Shown here: piece after piece, positions 1 to 64,000 of the stretch
Layout: the number at the start of each line of letters is the position of its first letter
How positions within the stretch are numbered: the first letter of the stretch is position 1
NCBI RefSeq assembly: GCF_964199755.1
Contig: NC_133896.1
Location: forward strand, 102,330,301-102,394,300
DNA from: Larus michahellis
Taxonomy: Eukaryota; Chordata; Aves; Charadriiformes; Laridae
Reading direction: 5' to 3'
DNA length: 64,000 nucleotides
Program-made: the position numbers and the translations under genes
Notes under the pieces: generated by a model
What the model was told of the DNA's origin: nothing
The model's input: only the letters and a program-made list of their open reading frames with translations
The model's database searches: none

Positions 1-2569
1 ACTCATTTCACAACTTCAATGTCTTCTAATTTCTTAATATGTAATTTTATATTAGAAATAATAGAAATAGCCCCAGACTTATTTTATACTTGATGTAATC
101 ACTAACCTAGGAAAATAAAAGTATGTTCCTGTTATTTCAGTCTTATTGATAGAAGATCAGTCTTTCAACCAATCTATCCAGTAGTTACTTGTGGCTATTT
201 GGAATTCATGCTACACTTCAGTAGAGTGACAGGAGCACTCAACTGCAAAGAATTTTTTCCACCACCCCTGTGAGAAAATGGGAGTGGCATTCAGCAGTTG
301 TGCATGAAAACTCTCCTATACCAGTAGCAACTGGTATATTTGATAAGGTGTAACCGAAAATTTCAAACTCCATGACCTTAGGAATCACAAAGTCAACAAA
401 TACTAGTGAATGCTTTTGCCCAGGTGATGCATTTATGCAGACTGCAAAGCAAGGTCTTAACATCAAACTCTAAACAAGCAAAAGAGAGGAAATAAGGAAG
501 AGCCATAATGTTAAAACCTTGATGTTAAGGTCCCCATAGGAAACAGCAGCTGTCATTTGTCTTGCATGACCAGAGAATGGCCTGTCTTTTCTTAGTGCTT
601 CTATCTACTTCTTTTTGTGTCTGCTGCTTGCCATCACTTGCTTAATTATTGAGATTGTAAATTAACAGGGACTACCCATTTGTCTTTCATTTGTGCAGCA
701 CCTAGTGTAACAAAGTCCTTGTCTCAGGTTCAACTCCAATAAAGATACTTAATAAGTCACTAAAATTATTTCTGAAGTCACAAATAAGCTGAATACTGGG
801 AGAAGTGGTTTGCGTTCCGGAGTGGGGACCGGCTGGGTTGTAAAGGTGTAATTGTGCTATGTGGCATGAGGAAGCATGGGTCTTGGACAGTACCAGCAGA
901 GCAATGAAAATGTCCTGGTCCCGCAGTCAGTACCCAGTCAAGACTTCTGAGGCTTTGCCCTTAGATAGCTTTTCACTCTTCCTCTGCCACTGGGAAAGGG
1001 CATACTGATGTCAGCAGGAAATTTCCCATGGTAAATGATTAAGTGAACCATGGGCATTGTGCCTTTTTTTTTTTGTTTTTGCTGTAAAAGAGAATATTGT
1101 TAATTAATATCATGCAGAAACACAAACGTTTCAAGAAGAAAACTTCTTTGATGCCTGTATAGTGCTTGAAGCTCATCCTCTGTTCTGTCCAAGCTCCACA
1201 TCTCCTGCAATTCTATTGAGTAGGTCTGTGCAGAAATGTTTGACAGAAGATTTGACCTCAACTTCTCTTTGATTAGTTTGACTTATAGAAGAATAATTTG
1301 TGGGACTGAGTTGTTTGTGCCATTGCTTACCCTGTGGTACACTGCCATGTGTAATTGCTTCATTCATGGTGTTTATTCTTGTTTGGAAAGAGCTGTGTCC
1401 TCTCTAGCTCATCAGTTAGCCTAGCCTCAAACTGTATTTTATGCCTTTAATCTTTTTATCACTTTTTTATAAATCAAAACATCTGCATTAAGTGATCATT
1501 TTTACTGTTCTGCTCTGGACTCTCTCCAGTCAGTCAATATCTTTTGAGTATGTAGGCATCTGGAACAGTAAATCATTTTCTGAGAGCAACCTCTGAAGAA
1601 CCATATAAAACGCGATTTACACATCTATTCTCTGTAGATGTTGATCTTCAGATAAAGCCAAAACATCACATTGACTATTGAAATGATAAACTCATCTCTC
1701 TTCAGTATATTTCTTCCAGATTGCATGCTGCTCTCACTCTTTGTACAAGGGAGTATGAAAACATAAAATAACTGTTCTTTTCCAGAAACCCTTGCACAGC
1801 TCAGCTTTTGTCAACTCAGTGAATATAATTAGAGATTCAGAGGCTGTGAAAAACCACTGAGAAGTGGAGCGGGGGGGGGAAGGGGGGAGTAGCTGTGGGC
1901 ATGCAGAAGAGCTGTCTGCCTCTGGAAGACGAAGCATGAGCATCCTGGGAAAACACCTCAGGAAATTAGCCAGCATAGGCCAGGTGCTGCTGCAGGCGCT
2001 GTGTACCGTCGCTTCTGTGAGCAGCCCTGCCTTCCCTGCTCTCCTAGAGGTAGGACAGAAAGTGGGATTTTACTCCTCCTTACTCACAACTTTATCTGAA
2101 GTCACAAATTCGTTCCTGCACATAAGGCAGTCCCTGCATGAGTGTCTATTAAACAGACAACTGTTTCCAAACCTTATCATAATTAAAGACACCCAACCAC
2201 TCCACAACTCTGCTTGCTTATATAAAACATAAAAGAAAACAAAACAAAAAGACAACCACAGTTGGCCATCAGGAAGCCATCAAAAATCTTGCCCTTCAAG
2301 CCAAATACTTTGCTGAGCCCCCAAACACGATACTGGGCTGAGTAACATTATTTAGCTCCCAACTTCTGGACATTGTGTGCGGGCCTGCTAGAAGGGAATC
2401 GGAGCAGGCTCTGAGGGTGCCCTTGATGGGTCGCTCGTTCTCTGAAGGGCTTTTATGGCCCTGAGTTGTTCAAGAGCATATTTAATTATCTGTGGGAGTA
2501 ATTTAATCAGTTCCAGTCTAATCAGTCCTCTACCACAATGGGACTTTGCTATTTTCATTTCTCTCCTGG
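1..2569. other. Intergenic, nothing recognised
   Basis: AT-rich DNA downstream of GUCA1C. Open frames are short, on both strands, without family similarity that I can see. A G-rich run at about 1870-1888 and T runs near 1063-1079 are simple sequence. Confidence 0.5.
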
Positions 2570-3122
2570 TATACTGGGTCTGGCAGGGATGGAGCTAACT
2601 TTCTTCATAGCAGCCCCGTGGTGCTATGTTTTGGATTTGTGGCTAAAACAGTCTTGGTAAGACATTAATTATGTGGCTATTGCTGAGCAGTGCTTGCAAG
2701 CGCAAGGCTTTCTCTTTTTCCCCACTCTGCTGCCTCTCCCCTGCCAGTAAGTATGAGCTGGCTGGGGCTGTGTAAGAAGTTGGGAGGTGACACAGCAGGA
2801 CAGCTGACCCACACTGACCAAAGAGATATTCCATACCATATGATGTCGTGCTTAGCAGTAAAAGCTGGGGCAGAAGAAGGTGAGGCTTTTTTTCTTCCAT
2901 ATTGGCCATTGCTTGGAGACCTCTGTTTGTGGGAGGTAGTGAGTCATTGCCTTTGCATCACTTGGTTTTTGTAGCACTTTTTCCCCCCCTCTTTCCTTCA
3001 CTTGCTCAAATGTCTTTATCTTGACTCTGGAGTTTTCTTGCATTTGTTCTTCCTGTTCTTCCCCCTGTCCCACTGGGGCGTGTGTGGGTCCTTGGCTGCT
3101 ATAGGGGCTCAACTCACAGCAC
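2570..3122 (+). mobile_element. Solo LTR of an avian endogenous retrovirus (old, degraded copy)
   Basis: Same family as the copies at 28249 and 46156. Shared landmarks in order: GCTATGTTTTGGATTTGT near the 5' end, GACACAGCAGGACAGCTGACC, GAGATATTCCATACCATATG, and a tail with TCTTTATCTTGACTC and CCCACTGGGG. No internal coding region, so a solo LTR or fragment. Ends are uncertain and I found no convincing target duplication, which fits the higher divergence of this copy. Confidence 0.7.
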
Positions 3123-3667
3123 CTGGTTACTTCTGCAGCCACCTGATCACTGAAATATGTCCAACTATGACCTGATTTATAAAGGCAGGAACCGAGTTCA
3201 ACCACCATATCTGTAAATAGAGGGACAAGCAGTTACTAGGACGGCCATTACCTTTAAATGGTCAGTCCTCTTTTCCATCACATGTGGAAATGGAGAAGTG
3301 AGAACAAAAGTCACTTTTTGTCATTGAGGACTCTGGGCGCAAAGCTCAGGAATCAGACCTGGTAGGATTGTGCTACCACTGAAGCGAAGAATGAGAATTT
3401 CCTTGAAAAGGAATGAGCAATTCTTGCCCCTTTCACTATTCACCACTTTCCCCAGTTTCTCAGCATCAGCTGAAACTGTCTGGATTGACTTTTGCTCCAA
3501 ACCCTTCACTCTCTGTGGCATTTTGTAGAAGTAGCTCCTTCCTGGATTGGCAAAGAACTGAGTGTCACCAGTGTGCTGAACGAATGCCACAACTCAACAG
3601 TCACAGCACGCCTCTCTTGCATAGATGGAGAACTGTTTCACAAACCATAGTAAGAATTACTAACCTT

Positions 3668-3790
3668 GCTTGATAGATAGAAAACCCGAGGCACAGAGCG
3701 AAGTGATTTGCCCAAGGTTATGCAGATGCTGTTGGCAGATTGGTGAATAGGCTGTAGCCACATCCTAAATTCGTCGAGCATCCCTCTGCC
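3668..3790 (+). mobile_element. MIR-like (CORE-SINE) relic
   Basis: GATAGATAGAAAACCCGAGG, then CACAGAGCGAAGTGATTTGC and CCAAGGTTATGCAG, match the familiar MIR core (gaaactgaggcacagag...aagtgacttgcccaaggt). An ancient amniote SINE fragment; subfamily not determined. Confidence 0.6.
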
Positions 3791-6700
3791 TGACACTACT
3801 AACATCTAAACAATCGTAGCCAATTCCCTTGGGCACTGTCACACACAGCAGGATGGAAGGCTCAGGGTCTGTCCCCAGTATGCTAGTGCTCCCGAGGTAG
3901 ACATGCCTGTCTGTCATGTCTCTTTAGGTCTTCTTTGAAAGAAAGGAAGCAACCATTCTGCATGACCCCATCCATTCCTGCCAGCTTTCACAAATGAAAG
4001 ATTGCAGTCGGATACATTGGAGGTGATATCAAAGCATATTCATCTGTAACAGGCCACTAGAAGATGTGCTGTAATCAGCATGGCTACCTAACCTCTGTCC
4101 TGCATGAGCAGATTAAATTGTTTTAAAATGTTTGAACACAGCGCTCATTGTGATCAATGTCATTCTGTTGATCAGATCAGCAGGAGTGAAAAATAAAACC
4201 ACATTTACTCAACAACAAATACTGGCAGCACTTCTGAAACAGGCCAAGGGCTTATTGAAAAGAATATTGATTGAGCCAAGAAAACATCAAGCAGTTATAA
4301 AAGTTTAATCATATTCTCATTCAAGCCTGCCTTCAGTGCCAGGAATTAAAATTCTCCCATCTCCTGAGGACGGAAGATACATTTCCATAATGTTCTGTAA
4401 CTTCCAACACTGCATCTGTACCGAATGGTGGAATTATTTGTTGCAAATGATTTAGCTGAGATACATAGTCCTTTCTTCTGTGAGTGTACAAATTATGCAT
4501 AAACAAGCTGTGATTTTTTTGAATGTTTCTCATTTGCAATTGTTTAACAAAGAGCTGGGCAAACCAGAGTTAGCCCACAAGGTATTTTTGAAGCGGTCAA
4601 AATAAATATTTGGTCTGCATGATTCAACAACATATGCCTAGTCACTCAAACTAGATGAAATTATAATGGTTCCTCAGCTAGAAAAGACTAGTTTCATTAA
4701 AAGGATATGTCAATGTCCTTATTAGAAAACTGCTCATAGACATTTGCCATTGCCTGAGAGAACTGCTGTATGCAGATAGTGAAAGGCCATTTTCAGAACG
4801 GCCTATTTTGGCACAAGTGCTGTGGCAGTGTCTGGTTATAGAAGTTGTATGTGGTTTAAGAGCACAGAAGAAGTTTGTGCTTGCTGGGAGAAAACAGGAA
4901 ATGGTTTTTCTGGGCTGCAGTTGGCAAGGATTCACACTTTTCTAAGCTAGACTCGCTGCTGTGGAGAACAAAAGAAAATAGAGCTGTCTGAGCTATTATT
5001 TCCCCTCCTCCTTCAATCCTCTGCTTCTTTTATATCTGAAGCAAGCTTTATGGAAGTCAAGCGTTGCTGGGTCTGTCTGGCAAGGGGAGATGTGAATGTA
5101 GCAGGGGCAGCAGTATCTCAGGTGGCTTCCAAATAGGTGGGACTGTAGCACTGGCGGCAGGGTTGCTCAGGGCATGGACTCCCCCTGCACACACCTGGGA
5201 GCCTGCAGACACACTGCCATATTCTCAAGGATTTTTGTATAGCAGGTACCTGGCTAAATCAGGTGTACATGGCACGTACACCTGTGTGTTGTACAATTCA
5301 CTTACATCCTACTCAAAATAAGGTGTGGTGGGTGTCCTCCCCCCATTACAAAGCTCATAAGAATTCATGGCTATGAATAGGGCTGGCGGGCAGCATAGGT
5401 TTACAGACAAGTCCTACTTGTCTCAAGCTTCTGACCACTGTGGACCACAAACTGAGCAATTAAACCCATCTGGACGTGTAGGCTTCAATTTTCTTCGGGT
5501 GGCTTATAGTTTCTGAGGCATAAAGGACACTTGCATTGGTGTGTGGAGTTCTGAATTCTGACCTTCCTCTTTCTTACCCCCCAGCCGCCTTCTGTAGGCT
5601 CTCTTCAAGGAAGTGGGAAGAAATTTTATATATGAAGAAGGCTTGAAAAATAAAATAGGGTCTGTGTGAAGTTGGCTGAAGGACTGGGTTGCACAAGAAA
5701 AATCAAAGGGGATAAATAAAGACTTGGTAGCAAAGTGCTGAGTAGGAAATAAAAAATTGTGATGCATTAATGGGGGTAGCTTGGGTGGAGGTGGGTACAA
5801 ATAGGAGCAGGGCCAAGAGGGATGAGGAAAGCCTGGAAGACTTTCTTGAACCATCAACAGATGCACACTGTGGATGCTTGGAGGCCCTTTTCTTAGGACA
5901 ATGAGGAGGAACTACATCACCCCACATGAAAACAAATAGAACAGGAAGCAGAAGGACAAGTGCAGAGCACAGGGTTCTGCAGAGCTGTTGTGTCCTGAGG
6001 CACCTGTGGCACCATGTGTCTGATCTTTGTAGTAGAGGACCCCTAGTCCAGCTACACCTGCTACACAAGCCACGACACTGCTTCCTAATGGCACTTATGC
6101 TTAAAAATGCCCCATTCGAAGACACATTTCCAGTCTACACTATTATACCCTGATCCTTCACACATCTTCCAACACCCTTAGCTACGTGTGCTTTTTGCAT
6201 GACTCTGAGCTGTATATGTGCTCATCAGGTTGCTTTGACAAGCTGAATGCTGTGCTCCCCATCACTTAACCCAATATTTAGAGAATTGCACATCACCACG
6301 CTTGGTTAAATTGAAAGTGTAGGTCTGCCTTTCGGCACAATATACCCAAATAATTTAGACAGAAAAAGGAAGTATTGCTTTGCACTAATTTTCTGCCTTA
6401 CTCTTATGATGCATGAGGTTAACATTTATTTACTTAGACATTTCTCTGCATTTAGAGAAGGTCTGGTAAAGCAGACACAGACCTATACCATGAGGTGGGG
6501 GTAAAATCATCTCAACAAGGAGATGGGTGCTGTGGGAGAGAAAAGGAGCTGCTAGTCAAGGGGTTGAGGCTCTTGCTTATATGTTTTAAAAGCAATACCA
6601 TACATAGGTTAGCAGCATGTGTGAAAACACAAGCTGATCAGGAATCATTTACTGATATAGATTAGGATTACTTTTAGAGTGGAAATTAGAGCTGGATTTA

Positions 6701-9700
6701 TATAGCTCACTGTATCTGGTTACCATACTACTACAGAGTTTATAGTGAAATTGATTTTCAACAAAACCTCCTTTAAGAAAAATTTGTGTTTATTCATGCT
6801 TCTCTATCTCTGCACTCTTTTTGGTATCACAGAAACATGTGGAAATAGATCTGTAGCCAAATACTAATCTCGTAAATGCCACAAAAAGTAACTAACACCA
6901 TCTGTGGCAATTTTTGCTGCAAATTACCACATGTGAAATGCTTCTCTTAGTCTGATAAGCAGAGCCTTATCATGGGAATAGTGTCACAAGGCTTCCTTGC
7001 ACCATGGCTCACATTTCCAGATGTCTGTGTTTTAGATATATAGGAAAAGATGCTTTATTTTATCTCTCCAGTAAACAGGAGAGTTCATCTTCTCAGTGTG
7101 CCTTGAATGCCGATGGAAAGCAGAAATGAAAGAAATCAAAATAAGCAGCAGGAGTAGCACATCTGTGAGTAAACAGTTTTCTCCAGCACAAAGCTACTCC
7201 CCGGATGCTGGAAAGCCATTTTTATCTGCGCTCTCCTGCTTGTTCTCAGAGTCTGACTCCTTTTCCCTCGAGCTTCCAGTAGTACTTTGGACAAGAAAGC
7301 AGAAAGGATTTAGTGGGAAAAAAACCCACCTCAGCCACATCAGACCAAAACAGTGGGAACAGGAAGAAAAGACATGGACAAACAACCTATCTCACTCCAT
7401 ATCTGATTTGCTTGCTCATCACATAAAATATTCCTTCCTGCCAGCAGCAGACCGTCTTGCCACAAACATACTTTGCCATCACCACTTTCATGAAAAACTC
7501 GGGGAGGGGGGGTGGGACTGGAAGGATTTTGCTTTGAGGATTTCTGTTCCATCTGAAACAAGAATATAGTTTATTTGTTGAACCATTTCCCCGTAAATTC
7601 TGTACCTGCAGGACAGTCATTTCTTACGTGTCCACCCTCACTTTGGTCTCTTTTAAGATCACTGGTTGGCACTGCCTGTTAGTCTTGGGAATAGCTTTTT
7701 ACCTGTTGTGCACATTTGACTTTTCTTCAGAGACCTGGCAGCATTTGGCACTTTTCTGGACAGGAGGCAGAGAAGGTGACAGCAGAACACATCCTGTATT
7801 TTAGTGGGGACAAATGTGCTTTCTGCAACAATCAAACCCACCAGGAAGTACCAAGTTAACATTTATAATTGTGTTCTCCAGAGGCAGTTACTGCCTGGCA
7901 GGCAGAATGCGTCATTTTTGGAGCTTCACTTTTTGGGGAGCAGCGCTACACCTTTATTTTGCTTGATTATTCATATCAGCTTCTTTAGATGGTAGTTCTG
8001 ATGTGCTGACCTATCTCTACAAGAACTTCCTCTTTCCACTGACTATCTAAGGACAATCAGCTCCTAGCTTGGGTGCTTGGGAATCTCACCAGCTTAGATA
8101 CTTAGAAAAAATTGACTGATAATTAAGAAGCTTGGATTTTTTTTCTCTATTTGTTTTCCCTGTGCACTTTGAAGTTCTAGGGAAGAGCCCAAACTTTCTT
8201 TGAAAATTGAAAAAGTATTCTGCTTGGAGGTACTTCTGGTCTTAAGTTATAGTTTGTGTTTTGTGGGCTGTTTGATGTTCACTATTTATGGAACGTTACT
8301 GGAAGTCATTGCATTACTTAGAAGATGACTAAATTATTATTATCTTCACCAGAAGTTGATTGCTAGCTGACATTGACGTTAAGAGGCTGAGCTGATAAAC
8401 AGGATATCAAAGGGAAGACTGACCTAATTAAAAAAAAAAATGAGGGCAAGGGAATAAAGGTCCTCTTTTGATATAAGCACCTTTAGTGTAATAAAGGAAC
8501 AATGAAAGAACAATAAAAACCTGTTTAATTGCAAATGTTCAACTTTTTCCTCTAAGTGTTAGCAGCTCTTTAAAAGTGAGCTGTGTTTTAAATTTGAGGA
8601 GATTTGAAAACCTCCAGGATAGAAGCAGTTTGTCAAATATTTGTAATTTAAATAAAAAGAGGAGAAAAAGTGCAAACTCTTCCCATATTGTCCAGAATGA
8701 CTGAAGCTATGTGCCAGAGGTATGCTACCAGTGTAAAAAAAAACACATCATTTTTATTGCCTTGGGGACAGGGATGGAAGGAACATGTAAATGGATGCTA
8801 GGAATGAAAAGCTGTGCCTGGAGCCTGATGGGAGTTTAGTTTCTTTTGATACACTCAAAACTGTGTCAGCCCTTTCCATGAATATTTCATTTGTTTTAAA
8901 AAGGAAAACGATCATGGCTCTAATACATTACTCTTTTTTTTAAGTGTTTTCAAAATACTTATTTCATTCCTTCCTTACACCCTTCTGCAGTAGCCCACAG
9001 AAATACTGTGCTGCATAAAAGGTTAATAAGATTCTGAATAAATCAAGAATTTGATACATTCTTTAGATGTCAGCATGCAATCAATGGGATCATTGACATA
9101 TATGGGACCACAAATTGTCCGTAAGTCCAATTTGTTTGTCATTCTGAGTGTACTTTGAGATTTCCAAAAAAGGTGGAGCTTAAAAGATCTGTAATTGCTA
9201 CGTATATAGAAAAAGCCAGAAGGTTGTATGGCTCATGGGATAGGAGAATGGAATGCCAACCATTTTCTCTTTAGATCAGTTGCTCAGACTCAATTGTGAA
9301 AAATGGAACTTGAGTATCATTGCCATTCAGAGAACAGTGATCTGTGAGGAAGAAATTACTGTGTTTCCTAAATAGTTTTCCACAGCATGCAAAATTCTGC
9401 ATGCCAGCACACCTGTTGGTACCTTACTAACTTGGACAGCTAATGAGAATAATCTAGAGAGGAACAACAAAAGGTACATTTGTTTTGCTGGGCTGCTGAA
9501 CATCCTCTGCGAAGAAACAGAAGACATCTTGAGTGGTTAATTCCCTTGCTCTTTGAGAAATAGTACTAGTGCCCTAGCACTATCCTCAGGTGGAAAAAAC
9601 TGCTGGTGCAGATTATCAGTGTTTCAGATTCCTCATTTGTAACATTGCTAATCTGATTCTTTCTGAATGCTAGACAATCTCAGAAGGCAATTTTGGTTTG

Positions 9701-10820
9701 TACCTTTGTGCAGGAGATATGCATATACAGGGTAGTGCGTATGACCTCTTTTGGGCTCTTCCTTCAACAGTTCATTGTTGGAAAAGTTTTGCAATTCCAT
9801 TAGGGCAGCAAGAAATGCCAAATCTCAGACAGACTCTCAGAAGAAATACTGTATACTTTCTGTTTAAGGTTTCATTGAGAGCTTGTAGAAGCAACTGAGT
9901 TGTCAAGTATCATCTGAGACATGGATCAGTCACGGTGTGAACATGCCTCTTCACAGCCTTGTCTCTTCTCCTTTTCCTCTTTTCCGTACTTTGACATTTG
10001 GACTTTCCTCAGGAGCACATCCCTTAGGGCCAGAGGTTGTCACACCGTGATGTCCCTTTCATGGGGCCTGATCTCCTCTACCTCCTCAGATTTCTTCCCC
10101 TGCTTCTTTGTCCCTGTGGTCTTTTTGGGTGTTCTGCGATCCTCTCCCATCCACCCTCCCAGTCTCTCCAGTATTCTGCATGGGACGTGGGTTAATCTAT
10201 GTTTTTTGTAAACAGTGCAGCTTTAATGCGACAAGAAGTTCAGGCCTTTGCTTTAAAGGCAACCGGACATTTAAACCGGAGCCAGTAGTATTTGATAGTT
10301 TAGCAACTCAAAAGCTAGTATTTCATTACAGTATTGTTTTTAAATGCAGTAACAACTGCGTAGCAAGCTGTCTTAAGTTCTCTTACAGTTGTACTGCAGA
10401 GGAGGTGAAAATAAAAACAGTGATACAGGAAAAATTTTATAACAGTTGTCTTTGGCAGTTAAGTTACCTTTGATGGCTGAACCTTCTCTCACATGACTGC
10501 TGTAAGGCAAAAATCAGTGGAGGCCTAAGCATAAGGTGTCACTTTTCAAATCGACCCATCTACCTTTGGAGTCATTCAAAGCCAGAGCTTTGTCTTCAGC
10601 TTTGTGTCCCTGTCGTGCTGCAGAAGTAAAAGGTTCCCTGCCTGCTACATGTGCCAGCTTAGCAGGGACTCCTTTCCAAATCTTTAGGTCAGAAGAAGTT
10701 GTCAGGTCACTGGAGAAGAAAGCAAGGGTTCACCATAGCCTGGTTACTAACGTAGGAACACCAGTGATGCAGACAGTTTGGGCAGGGACTGGAGAAAAGA
10801 GCCTGTTTCAGTCAGTCATT
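3791..10820. other. Intergenic, nothing recognised
   Basis: No exon, RNA gene or repeat family recognised. The longest frame (7096-7569, plus, 157 codons) is Ser-rich and unlike any family I know; its codon use does not stand out. Confidence 0.5.
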
Positions 10821-11348
10821 ATAGAATGGTTTGGGTTGGAAGGGACCTTGAAGATCATCTTGTTCCAACCCCCCTGCCACGGGCAGGGACACCTCCCACT
10901 AGACCAGGCTGCTCAAAGCCCCATCCAGCCTGGCCTTGAACACCTCCAGGGATGGGGCGTCCACAGCTTCTCTGGGCAACCTGTTCCAGTGTCTCACCAC
11001 CCTCAGAGTTAAGAATTTCTTCCTAATATCTAATCTAAATCTCCCCTCTTTTATTAAAACCATTACTCCTTGTCCTATTGCTACATTCCCTGACAAAGAG
11101 TCCCTCCCCATCCTTTCTGTAGGCCCCTTTAGGTACTGGAAAGGCTGCTATAAGGTCTCCCCAGAGCCTTCTCTTCTCCAGGCTGAACAACCCAAGCTCT
11201 CTCAGCCTGTCCTCATAGGAGAGGTGTTCCAGCCCTCTCATCATCTTCATGGCCCTCAGCTGGACCCGTTCTAACGGGCCCATGTACTTCTTGTGCTGAG
11301 GACTCCAGAGCTGGATGCAGTACTCCAGGTGGGGTCTCAACAGAGGCT
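10821..11348 (-). mobile_element. CR1 LINE, 5'-truncated 3' fragment
   Basis: The plus strand begins with the reverse complement of the CR1 tail (ATAGAATGGTTTGGGTTGG). The minus strand encodes the typical CR1 ORF2 end ([52 protein letters not shown]), with stop and frame damage nearby. Non-autonomous remnant; the reverse transcriptase core is absent. Confidence 0.93.
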
Positions 11349-12701
11349 TGTTATTCATTATGCTTGTTATTTCAGACAGAGTTCTTAAAACCTAAAGTCA
11401 GTTAGATTTTGCCATGTTAAAGTCATATACCTAAGCTGTTTTCTTACTCAGCTTTCTAATAAGGGCAGGTCAAAAAGTACAGCGTACAGTACTACATACA
11501 TTTCCAACTTTTTGAATATTCTACTGTATTTAGCTGGAGTTTTAAATACAGTGTTTAAAAATCCCTCCCTGATATCGTCAGCAATTTCTATAATCACGCA
11601 AGACTTCTAGAAATCTTCCCCCGTGGAAATTCTTGATCCAGTATCAAGTAAATGGACATATGCCCTTGCACACAGGGAACCTGAGCTTTGAATATTTGGT
11701 TGAATATTTATCTGTTACGATCTGTATGGTACAGCTAATCTTACATAAGGTCAAAAATTAAATGCAGCTACGAGATCTTTTCTGCACCAGAGCAAGCCGT
11801 CTTCCCACTTTGTCAGGGATGCATAACTATGGCATGAGGTTCAATTGTGCCTGTTAATGCTTAAGCAGTTTCATATCTACAAGAAAAGGCAGTTTGCTCG
11901 TGGCTTTGAATTCCTGGATTCTCAGAAGAAAAAGTGCCTATGTATTTTCCCAGCATATTGAGCGACCAGAAAAGAAAACAAGATAATTTTCGGACAATTA
12001 AGAATTGTTTGAAAAAGGGGACTGTCATACTAATTACCTTTAGCTGTTTAGATGCAATAAAAAGAACATAAAGTCATAAGGATTTCTTAACAGTAAAAGA
12101 GCTTATATTATAAGAGAAACTATCAATTACCCCGTTGATTGGCAAAGCTCACCCAGCTGCACAGAGTGAATTTGAAACCTGTGATTCTTTCCAAGGTGAA
12201 TATAGTGACAAAATCATTAACCATTCTCAGTACACATCTATCTTAATTAAAACCTACCCCCTTGTGATGATGATATAGGCAGCCCAGCTTCTCCAGACAC
12301 TCACAGCTGGCATCTGCATCAATCTTGTTGACAAAGGCTCTTCTTGAGAGCATGTGCTGTAATGTTTTTCTCTCCCATGCATGTAGAGCTTTGAAACAAA
12401 AGCATTCCTGCGGGCTCTGGCAGCCCTCAGGGTCCGCAGCTCAGCACTGCCCCTTAACCATTCACGTATTTCCTAAGGGGTATAACATAACATGAGCTAA
12501 CATTAGCCTTTCTTTTTCCTTTTCTGCTGCCTGCTGAACTAGCAATAAGCATTCCAATTGTCAGGTCAACTTACAATATACCTTCATGATTACAAAGCAC
12601 CTCCACCACAACAAGTTGCAGCTTCACATAGGTTTAGAACAAGACTTTGGGGAGTCACACGAGTTTTTCCATGTGCCACCTGATTTCACTGGTACACTTG
12701 A
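11349..12701. other. Spacer between two CR1 fragments
   Basis: AT-rich, no gene seen. Confidence 0.5.
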
Positions 12702-13400
12702 TCATAGAATCATCATAGAATGGTTTGGGTTGGAAGGGACCTTAAAGATCGTCTTATTCCAACCCCCCTGCCCTGGGCAGGGACACCTCCCACTAGACCA
12801 GGTTGCTCAAAGCCCCATCCAGCCTGGCCTTGAACACTTCCAGGGATGGGGCATCCACAACTTCTCTGGGCAACCTGTTCCAGTGCTTCACCACCCTCAG
12901 AGTTAAGAATTTCTTCCTAATATCTAATGTAAATCTACCCTCTTCCAGTTTAAAACTGTTACCCCTCGTCCTATCACTCCACTCTCTGATAAAGAGTCCC
13001 TCCCCATCTCTCCTGTAGGCCCCCTTTAGGTACTGGAAAGGCTGCTATAAGGTCTCCCCGGAGCCTTCCCTTCTCTAGGCTGAACAACCCAAGCTCTCTC
13101 AGCCTGTCTTCATAGGAGAGGTGCTCCAGCCCTCTCATCATCTTTGTAGCCCTCCTCTGGACCCGCTCCAACAGGTCCACGTCTTTCCTGTGTTGAGGGC
13201 TCCAGAGCTGGACACAGTACTCCAGGTGGGGTCTCAGGAGAGCGGAGGAGAAGGGCAGGATCACCTCCCTCAACCTGCTGGCAATGCTTCTTTTGATGTA
13301 GCCCAGGATACAGTTGGCTTTCTGAGCTGCGAGCGCATATTGCTGGCTCATGTTGAGCTTCTCATCCACCAACACCCCCAAGTCCTTCTCAGCAGGGCTG
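12702..13400 (-). mobile_element. CR1 LINE, 5'-truncated 3' fragment (longer copy)
   Basis: Starts on the plus strand with TCATAGAATCATCATAGAAT, the repeated 3' tail in reverse. The minus-strand reading includes [38 protein letters not shown] and [20 protein letters not shown], i.e. the C-terminal end of CR1 ORF2. It extends about 170 bp further 5' than the copy at 10821. The two copies have the same orientation but different truncation points, so they are separate insertions rather than one duplication. Confidence 0.94.
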
Positions 13401-15504
13401 TATGAGCAGCTGACAAATTTAGAAGAATGAAACCAATAGAAAATTGTGGCCATAACACGGCTTTCTCAAGCAGCTGTGTATCAAATGGTGCTTAAGTAGC
13501 TAAAGGAAATTTATGTTATTCAACTTATAAAAAACTAGATAGAATCTTATGACTAGTCCCAAACACATGTGAAGTTACTGTAGGTAAATCTTTCCTGAAA
13601 TGATGTGCCAGAGTTTTTACATTAAACAGCAAAGATACTTGCTTCTTAATTACACAGGTTTCTGCTAGGTGATTTTAGATTAAAGTGTGGAAAATGAGCA
13701 TGTCAGCTACTCCTTTAAAATTTAGTTTAACAAAAAACGGCTAAGAATTTCCTCACATAGATAATTCTTTTAATACCACATGGCGCTCTTCATGAATTGG
13801 TAATTCACTTCATATAGTTACAGTTACACAGAAAAATTGGACAGGTTTAAATGGAAATACTCTCTCTAACATCCCTTTATGAAAAAAAGAGTCTGTACAT
13901 AGATAGTAGTAATTTTTCAGTCTGTAACTTCATTAGTTTAAAAGCAAAAATCCAAACCACAGCTGTTCCCATACACCCAAATTGCTTAAATGGGACCATT
14001 TCATTTTAAATATTTTAAAGCCAATTCTGAAGGACACCACCCTTATAGGATCTAAATGCAAAACTCTTAGATTAAGAAAAGTGACTTTTTGAAGTCTGGG
14101 TGTGAGGAAACTGATACTGACAATGACATATTAATGTGTCGATGATAAATAAATACAAGAACTTAAAATTCGAACCACCAGCAATCTCATACATCGTTCT
14201 CCTTTTTTTTGGAAAGGATATAAAAGATTCAAATGTCAGAACTATAATGTCAGAACTGTTTATAATGTCAAGTGATGCTTGTTGCATACTCTTAGCATAT
14301 TCCATTGATCAAAACAGAACCTGGGGTAATAATTGCAGATGATGAAGCACACCTCATGTGCAAGTGGACATGGATTTGAAGTGGATTTGGAAGAAAAACA
14401 TTTTCATATCGAAGTCTTAATTGTTTCATTCAACCTGCACTGATCCGTGCACAAATTATTTTGCGTAAAGCTGATGCTTCTAACAGTAAGTAATATTGTG
14501 TGTGATGCCTGCAGGGTACTGTCAGCCAAGGAAAACTTATTCTTATGATATAATGTAGTAATTTGATAAAACTTGTTGCAGATGTGAGAGAGAATCCGTC
14601 CCAACAGAACCAGAGAGAACTATATTTTTCCCTTTGCAGACAGTTTGTGCAGTTCCATTTCAGCTCATAGAATTAATCTTGTTACTTATAAGGTAAGGTT
14701 GAATTGGTTTTAGTGTGGTTTCCTAAGAAAATGAGGCATATGTGATCATGCCATCTGTGAATGCCTTCCCTGCACTCCTAATAGCTACCACCTTCAGAGA
14801 CAATTGAAACCCAGTTTGAAAGAAGGTGTAAGTCTCAAAAAGACAGAATTGCTAAAAGCTTTTGCCCAGGTATCTGGGCAGGGCAAAGATACCTAAATTA
14901 GTACTGCCTGTCAGGGAAAGGCAGGAAGAATTCAGCTGTTAAACATTCTGTTTGGCAGAAGCCAGCAGTCCCATCAGCAGGAGCCAGTCACAATACCTCT
15001 TACCTTTTGTCACATTCAGCTGTGGCAAAGCGCCCAGTGAAAATGATTTGTTTTGAAAAGGAGGACATACAATTCAAAGGACACAAATCTCTGGGAAAAC
15101 AGAGTGCTTACAAAATTATTTGGTTTTAGCTATTCTTTGAACTTCTAATTTTACTCTACAAAGATAACAAAATTTCATTCCAGTGCTTCTATGAAAGGTT
15201 AATTTGAAAGCACAATAGCTGAACCCTGCCGAAACCATCAAAACATCACATTATTTCAATTTATAGATGTAACAAAATCAGGAGTGGTAGACAGTTTGTT
15301 AAGGTGGATGCACATCTCAGGAATATTAAGCTGAGGTGTTTGCCAGAGAACTTACTCCAATTTTGAGTACTGATTAGAGCAAATGTTAAGTTAATGCAAA
15401 CCAGGCTTCGTTCTTAATTGATCTGGGTAGAATCCAGTCCTACCTAGAAGTTTATGTCCATACTTTAAATAGCAGGTTAAAGAGCCCGTACTTAAAAGAA
15501 GAAA
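13401..15504. other. Intergenic region just downstream of GUCA1C
   Basis: AT-rich, no exon recognised. TRAT1 is the neighbour expected here from mammalian gene order, but I could not identify its tyrosine motifs. Confidence 0.5.
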
Positions 15505-15510
15505 TTTATT
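15505..15510 (-). promoter_or_regulatory. Candidate polyadenylation signal for GUCA1C
   Basis: AATAAA on the minus strand, about 337 nt past the TGA. It is the nearest canonical hexamer I noticed downstream of the stop, and would give a 3' UTR of about 360 nt. Position is plausible but unsupported by transcripts. Confidence 0.35.
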
Positions 15511-15813
15511 AACTCCATGTCTTCTAGCAAGGTTGCATTTTGCATTATTTTCGGTGTCTTACTGATTACTCTGAACAGTCATAGAGACCAAATAAGTTAT
15601 TTGTATTGCATCAAATAGTTTTCTATTATATGTGGGAAAGGTTTGTGTTGTGGCTGCCACAGTCATTTGCAAAGGAAAGAATAAAGAAAAGGAGAGCTAT
15701 GGAGTCAAGAGTGAAAATTGTTACTCCTGGAGGAGACTGCTCGGCGTTGACTGGGAAGGCTTTGACAGCATCAAAGCTCTCCAAACATATCAAATATTAT
15801 CATCCTCGAAATG

Positions 15814-15838
15814 GTGACACAGATGCCACATCTGTCAC
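15814..15838. repeat. Inverted repeat at the start of the GUCA1C 3' UTR
   Basis: GTGACACAGAT and ATCTGTCAC separated by 5 nt, giving a stem with a 2-nt bulge, starting 9 nt past the stop codon. Confidence 0.6.
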
Positions 15839-15846
15839 TGGATCCT

Positions 15847-15977
15847 TCAGACGCTGTGTCTCCTTCCAGTCTGTATGACTTTGAGTACGTTGGAAAGGTC
15901 AAAACTTTTCGTAATCAATTCCATTAGGTCCTCATCACTTTCCACACCATTGATAAATTCTTCTAAAGTCAGTTCCC
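15847..15977 (-). CDS. GUCA1C: GUCA1C exon 4 (end of EF-4, C-terminus and stop)
   Basis: 131 coding nt up to a TGA stop (15847-15849). The acceptor is CCTTTCAG/GGGAA. It completes the split Gly codon and reads [20 protein letters not shown], then [20 protein letters not shown] and SV. The EF-4 loop D-V-N-N-D-G-E-L-T-L-E-E has all ligands. The [11 protein letters not shown] helix matches the human GUCA1C tail helix (SFDFSNVLRVI). Only 8 residues follow that helix, whereas the human protein carries a longer hydrophilic tail, so the C-terminus is short. I saw no better downstream exon, but alternative C-terminal splicing cannot be excluded. Confidence 0.92.
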
Positions 15978-18900
15978 CTGAAAGGAAATCAGATACTCCT
16001 TAGGAACAGAGGAACCCAGCAATCACTCTCAGCCCAACACAAGGCCATTCATGCCAGATTGAATCCCTCAAGAAGGTTCCCCATTCTCTGTTGACAGGCA
16101 AATGCAGGCAGAATATTTTATATTGTTTTCCCAGTTTGCATGAGATCCTAGAACTCACTCCCAGAAAAAACTGTTAAAAGAGGTCAAACACACCTTTCAT
16201 AGAAGTCAAGACAACTATGAATGCTTAGTATCTATGGTGACAGAAATGTGTGAAAAAGGGCACTAATGAAGCCTTTATCAAGGCTGAATTTAGCTGCATG
16301 GACCGATTCTTACTGAGCTAACTGGAATTTATCTTACAGCTGGTTTAAATGGAGATTAGTGGGTGATTTGCTGAGGATTACCGGGGATACTCCCTGTGTT
16401 GACTACTAGGATTATTTAGAGCCACGATAAGATGTAGTAAAAAAATTGGTTAAGTGGTTTGATTAGATAAATTCTTCCAAGCAAATGAAACGGTCGTTTA
16501 GAGAGTGATTTTTTTGGCTTATGTCAAAGTCATTTAATACTTCGGAAGTTGCATGCCAGCTGTAAAATCTCTTTTATTGAGGAGCAGGAATATCGTTTAG
16601 CATTATTCCACTTTTCCTGCTCTCTTCCCTGTCAGCAAAGGCAAAGACCAATTGTAGGCATGTGTCTGCTCACATGGTACACAGAAGTCTACACAATTCT
16701 GTGGTTAGAAGTTATTCCAGTGATACTGCTTTTCTCTGAAAGGGGAAACAGAGCCTAGTTTAACAGGAAGAGCTTGGTTCTTTCCTCTGAGAACGGTTTA
16801 AAGTTTTTGTTAAAATCACAACAGTGAATGATTTCTCACTGAAATAAATGACAAGAGGCCAGGCAAAGAGGAAGATAGCTGGATGAATCAGAGCTCTGGG
16901 GTGCAGGGGAGCAGCAATTCAAGTCTCATGCACTTCTGGTGAATGCTTAGCTAGGTGACTTTTGGCTATTTTCGGATTTAAGTACTCCCCGGAGGTTTTG
17001 TTGTGTTTTGTTTTTTGTTTGTGGCAACCTTGGAAACTTCATCTGATGTGAAAAAGGAAAATGATCAGGATTTGAAAAATGTGAAACCCACTTTCTGCCC
17101 CATAGGCAGTAAAGGCTGCTTCCTCATATGTGTCATATGTGTCCTCACTGCACTGGTGAGCAGGCTCATATACACGCTATTAAAAGTGGAAAGACATCAT
17201 TTGACACAAGTCTTAGGCCTCAGTGAGAGGGTCTGGTGCGTGGTGCCCTGAGGATGTTCACACCTCCTCTTTCAAGGAAGTGATAGTCATCCCAAGAGCA
17301 GAGACCGAACAAGGCATCTCTGTACACTTGTCTGCGTCCTACTGCTTTGCCCCTGATCCGCTCGCTTCCTCCGATGTCTCCTCCTATCCCAGACACTTCT
17401 CTTACTTCCCGTATCCTTCCCTCTGTATTGCCTTTGCCTGAGGTCTTCAGTTGCGTGGGATTCCTGGACTCATCAGATGGACATGCTGCATCATTTTCCT
17501 GCTTATGCAGGTCAACTGGTCTTGAATTCCCTCCTCCTGATCCCAGCTTATATTTCAAAGTACCAATACCAGCATGCAAGCATACAAAACCCACTGCAGT
17601 TACCAGTGAGGTGTGATTACGCTGGCATGCCAGACTCACTGTGACGGGTCTCAGATTTCCTTGAGCTAATGAAAATAAATTGCAAAGCCATCAGGAGATT
17701 TGTTTTAAGAATTGTTCCCTACAGCCGTGGGATTATTTCTTGCATTTTAATGTGAGGAAAAACATTGCAATTTATTTGTCTGTTTGCCCTTTTCTTTGAT
17801 AAGGAGCTACAAGGAGGTAGCATAGTTTAAGCTAAACTTGGTAAAATTTGTCCCATTCCTCAGGTGGAGCTAGTCCTGCTGCTTTGCAGCTATTTGAAAA
17901 ATAACTAACTATGGAAAGCAGATTGAAATTGGAGTATTATGAAGATAATTCTGAATAATTCATGTTCTGGCATTTCATTGCTAAAATGTAAGACAGAAGT
18001 TATTTTTTCAGCCGATGGTCTAACTTAGATACAGTTATTACTTGCAGTACACATATGGTCAAAGCAGGGACCAAAGTACAAATAATCATAGAATTTGGGT
18101 TAGATTCTAGGCTATGATTATAAGGTATTTGGAGTCCTTTGGTAATTTGCCTTCGCCCAAAAGATAAACCAAGCAGCTGGGGAAAAAATCCTCTACAAGT
18201 TATTCCCATGCATCACAAGATCATTTTTTATACTTTGATTATATATCTCAAACAGCTTTTTAAAAAGTAACCTTAATACACCAAATGAGACCAGAAAAAT
18301 GAACAAAAAAATGAACAAAATTCCCGTCTGGGATCTGATTTTGGTTTGCAACGCTTTCCTAATATTCCTAATTTGCCAATGATTGCGGTAATTGTTGTAA
18401 AACGTAATTCCCAGTGGTAAGAGAATCTTCATAATTAGAAATATGAGGGAAGACATTTGTATGTGACAAGTTTTCTATTAGAAACATCTCTGAAGCAGTG
18501 AGTTAAAGTTTTAGTTTCCAAATGTAAGTCCAATTGACTTAATCTATCTATCTTGAGAAAAAACAGTAGTATGTGTCTTAGCATGTGTTAACAATCAGAC
18601 TTCAAGGGACATCCAGTATGCTGTCCAATCTTTAGAACATGCTAACCGTGTGCAACCATGCATCTTAATTTGTTTTCTTATCCATTTTAAATAGATTAAG
18701 GCTGCACAAATACACTAAAAAAATACCTCCATCACACTTTCATTTTGCTCTGCAACAAGAGCAGTGGCATTTTGGATGAACAGTGCAAGACTTCCATGTT
18801 TTAACTCTTACTGGACGTAATCCCTCTGTCAACTTAATAGAGTAGGTTGATTTACACTTCACTGTAAAGCTGATGTAATATGGGTAAAGAAGAAAAAGTT

Positions 18901-21900
18901 CATGCTTTCAGTTCATCTAAAAGTCAGTTCTTCAGTTCTTCGACCCCCCTCTTGATCCCATACTTCCTTATGAGGGAAAATCCCTGACAATGCCAAGAAA
19001 ACCTAGGTTCTTACCATCGTTGTTCACATCTATCTTCTGAAATATCATATTTGTGAACTCTTCAGCAGACATGTTGGTGTGGCCATTAATAGACTGAATT
19101 GCCTGAAGGAAGAAATGCAGAAAGTTCTTTCAGACTTTTTTTCCATCAAGTTGTAAAAACAATACACTGGCAACTGCAGTAATTGCGATGCAGCTCTTAG
19201 TTCACCAACCCTTTCAAAAATCGCTAAATAAATAGCTATTTCAAGTAAATCTTCAGTAATGAGGATTGGAAATTTAATTAACATCACACAGCCTGACGAT
19301 TACAGACTAATTTACGTATCTCTGAAGGTCTTCTGAAACCATGTGACACCTCTGCTCTGCAATACACTTTTGATTCCACACCAGCATTTTTATCTGGCCC
19401 TAGAGAGTTCAGTGTCTTTGGAGAGTGCCCTGTGGTCTGTGTGATTTAAATATAGTATTATTTTTCACAGCTGAAAGCACATGAGGAGAAAGCCTAAGTA
19501 ATTTTTCTATTAAGACATGTTTAACTTAGTAATCACAAATAAAGTCAGACCAGCAGTCCTGGAAGTTGGCAAAATTTACTTGTCCTCCAAAGAAACTAAG
19601 AAAACCAGAAGTCTCCCCTCAACTTTTTCTGTGGCAAAGGGACACAATGTTTGGAGTAAAGGTATACATGAACATTTTTGCAAAGTTTTATCCTGTTCAC
19701 TGAGACAGTAGTTTTTGCGTTATGGTGATCATTCGGATTAATAAAATGGGAGCCTATATGTTAATAGCCAGTGGTCCAGAAGCAACAAGCATATGTTTAC
19801 AGAGTTGGACTCACAGTCATATCACAATTAGTAAGTGACCGTGAAAATACATACCTATGTATGTATAAACATACATGCATACATGTTCTATAATGAGCAT
19901 ACTATAGGATTTGGTTTTCTACACTTGAATTGTCTTGAGATGAACTGTGTTGTCTAAGATAATTCACTGTATATGTGAGTTGTTTCCTTCAGTATTCCTG
20001 ATATTTTTTTAGAATTCATTATATTTAGATAAAACCTGCATTCCTTATATTTAGATGAAACCTCATTATATTTAGTTAAACCTACACTGGTGTGGAATTC
20101 TTGACTATCACTGTCTTTATGTTACTTTGCACAAATAAGTTCAAAAAGACAGCAAGAATTCTACAAAAACAGGTAGATAAACTTCTTCTTCTTTAGATAC
20201 TTTTGGTATTTTAGATGTCTGACCCTGATGCAGTCTTCAGAATAAGGTTGTACCTCTGCCACACTTACATTTATTGTAGTGCTAAGAGTAAAGCAGTGGT
20301 TCCTGAAGTACTTAAATCACTGACTACCACAGAATCACCTTAAATAAAATAATAAAAGGCACTGAGAGGGTGCATGGTTGTCTGGAAGGAATTTTGATGA
20401 TTGGTAATGACCTGCTGGTCCAAAGTTTGCATAGCTGTAGGGACAGATGAAGTTTTAGTAGGACTTCTGTGATTTAAATTAATGTCTCAAATATGAAATA
20501 TCTTTTTGGACAAGTGCTTGTTTACTGATGCTTAGTATAAGCAGGGCCCTTAATGTCTGTGAGCCTGTAGTTTTATTTTTGTTTATAGCCCACCAATTTT
20601 AATCTAGCCTAGATCAGCTAGGCAGGTTTAAGTTAAAGTTCTCATACTTGAGAAGAAAATACACATGTTCTAAACTGGTTTTAAAATCAAGTATGTTGTA
20701 AAAGAAGTCTTTATATTAAAAGGATTTTAATTCTCTTTTCAGATATAGCTCAAGACAAAGCACAGTCGCCTCATTGCCTCTGGGTGAAAAATGATGGAGA
20801 ATATCTGCAAAAGAAAGACGTCATTAGGCTTAAATGAGGAGAAATCTGGGAGATGCAGCCTCTCCTTCTACCTTTAGAAAGCTGCTTTTTAGAAGGTGAT
20901 GCATCAACTTTATTTGTTTGACCTTGTGGCTCCATCTGGCTCCAGTTCCTTTTAATTTGGGCAGCAAGTCTTGAAAGTCTCTAACAGCGACTAGCCAGGC
21001 ACCAGCAGTAATACAGAATCCAGGCAAATTATGTTCCTTGTTTATTATGACATTAAATCCCTATTTAGATTTTATGCTCCCTGCAGCAAAACCTTGATCT
21101 GCAATGAGTCCTGTATATTTAGGGAGCAGTATTAAGTCATTCGTACTTGCAAGGAACCCTGTAATATCTTTTGGATGAAAGCAGCTACTGAACTGCAAAA
21201 TATTATTTCACTAGAGTAAGTTGAAAGATACAGAAATAATTTCGAAGAAAGAATTGCACTGCTTTGGTTTTATGGGTTTGAAATAGACCCATTTTCTGCA
21301 AAATTTTCTACAATATTTGTATCTAAATGTCACTGCACGATTTAATGATAAAATTAATTTTCCCCCATTTAATTTTAAAATAGGGGTAATGGCATTGTAG
21401 TAAACAAATCTAAAAGCATTTCAAAGAATTAAAATGTTGGAATATTTTGATAAAATGCATATCATTTCTTGCAGCAAGTTCCGTTTGAGAAGCCAGTTTT
21501 CCACAATAGACTGGCACAAACACTTGTAGCCAGCTGTTTTATTCATTATACTGCTTCAGTTCTACCCTGTCTTATAGTATAGTTTATCACAATAATGTCC
21601 CTACAGTTTCTACAGTTTTTCCCTTTCAGTTAAGCATTATATCTGTAGCACTATGGTTTAAAGTAAAATACTACTTAGATATGCTTACTTTAATAAGCAA
21701 GAAACTAATGGCAGGAGTGTCGCTAGCCAGAACAGTTCTGGTCTTACAACTGTAAAACATTAGGTAAAGTACAGTCAATCCACTTACAACACATGGTGGA
21801 ACCACTGTTTCACGGCAATGCACTATGTCAGATGCTCTTGCTATTGGTCATAATCTCCTTACCGTGAATATGCTTAATAGTTCTTTTTTGTCAATACATC

Positions 21901-24900
21901 CATTTCCATCAGCATCGTATAGCTTAAAATACCATTTCAGTTTTTGGTCAATTTTCCCTCGTATAACCAAGTTTATTGCAGCTATGAACTCCAAGAAGTC
22001 TATAAATCCATCCTAAGAGAGAGAGAGAAAAAAAACAAAACAACACAAACTATTTAACAACATTGGTTTTCTGTTGATTCTGGCAATTTCACAGAAACAG
22101 GTCATCGAATTCGCTATAATACACACTGATTTATAAAGGACCTTAACACAGAAATCCCCTGTGGTGTTTAAAAAGGATGTGCTCAACTGGAAGCAGTATA
22201 GGAAGGGGCATTAATATAGACAGTTTTGTTCTCCTCTGAAAGCTTGGGGCAGTAGGGGTGGGGGGCAAATCTGTTCCGGGCAATTGTTATTGACATTTTC
22301 TGAGGAGAAGAGAAACAGTTTTGTGGTAGACCTCCACATGTGAAAAAAAGAGGAGTCTGGGATATCTGGTTTGGTACTACTGAGATGTCTACAGCAGAGT
22401 TGCTTATATTCATATGGGTACTGTAGAACTATGGATGATTTCCATTGCAACAGAGCTCCTTCAGGTGTTATTCATCTGAGAAGCCATGTAGTAAGTGTTG
22501 TACATGGTAACCAATAACCTGGCGTGAACTCCAGATACTGTTTTTTCCATATAAACACCGGGTCTCTTCAACTTACACATTTTGCACAGGATATAAAGCC
22601 TTCAAGTTATAAACTAGTTTCAAAATAGTGAGGACTGGGGGATATTCATAGGGAACTAGCATTTCAGATTGATTTAATTCCGTATTTTCTGCTCCCTTCT
22701 CTAAAGCTAGCTATGGAAACCTCCATGACAGGCCTCCATGGTCAGGTGGTCTAAGCCACTGTGACAGTTCTGTTTCTGTAAAAATGTGGTGAGGATGGAA
22801 GAAACAGTTGCTGAATTTGGAGAGTACTTGTTTCAACTGTTTCTCATGCGCATATAAAAAGAATTAACAGCTGTTAAATTTAATCTTCTGATCTTTATGT
22901 TGGTCAGAATCCAATCACTTGGAAAACCTTGGAAAGACTGTCATCAGTTTCAGATGGCCTGTGATTGAGAAGGTTGGATGAGCATCTGGGAGGGTTTAGT
23001 ATGTTACTTACTTTTATTGTCATACATAAATACAAATCTTGCCAGTTGAGATTTTACAACCAGCAGGAATTAATCTGCCCTCGAGACACTATGAGACTAA
23101 ACGAAAAGAAGTCCTGTAAAGGTGCAGTGGGAGTCATTGCCATACTTTAAGTGCTTGCTTTGACTTCTGTGCAATGCTGTTCAGCAGAGTGGCACCTAAG
23201 AGGTAAATCCAGTGTTTCAAACACACTGGATTCAATGTACATGCCAGAAGTGGTGTGTGCACAACTCATGCAGACTGAGGCACAAAAGCTTCACAGACTC
23301 TTTGTGCAGGTTCTGCTGCAGTTGCTGGATTTACTGTAATTGCAATCACAGCAAAGTCAGCAAAGGCAAAGACGCCATTCAACCACTGTCTGGGATTAAA
23401 TGAAAGTTGGCAGTAACTGCATGTACTTTTCAAACAAGATTACGCCCAGTATTAAAAGCAGATGCTTTACCAAAAAATGACACATCATGTACCACAAACT
23501 TTGTACTTCTTTTTGGCACACCAGCTTGAATTTCAATTTTGCAAGTATTATTCCAAGAACCATCTCATCAAGTATTTTACTGGAGGGCAAAGTTTGTTTT
23601 GCTGATTATGTTTCCATCATCTGATTTGATAGATCTATTGAGAATGTGGTTGGATGCATTTCACATTACTGCTTTTTTATTGCATTTCGTACTACTTATT
23701 GAAACTACAGATTAATTTTAGGATTGCTAGATGTCCATGAGGAGATTAGTTTTCTTCTTTCTCCCTTACATTTCACTTGGGATTTTGGAAAATAGTATGT
23801 TGTTCACTTTCTTCCTATGTCTTGGTGTCACTGTTGTTGCTCTTACAAAATATCAGAAGTTTGGAAAACATCATAATCATCTTAATGTGTTCAGGGAATG
23901 TAATTCTGATGTGGTGCATCATTTAGCCTGCCCCAAGCAGGGATGGAGTGAAGGCCCATGGCAAAAATCTCCCACCTCTGAAAAACACCTGAGAGAAATT
24001 GTAGTTGCCAGGAAAGCCCCAGCCACATTCAGTAGACATGCAAAGACCATTGGCGACACGTTAACTTCAGCAGCCAGTGCACCAGGAGTAGAAATACTGA
24101 GAAGGCAGACATGTTTATCTACAGGATGTGGAACCAGAAGCACTGCCCAAAAGCATTGATGAGAAATGTACTGTTTTTCCTTTCTACACCAACAGACGTA
24201 TATTGTAGGTAAAAAAGAAAACATTTATGTGATGCAGAAGGCTATGGTGATCTTGTTACACATATACACAGCTTTCTCAGATAAGGAGAAATACTGCACT
24301 TTTTAGAGTAGCATCCAAGAGCCTCAGAACAGTCCATTAAATACTGAAAAAAATCATAGTAACCTATTACAGTAACCTATGAAGATCGTCCTGTGGTTCT
24401 GTGAGTACAAAAAATAATACAATAAATGTGTTATGTTGTTGTTAAAAGAATACTGCCGTGCTGATTTACTCATCTGCTGCTCTATAACCATTCACAATAC
24501 AAGTACCTAGGTAAGTCCTTACGTGTCTCCAGGCTGTATAAAACTTCACTCTGTGCAGTGCACGTAATAAAGTATCTGTTGCTCATTAGGAAGTCAGTAA
24601 TTCACAAGCAAAAAGGGCTACCATAAAAATAATAAAATAAACAATAATAAAATAAAATTTAAAAAAAAACCACCAACAACATAATAAGCAGAACTGATTA
24701 CCAGTGGTGGAAAATATAAATAATTTACTTTTGGTGTTTTACTGTGTTATTCCAAAGGGCAAATTTCTAGTAGTTCTATTAAATTGAGTTAATGCTGGTG
24801 AAACCTGCATCTTTAGCAGCTTAGGATACGGGATAGATTTGGGTGATGGCTGCGTTTTTTTGTCTGTGAAGGCTTATTTGCCATGTCTGTATGGCGCTGG

Positions 24901-27900
24901 CCATGCCTTCGTCAGCTGCAGCACAATTACACTGGGATACCATGGAATCTGGAGGGACAGTGAGGTCCTGCTCCCTTCCCTGCAGAGCCAGCTGGGGTGA
25001 AGGCACAGGGTACCTACCCCCCCGGGATGTGGTGTGAAATGGGGGGTCAGAAATCTCCTCCTGCAATTCTGAGGAGTGGGCCGGAGAGATACCAAAAAAA
25101 AAAAAAAAAGGTTTCAAAACTTCTTCTACACGCCCCAAAGTCTTCTGGACTTTCTGCTTACCATAGTAGACTTAATAAAAATATATAATTTTTTTTAGTC
25201 TCTTTAATGGCTTGACCAGATGAACTAGAAGCTTAAAGACTCATTATGGTTGTGCATGTGTTTGTGCTCTTTGATGCTGTGTTTTTGTAACTTGTTGTGC
25301 TTTCACTGATGAGTGAGTTTTTTAAACTGCTTGGAACAGTTGGATTCACAAAACAAAGATGAAAGAAGGAGAATTTCCTGATGATATGAAACTGATCCTC
25401 ACAGCCCCGAGGGTACCACTAGCCCTGACTGCCCCTGTCCACCCCTGTCCCAGGCCTAGGCTGCATTTCAGTTGTTCATTAACTACTGGATCTCCCAAGG
25501 AGAAAGTAATTTAGTTTTATATTTTTATGGAATGTTTTGGCTTCAGAATTTCAGCCTGCGTGCAGTTGCTGGAGGCTGCTCGCTTTTGTTCGGTGTGTCC
25601 TGTGAGGGCAATGCTGGGCAGGAAGGGATGTCAGCGTTACGCAACAGCTGTCCATAAGTACCCCAGTCCTGGAGCCGTAGGAGGGCATTTACCCGACGGT
25701 TCCCAGAATAGCCCTGCTAATCTTCACAGCTCCTTAAAAAATTTACAGCTTCAAACTGTTTGAATACGGATTAAAAATAATTGACTTGTCAGCTGTGAGT
25801 ATGCAGCTGATCTTAAATGGCATGGTAACTCGAGGTTCAGCCAGAATGATCTGGACTCGGCGTTTTGGCTGCCTGGACTTTACTGGAAGGTGATTTCCTA
25901 TCTGTGTGGATGCAGTGCTACTGGGACAGTGAGCCAGCCATCTTCCACAGCACACCGTGGCTACGCGTGTGGAAAGGGCAGATTTCTGTCCCCGCAAAAC
26001 CCTATGATGAGTGAACCCATCGTCTTAACTTGGCGCGCTGAGGACTCTGCAAAGAGTCTGTACACAATAAGCAGTGTCTTGTTTTCAGGTTTGCTCCTGG
26101 AAAATCTCTAAACCCAACCTGACACCAGGAGAATAGCTCAACAGGCTTTAACAGGATTAACAAGTGTGCAAATATAGATGGTCTCGGTATTTCAAACGTA
26201 GGGCTTAGGACATTAAGCCACCTTCCCTCCCCACCCCCTGTCTTTCAGAATACTACTTAAACCTAATAAGGCAGAAGGAGGAGGCACAGGTCAAACAGCA
26301 GATTACAACAGCTCAGAACAACTGTGAAATTTACAGCTAATCTCTTTCTCTCTAGACTCAATTTCAAATATAGCGCAGCTTTCTCTGCCCTTGGAAACCT
26401 AAAGGAGAATTCATTTTGTTCCATTTCATCTTCCCCCATTTCCTTGCTTTCTTTTTACTTCTGAAGGAAGACTTTCAGCTGTTCCTTAAAGGCCGCACAG
26501 GCATTATTGAAGAAATACAGATCTACTTGTGACTTGTGACACGTCCCTAAGGTCTGATACTGGACTTTGGGGCTTGGAGAGAGCTCCAGATTCCCTACAG
26601 GCTGTGTCCAGAATCACCAGGTTCCTCAGTAAACAAAGCTGGCACTTGTCAGGAGTGGGGGGAGACTCTCAACAAGCAAAGGCTATTAGATAAGGATGAA
26701 GAATGAAGCAGGGAATTAGGAGTTGCAGTTCGTTAAGTGGTTCTGTGATAGTTGCCTGCCCAGAGTCATATGAAGAAGCGGGGCTGTCTTCACCAGACTG
26801 TTACACAAGGTTCTGCTTTGCCCAGATGAAGAGGACCTGCAAGGTTTGGGGACTTGACCAATACCAGGACCTTTGTGTTCGAGGAGCTGGAAATGCAAAG
26901 CCAGCTATATATCCTGGCTCTCAGGCTTGTAGGCTGCCCTGGTAAAACCTGGTGAAATCCAAAATGTTAAGATGACAAGCAATTTTATTTGTATAAAATT
27001 AACAACTACTCCCCAACTCCCTGCCAACACTCATGGTTTTCTTTCAAGATTACTGGAGAAGCAGGGAGATGGGGAAGTCACCAAGGCATTGGGCTGGGTC
27101 CTGTGCTCAGCCTGCAGGGCGGCACAGCAGTGCCCAGGAGGGCTGTACTGGGGATAGCATGTGCTCAGAGCCCTCTGCCATCATCTCCTGGATGGTGGGG
27201 TTCATCTTTCTACATCCCTAATTTTGAGCCTCTGCCTGTGCTCTTAGGAGCATCTTTCCCAACTTAAAACAAAGCGGTAGGCAAGAGAGAGAAAACTAAA
27301 AACATAGCCATGACCACATAATGCATTTTTCAGAAAACTTCTTGCTGACAATTCAAGCAAATTTTTCTTGGCTGACAAACCCAAGAACATAGCAGGACAA
27401 ACCTCGAGGAAAAGCACTTTGAAGACATACATGTCTTCCAGTGGCAAAGATGCTCTAGTTGGCAGATTATCTCGGGTGCTCCTTAAATAACATTTTTAGA
27501 AATTAATGTCTCAATGGATGAATGCAGGAGTTAAACACATATACTATCATTCCCTAAACTACTCAGTATTATCAGATAAAGGACCTCAGGGAAGGAAAAA
27601 GTTAATACTCTCTACCTTCTTTATCTAGTAGGCATTTTTTTATTTCTGTAAAAAATGGGAGATTATAGATCATGTTTTGTCACAAGAAAGCAGATACCAA
27701 TTTGTTGTCATAACATGAGTTTGCGGCCAAGTTAGTTAAAGCAGATCATCCAATTTCTGCTGCATTTTTTTATGCAAGTACTATTCCCAAAGCATGGTTC
27801 ATCAACATCATTGTCACCAACAAATGTGTGAGTCATGATTGCATAGTTTCGGATGTTTCAAAGCAACACTTAAATGATAAAGGGCAAAAAGAAGAAAACG

Positions 27901-30900
27901 TAAACCTAGAGTAGCCTCTGACTGCTCTATTCATAATAAATAAGGAAATAAACAGAAAAAAAGGCAGTTGCAGTTTTACTTAAAATTTCTTTAAATAAAA
28001 TAGCAGATTCCTGAAATGTTGTTAAAATTACTTTCCCTGTTATCTACATCATAACTTAACAAGTAGTATTTAAGAGTAATTATGATGAATTGTACAAAGT
28101 TAGTCTTCATTGCCTATTCATGTAATGTGACAAAATTACAGTGTTAGCTGGTAATGGTAGTAATATGCTCCGAGCGCTGCAGTGAAAGCTGCAGAGTACA
28201 TGCTAATTTGTTTACACTTAAATGAAATTTTCAAAGAAACCCTACATGTGCATGCTGGTTTTGGCTGGGGTAGAGTTGATTTTCTTCATAGTAGCTAGTA
28301 TGGGGCTATGTTTTGGATTTGTGCTGGAAACAGTGTTGATAATACAGGGATGTTTTAGTTATTGCTGAGTTTGCTGAGCAGTGCTTACATAGGGTCTTTT
28401 CTGCTCCTCACACCGCCCCACCAGCAGGTGCACAAGAAGTTGGGTGGAGACCCAGCCGTGACAGCTGACCCCAACTGACCAGAGGGATATTCCATATCAC
28501 ACCATGCTTGGAACATAAAACTGGGGGAAGAAGAAGGAAGCGAGGGACATTTGGAGTTAAGGCATTTTGTCTTCCCAAGTAACCATTACGTGTGATGGAG
28601 CCCTGCTTTCCTGGAGATGGCTGAACACCTGGCTGCTGATGGGAATTGGTGAATGAATTCCTTATTTTGATTTGCTTGCATGCACGGCTTTGGCTTTATT
28701 TGTTAAACTGTCTTTATCTCAACCCACGAATTTTCTCACTTTTACGCTTTTGATTCTCTCCTCCATCCCACCAGGGGGAAGTGGGCGAGCAACTGTGTGG
28801 TGCTTAGTTGCCAGCTGGGGTTAAACCACAACAACATGTTGTTAGAAAAATGTAATTGCTTCAGTTTGATGTGTAATATTTGTCACTGAGTAACTGCAGA
28901 GGAAACAACTCTAAACCCTTTCTTTTGTTTTAAAAACAGTCAGGAAGTGTAGGAACGCAGGTAGCACAACTCAATGGGAGACTGCGTAGACAATGAAGAT
29001 TATTTTTAGAAAAAATTGAACTTCATCATTCTTTCATATTCCTCCCTTTCTATATTGACTCATATTGAATTTTGCTACATTTGTTTCTGCAGGACATTCA
29101 GTAAAAATGTATGTGATACTAATTTAATCCATGTTAAAGAGAAAAACAAGGAAAAAATATTAAGCCAAAGAATGACTTGACAAAACCTCTAAGTACTTAA
29201 TTTTCATTGTCAGTTGTTTTTGCTACTGATTTCTCTGTATCCAATGTAGTGATTCATTTCCTCTAGGTCTCTTGTGCAACATAGTTGGCATTACAGCTTC
29301 ATACGGGACCTACGGTCCATGCTCTTAACCTGTGGATCTCAGGTGCTGGCTCATAGTGGGAAAGGGGACTCCTGGCAGCCAGGTGCCAGAGCGTTGGTGA
29401 ATGTAGTTCATCTGGACTTGCACCATGCACAAACCGTGTCTTTGATCCAGGCATGCTACAGTGTGATGGACCTACTGGCCAAGTGCAGAAAATCTCTACT
29501 GCAAAGGCCATGAGCCTGGACACGCTCTGCACAGATGGCAAGAAAGGGGCTATTCGGTGAGGTGGGGACACTTCATGATGTGCACTGTGAGTACCGTTGC
29601 CCCATTGCATAGCTTAATCCTATCCAATCCAGCGTCAAGACTGTGATGCAAGGCAAATTCAACTGAAATATTACTTAATAGCACTTGCCTGCATGAATAT
29701 TTCAAAATTTTGTTTTTAAAGAGAAAGTTTCTTGGACATTCAGATTACCCCTTTTGAAATGCAAAAAAAAGCTACTGAATTCTACAGTCCTCTAATAGAA
29801 ATCTGCGGCTGACCTAACTTCAATGTCCCATGTAAAGAATCAGCCTTCCACGCTTGATGGTGCTGTGCCGCTACTGGGGAATTACCTCCAGTCTAAAACT
29901 TTTAGATCATAACTCGTACCATCAAATCCTGTAGTCAAGAATTCAACTGTACTGACATTAAGCAAGTGATGATTTTAATGATAATGTTAATGTAGGCTTT
30001 TAGCTGATAATGACACATTATTATAGCATAAGTTAGTACTATCATAGCAGTAAGTCCTGTGCCAAACCACTAGAAAACAAAATTAAGATTGTGAAATTGC
30101 ACCAATAATTGTGGGAAGTCCTTACAAAATAATAGATTCCTTTTTGGAATCAATATATAAAATTGGATGTAAAAAAATTCTGGAGGTAGTTAAGAAGAAC
30201 AAAGACATTCTTTAAGGCAATCTATAAATAGAGTAGCATTTCATGGAACCAAGTGAAATATTCATAGAACATAGTTTCTGTTCCATGGAATTTCTCATAG
30301 GGTACAGTACCTTTCAAAGTCACTTCAGCATGCTGAGAAAAATGATGTAACTATAGTGCCTTAAACACAGCAAAGCATAATTTAACTTCCTTCTTATTTG
30401 CAGTAATCAGGCTAGTTACTTTCCATTTGAGGTAATTTTATGCAACATTACTTGAGATTAAGGGGAAGCAAATAGTTTCGCTTTGTTGTTTTTGTTGCTT
30501 TTGTTGGATTGTGTCCGAAACTAATGGGAAAAGGATTTGTACATGTACATGTCAACTCCAAAAAGCCCGAATATTTCAGGAAGTAAGAGCTGTAGATTTT
30601 TTTTACTTCCGACAAAAGAATTCTTTCTAGCCAAGAGATATATTGATTCTTATTTTCTCCTGGGGTTCAAAATGGGAAAAAGCAAGAGTTAGACTTCTCT
30701 GGGCAAAGTGGTAGTGCTATCCACATGTGCTGGGCCAACACAAGAACCGCGGAAAAGGAATAGCATAAAACGAGGCATGTCTTGCCAACCACAATACCTG
30801 CTTATGTGGCTCTTGGCCCCATAGTGTAGTGTGTAATGCAGATGTTGCTGCTGCAACCTTACTGTTGAGTTAGTTAACAAGACTTAAGTTAACAAGACTT

Positions 30901-33900
30901 AAGCTGTCTGGTTAGAGTAAGCTATAGAAAAGTGTACTTGGCCAGAGAGTCACTTCAGCCTGAAGACGTCCCTAAAATTATGTGTGCAACTGAACTTACG
31001 TTTGCACAACTATTTGAAGACTTAGGATACAAAAGAGGAAAGTTGTTCAGGAAAGTCTGGGAAAATATTTCTATAATTATCACCCCCTCTCACCCTGCTT
31101 TGGATAACTATTAACTGTTGCACCCAATTCTATTATGCCAACTTTGGTAATGCCTGCAAGCATGTAAGAATGCAGCAAACAGTCTAGGCAGTTCCTTAGA
31201 CAGCCTGACAATTCATATCACAGCAGCTATTCCTGGTCCTGAGGACACATCAGAGCAACACAATATGAGAAAGAAGCCCAACTGAAGATCAAATTTTCCA
31301 GTAAAAGACAGTTAGCAAAGATGTCATGAGCCATTATAATTAATTTTTCAGTTCCAGGTAGTGCTCACTGGTAGTGCTCACTAGTAGTGCTCCAAGTATT
31401 GCTCACTAGCAGTCATTTTATTTCATCTTTTAAGAGCTCTTCATGCCTTCAATAAGAACATGGAAGGCAGCTATCACATAGTGATAGGTAACAATTGCAT
31501 AGTTGGGCCCTGTCAGTCTTTAACAAAATAATGTCTGCAGTAGAATCTCTAGCAACTAATTGCCTCATATCAATGAAAAGAATATTCCTCTGGCCCTCAA
31601 AATTCCTAAGAAGGGGGAAAAAGTGGAGAGAGAAAACAATTGAAAGTCAAATGAAGAATGACTAGCATTAATCATCAAAACATCTCTGAAAAATATTACA
31701 TCTTTCTGTGAACATTGGCACGCTTTTCTTGGAATATGAGGTACAACCACTGCTTTCATAGAGAATTTCATGGCAAAATGATTCGCATTTCCATCTACTA
31801 CAAGACCTGAGAAGATATACTTGGCTAATCCTATTCATGTCCTTATAATCAGAGAGGGTGACATCTATTTAGAGACAGAACACAGAATCAGATGATGAAA
31901 AGTCTACCTGAAAATCAGAACTATAAAGACACAGCAGGACAGTGGGGAAGGAGCTGGGATAAGGAAAAAGGAATGGTGGTCTGCCTTCCAACATCTGTCA
32001 GCATTGTGCAATGTATAAGGAGTGAAGGGAAACTTACTCTTCAGGAAAAAAAAAATTAAAATAACTGTAGCTTGTGATTTAGTTTACATTGCTATGTAGT
32101 CTTTTTGACACACAACAAAGTGCTATTGAAGTAACACATTTTTGCATTTCTTATCTGTTCTACATCAAACAGCCTGTTTTAACTTTCTTCTTTAGATTTT
32201 AAAATGGATTCCTTTTAAAATCTTTTTTTATAGTTCTAATCTGCATAGTGATGTCAGATGAACTCTAGTTTATCACAGAACTACTTTAAATTTTAAATGA
32301 AAAAGCACAAACTGGAAGCATGACTAAAGACTGACATCAGTTGGTGGCTCCTTATCTAAAGATTTTTTTAAACTCTTTGCTGTGGAGTGTCCATTTTTCT
32401 GCATCTACCAACTTTATCTGTGCATAAGAAGTGTAGCAGAAAATAATGTTGTCTCTTGGACTATCCAATGCTTTATAGAATGTTAACAGAAGATCCTTGA
32501 TCTTGCATAATTTTCCTTTGGTGCCACATACCTATTAATCTTCTTTACTCTTCACAGTATATCCTGCCTTTTTAAAATTCAATTTTCTTACAAATCCATG
32601 GACACTTATTCCTGCAGCTAGTTTCAATTAATGTCAAAATAAGCAATAAGAGAACTAAAATTGCAGTATCCCATTTTCAGTACAGTGCTTCACATGTTAA
32701 ATGGCTATGCAAATTTTATCCTTCACAGGTCATAAGAACCCAATTTATCAATTAATCAATCCTTACAGTGTTCAGTTGGGGTTTTTTTAGTGGTGGCAAA
32801 ACCTATCTGCAGGCCAGTGGAAGTGGATGGCAATGATCTGGGTTTCTGATTTGAAGAAAGAGGACTTTTTTTTTAGAGTAAGTGTCAAATAGTAGCAGTG
32901 ATGACTATAGAATGTTTCCTTAGTTCTGTTTAAGAGCAACTAACACTTCCAATATATTATGGATACCCCAGACGATTTTCTAGATATGCTCTTTCCTTTA
33001 ACATTGGTGTAAACTCATTTTGAAGGATATAATCTCTCTGAAATATGATACATATTCTCACAGAAACCCAAGTATACATCAGTATACTTGGCAACTACTG
33101 AAGTATTTTAGATAAACATAACTGTTTCCTCTCTAAAATTCATCAGTAGGCTGCATGAACTGGGACTGCATGACAGTTATGTGTGGACTGAGATACAGAG
33201 GGAATAAAAAAAGCAAGAGGAATTCAGCTTATTTGTATGTGGTTACAGCTTTTTCATTTTTGTATTACAAATAGCTTAAGGGTGAAGAAGACTGAGATCA
33301 TTTTTCCCTAAAATAATCTAATATAGGGACTCTTTTAAAAAATGAACTCTCTTGCACTTGTATTTTAATAAAAACATTATTTTTGAAGGCTTTCATTGGA
33401 AAGCTGTGGCAAAAGATAAACCCACCATTTATTATATCGCCAATGCCATTATATAAATAATGCTTGCAAGTATTAATGTATGAGACACGAATAAAACGCT
33501 TGCCTAAATGCTACCTCCTGCACTCCTAGTGATAATCTCAAGGAAAGTTAACTTTGTAATTGCAGTTCTGAACGTTCAGCAACTTTATTTTTCACTGGAG
33601 CTAAGAATGATGAAGAACAACTTTCAAACTTCACTAGCATATTTATTTGTTTGTTTGTTTGTTTGCTTAATTATTAGCAAAGCATCCCACGGAGGTCAAG
33701 GAAGGGATGAAAAGCCTGGGCACAGAACCCTTGTTTTTAAGAAACATGGAAAGATTAAAGACATTTGCATACTTGGTGTATAAGGTCATTTAATTATGAA
33801 ACAGCTGGTGGTGTGCACAAGAGACACAGCAGAAATGGTTAGCATTTGTGTAGCATGTTCCTGAGAAGAAAGCTTTTAGGACATAGCCTATGTCACTAAT

Positions 33901-36900
33901 CTCCAATGGAAACAGGCACTGACTGGAAACTGCTTTTGTACGTAGGAAGAGATGCACTCTGTTGAGCCAGAGGTTTGAATACCTGCACAGTACTATGCTT
34001 TGCCACGTATAAACATGCACAATAACTGGGTCCAAGAAGCCATACAACTACAGTAGCATTGCCTCTTTGGCACGGTAAGTTAGTGCAATGCTCTGCGCTT
34101 ACGTCGTCTGCCTGCTGCCAAGACCAGAGGTAACCTCAACCTCTACATGACATTGAATTGTCCTGTGAAGATTTACCCCTCCCTGTCGTACGTACACTCA
34201 CCATAGTCATTTCCATGAGTGGTGAGCTGAACTACTCTATTATCTCCAACGTAAAGAAATCCAGGGAATGATAAGGTTTGGCTTGTAAGTGAATTCCTGT
34301 TGCTATTTGTATAGATGACTTGAGTGAAACAAGCTTCCACTAGGTTTTCAATCTGTCACAAGTTGTCAAAAAAACCTACCATGCTGCCATAATTCCTTTT
34401 TAACTCTTTCCAGTTTACTGGCAAGTTGTTTTTTTTAAAAATGGAAATCCTAAGTAGGAGAAGGATGCCTGTAACAGGCTTCAGCTGGAAGCAACAAGGG
34501 TAACAAGGAGGTGGAACTGGCGTTTTATGAGGTTAACATTCCACACCTTACCTGCTAGAGGTTTTAAACTGGGCATACATGAAACACAGAGGAGAAAATC
34601 TGTGCACCTCTTAAGAGTGTTTTATGATCTTACTGTATGATAGAATACCTCCAAGCATGGATAACCCCAACTTAATGAGCATTAGGCTGCTATAATTGGA
34701 CTTGTAGATTAATTTAGGCCTAACACTTTAGCACAGCTTTCTAAGCAGATTGTTATTTGTGAGAAAATAGAAGCCTACACAAGAAAAATATATTTTATGC
34801 TGAGAGTAGAAGACCTTATGAAATGATTTAAGTTTTCCAGGATTTTTAGATTTAGATCAACTCTAAACTAGGCCCCAAATGATACGCTTTTATATATAAG
34901 CTTCAGCAATAGAAGTCATAATAATTTTAAACTGTAAAAGTCCCACTATTAAACCATGGTATTGCCTGGTCACAAAAAGTTAGATAAGGAAAAAATCAGG
35001 TCATCATGTATCTTTAAAAGTCAGCTGGGGGAAGCATGGGGAAAGGTTCAAGTTTGCTTGCTGTCTAGCTAAACAGCACTTCTATGTAAAGGGTACTATT
35101 AAGAAAAAGGAAATAATTTCTATCAAGAAGTTTTGTATACTTCACCACTCACTGGGGTAATGACCCTTTTATTAGAAACCAACAACCAGACAAGAATAAA
35201 ATAGCAAAGGAAATAAAAGTTTGATCTACAAACCTGAGAAGGTGCTGTAGTACTGAAGGAAACTGAACATAAGCAAAAACTCAAATAACCAAATTAATTC
35301 TGAATTTGTGCATTATGCAGGCAACCACTTGCATCCATTAACTTATCGTCTGTTTATTATTGCACAGTGCCTAAACGTTCTACATAATTTCTTGGAAGGA
35401 TAATAACCCCCTATTTGTACAATCGTAGCTGCCATTTCAGAGCCCACAGCGTGATACTCCAAGTCAGACGTCCATTGACCACTCTTCACAAATTTGTACT
35501 TAGCTGGAAGCACTTCCCAGGATCAAAGCCTACATTTTTACCAAAAACCCCGGGGAGGAGAAAAAGCTGTAAAAAGGGTATAAAACAAAAAGTGACCACA
35601 TGGAATAAGGAGTTCCTCTTATTTTACCTCATCAATAACATGTTCCTTTCCCCTGCCCTGAGAGGGTGGTCTGTTGCCACTTTATTCCCAGTTTAACCAC
35701 AAAAAGCATCATATCCGTGTACTTAAAAAGCATTTGACTGATGTTTTTTATTTCTAAAAGTATACTTCAAAAATAGTGGTAATTAATTTTGGAATGAAGG
35801 AAAAAAATATAGTTAAACTTATGAAAACAGAGTGCTGTTAACAATGTCAGAAAAAGAAAATAATTCAGGCTGTATGGTAACAGAAATGCAATCGCTATAC
35901 TGAATAGAGACTAAAATACAATGAATCTGTAAAGCTCTGTGAAAAATTGTGGGATTATGATATAAATTTTACATCTTGATTTGTTCCTTTCCATTCTTAT
36001 TCTGAATAAAAATCTGTGCTGGTTTCAAACATCCCAGATAGATACAGTTTTTTTGCCTTGCATCCTTCCCTAACAGGCTTGATCCTCTCAATACCTAACA
36101 TAGCAACAACGATAAGGTAAAGTTCAGAAAGATGTAGTAAGAAAGTTCGTGGTGAAAGAGGCGGTTCAGTCACACAAATGAAGCAGCTGAGAGCTTTCAG
36201 GATGGTCCTGAAAGCCACGCTGAAAAGACAGCCCGTTCTCCAGCTGCCAATCCTGGTGCAGCTCCTCCTGCCTCTCTGTCTTCCACACTATACACACTGT
36301 CCCTCCATGTTTAAAATACATGTATTAAGTCCCCCCAAGCATCTGCCCTCTACTTCTTAAGGGAAAAGTTGCTTTGCTGTCTGGCAACTTGATGACTTCA
36401 TGTATGAGAGTGATGACAGCCTGCAGAGCAGGGTGACACAGCTCCGAAACACCAGATAGAGAAGCAACAATTAGCAGGAGGTTCCCTGCTAATTGTTTTA
36501 AGTGTGTTTCGCCACTGCTACAGCAACTAAAGGTGCTTTTTCTGAAATCTGCTTTTATTCCACTCTCCCCACTTTTACATTAATCTAGAATCTGAAGGTC
36601 TCACAAATCTGAAGGTTTCACAACTCTGCGGAGCATGTGCTTACAGGCAGCGTCCTGGGACAATCTGGCATTGCAATGAGTGGAGCGCTCAAGGTGACCA
36701 GCTCCAGGATCTCATGAGCATAAGGCAATGCTCAAGACAGACCTAGGAAACAGCCGACACTTGTCTGCCAGTCTGTCAGTTGTTTGATTCTCTGATGTCT
36801 TTTGCCCTCTCTTTCCACAATGACATGGTCTAAGGTCTTCTACATAGAGTGAAAGGTGCTACACACAAGGAGCAGATGGCTGTAGCTTTGGCCTTGTCTG

Positions 36901-39900
36901 TACATGTAAGGAAAACATGTATTGTCTGTCTGGGAGCCAGCTACATAACGGAGAGCTGATTGCAATCACAAGCAGTTATTGCAGTAGCAGGGAGGGTAGG
37001 TTAGAAATACAGCCTGGAGAAGCTGCTTCACCTCTTCATTCGGTAGTCTGTTTGGTCTTGTAATTTGGGCACTTTGTGTGATCACCTCATCTGAGTTACA
37101 TTTTCCTCTCTGCCATAGGTTCAATACAGTGCTTTAGACATCTGTTTATCTACGCTGCACTTCATCATCAGTTAAGTGCAGACCATATTTTCCTCTCTGC
37201 CTAACATTGCTGTAAAGACTTATTAACTTTGTATTTGAGCATACACGTATTTTCATATGCTTACATACAAGCACAGGACAAGCAAAGGACAGAAAAATAA
37301 CCAGTGAACTGCAAATTACATCTCATTTTCCAAATTGTTTCTTAACATTTTTTAAGTGCCTCTGGAAATTACTAACAAGAGTCCTACTCAAAGCCCTCAA
37401 AGCACAGTCCCACTTCTTCATCTCTAATGCACCATAATGGCAACCCTGTCCCCAGTAACAGTTTTGTGAGCAGAGCGCAAAGAAGAACCTGCAGGCTACA
37501 ACTCACAAACAAAGCAACAGCATGAGATTAAAGAAATGAAGAAAAGAAGGTTTATCTGGTTCAGGCCAAAGATATCAAACACTCGTTTAATGTATATATC
37601 TCCCTGTGGATCCAGACCTTGCAGGCCCAGGAGTTTCTTGAATTTGTGTAAAGTTGCCCAGATGGGCATTCTCTCATAAATTTGTTGTAATAATGGGGCA
37701 TCTCTGGGGCAGGGCCGTCACCTGGTAATGATTGTTTGGCGCCCATGTTGCTATGCAGAAAGTGTCTCTTTTTTTTTTTTCTATTCACATTTATTTCTCC
37801 GAGATTCAGAGTCTTGCTCATGACCTAACTCGGGCAAATACTGCATTTAAATGTCCATGGTAAACCTCTTACAATATAAGTATCTATTTTTATTTAGTAA
37901 CTATCTGTACTCATGTGAGATTACCTTTAATGCCCAATTCTAAACCAGATGGGATTTCGGAATATGCCTAAAGTAGAAGTAAAGAGAGCCATGCTTGAAT
38001 TTTAGTTCATGAAAACCCAGGCTCTCCCACTGACTACAAACACGCACGTTAGAAAAAGAAAAATGAAGAGGTCCTCAAAGTGGTTGACTTTGAGTTATCT
38101 GCAAACCACTATCAACACGTAAAAGTCTAATCATGGATTGACTGTAAGGAATAGCTACAATTTATGCTGTAAATAAGGATGGAAAAGGTTGGAATTGCAA
38201 AAAGACATGCCCATTATTACATTTTCTCTGTTGTAGGTGGATTAAGCCTTTCTAAAGACAGAGCCCTTTAGGCGCCTTCTTGAGGCACTTATCATGAGCA
38301 TGCTGTGTGGCATCTATTTCCTTGCTCTCAGCATGGATCCCCAGGAAAAAAAACACACAATTTTGGTTACCAGCCTCATGACAGAACCTGAGTGGAAGAG
38401 GAATCTTTTACAGTAACTTATTTAACAAGAATTGACTTGGTCTGATAAGCGAATTAAATACAAGTTTTCTTGCTGATGGTCAGTGCTGTAGTCCTGCTTT
38501 TGATTTTACAGCTTTCAGAAGCTGAATTCCTTCTTCCTCTGTATGGTCAGGGAAGGGGTTAGGTATCAGTTTTACTCCTGTACTGATTAACCTCTATACA
38601 AGGAGATGAGCGGCTCAGGAGCTTTACTATAGCACAGACAAATTCGGAGCTATAAATATCAGTGTAAAACTATAGGACATTAGAAAGGCAGGAACAAAAC
38701 ACTCCCACTCACTTATCCTTTTCATCTATAATCACATGGTGAAGTTAAAGAGCACAGTCTTGTGAGGTGCTGAGTGCCTCATGAAGAACGGCAACCTCCC
38801 TCCAGCCCAACTTAAGCCAGAGGGCAATTGATACCTTACAGGATCAGGTCAATTTTTGAGAAGGACTCTCGTACTCTTAACAGGCTATGCTACAGCTCTC
38901 TCCGTAAGGACATCATTAAGTTTAATATCATATACTTCTAAATGTGGCATACAAGTAATAAGGCGTGAACACACCTCAAATGCCCGTGAACTTGTGAAGA
39001 TGAAACAGGCAGATACAGACATCGCCATCATTTTAGCCAAAGCTGGTCCAGCAGGCAAAGCACATACAGCACAGCAAACTGGATGGTTGGTGTGTTGCCT
39101 TTCCCCCAGAGACCACCTCTGATCCCTAGAGCTGATGTGTCACCCCAGTGGGCATCTCGTCCGCAGGAGAGCACCGGCTGGAGCAGTGGGGTGAGTGAAA
39201 AGGAAGCAGGGACAAGGGAGGTGAAAGGAAATAAGCAGACAAACCTCTTGGGTGTGCACAGTCTGCCAAAAATCCTGAATTTTCTTCTTCAGCCATCATG
39301 CCACGCTCTTAAAGCAATGACCAGTCATTGTGTCAAACACCAGAGAAAGACAGGGCACCAGGAACATGACTTAAGCAGGCTGCAAACTCTACATGATACG
39401 ATCAGGTAACTCACCCAGTGCTAGTCATCCTTCCGCTTTTGTCTCTTCCACTTGGAAAATGACAGCGCTCTCGCATCTCTTCACGGGACCTTGTGCAAGC
39501 ACCGCTCACAGGATCCCACTTAGGCATAGGGAACTTTGGAGCTGCTCGCATCTGCTCATCCCTCTCCCCTCCCTCCTGTTTTCTGCCCCCGAAAAAAACC
39601 ACATTACTGCTACTTGCTTCCAAATAGCAAGTCTTGGGGAAGCGTACCTGTGGTCACTGTGGCACATGAGAGAGACCGCTGCACTGACTTAAAGATGGGG
39701 CCTCAAAAGCCAGATTTTTGTCAGATTTCGTACGTCCTGGTAAAAAGCTTCCAAGAGAATGTTAATTTAAAATCATTCCAGCTGTAATTCAATACCTGTT
39801 TTCAGTATCCCTTTAGTTTAATAACAATAACTGAAATACCTGTAAAAGACAGCAAAAATGCTTGAAGAAAAAGTGATCTGATTTATACTTCAGTCTGACA

Positions 39901-42900
39901 GCATCCCTCACTCCTAGCGGGGGACTGGAATAGTATATAATAGCTGATATTACACCTGACAAAAAAAAGGAAGGTGAGTTTTATGGAGCACAAGGCTAGA
40001 ATTTATAACCCACTGCATAGTTTGACAGCATTTAATAAACTCACAGACAAAGCATGAGCTGAGATAGTAGAAATTCTACAGAAATCACCTGTTCCTGAAG
40101 CCAGCGGCAATGGGACATTTCTACTTTTATAAATAAAAATAGAAAAATTCATAACAATGTGGAGCTGAACTAATGAAATTAATATGACAAAGCCATTTTG
40201 AAGAACGCTGAAACAATGGGTATAGAGACCAGCTTGTGTATAGGAAGCCCAGTGAAGCAATTCCAAACGAGTTATTTGAAGCAAACTGAACTGATGCTAA
40301 AAGACGAAGATGAAATTACAGTATCTATTGAGATCTACATTAGAGATGCCGAGAAGCTTTCTGGAGAAAAGAAAAAGATACAAACAGGCAACAATGGAAC
40401 TATGTACTTGCACTGAAAATGACAGTCCTGTAATAAAGAAGATGGCTTGTTCGAGGGCAGACTGTTGCTACACAGCAAGAACATGGGGCACACAGAAAAT
40501 GCAGACTGCAGGTAAAGCAAAACTCTCTTTGTAGGGAAACATGAGGGAAAAAAAGATTAATTAATCTTGCTCTGAAAATGGTATCAAATCTCATTAGTCT
40601 TGGAAAGGATGATGTCATCTAGATTTCTTTAAAAGTGAAAAAGAGGTAGCTTTTTGACAGAGTTTGAAAGTGGCAGTTGCTCTTTTATTTAATTAAAAAA
40701 ACCCAAAACCGCACAGCAGGGTGGTCAGGAACTTGATATAAAATAATAGCAGAAAAGTAAAATGATAAAGATGACATTCTCTTTCTCTTGGGTATTGTGA
40801 AAGCAGCAGTAACTCAGCTGGAGGCAGCAGATGCTAAATCCCTGTTTTGTGAAACAAAGAGGTCGCACATCTTTCCACTCTGATAGATTTAATTGAATGC
40901 TACCTGTTTGAAGTGTAAGACAAAAAAGACAACTGCGAGCACTTGAAGTAACAAATGTTAGGTTTTAAATGCATTTGAATAAAAAGCTTACCTACAGATT
41001 ATTTTTTTTATCTAAAAGTTGCATCATCTTTGCCAATTAACTTTTTGTCTTTTCCTCTTGATTTTTTAATCCGCTCTGACTCACTCCAGCACATTTCTTT
41101 TTTCCTTCCTCAGCAATTTCTGACTGCCATTTACTGTGAAAAATGCCATTTCTCTCTCCTGCGTGACTCAGCTTGTGCCTCTGAACTTTGCCCTGTCTTG
41201 CTCTTCTTCCATCCCCTTCCTTCTCTGCACTTCACTGCTATCAGATGCTGTGTCCTACCAGTGCTGAGTGAGATGGAGATCTGCCACTGCTCCTTCCAGT
41301 TGCAGACGGGAGCTAGAGGAGCACAGAACGCACCATTGCAGGCATTCCCATGTCCCAGCCTAGCCAGCTGACTTAAGAACACTTTCATTCCCCCTATCCT
41401 GCCATCTCCCTCTGTTAACTTCATTGCCAGCTCCCCACACGCACATGGCTACTCCTCATCTCCAGCCAGCTTCAGAGTCCATTTATTTCTGTTAAGGGAG
41501 ATGTGACCTACCTCCCAGCTCAGGCAGACCTTGGTGAAATGTTTTCAGAGGGACTCCCTAGGCTGCCCAAATGGAAGAGTCATTTGGACAAGAAACAAAA
41601 TTATAAAAAGAGGAGGTTATCCTCCAGGAAGAGCTGGAATGGCCTATCCTGGTCAGAAATTTTACCCTATGAAGGCTTTAACTTTTCTTTTTTTTTTCAA
41701 GTCCAAAACTGTGAGGTCCCAAGGATCACCATCTTCTCCCTGTGGCCCACCCTACACTTTTCTAACTGTTTGAACGTTTAGCTTCTAAATTCTGCACTCC
41801 TTCTCCTATGCTGGTTACAAGGAGGAGGACCAAGCTAGCCTTTCCTCCTCCTGTGTCTTCATCAGAATGGTAGCTTGGTTTTAAGGACTGTTTTTCTCTT
41901 CTTCATAAACCAGAAAGCTCTTGCCCCAGTGAGGCAAGTTTCTAGTAGGACACAACTTCTAATCTCCCTGCCTGAGAGAAGAGGACTCACCAAATTCTTC
42001 CTAACTAACTCAAGCACGGGAATGAGGAAAAGAGATGTCATCGCTACTTTCTATGGCATTTTAACCATGCTATACACAGCAAAGTATGTAGGAATATACA
42101 TACAATTGTTTAATAATTGAAAAAACTGATCAAGCACTGGCACAACTTTGTTAGTTCATAATCGCATTCCTTGTGTGCCTGCTACTATGTTTTTACAAGC
42201 AATTAATTCCTTGGGTTTGTGTATGGATTTAAAACTGAAACACAAGGCAGTAACCATTTAAAAATACATCTATAGAAGCCTATTATGTCTGATTCCTTTT
42301 TGTACTACTGCTTCATTATTCCTGACATGGAGATTATGAGTGAAGCACAATGAACCATGTCCTGGTGATGAGATAAGCAATTGTGCTTATCTTAGTTGTG
42401 TGCGCTATTTTGTGTGCCCAGGCTATTTTTTTTGCCATTAAACTAACCACTTCCAGATGTGATTTTGTGGGTGTTGTTAGCCACACACGCTCCAGTGCAC
42501 CAGTATGTATAAATAACCAGCAGACCGTGCATAATGAAATAACAAGTCTTATACTTCCCACAGAACCATTTGAAGTGCAGTTGTTTTCATGTTAGTGATT
42601 ATGGGAAGTGCTCTGAGATACCGACTTTACGTTTTCCATTTGGAAGTTAAAGACTTAACACAATGACGGCCCACTCCTGAAGCTGTTATTTTCATCAAGG
42701 TTTCTAGTTGCCAAAGAGATGCAGCCTCCTTTGTCAGGTGAGTAAGTCAGGAATACTTTCTTTTTGTAGCTATTGCAAATTCACTGATTTTCCTGAACTC
42801 AGGGCTGGCAAAGAGCTTGGGCTGTGCTTTGCCTTGTGGGCATCAGGGAACTCCAAGGGGACTAACAACCTCTGATTAAGGGCAGAGAAACTGTTAAACT

Positions 42901-45900
42901 GTTAACTTTAAGTGGCCTTACTAGAACTGAAGGGAAAGAGGCCTCTCATACAGGGACAATCTGGGAGATCAATGAAATGTTCTGACTCCAGCTGGGAGAA
43001 ATAAATAGAAAAGAAACTCCTCAACTTTTGCATGCTGATAACCAGGGGAGGAAAGAGGGGGGAAAAACAAACAAATACTTAATTTTGAAATTTTAAAAAT
43101 ACTTGATTTTCAACTGTCTGTAGCTACCATTAGTTTAAATTTATAAAAAGTAATTTTCAATTTAAGTTAATAAAGTCTTGTTTCAAGAGTCCCCAGAGTA
43201 GTATTTAGTAGTATTAAGGGTAGCATTAACCCCCATCCCAACAACATTTTGATGCCACAGTCAGTTTTCATGAAGGATTTCAGCTTAGACAAATTGGATT
43301 TTTTACAGTTAATGATGTTACGTATACCTCCTTACACAACTCTAAATCCCAGCTTCCTGTTTTTATCTGCCTACACAGCACAGCTATTTGGAAGAACTTT
43401 GGATATTAAAACATCCTTTTTTCTGTTCTTTTTTCTTTTTTTCTCCCCCCCCTGCAATAAAATTCAGAGTTAAGCATTTTGGAAGAGGGAGAACTGAGCC
43501 AATGGAGAGAGACACCAGTAATCATTTAATTAAAAGGAGAGGCTGTCTTCCTTAATTAGGTACCATTGTTTTGATTCAACATGATCTCCTCCTTGGTGTC
43601 TGAAGTCTTCCCCAAACTGAGCCAGACACTGAGCAACTTGCATCTCCTAGCGGCTCCGGTTAGCAAAGCAAGGGTTTGTTGCGGTTGCTAAAGAGCACGG
43701 TGATATTTCTGTCTGGTGATTTATTTCCATCTCTTTATACCTGTCTCTTAATTTTGTTAATTTGATTTTTTGTTTGTTTTATATTTCACTTATTTCTTCC
43801 TCCTCCTGGAGGGCTGGTATCTACTTTTCTTATTTTTGCCTGTTCCTGTTTTTGACTGTACATTTTCCACTGCATTTATTGATTCTTTCCATTTATCTTT
43901 CAGAAGAAGTAACACAGTCTTCTGATTTCTGATCTATGCAATAATTCAAGTCTACCTTCCTTCCGTTGCTGAGCTTTAAAGGCTTTTTTTAAGGGGCGGA
44001 TACGGAAGCAAAACAGCTGTATCACTCTTTTACAAACTTTACAAATAAGAATAAAAATGGTGATAAAAAAATAAACTAAAATAAAAAAAAAACAAAACAA
44101 AAAACCAAAAACAAACCAGAAAAAGATTCATTGTAACTGTCCAAAAATGCAGCTCAATAGATCTGAAGAGACTTAGCTTTGGAAATGGTGGGGGAAATGA
44201 TTTTTAAAAAAGAGAGGGAAGACAGAAATAGTCACACAACCTTCCAATAGCGAAAGAAGGGACCATGAGGGTTTTAGGACTCTTTCCCAGTCCTACCTAG
44301 AAGGAATCAATCTTGTTTAGTAGATTTTTTTAAGAGCTCTTCTCTTAAGCAACCTAAATGACATTGAAAACAGTCCAGCAAATCCAGTTTTCTCAGTTTA
44401 AGTAATGCTGCACAGCTGCTGGAAACTAATGAGAAAAAAGCCAATTCCTGGTTACCCAACACTTCTTATTTGCTATCACTAGGCCAAAGTCCTCTACTCT
44501 TCATGCTAACACACACATTTTATGGTGAAAATAGTCCAAGAAAATTTCTTACCTGATTCTTGTCAAAGATGTGAAACACCTGCTCAACATATTGGTTCGC
44601 CTGAGGGGTCATGTCACGTAAACCCAGTATTTTCTTAAACTCATAGAGAGTAAGTTGCCCAGAGGGGCAGTATTTCAGAAATTTCTGGTACCATTGACTG
44701 TTGTCTATTGCAGCAACATCAACTGATTCCCCAGCACCCATCGCAGCATCTACCCTTCCTCTCCATCCATGCCACACTGTTTGCCTTTGCGCAGTGCTCC
44801 TATGTGCCCTGGCTCACCTCCAGCTAGAATACGCCAACAAACTAGGAGCTGCAAAATTACCATAAACCTCTTAAAGATCCCTGCAGATCTGGATTAGGCA
44901 AAAATAGAAACTGCACAGGATCATCCTTCATGATCTGTATGAACGCAAGCAGGCCTACGAATAGCTGGGTGCTTCTCTCTGGCCAGAGCTACTTCAACAC
45001 CTCAGTGTGTTCCCAGGGCTCAACCTGCTTCTGCAGAGGCTCTTACAAAACACGAAATTTGTGCTCATGTTGTGCAAGATCCTATGTCAGGTTTGCAGCC
45101 TCGCTACATGTGCCAGACTTACAGTGCTTTGCACTGAAAATGCTCTGGCTAAGATGACTTTGAATGCTTCCCAAACCGTGAAATGGCGTTGCTGTGCTTT
45201 GTTTGGAGGGCTTTGCATTCAGCCCCTTGGAAAACAGGGAGAATCATAAATCCTGCAAAATACTAACGATGTGTATGGTGGCTCTGGTGCGTGCCAGGAA
45301 GTGTTCATCCAGCTGAAGGAAGATATATAAACAGACCATACAGAATCATAACGTTAGCAGAAAACAGATATTCTGATAATGTCTCACAGGAAATATCAGG
45401 TTATTTAAATACAAAAACTGGTGAAATTCACAGACTAGAACCTGAGGAAAGGATATAAATCAGAGCTAGAGAAACTCAGGAAGGGGACTTTTTAACTGAA
45501 GGCAGACTCTTCATGACTCTCCAATTAAAAGTACGTACTTTGAATTTGACTTAACGTTTCATCTCAAGCAAGCATGTGATAAATACTTTTCATATAATCT
45601 TAAGGTAAGACTAACTTGGAACATGTCCTTATTTATATAATTCTGAAACAGTAGGAGTGTGGGGAGGCACTAAAAAGTAATCATATTGCTTCGTTTGCAT
45701 AATCCACTTAGCACACGCATTCTGTTCACAGTCTCAGGGATGGGTTTTCAGATAATACAGTGATATAAATTTGAATATTTAAAGCATGGCACTTTCAGTA
45801 TCATAGAAACTGGAAGCTAACAGAGGCACCTTCATCAATTTCAGGTCCAGGGAGAAGCTTGCAGCACCAAAGTCTGCTATTTGCTTGAAATCTCACTTCC

Positions 45901-48900
45901 TAAATGCCGAATACATGCTGCAAGAGATTAAATCTCAAATTCTTTTCCTCATCTAGTGATGTCAAAGACCTGGCAGTGATTTTTACCCATCATGGCAGTA
46001 GACAAAATCTGATCCTCTAACAGAAGAAAAAATAACATATAAACTTCAGAAAAAAAAAGAAAACTAACGCTGCAATTTTCAACTTCAAAATTTAATTGCA
46101 TTGCAGTGGGCAAGTTGTTATGACACTTCATAAGCTTGACTTACGTGTAGTTTCTTGTCTTGTTTTCATCTGGGATAGAGTTAATTTTCTTCCTAGTAGC
46201 TGCTGTGTTTTGGACTTAGTATGAGAATAATGTTGATAACACATACTGTTTTAGTTGTTGCTAAGTAATGCTTATATTAAGTCAAGGACTTTTTCAGCTT
46301 CCCATAGAAGCTGGGAGGGAGCACAGACAGGACAAGCTGGCCAAAGGAATATTCCATACCATAGACATCATGCTCAGTACAGGAATGGGGGTTGGCCAGG
46401 GGACAGGAATCCACGATCACTGCCTGGGATGGGCTGGGCAACCAATTACCAGGTGGTGAGCAATTGTATTGCATCACTCATTTTGTATTTTTGTATTTGT
46501 ATTTTACCATTATTATTATTATTTTCTCTTCCATTGCTGTTCTATTAAACTGTCTTTGTCTCAACCCATGAGGTTTTTTCCTTTTTCTCCCTCTTCTCCC
46601 TGTCCTACTCGGGGGGAGCGGGGAGTGAATGAATGGCTGTGTGGTTCTGGTCGCCGTCTGGGGTTAAACCACGACATTTCTGTCACAAAAAAAATTATAC
46701 CTGCTTATTCTGTTAAGAAAGAGTTAAATAGTTTCCATGGACCAAATCAGGTAGGTTGTTGTTCCACTGAAGAGGATGTAGAAACTTTGTTCATCTAACC
46801 TGCAAAGAGCTGAGTCATCTTGAAATAAGCTCCTTCAGCTCTAATAAGCGTGTAAAGGATTCTTGAGCTGGATTTCTGTATTAAGACCAGAATCCAGAAG
46901 ACAAATGAGTTTTGATTGTACTACACGTAAGTCACGCTCTTGTTAGAGAAGTGTCGATATAGTCAGAATGATCAAGAATAGTATGAGGGTACTGTTACGG
47001 AGAAAGCTGGTGCCAAGCTGTAAAAATCCCATATGCGTTAACGCTTGGCAAGCTGGTATACCAACAGCTCATTATTCTTCTTACGTAAATTGGTTCCCTA
47101 AGCCAGCCTGAAGCCGCTTAGAATGACTTCACAGGAAACATACGTTACAGCAATTAAATATACACATCATATCAAACTAAACAGATGTGGTGTGAATACC
47201 AAAGGGGAAGCTTATGAAATCCCGGCATGCGGCTCGAGAGGTCCTGGTCCTCGTTTGCCACAGGGTTTTCACTGAGGCTTTTACAAGACTTTATTTAAGG
47301 CAAGAGAAAAATCAAACTGAGCTACAGCTTATCTAGATGCTCTGTGTTGTATCTGACTCTTCTAGTTATACTGTTGCCGTTTCATTAAAAATTATACTGT
47401 TGCTATTTAATCAAAAATTGATTTTTTTTCCTATTATTAAAAATGAGAAAGTAAACCAACCAGGTACGACATTATGGTTTGTTTGATTAATTTCTCTAAG
47501 TTTTTAAGTGTTTCCAGACACTATAGTATACAAATAGTTTGGACAAGATAAAAAAACTTGCCAGCCTTTTATCTGGGAGTAGATGCCACATTCTTCGTAT
47601 TATTTCCCATTGCAAAGGATACAGACTAGGTATAGGTATAGGTATGTACAGACAGTCCCAGGTATATGACTATTCTAAATGTGCCATTCGACTCCTGCCT
47701 TCTAAAATAACTTTTCCTGGGCCTATTGCTGCAACAGCTCAATTAAGAAAATATACAATAAAATCTATGCCTCAGATTACAGTAGCTAATGGAGGATTGT
47801 TACAGCATCTCGCAGAACTGGAAATGAGTATCAGATCTTTAGTGGCAGCTCATTATTAAATAATGAAGTTATAAGCCAAGCATAAGCAGTTTTTATAGTG
47901 GATTTTATGAAGCCCTAAAGGCCAAGTCATTGTTTAATTTCATTAAAATGGGGGGAAGACTTCCAAATGGATAAAACATTGAAACATCTTTTTCTGTCTA
48001 ATGTGGAACATTAATTAAACAAGCTCTTCTGGGAACAGCAAAACAAAAGCCTAGATTTGTACAGACTCTGTCTTTTGTCCCGTGAATCTCCTCACCCTAG
48101 TACCCCAGCTCCACCCGGTATCCTCACCAGGCAAAAGGGAACAAGTGCCTGATTATTTTGCCAGCCAGCTGTTGCCTTAAACAATGAATAAAAACTGAAT
48201 TCTGCACGAGTGGTGCATTCATTATGGTTGTGTCCTTGCCACCCAGCTGCCGTTGTTATGAAAACTTTAGAAACTAATTATCTGAAATGCCTACTCTTTA
48301 CAATGTCATTGAAATATGCCAATTGATTTAAAAGTTGTGGGGAAACAGGACAAGGGGATCAGATCCTGATGGATAGGACTGTGTAACAGTTAAACTCTGA
48401 TGGGTGTATAACCTGACAAATTTAAGGGCATGTGTCTTAATATCCATCAGATAACTTGACCGAGCTACTGCCTGGGTGCTAAGCTAGTTGTACTGGGAGG
48501 GAGGCACTGTGATTAGTAACTTGTAAAAAAACAACCAACAAAAAGACAACACCACCCCTGCCCCCCCGCAAAAAACCCAAACCCACAAACCAACCTGAAA
48601 CTTCAGAAACCTCCCCACCTTTTTGGTTTGGAGCTCTTTCCCTATTTAGACAGGTCTCAGGTTCTTAATAATAACTTAATATATCTTAATATCGAATGAC
48701 TAGCTATTTTCGCAAAATAGTTTTACCTTACAGAAAGGTACTCTAAAGAAACTAGATATGGAAAATTATTCTTCACAAGTATATAAAAAGCAAACGCCAG
48801 TGTCTATATGCACATTCTCAATACAATAAGTAATATAAACACGTGAAGAAAACTGTTAGTTTTAATTACACGAAGTATTACAAGGACTACAAATTACAGA

Positions 48901-51190
48901 GACGGCTGAATGGAGTAGTGGTAAAGAGCAATCATAACTTGAAAGTTTGTGTCTAATTCGTTCTGCTCTCTCTGCCTGTGCTGGATGCACCGTTCACTGG
49001 GTACAATAGATATTTTCAAATATATAGCTCAATACCAATAGTAGTGGCAAGTTCTCCTAGGCATTTCTGTTGGTGCAAAATTATTTGAAGGGCGCTTTCT
49101 TCTCCCCTCTCCACACCCTCAGTTATTCCATGGCAAATACTTAGTTTCCCAATGTCTGTGGTTGGTCCTGCACTGGAATGCTATGATCTTGACAGAAGCC
49201 TGATTTTCAAGAAGTGTCCACATCACATTCCAGTTTTCTAAAAAAGTAACCAAAACAAGCTGCGGGCTCATTTTTTTGAAACATCCTCAAGTCACTAGTT
49301 GCTTTAGAAGTATTTGTCTAAAATAAATTTTGGAAATTTTTCCAAATATTTCTCAATAGCACTCAGATGTCAGGGGCTTTTTTTGCAATGCACATTAAAG
49401 CTAAACTGAAAAAGCTGTTAGATGAGCTCAAACATTGTCCATGTGCATTTTTCAGGAAAGTTAGCATTGTTAAAGCTTTACTGGGGAACATAATGCATCG
49501 ATTTATTAAATGAAAAGAACACAGTAAGCTGACAATTCCTGCCATTCAAATTTCATATTGATAGACTTGAAGTTTGCTCACCAACTGTAATTAGCACATG
49601 TATTGAGTTAGGTGATTCTACTTAATCAAATTCCATTCTATCTAACCATCTGGTAATTGGCATGGGGGAATAAAAGAGCGTGCAATGAGTCTGATTTTAT
49701 AGGAACATTACTTGAAGATTATGTAAGAAAGAATTACCTAATACCAAAAAAGCAAGCTGAATTGGGGATGGGGGTATGTGTGGAAAAAAGCATAACAAGA
49801 AAACTTGGTGTAACAATGGTACTGACTCTGGGAATTCTTAGTCTACTGGGCACCATACAAGAAATTACAAGTTGGATGTAAAAACACACAAGGTACCTCA
49901 TACTCTCAGCATTCTCTGAAACAAATATAATTCATTTAATAATAAAAAACAGAAAGGACGTTTCTGGAAATTGAAACTGTCTGGAGTAGTTCTGGCTACA
50001 ATTTGGACCAGTTTTAACCTGACACTAAAGTCATTAATATAATGTAATAACACATTTTTCATTATATCTCTGAATTCATTGAGATCAATGGCATAGGTAG
50101 AGAACACTAATGCTTTATTTTATTTTACTTTTTTAAAATAAGGTTTTAGACCACGATGGGCCCATCTGTTCTATTAGCTGGAAGCAGACTTTGATTGTGT
50201 AGTATTGGCAATTCAGCCTAAACCTTATTTCAGTCAAGGACAAACACTTTTGTAGCAATTACAGATGACTCTCCTCTTCTTTTGTAGCATTTGATAGAAA
50301 GTGTTATTTTGGCTTAAGGGGAAAATAACAAGGCACAGTCTTCTGGATGGGTCTCATGACTAGAAGGAACCTTTATGAACACCGATTTGGAAAATACAGC
50401 AATACAGCTAACAGCCCCTGGATGCCTTTGGGATGACCTGTGAGGTTAAGCAGTAAAATTCTGATGAGGGATCAAAACCAGACAAATGCATCTTTGGAAA
50501 AGGGGGATTGACCGATACCGAACTAAGCCGCAGAAGGTGCTTGGAATGAATCCAGCAGTATTTTATTTGGCAACAGAAGGAATCATGTTGTGTCTATGTT
50601 GCATATTCTTAAAACGTCCATAGTACCTATGGACCCAGCCAAACATTTACTGCTTTAAAAAAAGATTTTCCAAGCAGAGTCATATAAATGAAACTTTCAA
50701 TTATTAACAAACTCTAAAAATAATAATAAAATCTGGGTTTCAAAGATGAGAAATTGTTCAACATGTATTAGAATGACTGTATGCAATTTTCAAAGTGGCA
50801 AAATGTACCGGGAACAGAACATTCAAAATTGCTTGCCTGCCACTCCTGTTTATTTGCGGGTAGTTTTCTATCGAATCACCTCTGAATCACTTCCATTACC
50901 TCTGAATAGTCAGCATTGCCAGCCCTCTGAGACGTGTCGCTGAATGCATCAAATGATACATCCATAAGAAAACCAGCAAGTTAAGCATGAGTTCTTACCT
51001 GATTCATGTCAAATGTGTGAAATACTTGTTCAACATAGCTGTTAGCTTCTGGAGTAAGTCCATGTAGATCCAGGACGTGTTTAAATTCATGCAGACAAAG
51101 TTGTCCAGATGGGCACTCCTTCATAAATTTTGTGTACCAGTGGTGAATTTCCATAGCATTAATATCATCCGCTGATCCAGCAGCACCCAT
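15847..51190 (-). CDS. GUCA1C: GUCA1C-like guanylate cyclase activating protein (GCAP3), whole gene, 4 coding exons
   Basis: Neuronal calcium sensor of the GCAP family. In photoreceptors these bind membrane guanylate cyclases (RetGC) and activate them when Ca2+ falls, restoring cGMP after light. The model is exon 1A or 1B joined to exons 2 (21863-22012), 3 (19015-19102) and 4 (15847-15977). It gives 186 residues from 1A or 185 from 1B; human GUCA1C is about 209, and the difference is in the C-terminal tail. Seen directly: MGxxxS myristoylation start, degenerate EF-1 with the family CPSG motif, and complete EF-2, EF-3 and EF-4 loops. All junctions are GT/AG with phases 0, 0 and 1, the usual GCAP exon layout. 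The central exon ([26 protein letters not shown]) resembles GUCA1C more than GUCA1A or GUCA1B. Odd: three tandem first exons share one body. Family call is firm; isoform use is inferred. Confidence 0.92.
15978..19014 (-). other. GUCA1C intron 3
   Basis: About 3.0 kb between exon 4 and exon 3, bounded by GTAAG and CAG. AT-rich. Open frames on both strands (for example 17220-17639) match no family I recognise and look random. I see no repeat with a clear family here. Confidence 0.8.
19015..19102 (-). CDS. GUCA1C: GUCA1C exon 3 (linker and start of EF-4)
   Basis: 88 nt encoding [20 protein letters not shown] and FQKIDVNND, plus the first base of a split Gly codon. The acceptor is CTTCCTTCAG/GCAATT and the donor GATG/GTAAGAAC. 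The EF-4 loop starts here (D-V-N-N-D-G) and is completed by exon 4. The MSAEEFTN segment matches the GCAP pattern between EF-3 and EF-4. Length and phase match the equivalent human exon. Confidence 0.93.
19103..21862 (-). other. GUCA1C intron 2
   Basis: About 2.8 kb between exon 3 and exon 2. It contains a short imperfect tandem repeat at about 20026-20088 and a TATG/CATA-rich stretch near 19850-19890. No gene seen. Confidence 0.8.
20026..20088. repeat. Imperfect tandem repeat, about 3 x 21-26 bp
   Basis: Three successive units built around TTATATTTAG followed by a few bases and AAACCT, in intron 2 of the GUCA1C gene. Low-copy local duplication with no known function. Confidence 0.6.
21863..22012 (-). 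CDS. GUCA1C: GUCA1C exon 2 (rest of EF-2, complete EF-3)
   Basis: 150 nt, 50 codons, phase 0 at both ends. Reads [16 protein letters not shown], then [20 protein letters not shown], then ELLSIFT. The first residues complete the EF-2 loop (ligands D-x-N-x-D-G-x-x-D-x-x-E across the junction). The EF-3 loop [12 protein letters not shown] has all canonical ligands. The length is identical to the human exon. The acceptor is TCTCTTAG/GATGG and the donor ACG/GTAAGG. The polypyrimidine tract is an uninterrupted CT repeat. This exon is common to all possible first-exon isoforms. Confidence 0.95.
22015..22029. repeat. (GA)n microsatellite, acting as the polypyrimidine tract of exon 2
   Basis: About seven AG units on the plus strand directly against the exon 2 acceptor. 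Read on the gene strand it is a pure CT run before TTAG/GAT, preceded by an oligo-T stretch. Confidence 0.85.
25094..25109. repeat. Poly(A) run
   Basis: Sixteen consecutive A. I checked upstream for a retrocopied gene body and recognised none. Confidence 0.85.
28249..28833 (+). mobile_element. Solo LTR of an avian endogenous retrovirus, in GUCA1C intron 1
   Basis: 585 bp beginning TGCATGCTGGTTTTGGC and ending GGGGTTAAACCACAACA, with TG/CA termini. It is flanked by a perfect 5-bp target duplication ACATG (28244-28248 and 28834-28838). The 3' part has TCTTTATCTCAACCCACGA followed by a C-rich and G-rich stretch, as in the R/U5 end of this family. A 5-bp duplication is usual for ERVL-type integrations. 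No internal gene remains, so it formed by LTR-LTR recombination. It lies antisense to GUCA1C. Confidence 0.85.
30873..30902. repeat. Exact 15-bp tandem duplication
   Basis: GTTAACAAGACTTAA occurs twice without spacer. Likely a recent slippage duplication. Confidence 0.85.
31358..31412. repeat. Tandem repeat, about 4 x 12-13 bp
   Basis: Units of the form GTAGTGCTCACTA with drift in later copies. Intron 1 of GUCA1C; no function evident. Confidence 0.7.
33645..33664. repeat. (TTTG)n microsatellite
   Basis: Five TTTG units. Intron 1 of GUCA1C. Confidence 0.85.
37556..37746 (-). pseudogene. Decayed third copy (1C) of the GUCA1C first exon
   Basis: Begins [11 protein letters not shown] (myristoylation motif still present) and continues [14 protein letters not shown], clearly a GCAP EF-1 segment. 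Right after GQL, 4 nt are missing relative to copies 1A and 1B (5 nt instead of 9 before the His codon), so the frame is lost. In the shifted frame GCAP-like sequence continues ([12 protein letters not shown], then [10 protein letters not shown]). The expected donor reads CAG/ATAAAC where the other copies have CAG/GTAAG, so the splice site is gone. The first Ca2+ ligand of the EF-2 loop, Asp, is replaced by Gly. Without the deletion it would be 65 codons. Three independent defects make a functional exon very unlikely, though the promoter-like block upstream is still recognisable. Confidence 0.85.
37747..44552 (-). other. Between exon copies 1C and 1B
   Basis: Apart from the promoter-like block at 37861-37905, no exon seen. 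In particular I found no second copy of exons 2-4. A GC-richer stretch lies at about 39080-39600. Confidence 0.55.
37861..37905 (-). promoter_or_regulatory. Relic promoter block upstream of decayed exon 1C
   Basis: The coding strand has TGTAAGAGGTTTA (37861-37873), identical over 13 bases to the block upstream of 1A, about 115 bp before the 1C ATG. It is preceded by an A/T-rich TAAATAAAAATA stretch. No CTAATCC is present. Its survival next to a broken exon suggests either recent decay of the exon or a retained promoter without a useful coding exon. Confidence 0.4.
44553..44741 (-). CDS. GUCA1C: GUCA1C-like first coding exon, copy 1B (intact alternative)
   Basis: Encodes 63 residues starting MGAGESVDV (myristoylation consensus kept). 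It has [20 protein letters not shown] around EF-1 and ends [12 protein letters not shown] before GTAAGA, phase 0 like copy 1A. It is open throughout, with a valid donor and an intact first part of the EF-2 loop. By hand alignment about 37 of 63 positions match 1A, with changes concentrated in residues 9-17 and kept residues at structural positions. That argues for an old duplicate kept under selection rather than a recent or dead copy. The start has G at -3 and +4. Two short out-of-frame upstream ATGs (44770 and 44766) lie in the presumed leader. It sits inside the intron between 1A and exon 2. No transcript evidence is available to me. Confidence 0.85.
44863..44912 (-). promoter_or_regulatory. 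Putative core promoter of first exon 1B with a CRX/OTX-type site
   Basis: The coding strand has CTAATCC (44891-44897), a consensus site for the photoreceptor homeodomain factors CRX and OTX2. It is followed about 17 bp later by TTTAAGAGGTTTA (44863-44875), the core shared with copies 1A and 1C, about 122 bp upstream of the 1B ATG. A T-rich run lies just upstream of the CTAATCC. A retinal promoter fits GCAP biology, but a 7-base site alone is weak evidence. Confidence 0.5.
46156..46676 (+). mobile_element. Solo LTR of the same endogenous retrovirus family, between first exons 1A and 1B
   Basis: 521 bp from TGTCTTGTTTTCATCTGGG to GGGGTTAAACCACGACA, with a perfect 5-bp duplication TTTCT (46151-46155 and 46677-46681). 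It contains TATTCCATACCATAGACATC, an ATTATTATT run, then CTATTAAACTGTC and TTTGTCTCAACCCATGAG (ATTAAA as likely poly(A) signal). It inserted after the 1A/1B duplication, or at least into only one unit, and lies antisense to the gene. Confidence 0.87.
46682..50998 (-). other. Between exon copies 1B and 1A
   Basis: No exon recognised. The frame at 47539-47859 (plus, 106 codons) matches no known family. A C/A-rich low-complexity patch lies at about 48525-48595. Confidence 0.5.
47629..47646. repeat. Short (GGTATA)n repeat
   Basis: Three GGTATA-type units in a region without other recognised features. Confidence 0.7.
50999..51190 (-). CDS. GUCA1C: GUCA1C-like first coding exon, copy 1A (most upstream)
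   Basis: Encodes 64 residues starting MGAAGSADD, a consensus N-myristoylation start (Gly2, Ser6). The EF-1 region reads [13 protein letters not shown]; the Cys-Pro in the loop makes EF-1 unable to bind Ca2+, as in all GCAPs, and this region contacts the cyclase. It ends [12 protein letters not shown] and is followed by GTAAGA. The junction falls inside the EF-2 loop (D-M-N-Q then D-G from exon 2), phase 0. The [14 protein letters not shown] stretch is the most GCAP3-like of the three copies, so this is probably the ancestral first exon. An in-frame ATG lies 4 codons upstream (51202); initiation there would bury Gly2 and prevent myristoylation. The ATG at 51190 has G at both -3 and +4 and is preferred. 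Confidence 0.9.
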
Positions 51191-51287
51191 AGCATCAAAC
51201 ATACCAGGTAACCTTTTTCAGTATTTAGTCGTTCTTGCTTCCCAACAATGATCATTCAAACACCAAATCTACCTTTGAGAGCTACTT

Positions 51288-51340
51288 TAAACCTCTTACA
51301 GATCACTACCAATATAGAATAGGTAAATATAGCACCCTAG
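51288..51340 (-). promoter_or_regulatory. Putative core promoter of first exon 1A
   Basis: The coding strand carries TGTAAGAGGTTTA (51288-51300), about 100 bp upstream of the 1A ATG, with a CTATATTTA stretch about 33 bp further upstream. The T/A-rich element followed by the conserved core at that spacing resembles a TATA box and start region. The same core occurs upstream of copies 1B and 1C. The position that reads CTAATCC in 1B reads CTATTCT here. Function is inferred from conservation between the copies only. Confidence 0.5.
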
Positions 51341-52453
51341 CAAGATTACTGGCGCCCAGTTTTAGTGCACCATGGTTTTATCAGCTGATTACAGTCTGTG
51401 CACAGTCAGTTTGCAGAGCCTCAGCAGGGCATGAGGACTGATTATGCTGATTCTTACCTTGCGTTGGCCTCTGGGGTGCTAAAGCTAAGTAAACTGGATG
51501 AATATTGAATAAGAAACACACAGGGACTTTGACAGTAGTTTCTAAACCTTTGTTTTAATAATTCACAAGGTTTTAACTGAACCTTCAGCCCCATTTCACT
51601 ATTTTGATACCTTTTGTGCAGCTGTTTTGTAGCAACTGACTTTTCATTTTTATTACTTCTGTATATACTGTTGTCCAAATCTCAGTTTAGGCCAAAACTG
51701 CAACATGATTTGACTTGGATATCCTGAAAAAAACCTGAAAGCAGCTATACACTAAGCACAAAATACTTACCATTGTTTTTAGAAAGCAGTCTTACAAGCA
51801 TCTGAGGCTTGCATAAGCCAATATTGTCCTAAAAACTGCTCCCCAACTGCCACTGCGCATTTAATCCCGTGCTTTCCCTGCCCTTAGGCCAGCACGAGTG
51901 TTTGTGGTTGCACTTGGGAGCAACTGTAAGAACAGATCCAGGCAAAAGCTTGCAATAAAATTGAATACTAATGTAGTTAGCTTTAGAAAACATTACTTAA
52001 ATTTTGCATTTCCTGGTCACAGAAAACATTGGGTTGTACAGGAGAACAGGTTAAGGAAGGACAGAAGAGGGTGGCCAGCAGTAGAGGGGGTGGAGGACTG
52101 CTTCTTTTGCTGATTTAAATTACTTGTGGAAACTTGTAGTGGCACACAGCAGTTTGCAGTTTTATAGTATTATTACACTATATACTATGGCACACAGTAG
52201 TCAAAGACTAAACTGTTGGAATGTAAAAATATAATTGTTACACTTAACCGTAAAGGTGTTGTCTCACCTGTGGCACTCACATGTGGTGTCTCACAAGAGG
52301 AAAGGTGAGCACTACCTGAGCAGCATTTCTCCTTCACTCTGCAGAGCAGAAGGCAGTCCGGATGCCCCCTGGAGCGCTGTGCAGCTGCATGACTTGAATT
52401 TTCCCCTGCGCCAAGGTCCAGGCTGGTTCAGTTGCAAAACTGAAGCTTTTGCT
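51341..52453. other. Region upstream of exon 1A
   Basis: No exon or further first-exon copy seen. Confidence 0.5.
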
Positions 52454-52705
52454 AAACCAGGAGAGGTTTAGATTGGATATTAGGAAAAATTTCTTCACCG
52501 AAAGGGTTATCAAACATTGGGACAGGCTGCCCAGGGAAGTGGTGGAATCGCCATCCCTGGAGGTATTTAAAAGACAGGTAGATGTGGTGCTCAGGGACGT
52601 GGTTTAGTGGTGGTTTTGGCAGTGTTATGTTGATGGTTGGACTTTGTGATCTTAAAAGTCTCTTCCAACCTAGACGGTTCTATGATTCTACGATTCTATT
52701 CTATG
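52454..52705 (+). mobile_element. CR1 LINE 3' tail, sense orientation
   Basis: Contains GAGAGGTTTAGATTGGATAT, ACAGGCTGCCCAGGGAAGTG, TCTTCCAACCTAGACGGTTC, and the terminal ATTCTATG-type repeats (TATGATTCTACGATTCTATT). It is about 250 bp, heavily 5'-truncated, and belongs to a different CR1 subfamily from the copies at 10.8 and 12.7 kb. Confidence 0.93.
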
Positions 52706-55479
52706 AAAAGTGGTATCAACAGCCATGAGAGACAAATTTGATCTCAAAACTGCAAAGAAATGGAATGCTGCTATTGGACGTGCCATGAAACCTGGTTTTC
52801 TGGTGACAGGAGGCACTAGTGATGGTGCATCCGTTGGGTGCGCACAGTGAGGGTGGCGTAACAAACCTGGGCAAGCTGCCCCGGCAACAGCAGGTTTAGG
52901 GCAGGCTCTATGTCCCAGCATACAGCTTCACGTAGCCATCCAGTATTTTGAATTCTCTGATTCTACAGGCAATTCAAGAGCTGGGAGACACTAATGGTGT
53001 GAGATCAGAATTGCGAAATATTTCTCAGAAGTATGTATAAGCCTTCAATGCAAAAGGTGATGGCTGGAAGAAGCTGGGCTGTGACTACAGGCTTTCAGCG
53101 TATATTTATAATTATGTTGCATAAACCCAAGTCTGCAGCCAGTCAGGGCAATGCTGCTGAGGAGGGGGAGAAGGGGTAAAAAGGCACACATGAATGCCTG
53201 GATGACTTCAATAGCGACATATACTGTAGCTATCATTAAAAGGTGATTTTTCTAATCTCTAGTCTTTCCTTGTACCTCTTTCAACTGTCTTCCCAGAGCA
53301 ACAATAGCTGTCTGCTAGTGTGCTGTCAGTTATAGGATCAAGCTTCAATACCGAGAAGCAGCAGGGATTACCTATGTAAAATATTGAATAAAACCAGAAT
53401 AAATCTGAAACATATGAAGTAGTACTTGGAAACACTCCACTTCAAAATATCAATAGCAGGCAAAGAATACTGTATATTTACTAACCAAGAACAGCAAGCA
53501 AAAGAAAGGTAGCTTGAAGTAGCAATCTTCAGTCTTTTATCTTTGCTTATCAAATCTAAATTTTCAATAGCTAGTAATTAGAAATGCTGACACAGAATTT
53601 TCTAGCGTATACCTACCAAATTTCTTGTTCAACAAAAAGAGAAATTGTTTTAAAACTCAAATGTTACTCAGACTTCCATTTTTTTCCCCTAGAAGTAATA
53701 GCAGTATTCAAAGGAAAAAAAAAAAATCAAAGATTTCAGCCATAGGTTTCAGAAGTCATAGACCATTTTTTTGTAAACACAGGAGTCTACAATCATTTTT
53801 TGTATGTTTTTAATTTTCTGAAAAGTATGACAGCATCAATGTGAGTATCAAAGACTAAGCCATCGCAGTGCTTGAAAACATGCATATTTCTTTCATATGG
53901 CATGGAAGAATCTCCTAATTCTGTTGCGTTTGTCCTTACAGAAGACAAGGTTAAAACATCAGAGAAATCCACATTTTATTTAAGTAACTCTTCAAGATAA
54001 TCATGAAGCTGTTCTAAATTATCTATTTGAAGGATCTGAAAAAACCTTAAATTTTACACTGCAGCATTTGACAAAATAAGTGTATGAACAAACACGAAAT
54101 GCGTATCAGCAAAAGTCATAATTAAAAACAGAAATACGAGAACACCCAGAAGACTTGAAGAAGCAGTGCGATAGCCCAGAATAAAATGGAAACATGGTAG
54201 CTAGAATTGAGTGCAAGTAGGAGAAGAAACTGATTTTAAAGGAGTTCTTGTAGGCCACGTTCCTGCTAGGACAGCTTTACCGGGGGACTATAGTCATGAA
54301 GAACACGCAGATGAGAAGGGCTATCCTGGCAACACTATTCTTTTTAGCAGTTTAATACTATCCTCTCTTTCACTCTGAGGAGAAGATACTTCTCTAGTTA
54401 AAGCACAGTTTTCTCCGATTTATCATATCGGCACATCCAGGTTAGCTGAGGATTATATTTCTTTATGCGTATGACCCTACAAGCAAAGTGCAGAAGTAGA
54501 ATGAGGGAGAATGCAGAAGCGGTGAAGAACTGGAATTGTAGGTCTGCAGGCCATGTAACGTAAAGGGGAGGGAAAGCAGCTCGAAGAGGAAAAGAAACAC
54601 ATAGCAGAGAGACTGACAGGACTTTGAGAATGTAAGGCACTTCAAGAAAGGATAAAAAATAAAATTTTGCCATAAAATAAGTGTGAGCCTTGGAAAGAAG
54701 AAACTGAACTTGCGCATCAGAATGAAACACAGAATTTAATTCCGAAGACTTCAACCCAGCATCAACAGTCATACACAGTAACCTGTTGCCTGAGTAGTGC
54801 CTGTATCAAATATATACCATGTGCTTAGTTTCCTCTGAACATGGCTGGAAAAAAAAAGCCAGGCCACCTGGAGCCTCTCAGCACCGTACCAGATGGCACC
54901 TGTGCTTAGACCTTCATATGTAATAGAAGCGACTCAAGGCCACTAACACAGGTTATAAAATAAAGGCCCTTGAGGCCCTGACAAACTGCATCTAGGAAGT
55001 TTCAGGTCTTCTATGCATGATGCTATGAAGTATAGGGGAAAACATAATGAAGGCTTCGAAACATGAAAATCGCAGGCAATAAGAACAACAACATCAGGAC
55101 AGAGAAATCAACAGCTATTTTATGGGGAAGTTTCAAGGGACAAAACTCAGACCCCAGTTTTTTCCCCATAGCAAAATTCTCACTAAGTCTCTCTCAGTGC
55201 TATATATTAGCACCATCAGCCTCTGAAATCCACAGGAATAAGATGCTTGGATTTTAAGGACACAGGAAGACAGTGCCATTTAGAATTTTTATCTGATCCT
55301 TTTGCTACGGTGACAGGCAACGATCTTAACTGTGGCCATAAAAATTTCAGGTCACCCAACTGAAAAGTCTTATTTTCCTTTAACCTCAAGACAGCCTTTC
55401 TGGAATTCTTTGAAATATTCCTGCAAAATAATTTGAGAAAGGATCACTCAGACTTCTTTAAAAAAGATGGTATGGAGGC

Positions 55480-55740
55480 TAAAAGTAAATATGAGTTCAA
55501 AAAGCAATTAGACAATTTCATGGAGGAAAAGCCCATTAAACCCATTTATTGAACCTGTTATTTGATTATTTGATTGAATGGCCACAGGCTGCTGGAAGCA
55601 GAGAGGGTGACTGTGGGCTACCTGTTCCCTAGGCACATGCTCCTGGCTATTGACAGAGACAGGAGAGTGGACTAGGATTACTTTTGACCTGACTAGTGAA
55701 GCATGGCTATTTTTATACACCAGACATGATCCAAAGAATG
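55480..55740 (+). mobile_element. Possible ancient CR1/L3-like 3' end
   Basis: Contains AAAAGCAATTAGACAATTTC with CATGGAGGAAAAG, and later GTGGACTAGGATTACTTTTG followed by ACCTGACTAGTGAAGCATGG. These recall the old sauropsid CR1-type tail motif (GGACTAGATGGACC...TCTGACC...TATGGC) but are strongly diverged. Boundaries are approximate. Confidence 0.4.
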
Positions 55741-58183
55741 TTTAATGGGTTTATAGTTATCCAGCGGGTGCTTAGACTGGCCAAATGAAGAGCAATCTAT
55801 TTCAAACATCCTATTTTAGATGGATGTCTGGGTACAATGCAGGCAAACCCATTTTATTTGTAATTTTCACATTTATCATAAAAGCATTGATGTAAATTAT
55901 TTTTTTCGTACAGTTTCTATTTGCATCTTCCCATCATTTTTTCACACAGGCTTAGTGCTTCCTTATTAGGACCCTTTCTGTTTTAATTTGCCTGTAAACT
56001 CAGTGTGCTTGTACGTGAAAATATGCAACTCTGAATACATAGTAAGAAACTCGTAAATTAGTGGCTTATTATTGTGTTATGTACTATATCTGTTTTCTTA
56101 AGTGACAAAGCAATGCATATGCAGAAATCTGTCTTCTACCAAAGTCAAGATGCATAGAGGGACAAAACAGGGTTCTACTGATGTCAGCAGATGAGAGAAC
56201 AAAAATCAGAAAGAGTCATGATAGCCTACACTGAGGAGATGACTAGATGGCAATTAACCTGTAATTGTTCCTCTTTTATTGTTTTTATTGTTATAATTAA
56301 TTAATTTGCGTGGTTCTCATAAACGTTATTAGATGCGTCTTAAAATCAGTTCAGTAAGTTGTTTCTAAGTTGTTGGTAAGGTTACTGAAGTAATAGTCTA
56401 ATGCTACTAAAGCCCTTTATAAAGTATTAAGGTGACATCATTGTCTTTCTGGGACTCTTATACAACACAGACACTATTTTATCTTAAAACAGTCAAACAA
56501 AAGGCAATCATCCCATTCTCCCCACCATAAGTGGAAAAAAGAGACAGAATAAATGAAAGTTATACATCCTTCAGAAGGACACTAAATATCATAAAATTCC
56601 CCAGAAGGTATTAATGAAAAAAATTAACAATTATTATTTGTAAAGTAATTATACAAACTTAAATTGAAGAACGTACATAACATGCTTAGCACCGCTAGCC
56701 TTGAATAGAAATCTTACATTTAATAAGTGAGTCATAATTTGATTTGACAGCACTAATTGCATCTAATTTGTCATCCTTGCTGGGGTAGAGTCTGGGATTA
56801 TCTAAACGGCGGGATTAGCACTATGTGAACGGGCACAGGAATTCACAGCGCACAAAGCACCATGTTCCCTCTGAGCACCTGGGTGCAGAGGGACTCGGTG
56901 GGAAACAGGAGCAGATTCAGCTCCAGTGCACCAGGGCAGATCTCCCAGACCACAAATAATCCGTAGATGGACATCTATGCTATCTATATGCATCTATGTG
57001 TATACATGAACATGCAACTAACTCTGGAAGCCCAGGTCAGGCCACATTTTTCTTCTTTTGTTCGATAACAAGAAATACTTGAAATTAAATGTCATTTACC
57101 CTGTGAGGGCAATTAAGTAATTCTGACATCTTTCCTCTCAGGCTACTAAGTTTTCCGTGAACAGCTGTGTTTGCAGCTCACAGCTTTGCTGTGGTTTGCT
57201 GGCATACTCTGCTTTGTAGATGCAGCAAGTGAGGGACGGAATTTTTCTCTTTCTTTCTTTTTTTTTTAATTTTTATTTTAAATTGAATGAAATAATCTTT
57301 CAAATCTAAAGAGTCTGTTTTGTTTTATATCCTGGATAAAGGCAACCCTATACTCCCCTTAAAATATATTTCTACTGAGAACTCCTATAAATTACTAGCT
57401 AATAACCCATCATGGTTAACAACCCATAACAGAGGACATGCAAACAATGGCCTGTAAGATGCATCCAAGGTTCACGTCTGGTCAACAGCAACTGATGCAG
57501 AATGGACTCAGGTGATTACAGTAACTTACTTTATAGCATATCCAAAAAGTTTTTTCTGAACCTTTGCCAGCCTGTTGATAGCCACAACGCCAGTTTTTTA
57601 CATTATTGAGGTCAGACTGAAAAACCTTGTAAGTTTTGGTTTTTCCTTCTTGTTTTTCTGTCAGAAGGACCCCAAATAGTTGAGAGCAAGATCTGTTAAC
57701 AGGACAGGACAAAGGAAACAAAAAGAAAACTGGTATCTTTTTATCTTACTATCAGCATTTGGTATTACATCCTGAGAGGCCATACACAAAAAATACAACC
57801 AGCATGGAATTTAATTTAAAAGAAAGATGTAGGAAAATCTTTTGACCTTTTATACTTTATGTTCCTCAAGACGAATTTCTTCACCACTGTGCTAATGCAG
57901 CACTGACTGCGCTGCAAAGTTGTCTCACACCGCCACAGCAATCTCCAAGATAGTTCCTGACTGCTGTAATTCTTGACAAATTTTAAGATATGAAAAAACC
58001 CAGTAGGCACAACATTTATTCAAGTGTTTTTTCACTGAGTATTGACAAAGAATATTCCTCTGTGTTTCAGCCTGAAAAACTGATGAAAACACATGTTAGA
58101 GAAGTACTTCTCTTCGCTAAGAAGTTGCACTCTATGAGTAGGAAGGCACAACTTCGATGCTTTTAGAAGAAGAATGTACGTGC

Positions 58184-58213
58184 TTATTTTAATTGCACAC
58201 GCAATTAAAATAA
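58184..58213. repeat. Perfect 13-bp inverted repeat with 4-nt loop
   Basis: TTATTTTAATTGC, then ACAC, then its exact reverse complement GCAATTAAAATAA. It lies outside any recognised gene or repeat. Confidence 0.85.
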
Positions 58214-60028
58214 AGGCACAGGAAATCTCATAGAGTTTAGAAAGTAAAGATCACTGTTTCCAAGCAAATTTGCTGATGTATTACAATTTTTTTTTTTTGC
58301 ATTTTTAAAGCATTTTCATCATCATGTAGGTCAGCATAGGAGCATTCACTGTTAAGAGTAAACCACTTGAACTCTATGCTCTGAAAAATTGGATTCAGGC
58401 TTGCAATCAAAATTGAAAAGAAACAAAGGGGAAAAGAGTGATTTGTGTTCCAAGACTGTTTGAAGGTTTAATTTCATGAAAAGAAAAGTGCTCTCTAGCT
58501 TAAGAAGTGGAAGTTACATGTTCTGTGAAATAAGTAAGGTTCCTCTCAGCCATTATAGTTAGGTGGAAATAGAGCCTTCAGCTGGTCTTACAATTTCATT
58601 AGCTGTCATTTTAATAAAGTCTCTAATCTGTGCCAAACTTCCATTTCCTTAGAGAATAACAATATCCACTGCACTGGTAGAAAGTGTCAGGAAGATATGG
58701 TATGACAAGAAAAAATTCTTATTCCTTAAAAATCATATGTTCAGCATGCAGCAGCGAACATGAAGATTTTACCAAATTCTTTTCCATAGCAGAACCTTTT
58801 TGTCTACTTCACATAATTTAAGAAGGCTCTTTGGAGTATTAATCATGCTTTTGTTAATATATTCAAGAAAATAAACCAAAGGATGCTCTTTTCCTTGGAA
58901 AGTAACATCCACGAAAAATAATTACACATATCTAGTGGCACATCATCTTGGAATAGAAATTAATTTTAGATTTTTTTTTTTTATTAGCGTGGATGTAGCA
59001 TGATTCTGACTTCTTTAATTGTTCAGGAGGAATCTCTGGTTGTTCTTATTTAGAAGGAAAAATAATTAGAATTTATGTTCAGGAGGTGAGTAGTATGTGC
59101 ATGTATAAAAGGAGTCAAGTTTGTAAAGGAACAACAGCTGAACAAAAGCAAATAGAGAAAGGAGAGAACACCAGTTAAATTCAGGAGGGTATGGAAGCCC
59201 TAGGTGAGCAAACTAACTCTTTACTCTCAGCTGTTGAATAACGACATGTTCAAAACCGAGTTATCCTCCTTTACCTTAAAGGTGACACTGGAGTATTTAA
59301 AAAAATTATAAGTCTGCAGTACTGGAGAAAAAGAAGGCCAGAGCAACTGGTAAACCTGCCCTCTGATACCAATATAAGTATCAAATCCTTTGATCTAAAA
59401 TGAAGCTCACCAGAAGAACCATAACAGGCTGTTTAATTCTGTAGATCAATTCCTGGAAACGTTTGAAAACCTTTGTTTTCAACAAACTGCAACAAATGTC
59501 AGAGAATGTGAATGTGCACTTTGGACAAAAAAACCTCTGGCATCTGAAAGTTACACAAGCCCCCAGAAAACGCGCATAGCTAGTAAACTTTCCTGATGCT
59601 GCGAGACAGCGTAGGACAAAATATAAAAGGATTCCTGAAAACAAATCTATACGTTCCTTGAGTCCTTGATGGGGAAGCAATTCAGACTTCGCATGAAAAT
59701 ATCCGATCTTTGCCTTTCACCTTAAAGATGTCTGGAAGCTCTTCCCTTTCTAAATTGGATTAGCAATATGCAGAAGGCAGAGGAAAGCAGCTTATTAACA
59801 GGGGTAGAGTGAGCTGCAGCTTCTCTGAATGGCACTGTAATTCTGTCTTCCGAGTTCATCATACATCTGCAAAGTTTTAGAAACAAGCGGGTAACAATTT
59901 GTTCACGGAGACAAAACACAGCAACTAAGCACATGTAATATGGACTGGTAAAAATAATCAAGCTGACTACCTGTACCTACCAAGAGGGACTCCTAAAGTG
60001 TACCAATTTCTGTTGTACATTATTTCGG

Positions 60029-60905
60029 TGGGTTGACCATGGCTGGCTGCCCAGATGCCCACACAGCCGCTCTCTCATTCTGCCTCCTCAGCAGGATGGG
60101 GGAGAAAATAAGATGACAAAGCTCATGGGTCGAGATAAAGGCAAGGGAGATTGCTTACCAATTACTGTCATGAGGAAAACAGACTTGACTTGGAGAAAAT
60201 TAATTTAATTTATCCCCAATTAAAATAGAGTACCATGCTGAGAAAGACAGACAAATAAAAGCAACACCTTCCCACAGCCCCGTTTTTTTCCATGATCAAC
60301 TCCACTGTCTCATTCCTGACTCCTCTTCCTCCCCTCCCTGGGCAGCGCAGGGGATGGGGAATGGGACCTGTGATCAGTCCGTAACAGCTCCTCTCTGTCT
60401 CTCTGTCCTCCGCACTCTTGTCTCCTTCTCTAGGGTGGCTCTTTCCCATGGGCTGCAGTCCTTCAAGATAAACCTGCTCCAGTCCAGGCTCTCCATGGGT
60501 CGGAGCTCCTTCAGGTCATGTCCACCTCCTCCAGCATGGTCCTCTCCACAGGCTGCAGTGTGGATGCCTGCTGCAGTGTGGTCTCCTCCAGGGGCTGCAG
60601 GAGAATCTCTGTGCGAGTGCCTGGAGAACGTCCTCCCTTCCTCCTTCTCTGACTTTGGTGGCTGCAGGGCTGTTTCTCATGCTCTTCCCCTCACTGTGCA
60701 GCATTTTGCCCTTTCTGACACAGGCTTTCCCCAGGGTGCCATCACTATGGTGGAGGGGCTCAGCCGTGCCCTGTGGTGGGTCGGTCAGAGCCACCCCTAG
60801 AGCTCCTGGACGCCAGCACGTCAACACCTGCACCCTGTACATTGCTTCAACCAAAATTTCAGCGCAGCTGAGGATGGGGATAGAAGCAGACACTGCCCAC
60901 ACTTA
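60029..60905 (-). mobile_element. ERV LTR, minus-strand orientation (ends approximate)
   Basis: Read on the minus strand, its end carries CCTTTATCTCGACCCATGAG, a C-rich stretch, GAGAGAGCGGCTGTGTGG and GCCATGGTCAACCCA. This is the same R/U5 architecture as the LTRs at 28249 and 46156, but a different family with a longer, GC-rich, internally repetitive U3 (repeats around GGGCTGCAG and CTCCAG). The distal end lies somewhere between 60841 and 60905. The word TGTACATT occurs near both edges (60014-60021, 60836-60843), but it does not sit at TG/CA termini, so I do not claim it as the target duplication. Open frames inside are by-products of GC content. Confidence 0.65.
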
Positions 60906-61081
60906 AAAACAGGAGGCCAATCGCTTCCCTTACAAAACTCATTAGAAAAATTGTGTCAATGCAGGTCTTGATACCAATTCTGTAATGTCGTCATGTGTCT
61001 AGGTGTCAGTTGGTGTGTGTGAAAGTAACAGAAGATCGATGAGGGGGATTGAAAACACACTCAAGTGACTTGCACCTGGGG

Positions 61082-61546
61082 TGTCGGAAAATACGTGTAT
61101 CACACTAATTGTTGTTTAGTCTTATGTGCTCAACAAGTAGAACATCTGCACTTAGATAACATAGGCCTGTGGTAGACTTGGGGACACCTTGTCAAACATG
61201 CCTGAGATTCCTGCCCTGCTGCTGAAGAAGATCAAAGCAGAGTGAAAAAATACGCCTGCTTGTATCCCTGATATGCAGGCAAGAACAGCAGGTTCGAGCT
61301 TGCTCGCTCTCTCTCTCTCTCTCTCTTTCTCCAGCAAGGACTCTCTCGCTAACAAGCAAAAACTCTCTAGCAAGGACTCTCGAGCTCTGCGGTGCCTGCG
61401 TCCCCTGCTTGTGCGCCTCTGCCCAGGTGCTGCTTCAGAGATACCCTGGTTGGCGAGATATCAAGATTAAATTTACTCTTTACATTTCATCTGTGGTTTT
61501 GTGGTTGTTCCTGTGTCCTGCCTCTGTTGGCTCACACACGGTGTCA
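61082..61546 (+). mobile_element. Probable solo LTR of a second ERV group
   Basis: 465 bp starting TGTCGGAAAATACG and ending CACACGGTGTCA. It is flanked by CTGGGG (61076-61081) and CTGCGG (61547-61552), a 6-bp duplication with one mismatch, as expected for ERVK/alpha-type integration. It contains a CT-rich run at 61306-61330 and ATTAAA at 61466 as a candidate poly(A) signal. No internal genes. Identified from structure, not from a remembered family sequence. Confidence 0.6.
61306..61330. repeat. (CT)n microsatellite inside an LTR
   Basis: About 12 CT units with one interruption, in the 61082-61546 LTR. Neighbouring copies of CAAGGACTCTC give the area a locally repetitive look. Confidence 0.85.
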
Positions 61547-61552
61547 CTGCGG

Positions 61553-64000
61553 TTTCCAATGAAATAGGAACCCTGCCTGCATCTATTTGTTGGAAGTACT
61601 AAAGAGAGCAGGATATTGCCCCTGTTTAGAGTAAGGAAACATTGGGAAAATGCCTCCTACAGGCAAAGTGCACTTACAAGACTTCAGTGCAGACCATCCC
61701 GTTAGAAAAGCTAGCAGAAAATTTACCTAGTGGGCAGTTTCCTATTTAGTTCACTTTTAAGTAGCAGAAGTCTTCTCAATTTTATGAATATTAATTCTGT
61801 TTTTTCAACCATGAATACTAAAGATATACTAAACCACCTGGCAGCCATCGTGTGTAACTTGCTGTGTTTAAAATTAACGAACTGGATGGCAGGCCAACTA
61901 TTTGTGCTACCCAGTGTGTCTTCACTATGTGTCTGTGCTATCCGGTGCCATCAATGTATTTTCCACATAGTGCCAGCAGGAGAACATAAAGCTTTTTTTA
62001 TTTTATTTTTACATCAATGATGGAAAAATTCCATGTTTTACAAAATGTTTCCTTGTGTTTCAGATAAGACGCTGCAGCACAGAAAGAGATTTGCCTCAGA
62101 GCTGCAGCGAAACCACTCTGGGGTCAGAAATAGCATGTGCAAATCTGACACGGGACTTATTCACTTGGCATCTCAGGGACGAGGTTCCCTCCCATTCCAC
62201 TTGCTCCGTCCTTGGAAGGGGTGCAGAAGAGCTGCCTTCTGCTGCAGGGATGCGACAGCTTCCACTGAACAACGTACAGTGTATTTACTCATGTCACTAT
62301 CTGCATACGCAGTGGTTGTGAGTTCGATAAGGAGGGTACTAGTAGCAACAGAGAAAGGGAATGAAGGAGGATCTTCTTTCGGACAGAATATTCATGTTGC
62401 CTAGTCTGCATTGCCTAACAACCCTGCTTGAATTATTGAATGCCTTAAGATGGATGCAAATCAATCGTGGATGCTATTTTCAATAAATGAAGTGCAACCC
62501 AAATCACAGACAGAGGCTTAACACACCTGGAAACTGTACTGCAAGCTGATGTGAGACCCTACCTTACACATTCAATTATTGTGCCACTGCACTTAGAGAG
62601 TAAGGGAAGCCGGTTTCTTACAAGCTTAATTTTACCTGCAAAAAGTCTGACACTGGTGGCATTTCAGATGCCTGTACTTCTGGCCTTACGGCAGTTGTGC
62701 TTTCCCACAGAACAGTGTTGAAAGGCTGGATTTAATGCAATTCTCTCTATTGACAGAAAAAATCACCTTGGGGAACCACTGGTACTTCTGGCGATTTTAT
62801 TGGACATCTGCTCAGTTTCATGCACATAATAACGATAAGGTTGCTGTATCATGCTTATAACACACATTTGAAGAGACTGTTTAGTGCATGAACTGAAATC
62901 TGACGGTTCAGCTGCAGCGTGCTCGTGCTCTTACAAACTGCATCTACCGAATCAAAGAATAACAAAACAAAACACAACAGTTTTTCCTCTGTCAAAGTTA
63001 TTAAAAGGTTTTTGAGTGATTTCAACGTTTCTTCTAATTTAGGAATTGTTTTTCTCCTCTCAGAAAATGACTTAGAGCACTTATATTAACAATCTTAATG
63101 ATGTAGCTGGACACAGCAACTATATTCACTGAAACAAAAATGTCGTCATATTGTTAACAAATATCTTTAAAGCTCTTCATCTCTCTACTTTTTCACTTCA
63201 CAAGTTGGTAATCCTTAAATAAGAAGCCTGGTTAAGTTTTATGTATTTAATCTTAGTTCCTGACTATATTTTTTTGTTTAGCTTAAGAAGAATCTACTAA
63301 GCTCTGTTTTACCCAGTGATTGTTCAATGTAAAATACTTCTGGAGAGCAGAAGCCTACTATGGGACCTGGTGCTCTTTATACCTGTCCTAGAGCTTCTTG
63401 GTTTTGATCATCGATGTTATAGTAGTATGGAATATGGCCCTAATTCTGTCATTTGCTTAGTACATCACTCCTTTTTGCTTCAGGAGATAAATGGTCTGAA
63501 AATATTTAAAACTGGTTTTGCTTCTGTCTTCAGAACCTGACATAACACTTTCCTTTTTACTACAGAGCAGACAGTCGCAGAAGCCAAATCTGCAGGTGAA
63601 TCTCTTTGGTATTTTACTCCCTATGTGAAACACATAGTGTATGACAAGCCAAATTAAAAATGCAGTAAAAAGTGAGAGAGAGTTGCAAAGAGACTTTAGA
63701 TATCACTGCTGCCACAACGCATATAGTTTAAATTGTAAGCACAATGTTTCAAAGTTCTACTCTCAAGCCTCTGTTCCTCCTCCAAATCCAGCAGAAACAC
63801 AACATCTGCCAAAAACGTACGTATTCAATTTGTGCTATTTCCTGACCACCGAGTTCAGCACTAAACCAAAGATTTCCTCCCTCATCCAAGGACAAACTAG
63901 TTGCAGCTTTACTTTTAATTCAGTTCACTGTCCAGAAGAAGGAACAGTCTTTCAGTCCCTGAAAAACAGCCCTGAACACCCACGGGGAGCATGGCTATTA
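61553..64000. other. Distal intergenic DNA
   Basis: AT-rich. Frames at 61730-62020 and 62033-62404 have no family similarity that I recognise. Confidence 0.45.

Follow-up and report, generated by a model that had tools for sequence, protein, structure and literature searches.

Tandem alternative first exons before a single GUCA1C body predict two GCAP3 isoforms in Larus michahellis

The GUCA1C (GCAP3) gene of this bird is, in all likelihood, a variable-first-exon gene, in which 1A, 1B and 1C are first exons arrayed in tandem ahead of one constant body, under separate predicted core promoters, and whose products are GCAP3-A and GCAP3-B. Such a gene would operate in the manner of UGT1A. Three tandem first exons, with one core promoter apiece, would stand before exons 2-4, and the promoter that is chosen would set which first exon is spliced to the common exon 2. 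GCAP3-A and GCAP3-B would then share a Ca2+-sensing half (EF-3 and EF-4) and differ in an N-terminal module made up of the myristoylated N-terminus, EF-hand 1, and the EF-2 entering helix with the first four loop positions, while 1C would have worked likewise until its frameshift and loss of the donor. On this model the promoters would be active, both forms would be expressed in this bird, and the two would regulate the cyclase differently. The first-pass annotation of this DNA had read the copies as alternative first exons on a shared body, and this interpretation is supported by the single body found in the assembly, by the duplicated promoter-like elements, and by same-species protein pairs with identical bodies in four species. 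The array that it described as two exons has three copies, the third of which, 1C, is dead here; the range given there left out 1C and the upstream element that the copies share.

Organization of the locus

The window, a 64-kb stretch at C1:102330301-102394300 of a 1.405-Gb assembly, carries GUCA1C on its minus strand (Table 1), with exon-1 copies spaced about 6.4 and 7.0 kb apart. The established layout of EF-hands was used to place the exon boundaries within the protein. Exon 1 encodes the MG start, EF-hand 1, the EF-2 entering helix and the first four positions of the EF-2 loop, the rest of which is supplied by exon 2. The peptides of 1A and 1B are both open, begin with a myristoylation-type MG, contain CPSG in EF-hand 1, end with FDxNQ inside the EF-2 loop, and are followed by phase-0 donors of the CAG/GTAAG type, so that coordinates, frames, motifs and donors are all as first annotated. 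Both donors also fit the single set of exons 2-4, as had been claimed, giving in-frame, stop-free proteins of 186 residues with 1A and 185 residues with 1B.

Table 1. Features of the GUCA1C locus, in window positions; the slash marks the exon end at a donor
Feature	Position	Strand	Remarks	Basis
Promoter-like block of 1A	51288-51332	minus	45 bp; TAAGAGGTTTA at 51298-51288	
In-frame upstream start of 1A	51191-51202	minus	MFDA before MG; ATG 12 bases before the 1A start	
First exon 1A (class A)	51190-50999	minus	64 codons; donor CAG/GTAAGAAC	tblastn and donor inspection
Promoter-like block of 1B	44863-44907	minus	TAAGAGGTTTA at 44873-44863	
First exon 1B (class B)	44741-44553	minus	63 codons; donor CAG/GTAAGAAA	tblastn and donor inspection
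TAAGAGGTTTA 5′ of 1C	37861-37871	minus	remainder of block not recognisable	
Broken first exon 1C (class C)	37746-37556	minus		tblastn match split over two frames
Common exon 2	22012-21863	minus	remainder of EF-2 loop, start of EF-3	
Common exon 3	19102-19015	minus		
Common exon 4	15977-15847	minus	stop codon included	
Open frame	12974-13465	minus	presumably resembles a remnant of a CR1-type retrotransposon reverse transcriptase	

The third copy, 1C, has a net 4-nt deletion after CPSGQL and has lost its donor, which reads CAG/ATAAAC. Its two pieces are 87.5 and 87.9% identical to the class C exon of Rhinoptilus, and intact class C exons are present in relatives, unlike the copy here, which is predicted to be dead in this bird through frameshift and donor loss.

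Identity as GUCA1C was assigned by similarity. The best PDB matches of 1B joined to the body are GCAP1 2r2i (5.8e-73) and GCAP3 2ggz (1.7e-70), while 1A with part of exon 2 also matches GCAP1 2r2i best. Pfam EF-hand matches are found in both the 1A and the 1B form, and the top bird proteins, among the best matches listed, are named guanylyl cyclase-activating protein 3. The predicted proteins are closest to GCAPs, start with MG and carry CPSG in EF-hand 1, which places them in the GCAP (GUCA1) family, and the annotated proteins closest to them are GCAP3/GUCA1C, which assigns the gene to GUCA1C. Vertebrate GUCA1C/GCAP3 is described in the available part of PMC10061024 as having four coding exons and large introns, as in this gene.

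Upstream of the MG start, 1A has a second in-frame ATG (Table 1); a protein begun at this codon would have its myristoylated glycine masked. Comparable MFD[AT] extensions appear in annotated proteins from a turtle and from other birds, and an Anolis record has a different one, MLII. Two kiwi records marked LOW QUALITY have Arg in place of the inner Met of an MFD-type start. The alternative placement of 1B as an internal exon downstream of 1A was rejected by eye, for 1B only: the sequence just 5′ of its ATG is purine-rich, and splicing at the nearest AG (ggtag) would be out of frame.

Upstream promoter-like elements

Each first exon is preceded by a copy of the 11-mer TAAGAGGTTTA, which occurs three times in the 64 kb when both strands are counted, at distances of 108 (1A), 132 (1B) and 125 (1C) bases from the start codon. 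No shared 11-mer of any kind arose among the three 300-bp upstream stretches in 3000 mononucleotide shuffles. In front of 1A and 1B the 11-mer lies in a longer block that aligns without gaps at 35 of 45 positions; its score of 40 compares with at most 29 in 300 dinucleotide shuffles of the 300 bp upstream, and with at most 34 in 200 shuffles of 1500 bp. The likeness upstream of 1C is short, with the 1A/1C score reached in 2 of 300 shuffles and the 1B/1C score in 23 of 300, and over 1500 bp there is no excess (reached in 69 and 174 of 200 shuffles, respectively). The 500 bp downstream of 1A and 1B are no more alike than shuffled sequence. When direct repeats of at least 30 bases were sought at 36.5-52.5 kb, A/T-rich runs aside, the only ones recovered were exon 1, start region included, and the upstream block, which was 76% alike over 50 bases in this comparison. 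Because the element is kept amid flanks that cannot be aligned, these data suggest a core promoter for each first exon, perhaps with a TATA-like box. TAATCY, which we take to be a CRX-like motif, lies, possibly by chance, within 180 bp of the start codon of each first exon.

A role for TAAGAGGTTTA as a general GCAP promoter motif was considered and rejected: three other GCAP-like first-exon loci (about 3.2 kb), named GCAP1-L-like (L012), GUCA1A-like (L011) and GUCA1B-like (L013) from their sequence in this analysis, do not contain the complete 11-mer. L012 and L013 do have 7- or 8-base fragments of it, at a distance from their first exons.

Divergence and constraint of 1A and 1B

The two intact exons are identical at 38 of 63 aligned residues, against the roughly 37 of 63 first counted. 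They differ at 57 of 189 nucleotides, with 29 of 63 third positions and 14 of 63 first and second positions each affected, and when 57 differences were placed at random the peptides retained a mean of 26.8 and a maximum of 35 identical residues in 2000 trials. The residue match is not due to chance, since 38 observed identities compare with at most 35 under random placement. By the NG86 method dN is 0.26 and dS 1.36 between the copies, where dS is near saturation and both lineages are pooled.

The two exons have not changed at the same pace. Whereas 1A is nearly unchanged (63 of 64 residues identical to Balearica and 61 of 64 to Ficedula), 1B is identical at no more than 52 of 63 residues to any of 10 other bird class B rows, and its end branch of 0.20 is the longest among bird B exons in the exon-1 tree. 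The body is identical to that of Cuculus, the best of 10 compared, at 118 of 122 residues. An exon remains free of stops after 20 random substitutions with a frequency of 0.36, which is not rare. 1B is intact, but it evolves faster than 1A here, and the constraint on it may be weak. Its long branch and low identity, together with the death of 1C, would be expected if only 1A were used in this bird and 1B were a leftover of an earlier array that is being lost, as 1C already has been; we nevertheless regard this as unlikely, as the frame of 1B is open, its donor strong, its start codon well placed in context and its promoter block still present, and as intact class B exons are annotated in 10 other bird rows, although annotation itself selects for intact proteins. 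We retain the model in which both 1A and 1B serve as first exons.

Exon-1 classes in relatives and age of the array

Relatives were gathered with three protein homolog searches, of which the best 120 of 488, 515 and 257 matches were considered and 135 proteins fetched. These come from 90% clusters whose members are hidden, so that the classes described here are those of the cluster entries. Among the matches listed, three classes of exon-1 peptide (A, B and C) occur on GCAP3 bodies. Class A is found in Ficedula (a cluster of 131 members), Balearica, Aegotheles, kiwis, Caretta, Tiliqua and Anolis sagrei X1. Class B, the class of the 1B exon, is found in Accipiter X2, Egretta, Gavia, Athene X2, Anas, Falco X2 and Strix X3 among birds, and in Pogona X3, Anolis sagrei X3, Zootoca and snakes among squamates. 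Class C is found in Strix aluco X2, Cuculus X6, Cariama, Rhinoptilus, Manacus and Bucco, with C-like forms in turtles and lizards. The 'isoform Xn' names denote annotation models, which may not all rest on reads.

Bodies of 122 residues, compared in those of the 135 proteins in which the junction motif was found, form eight identical sets. Four of these are same-species pairs with different exon-1 classes, namely Strix aluco (B and C), Egretta garzetta (B and C, the C record being partial), Pogona vitticeps (B and C) and Anolis sagrei (A and B), while the other four join different species or near-copies. Crocodylus porosus also has two exon-1 versions, on bodies identical at 117 of 122 residues and differing only near the end. 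Two UniRef models, from Otus and Crocodylus (P0014, P0035), seem to combine segments from two distinct first exons, apparently an artefact of annotating such an array. A goose record (Anser isoform X4, P0117) bears a further N-terminus, unlike GCAP exon 1, on the goose GCAP3 body; no convincing counterpart of its first exon was found in the 64-kb window.

The exon-1 tree was built from 57 rows and 65 columns, comprising 55 rows hand-picked from the 135 fetched proteins and the two window exons, with one chimeric crocodile model left out; the rows had been assigned to classes by eye beforehand, in part from the very sequences used in the tree. Here, bird class B joins squamate class B with support of 92/83. 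Class A birds join a turtle (86/75) and then the Anolis and elephant shark rows (94/82), while the relations of class C are not settled by the 65 columns. Further placements are the elephant shark inside class A, the platypus among squamate class C, and Tiliqua outside class A. Single residues were also compared. Asn15 is present in all bird B (11/11) and squamate B (5/5) exons and is the commonest residue in no A or C group, while Ile59 is present in 10 of 11 bird B and 5 of 5 squamate B exons but also in 7 of 7 bird C. In the body tree, which covers 52 of the 57 bodies, rows group mostly by taxon, with squamates forming one group, birds showing two label changes and turtles three. Mapping exon-1 class onto this tree requires 16 changes over 41 rows, a number that depends on the choice of rows, which were picked to show all classes.

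Because bird class B groups with squamate class B, the array probably predates the split between birds and lizards; its presence in lizards likewise makes it probably older than birds. That split lies some 280 million years back. The exon-1 copies could instead have arisen independently in birds and squamates and the array be convergent, and the AU test leaves room for this: among the 65 columns, neither bird exons alone as one clade (p 0.136; 0.238 under LG+G4) nor squamate exons alone as one clade (p 0.064; 0.081 under LG+G4) is rejected, and the elephant shark and platypus placements show the limits of the tree. When the two clade constraints were imposed jointly, in a test devised after the tree was seen, AU rejected them (p 0.027) and SH did not (p 0.067); with this result, the 92/83 support for a joint class B and the Asn15 shared by its bird and squamate members, we hold convergence to be distinctly unlikely. 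Other single-clade constraints gave p values of 0.078 (bird A and B), 0.347 (class C) and 0.292 (class A). An array that predates the split is the better reading, though short of proof on 65 columns.

A single body in the assembly

In searches of the assembly GUCA1C exon 2 was found once, whether the query was 1A plus part of exon 2 (15 matches) or a complete class C protein (20 matches), and the class C search found one GUCA1C exon 3 and one exon 4. The first exons of GUCA1C recovered in the assembly searches, which included one with 1B (8 matches), were 1A, 1B, and 1C in two pieces. The remaining matches are less similar EF-hand exons elsewhere; they include closely spaced pairs of GCAP-like exons 1 and 2 on C1 (near 86-90 kb) and on C25 (near 6.68-6.70 Mb). 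A second exon 2-4 body for GUCA1C, which would have meant separate genes, was not found among the best candidates in the 1.4-Gb assembly; the searches score best candidates only, and the assembly may be incomplete. In this assembly there is thus a single known body to which 1A, 1B or the broken 1C could be spliced, and the locus, as predicted from its exons, combines at least two homologous first exons, compatible donors and one common body. That there are instead two or three separate tandem GUCA1C genes, with the extra bodies outside the window or missing from the assembly, would accord with the spacing of the copies, as after tandem duplication, but is highly improbable in view of the single exons 2, 3 and 4 among the best candidates and of the identical bodies that relatives carry under different first exons.

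Discussion

A gene with alternative first exons on one body is of a known kind. In the available text on UGT1A (PMC10814044), tandem first exons with their own promoters are described, the 5′-most being spliced to the common exon 2, and pseudo-first exons are present. The array here likewise has tandem first exons, one of them broken, and is predicted to be spliced on the same pattern. In contrast, UGT1A is an unrelated enzyme with nine functional first exons and common exons 2-5, whereas GUCA1C, a calcium sensor of phototransduction, has two or three, and its promoters are predicted. KChIP (KCNIP) genes belong to the same neuronal calcium sensor superfamily and use alternative promoters and first exons to place variable N-termini on a common core, according to the accessible part of PMC3973911. 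However, the KChIP core holds all four EF-hands and the alternative exons precede it, while in GUCA1C EF-hand 1 and part of EF-hand 2 lie within the swapped exon, whose alternatives are homologous duplicates. Alternative first exons are not mentioned in the available portions of the GUCA1C accounts of Lamb and Hunt (2018) and Gesemann and Neuhauss (2023), and no description of them for GUCA1C was found in the literature searched, including PMC6170504, which was mostly open-access and in part available as excerpts. The swapping of a cyclase-binding EF-hand 1 module of a GCAP therefore appears to be undescribed in that literature. The novelty first claimed stands to this extent, though GCAP3 isoforms of this type are already in public protein annotation.

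The module that would be exchanged corresponds to the part of the protein that meets the cyclase. GCAP1 binds RetGC mainly through EF-hands 1 and 2, whereas Ca2+ sensing depends most critically on EF-3/4 (PMC8329130, in part). Binding by GCAP1 requires Lys23, activation is influenced by Met26, and a G2A mutant remains in the inner segment (PMC5811540, in part). In the alignment to GCAP1 chain 2na0, 1A has Thr and 1B has Gln opposite Lys23, and opposite Met26 1A has Met and 1B has Leu. Among relatives, the Lys23 position is Gln in 6 of 11 bird B rows, with Lys in some others, and Ser in 7 of 7 bird C rows. Because these two positions differ, GCAP3-A and GCAP3-B may differ in cyclase binding.

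Comparisons of GUCA1C across species in which the first-exon classes are not matched could give false signals of selection or loss. Positive selection on owl GUCA1C has been reported (PMC7566403), where the accessible table row for the gene gives 190, a value that, taken as residues, equals the class A protein with its MFD extension. Loss of GUCA1C in kiwi is reported in section 12 of PMC10061024, and the available text of Wu et al. (2016) states that GUCA1C transcripts were not found in five Strigidae owls (PMC5028738). The missing owl transcripts weigh against the proposed isoforms. All three observations may have been affected by which first exon was compared.

Sauropsids have lost the second visual cyclase, and compensation by more GCAP genes has been proposed (PMC10061024, in the part available). 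With alternative first exons, GCAP diversity would be larger than gene counts reveal, and the addition would fall in the cyclase-binding part of the protein. We suggest tentatively, as a broader proposal that falls a little short of an even prospect, that sauropsid GUCA1C has retained promoter-selected N-terminal cassettes over some 280 million years, by which the EF-hand 1 module that binds the cyclase is exchanged and the Ca2+-sensing half stays constant. If this is true, the number of GCAPs in birds and lizards exceeds their gene counts, and cone classes or pineal cells could tune Ca2+ feedback on the single visual cyclase, GC-E.
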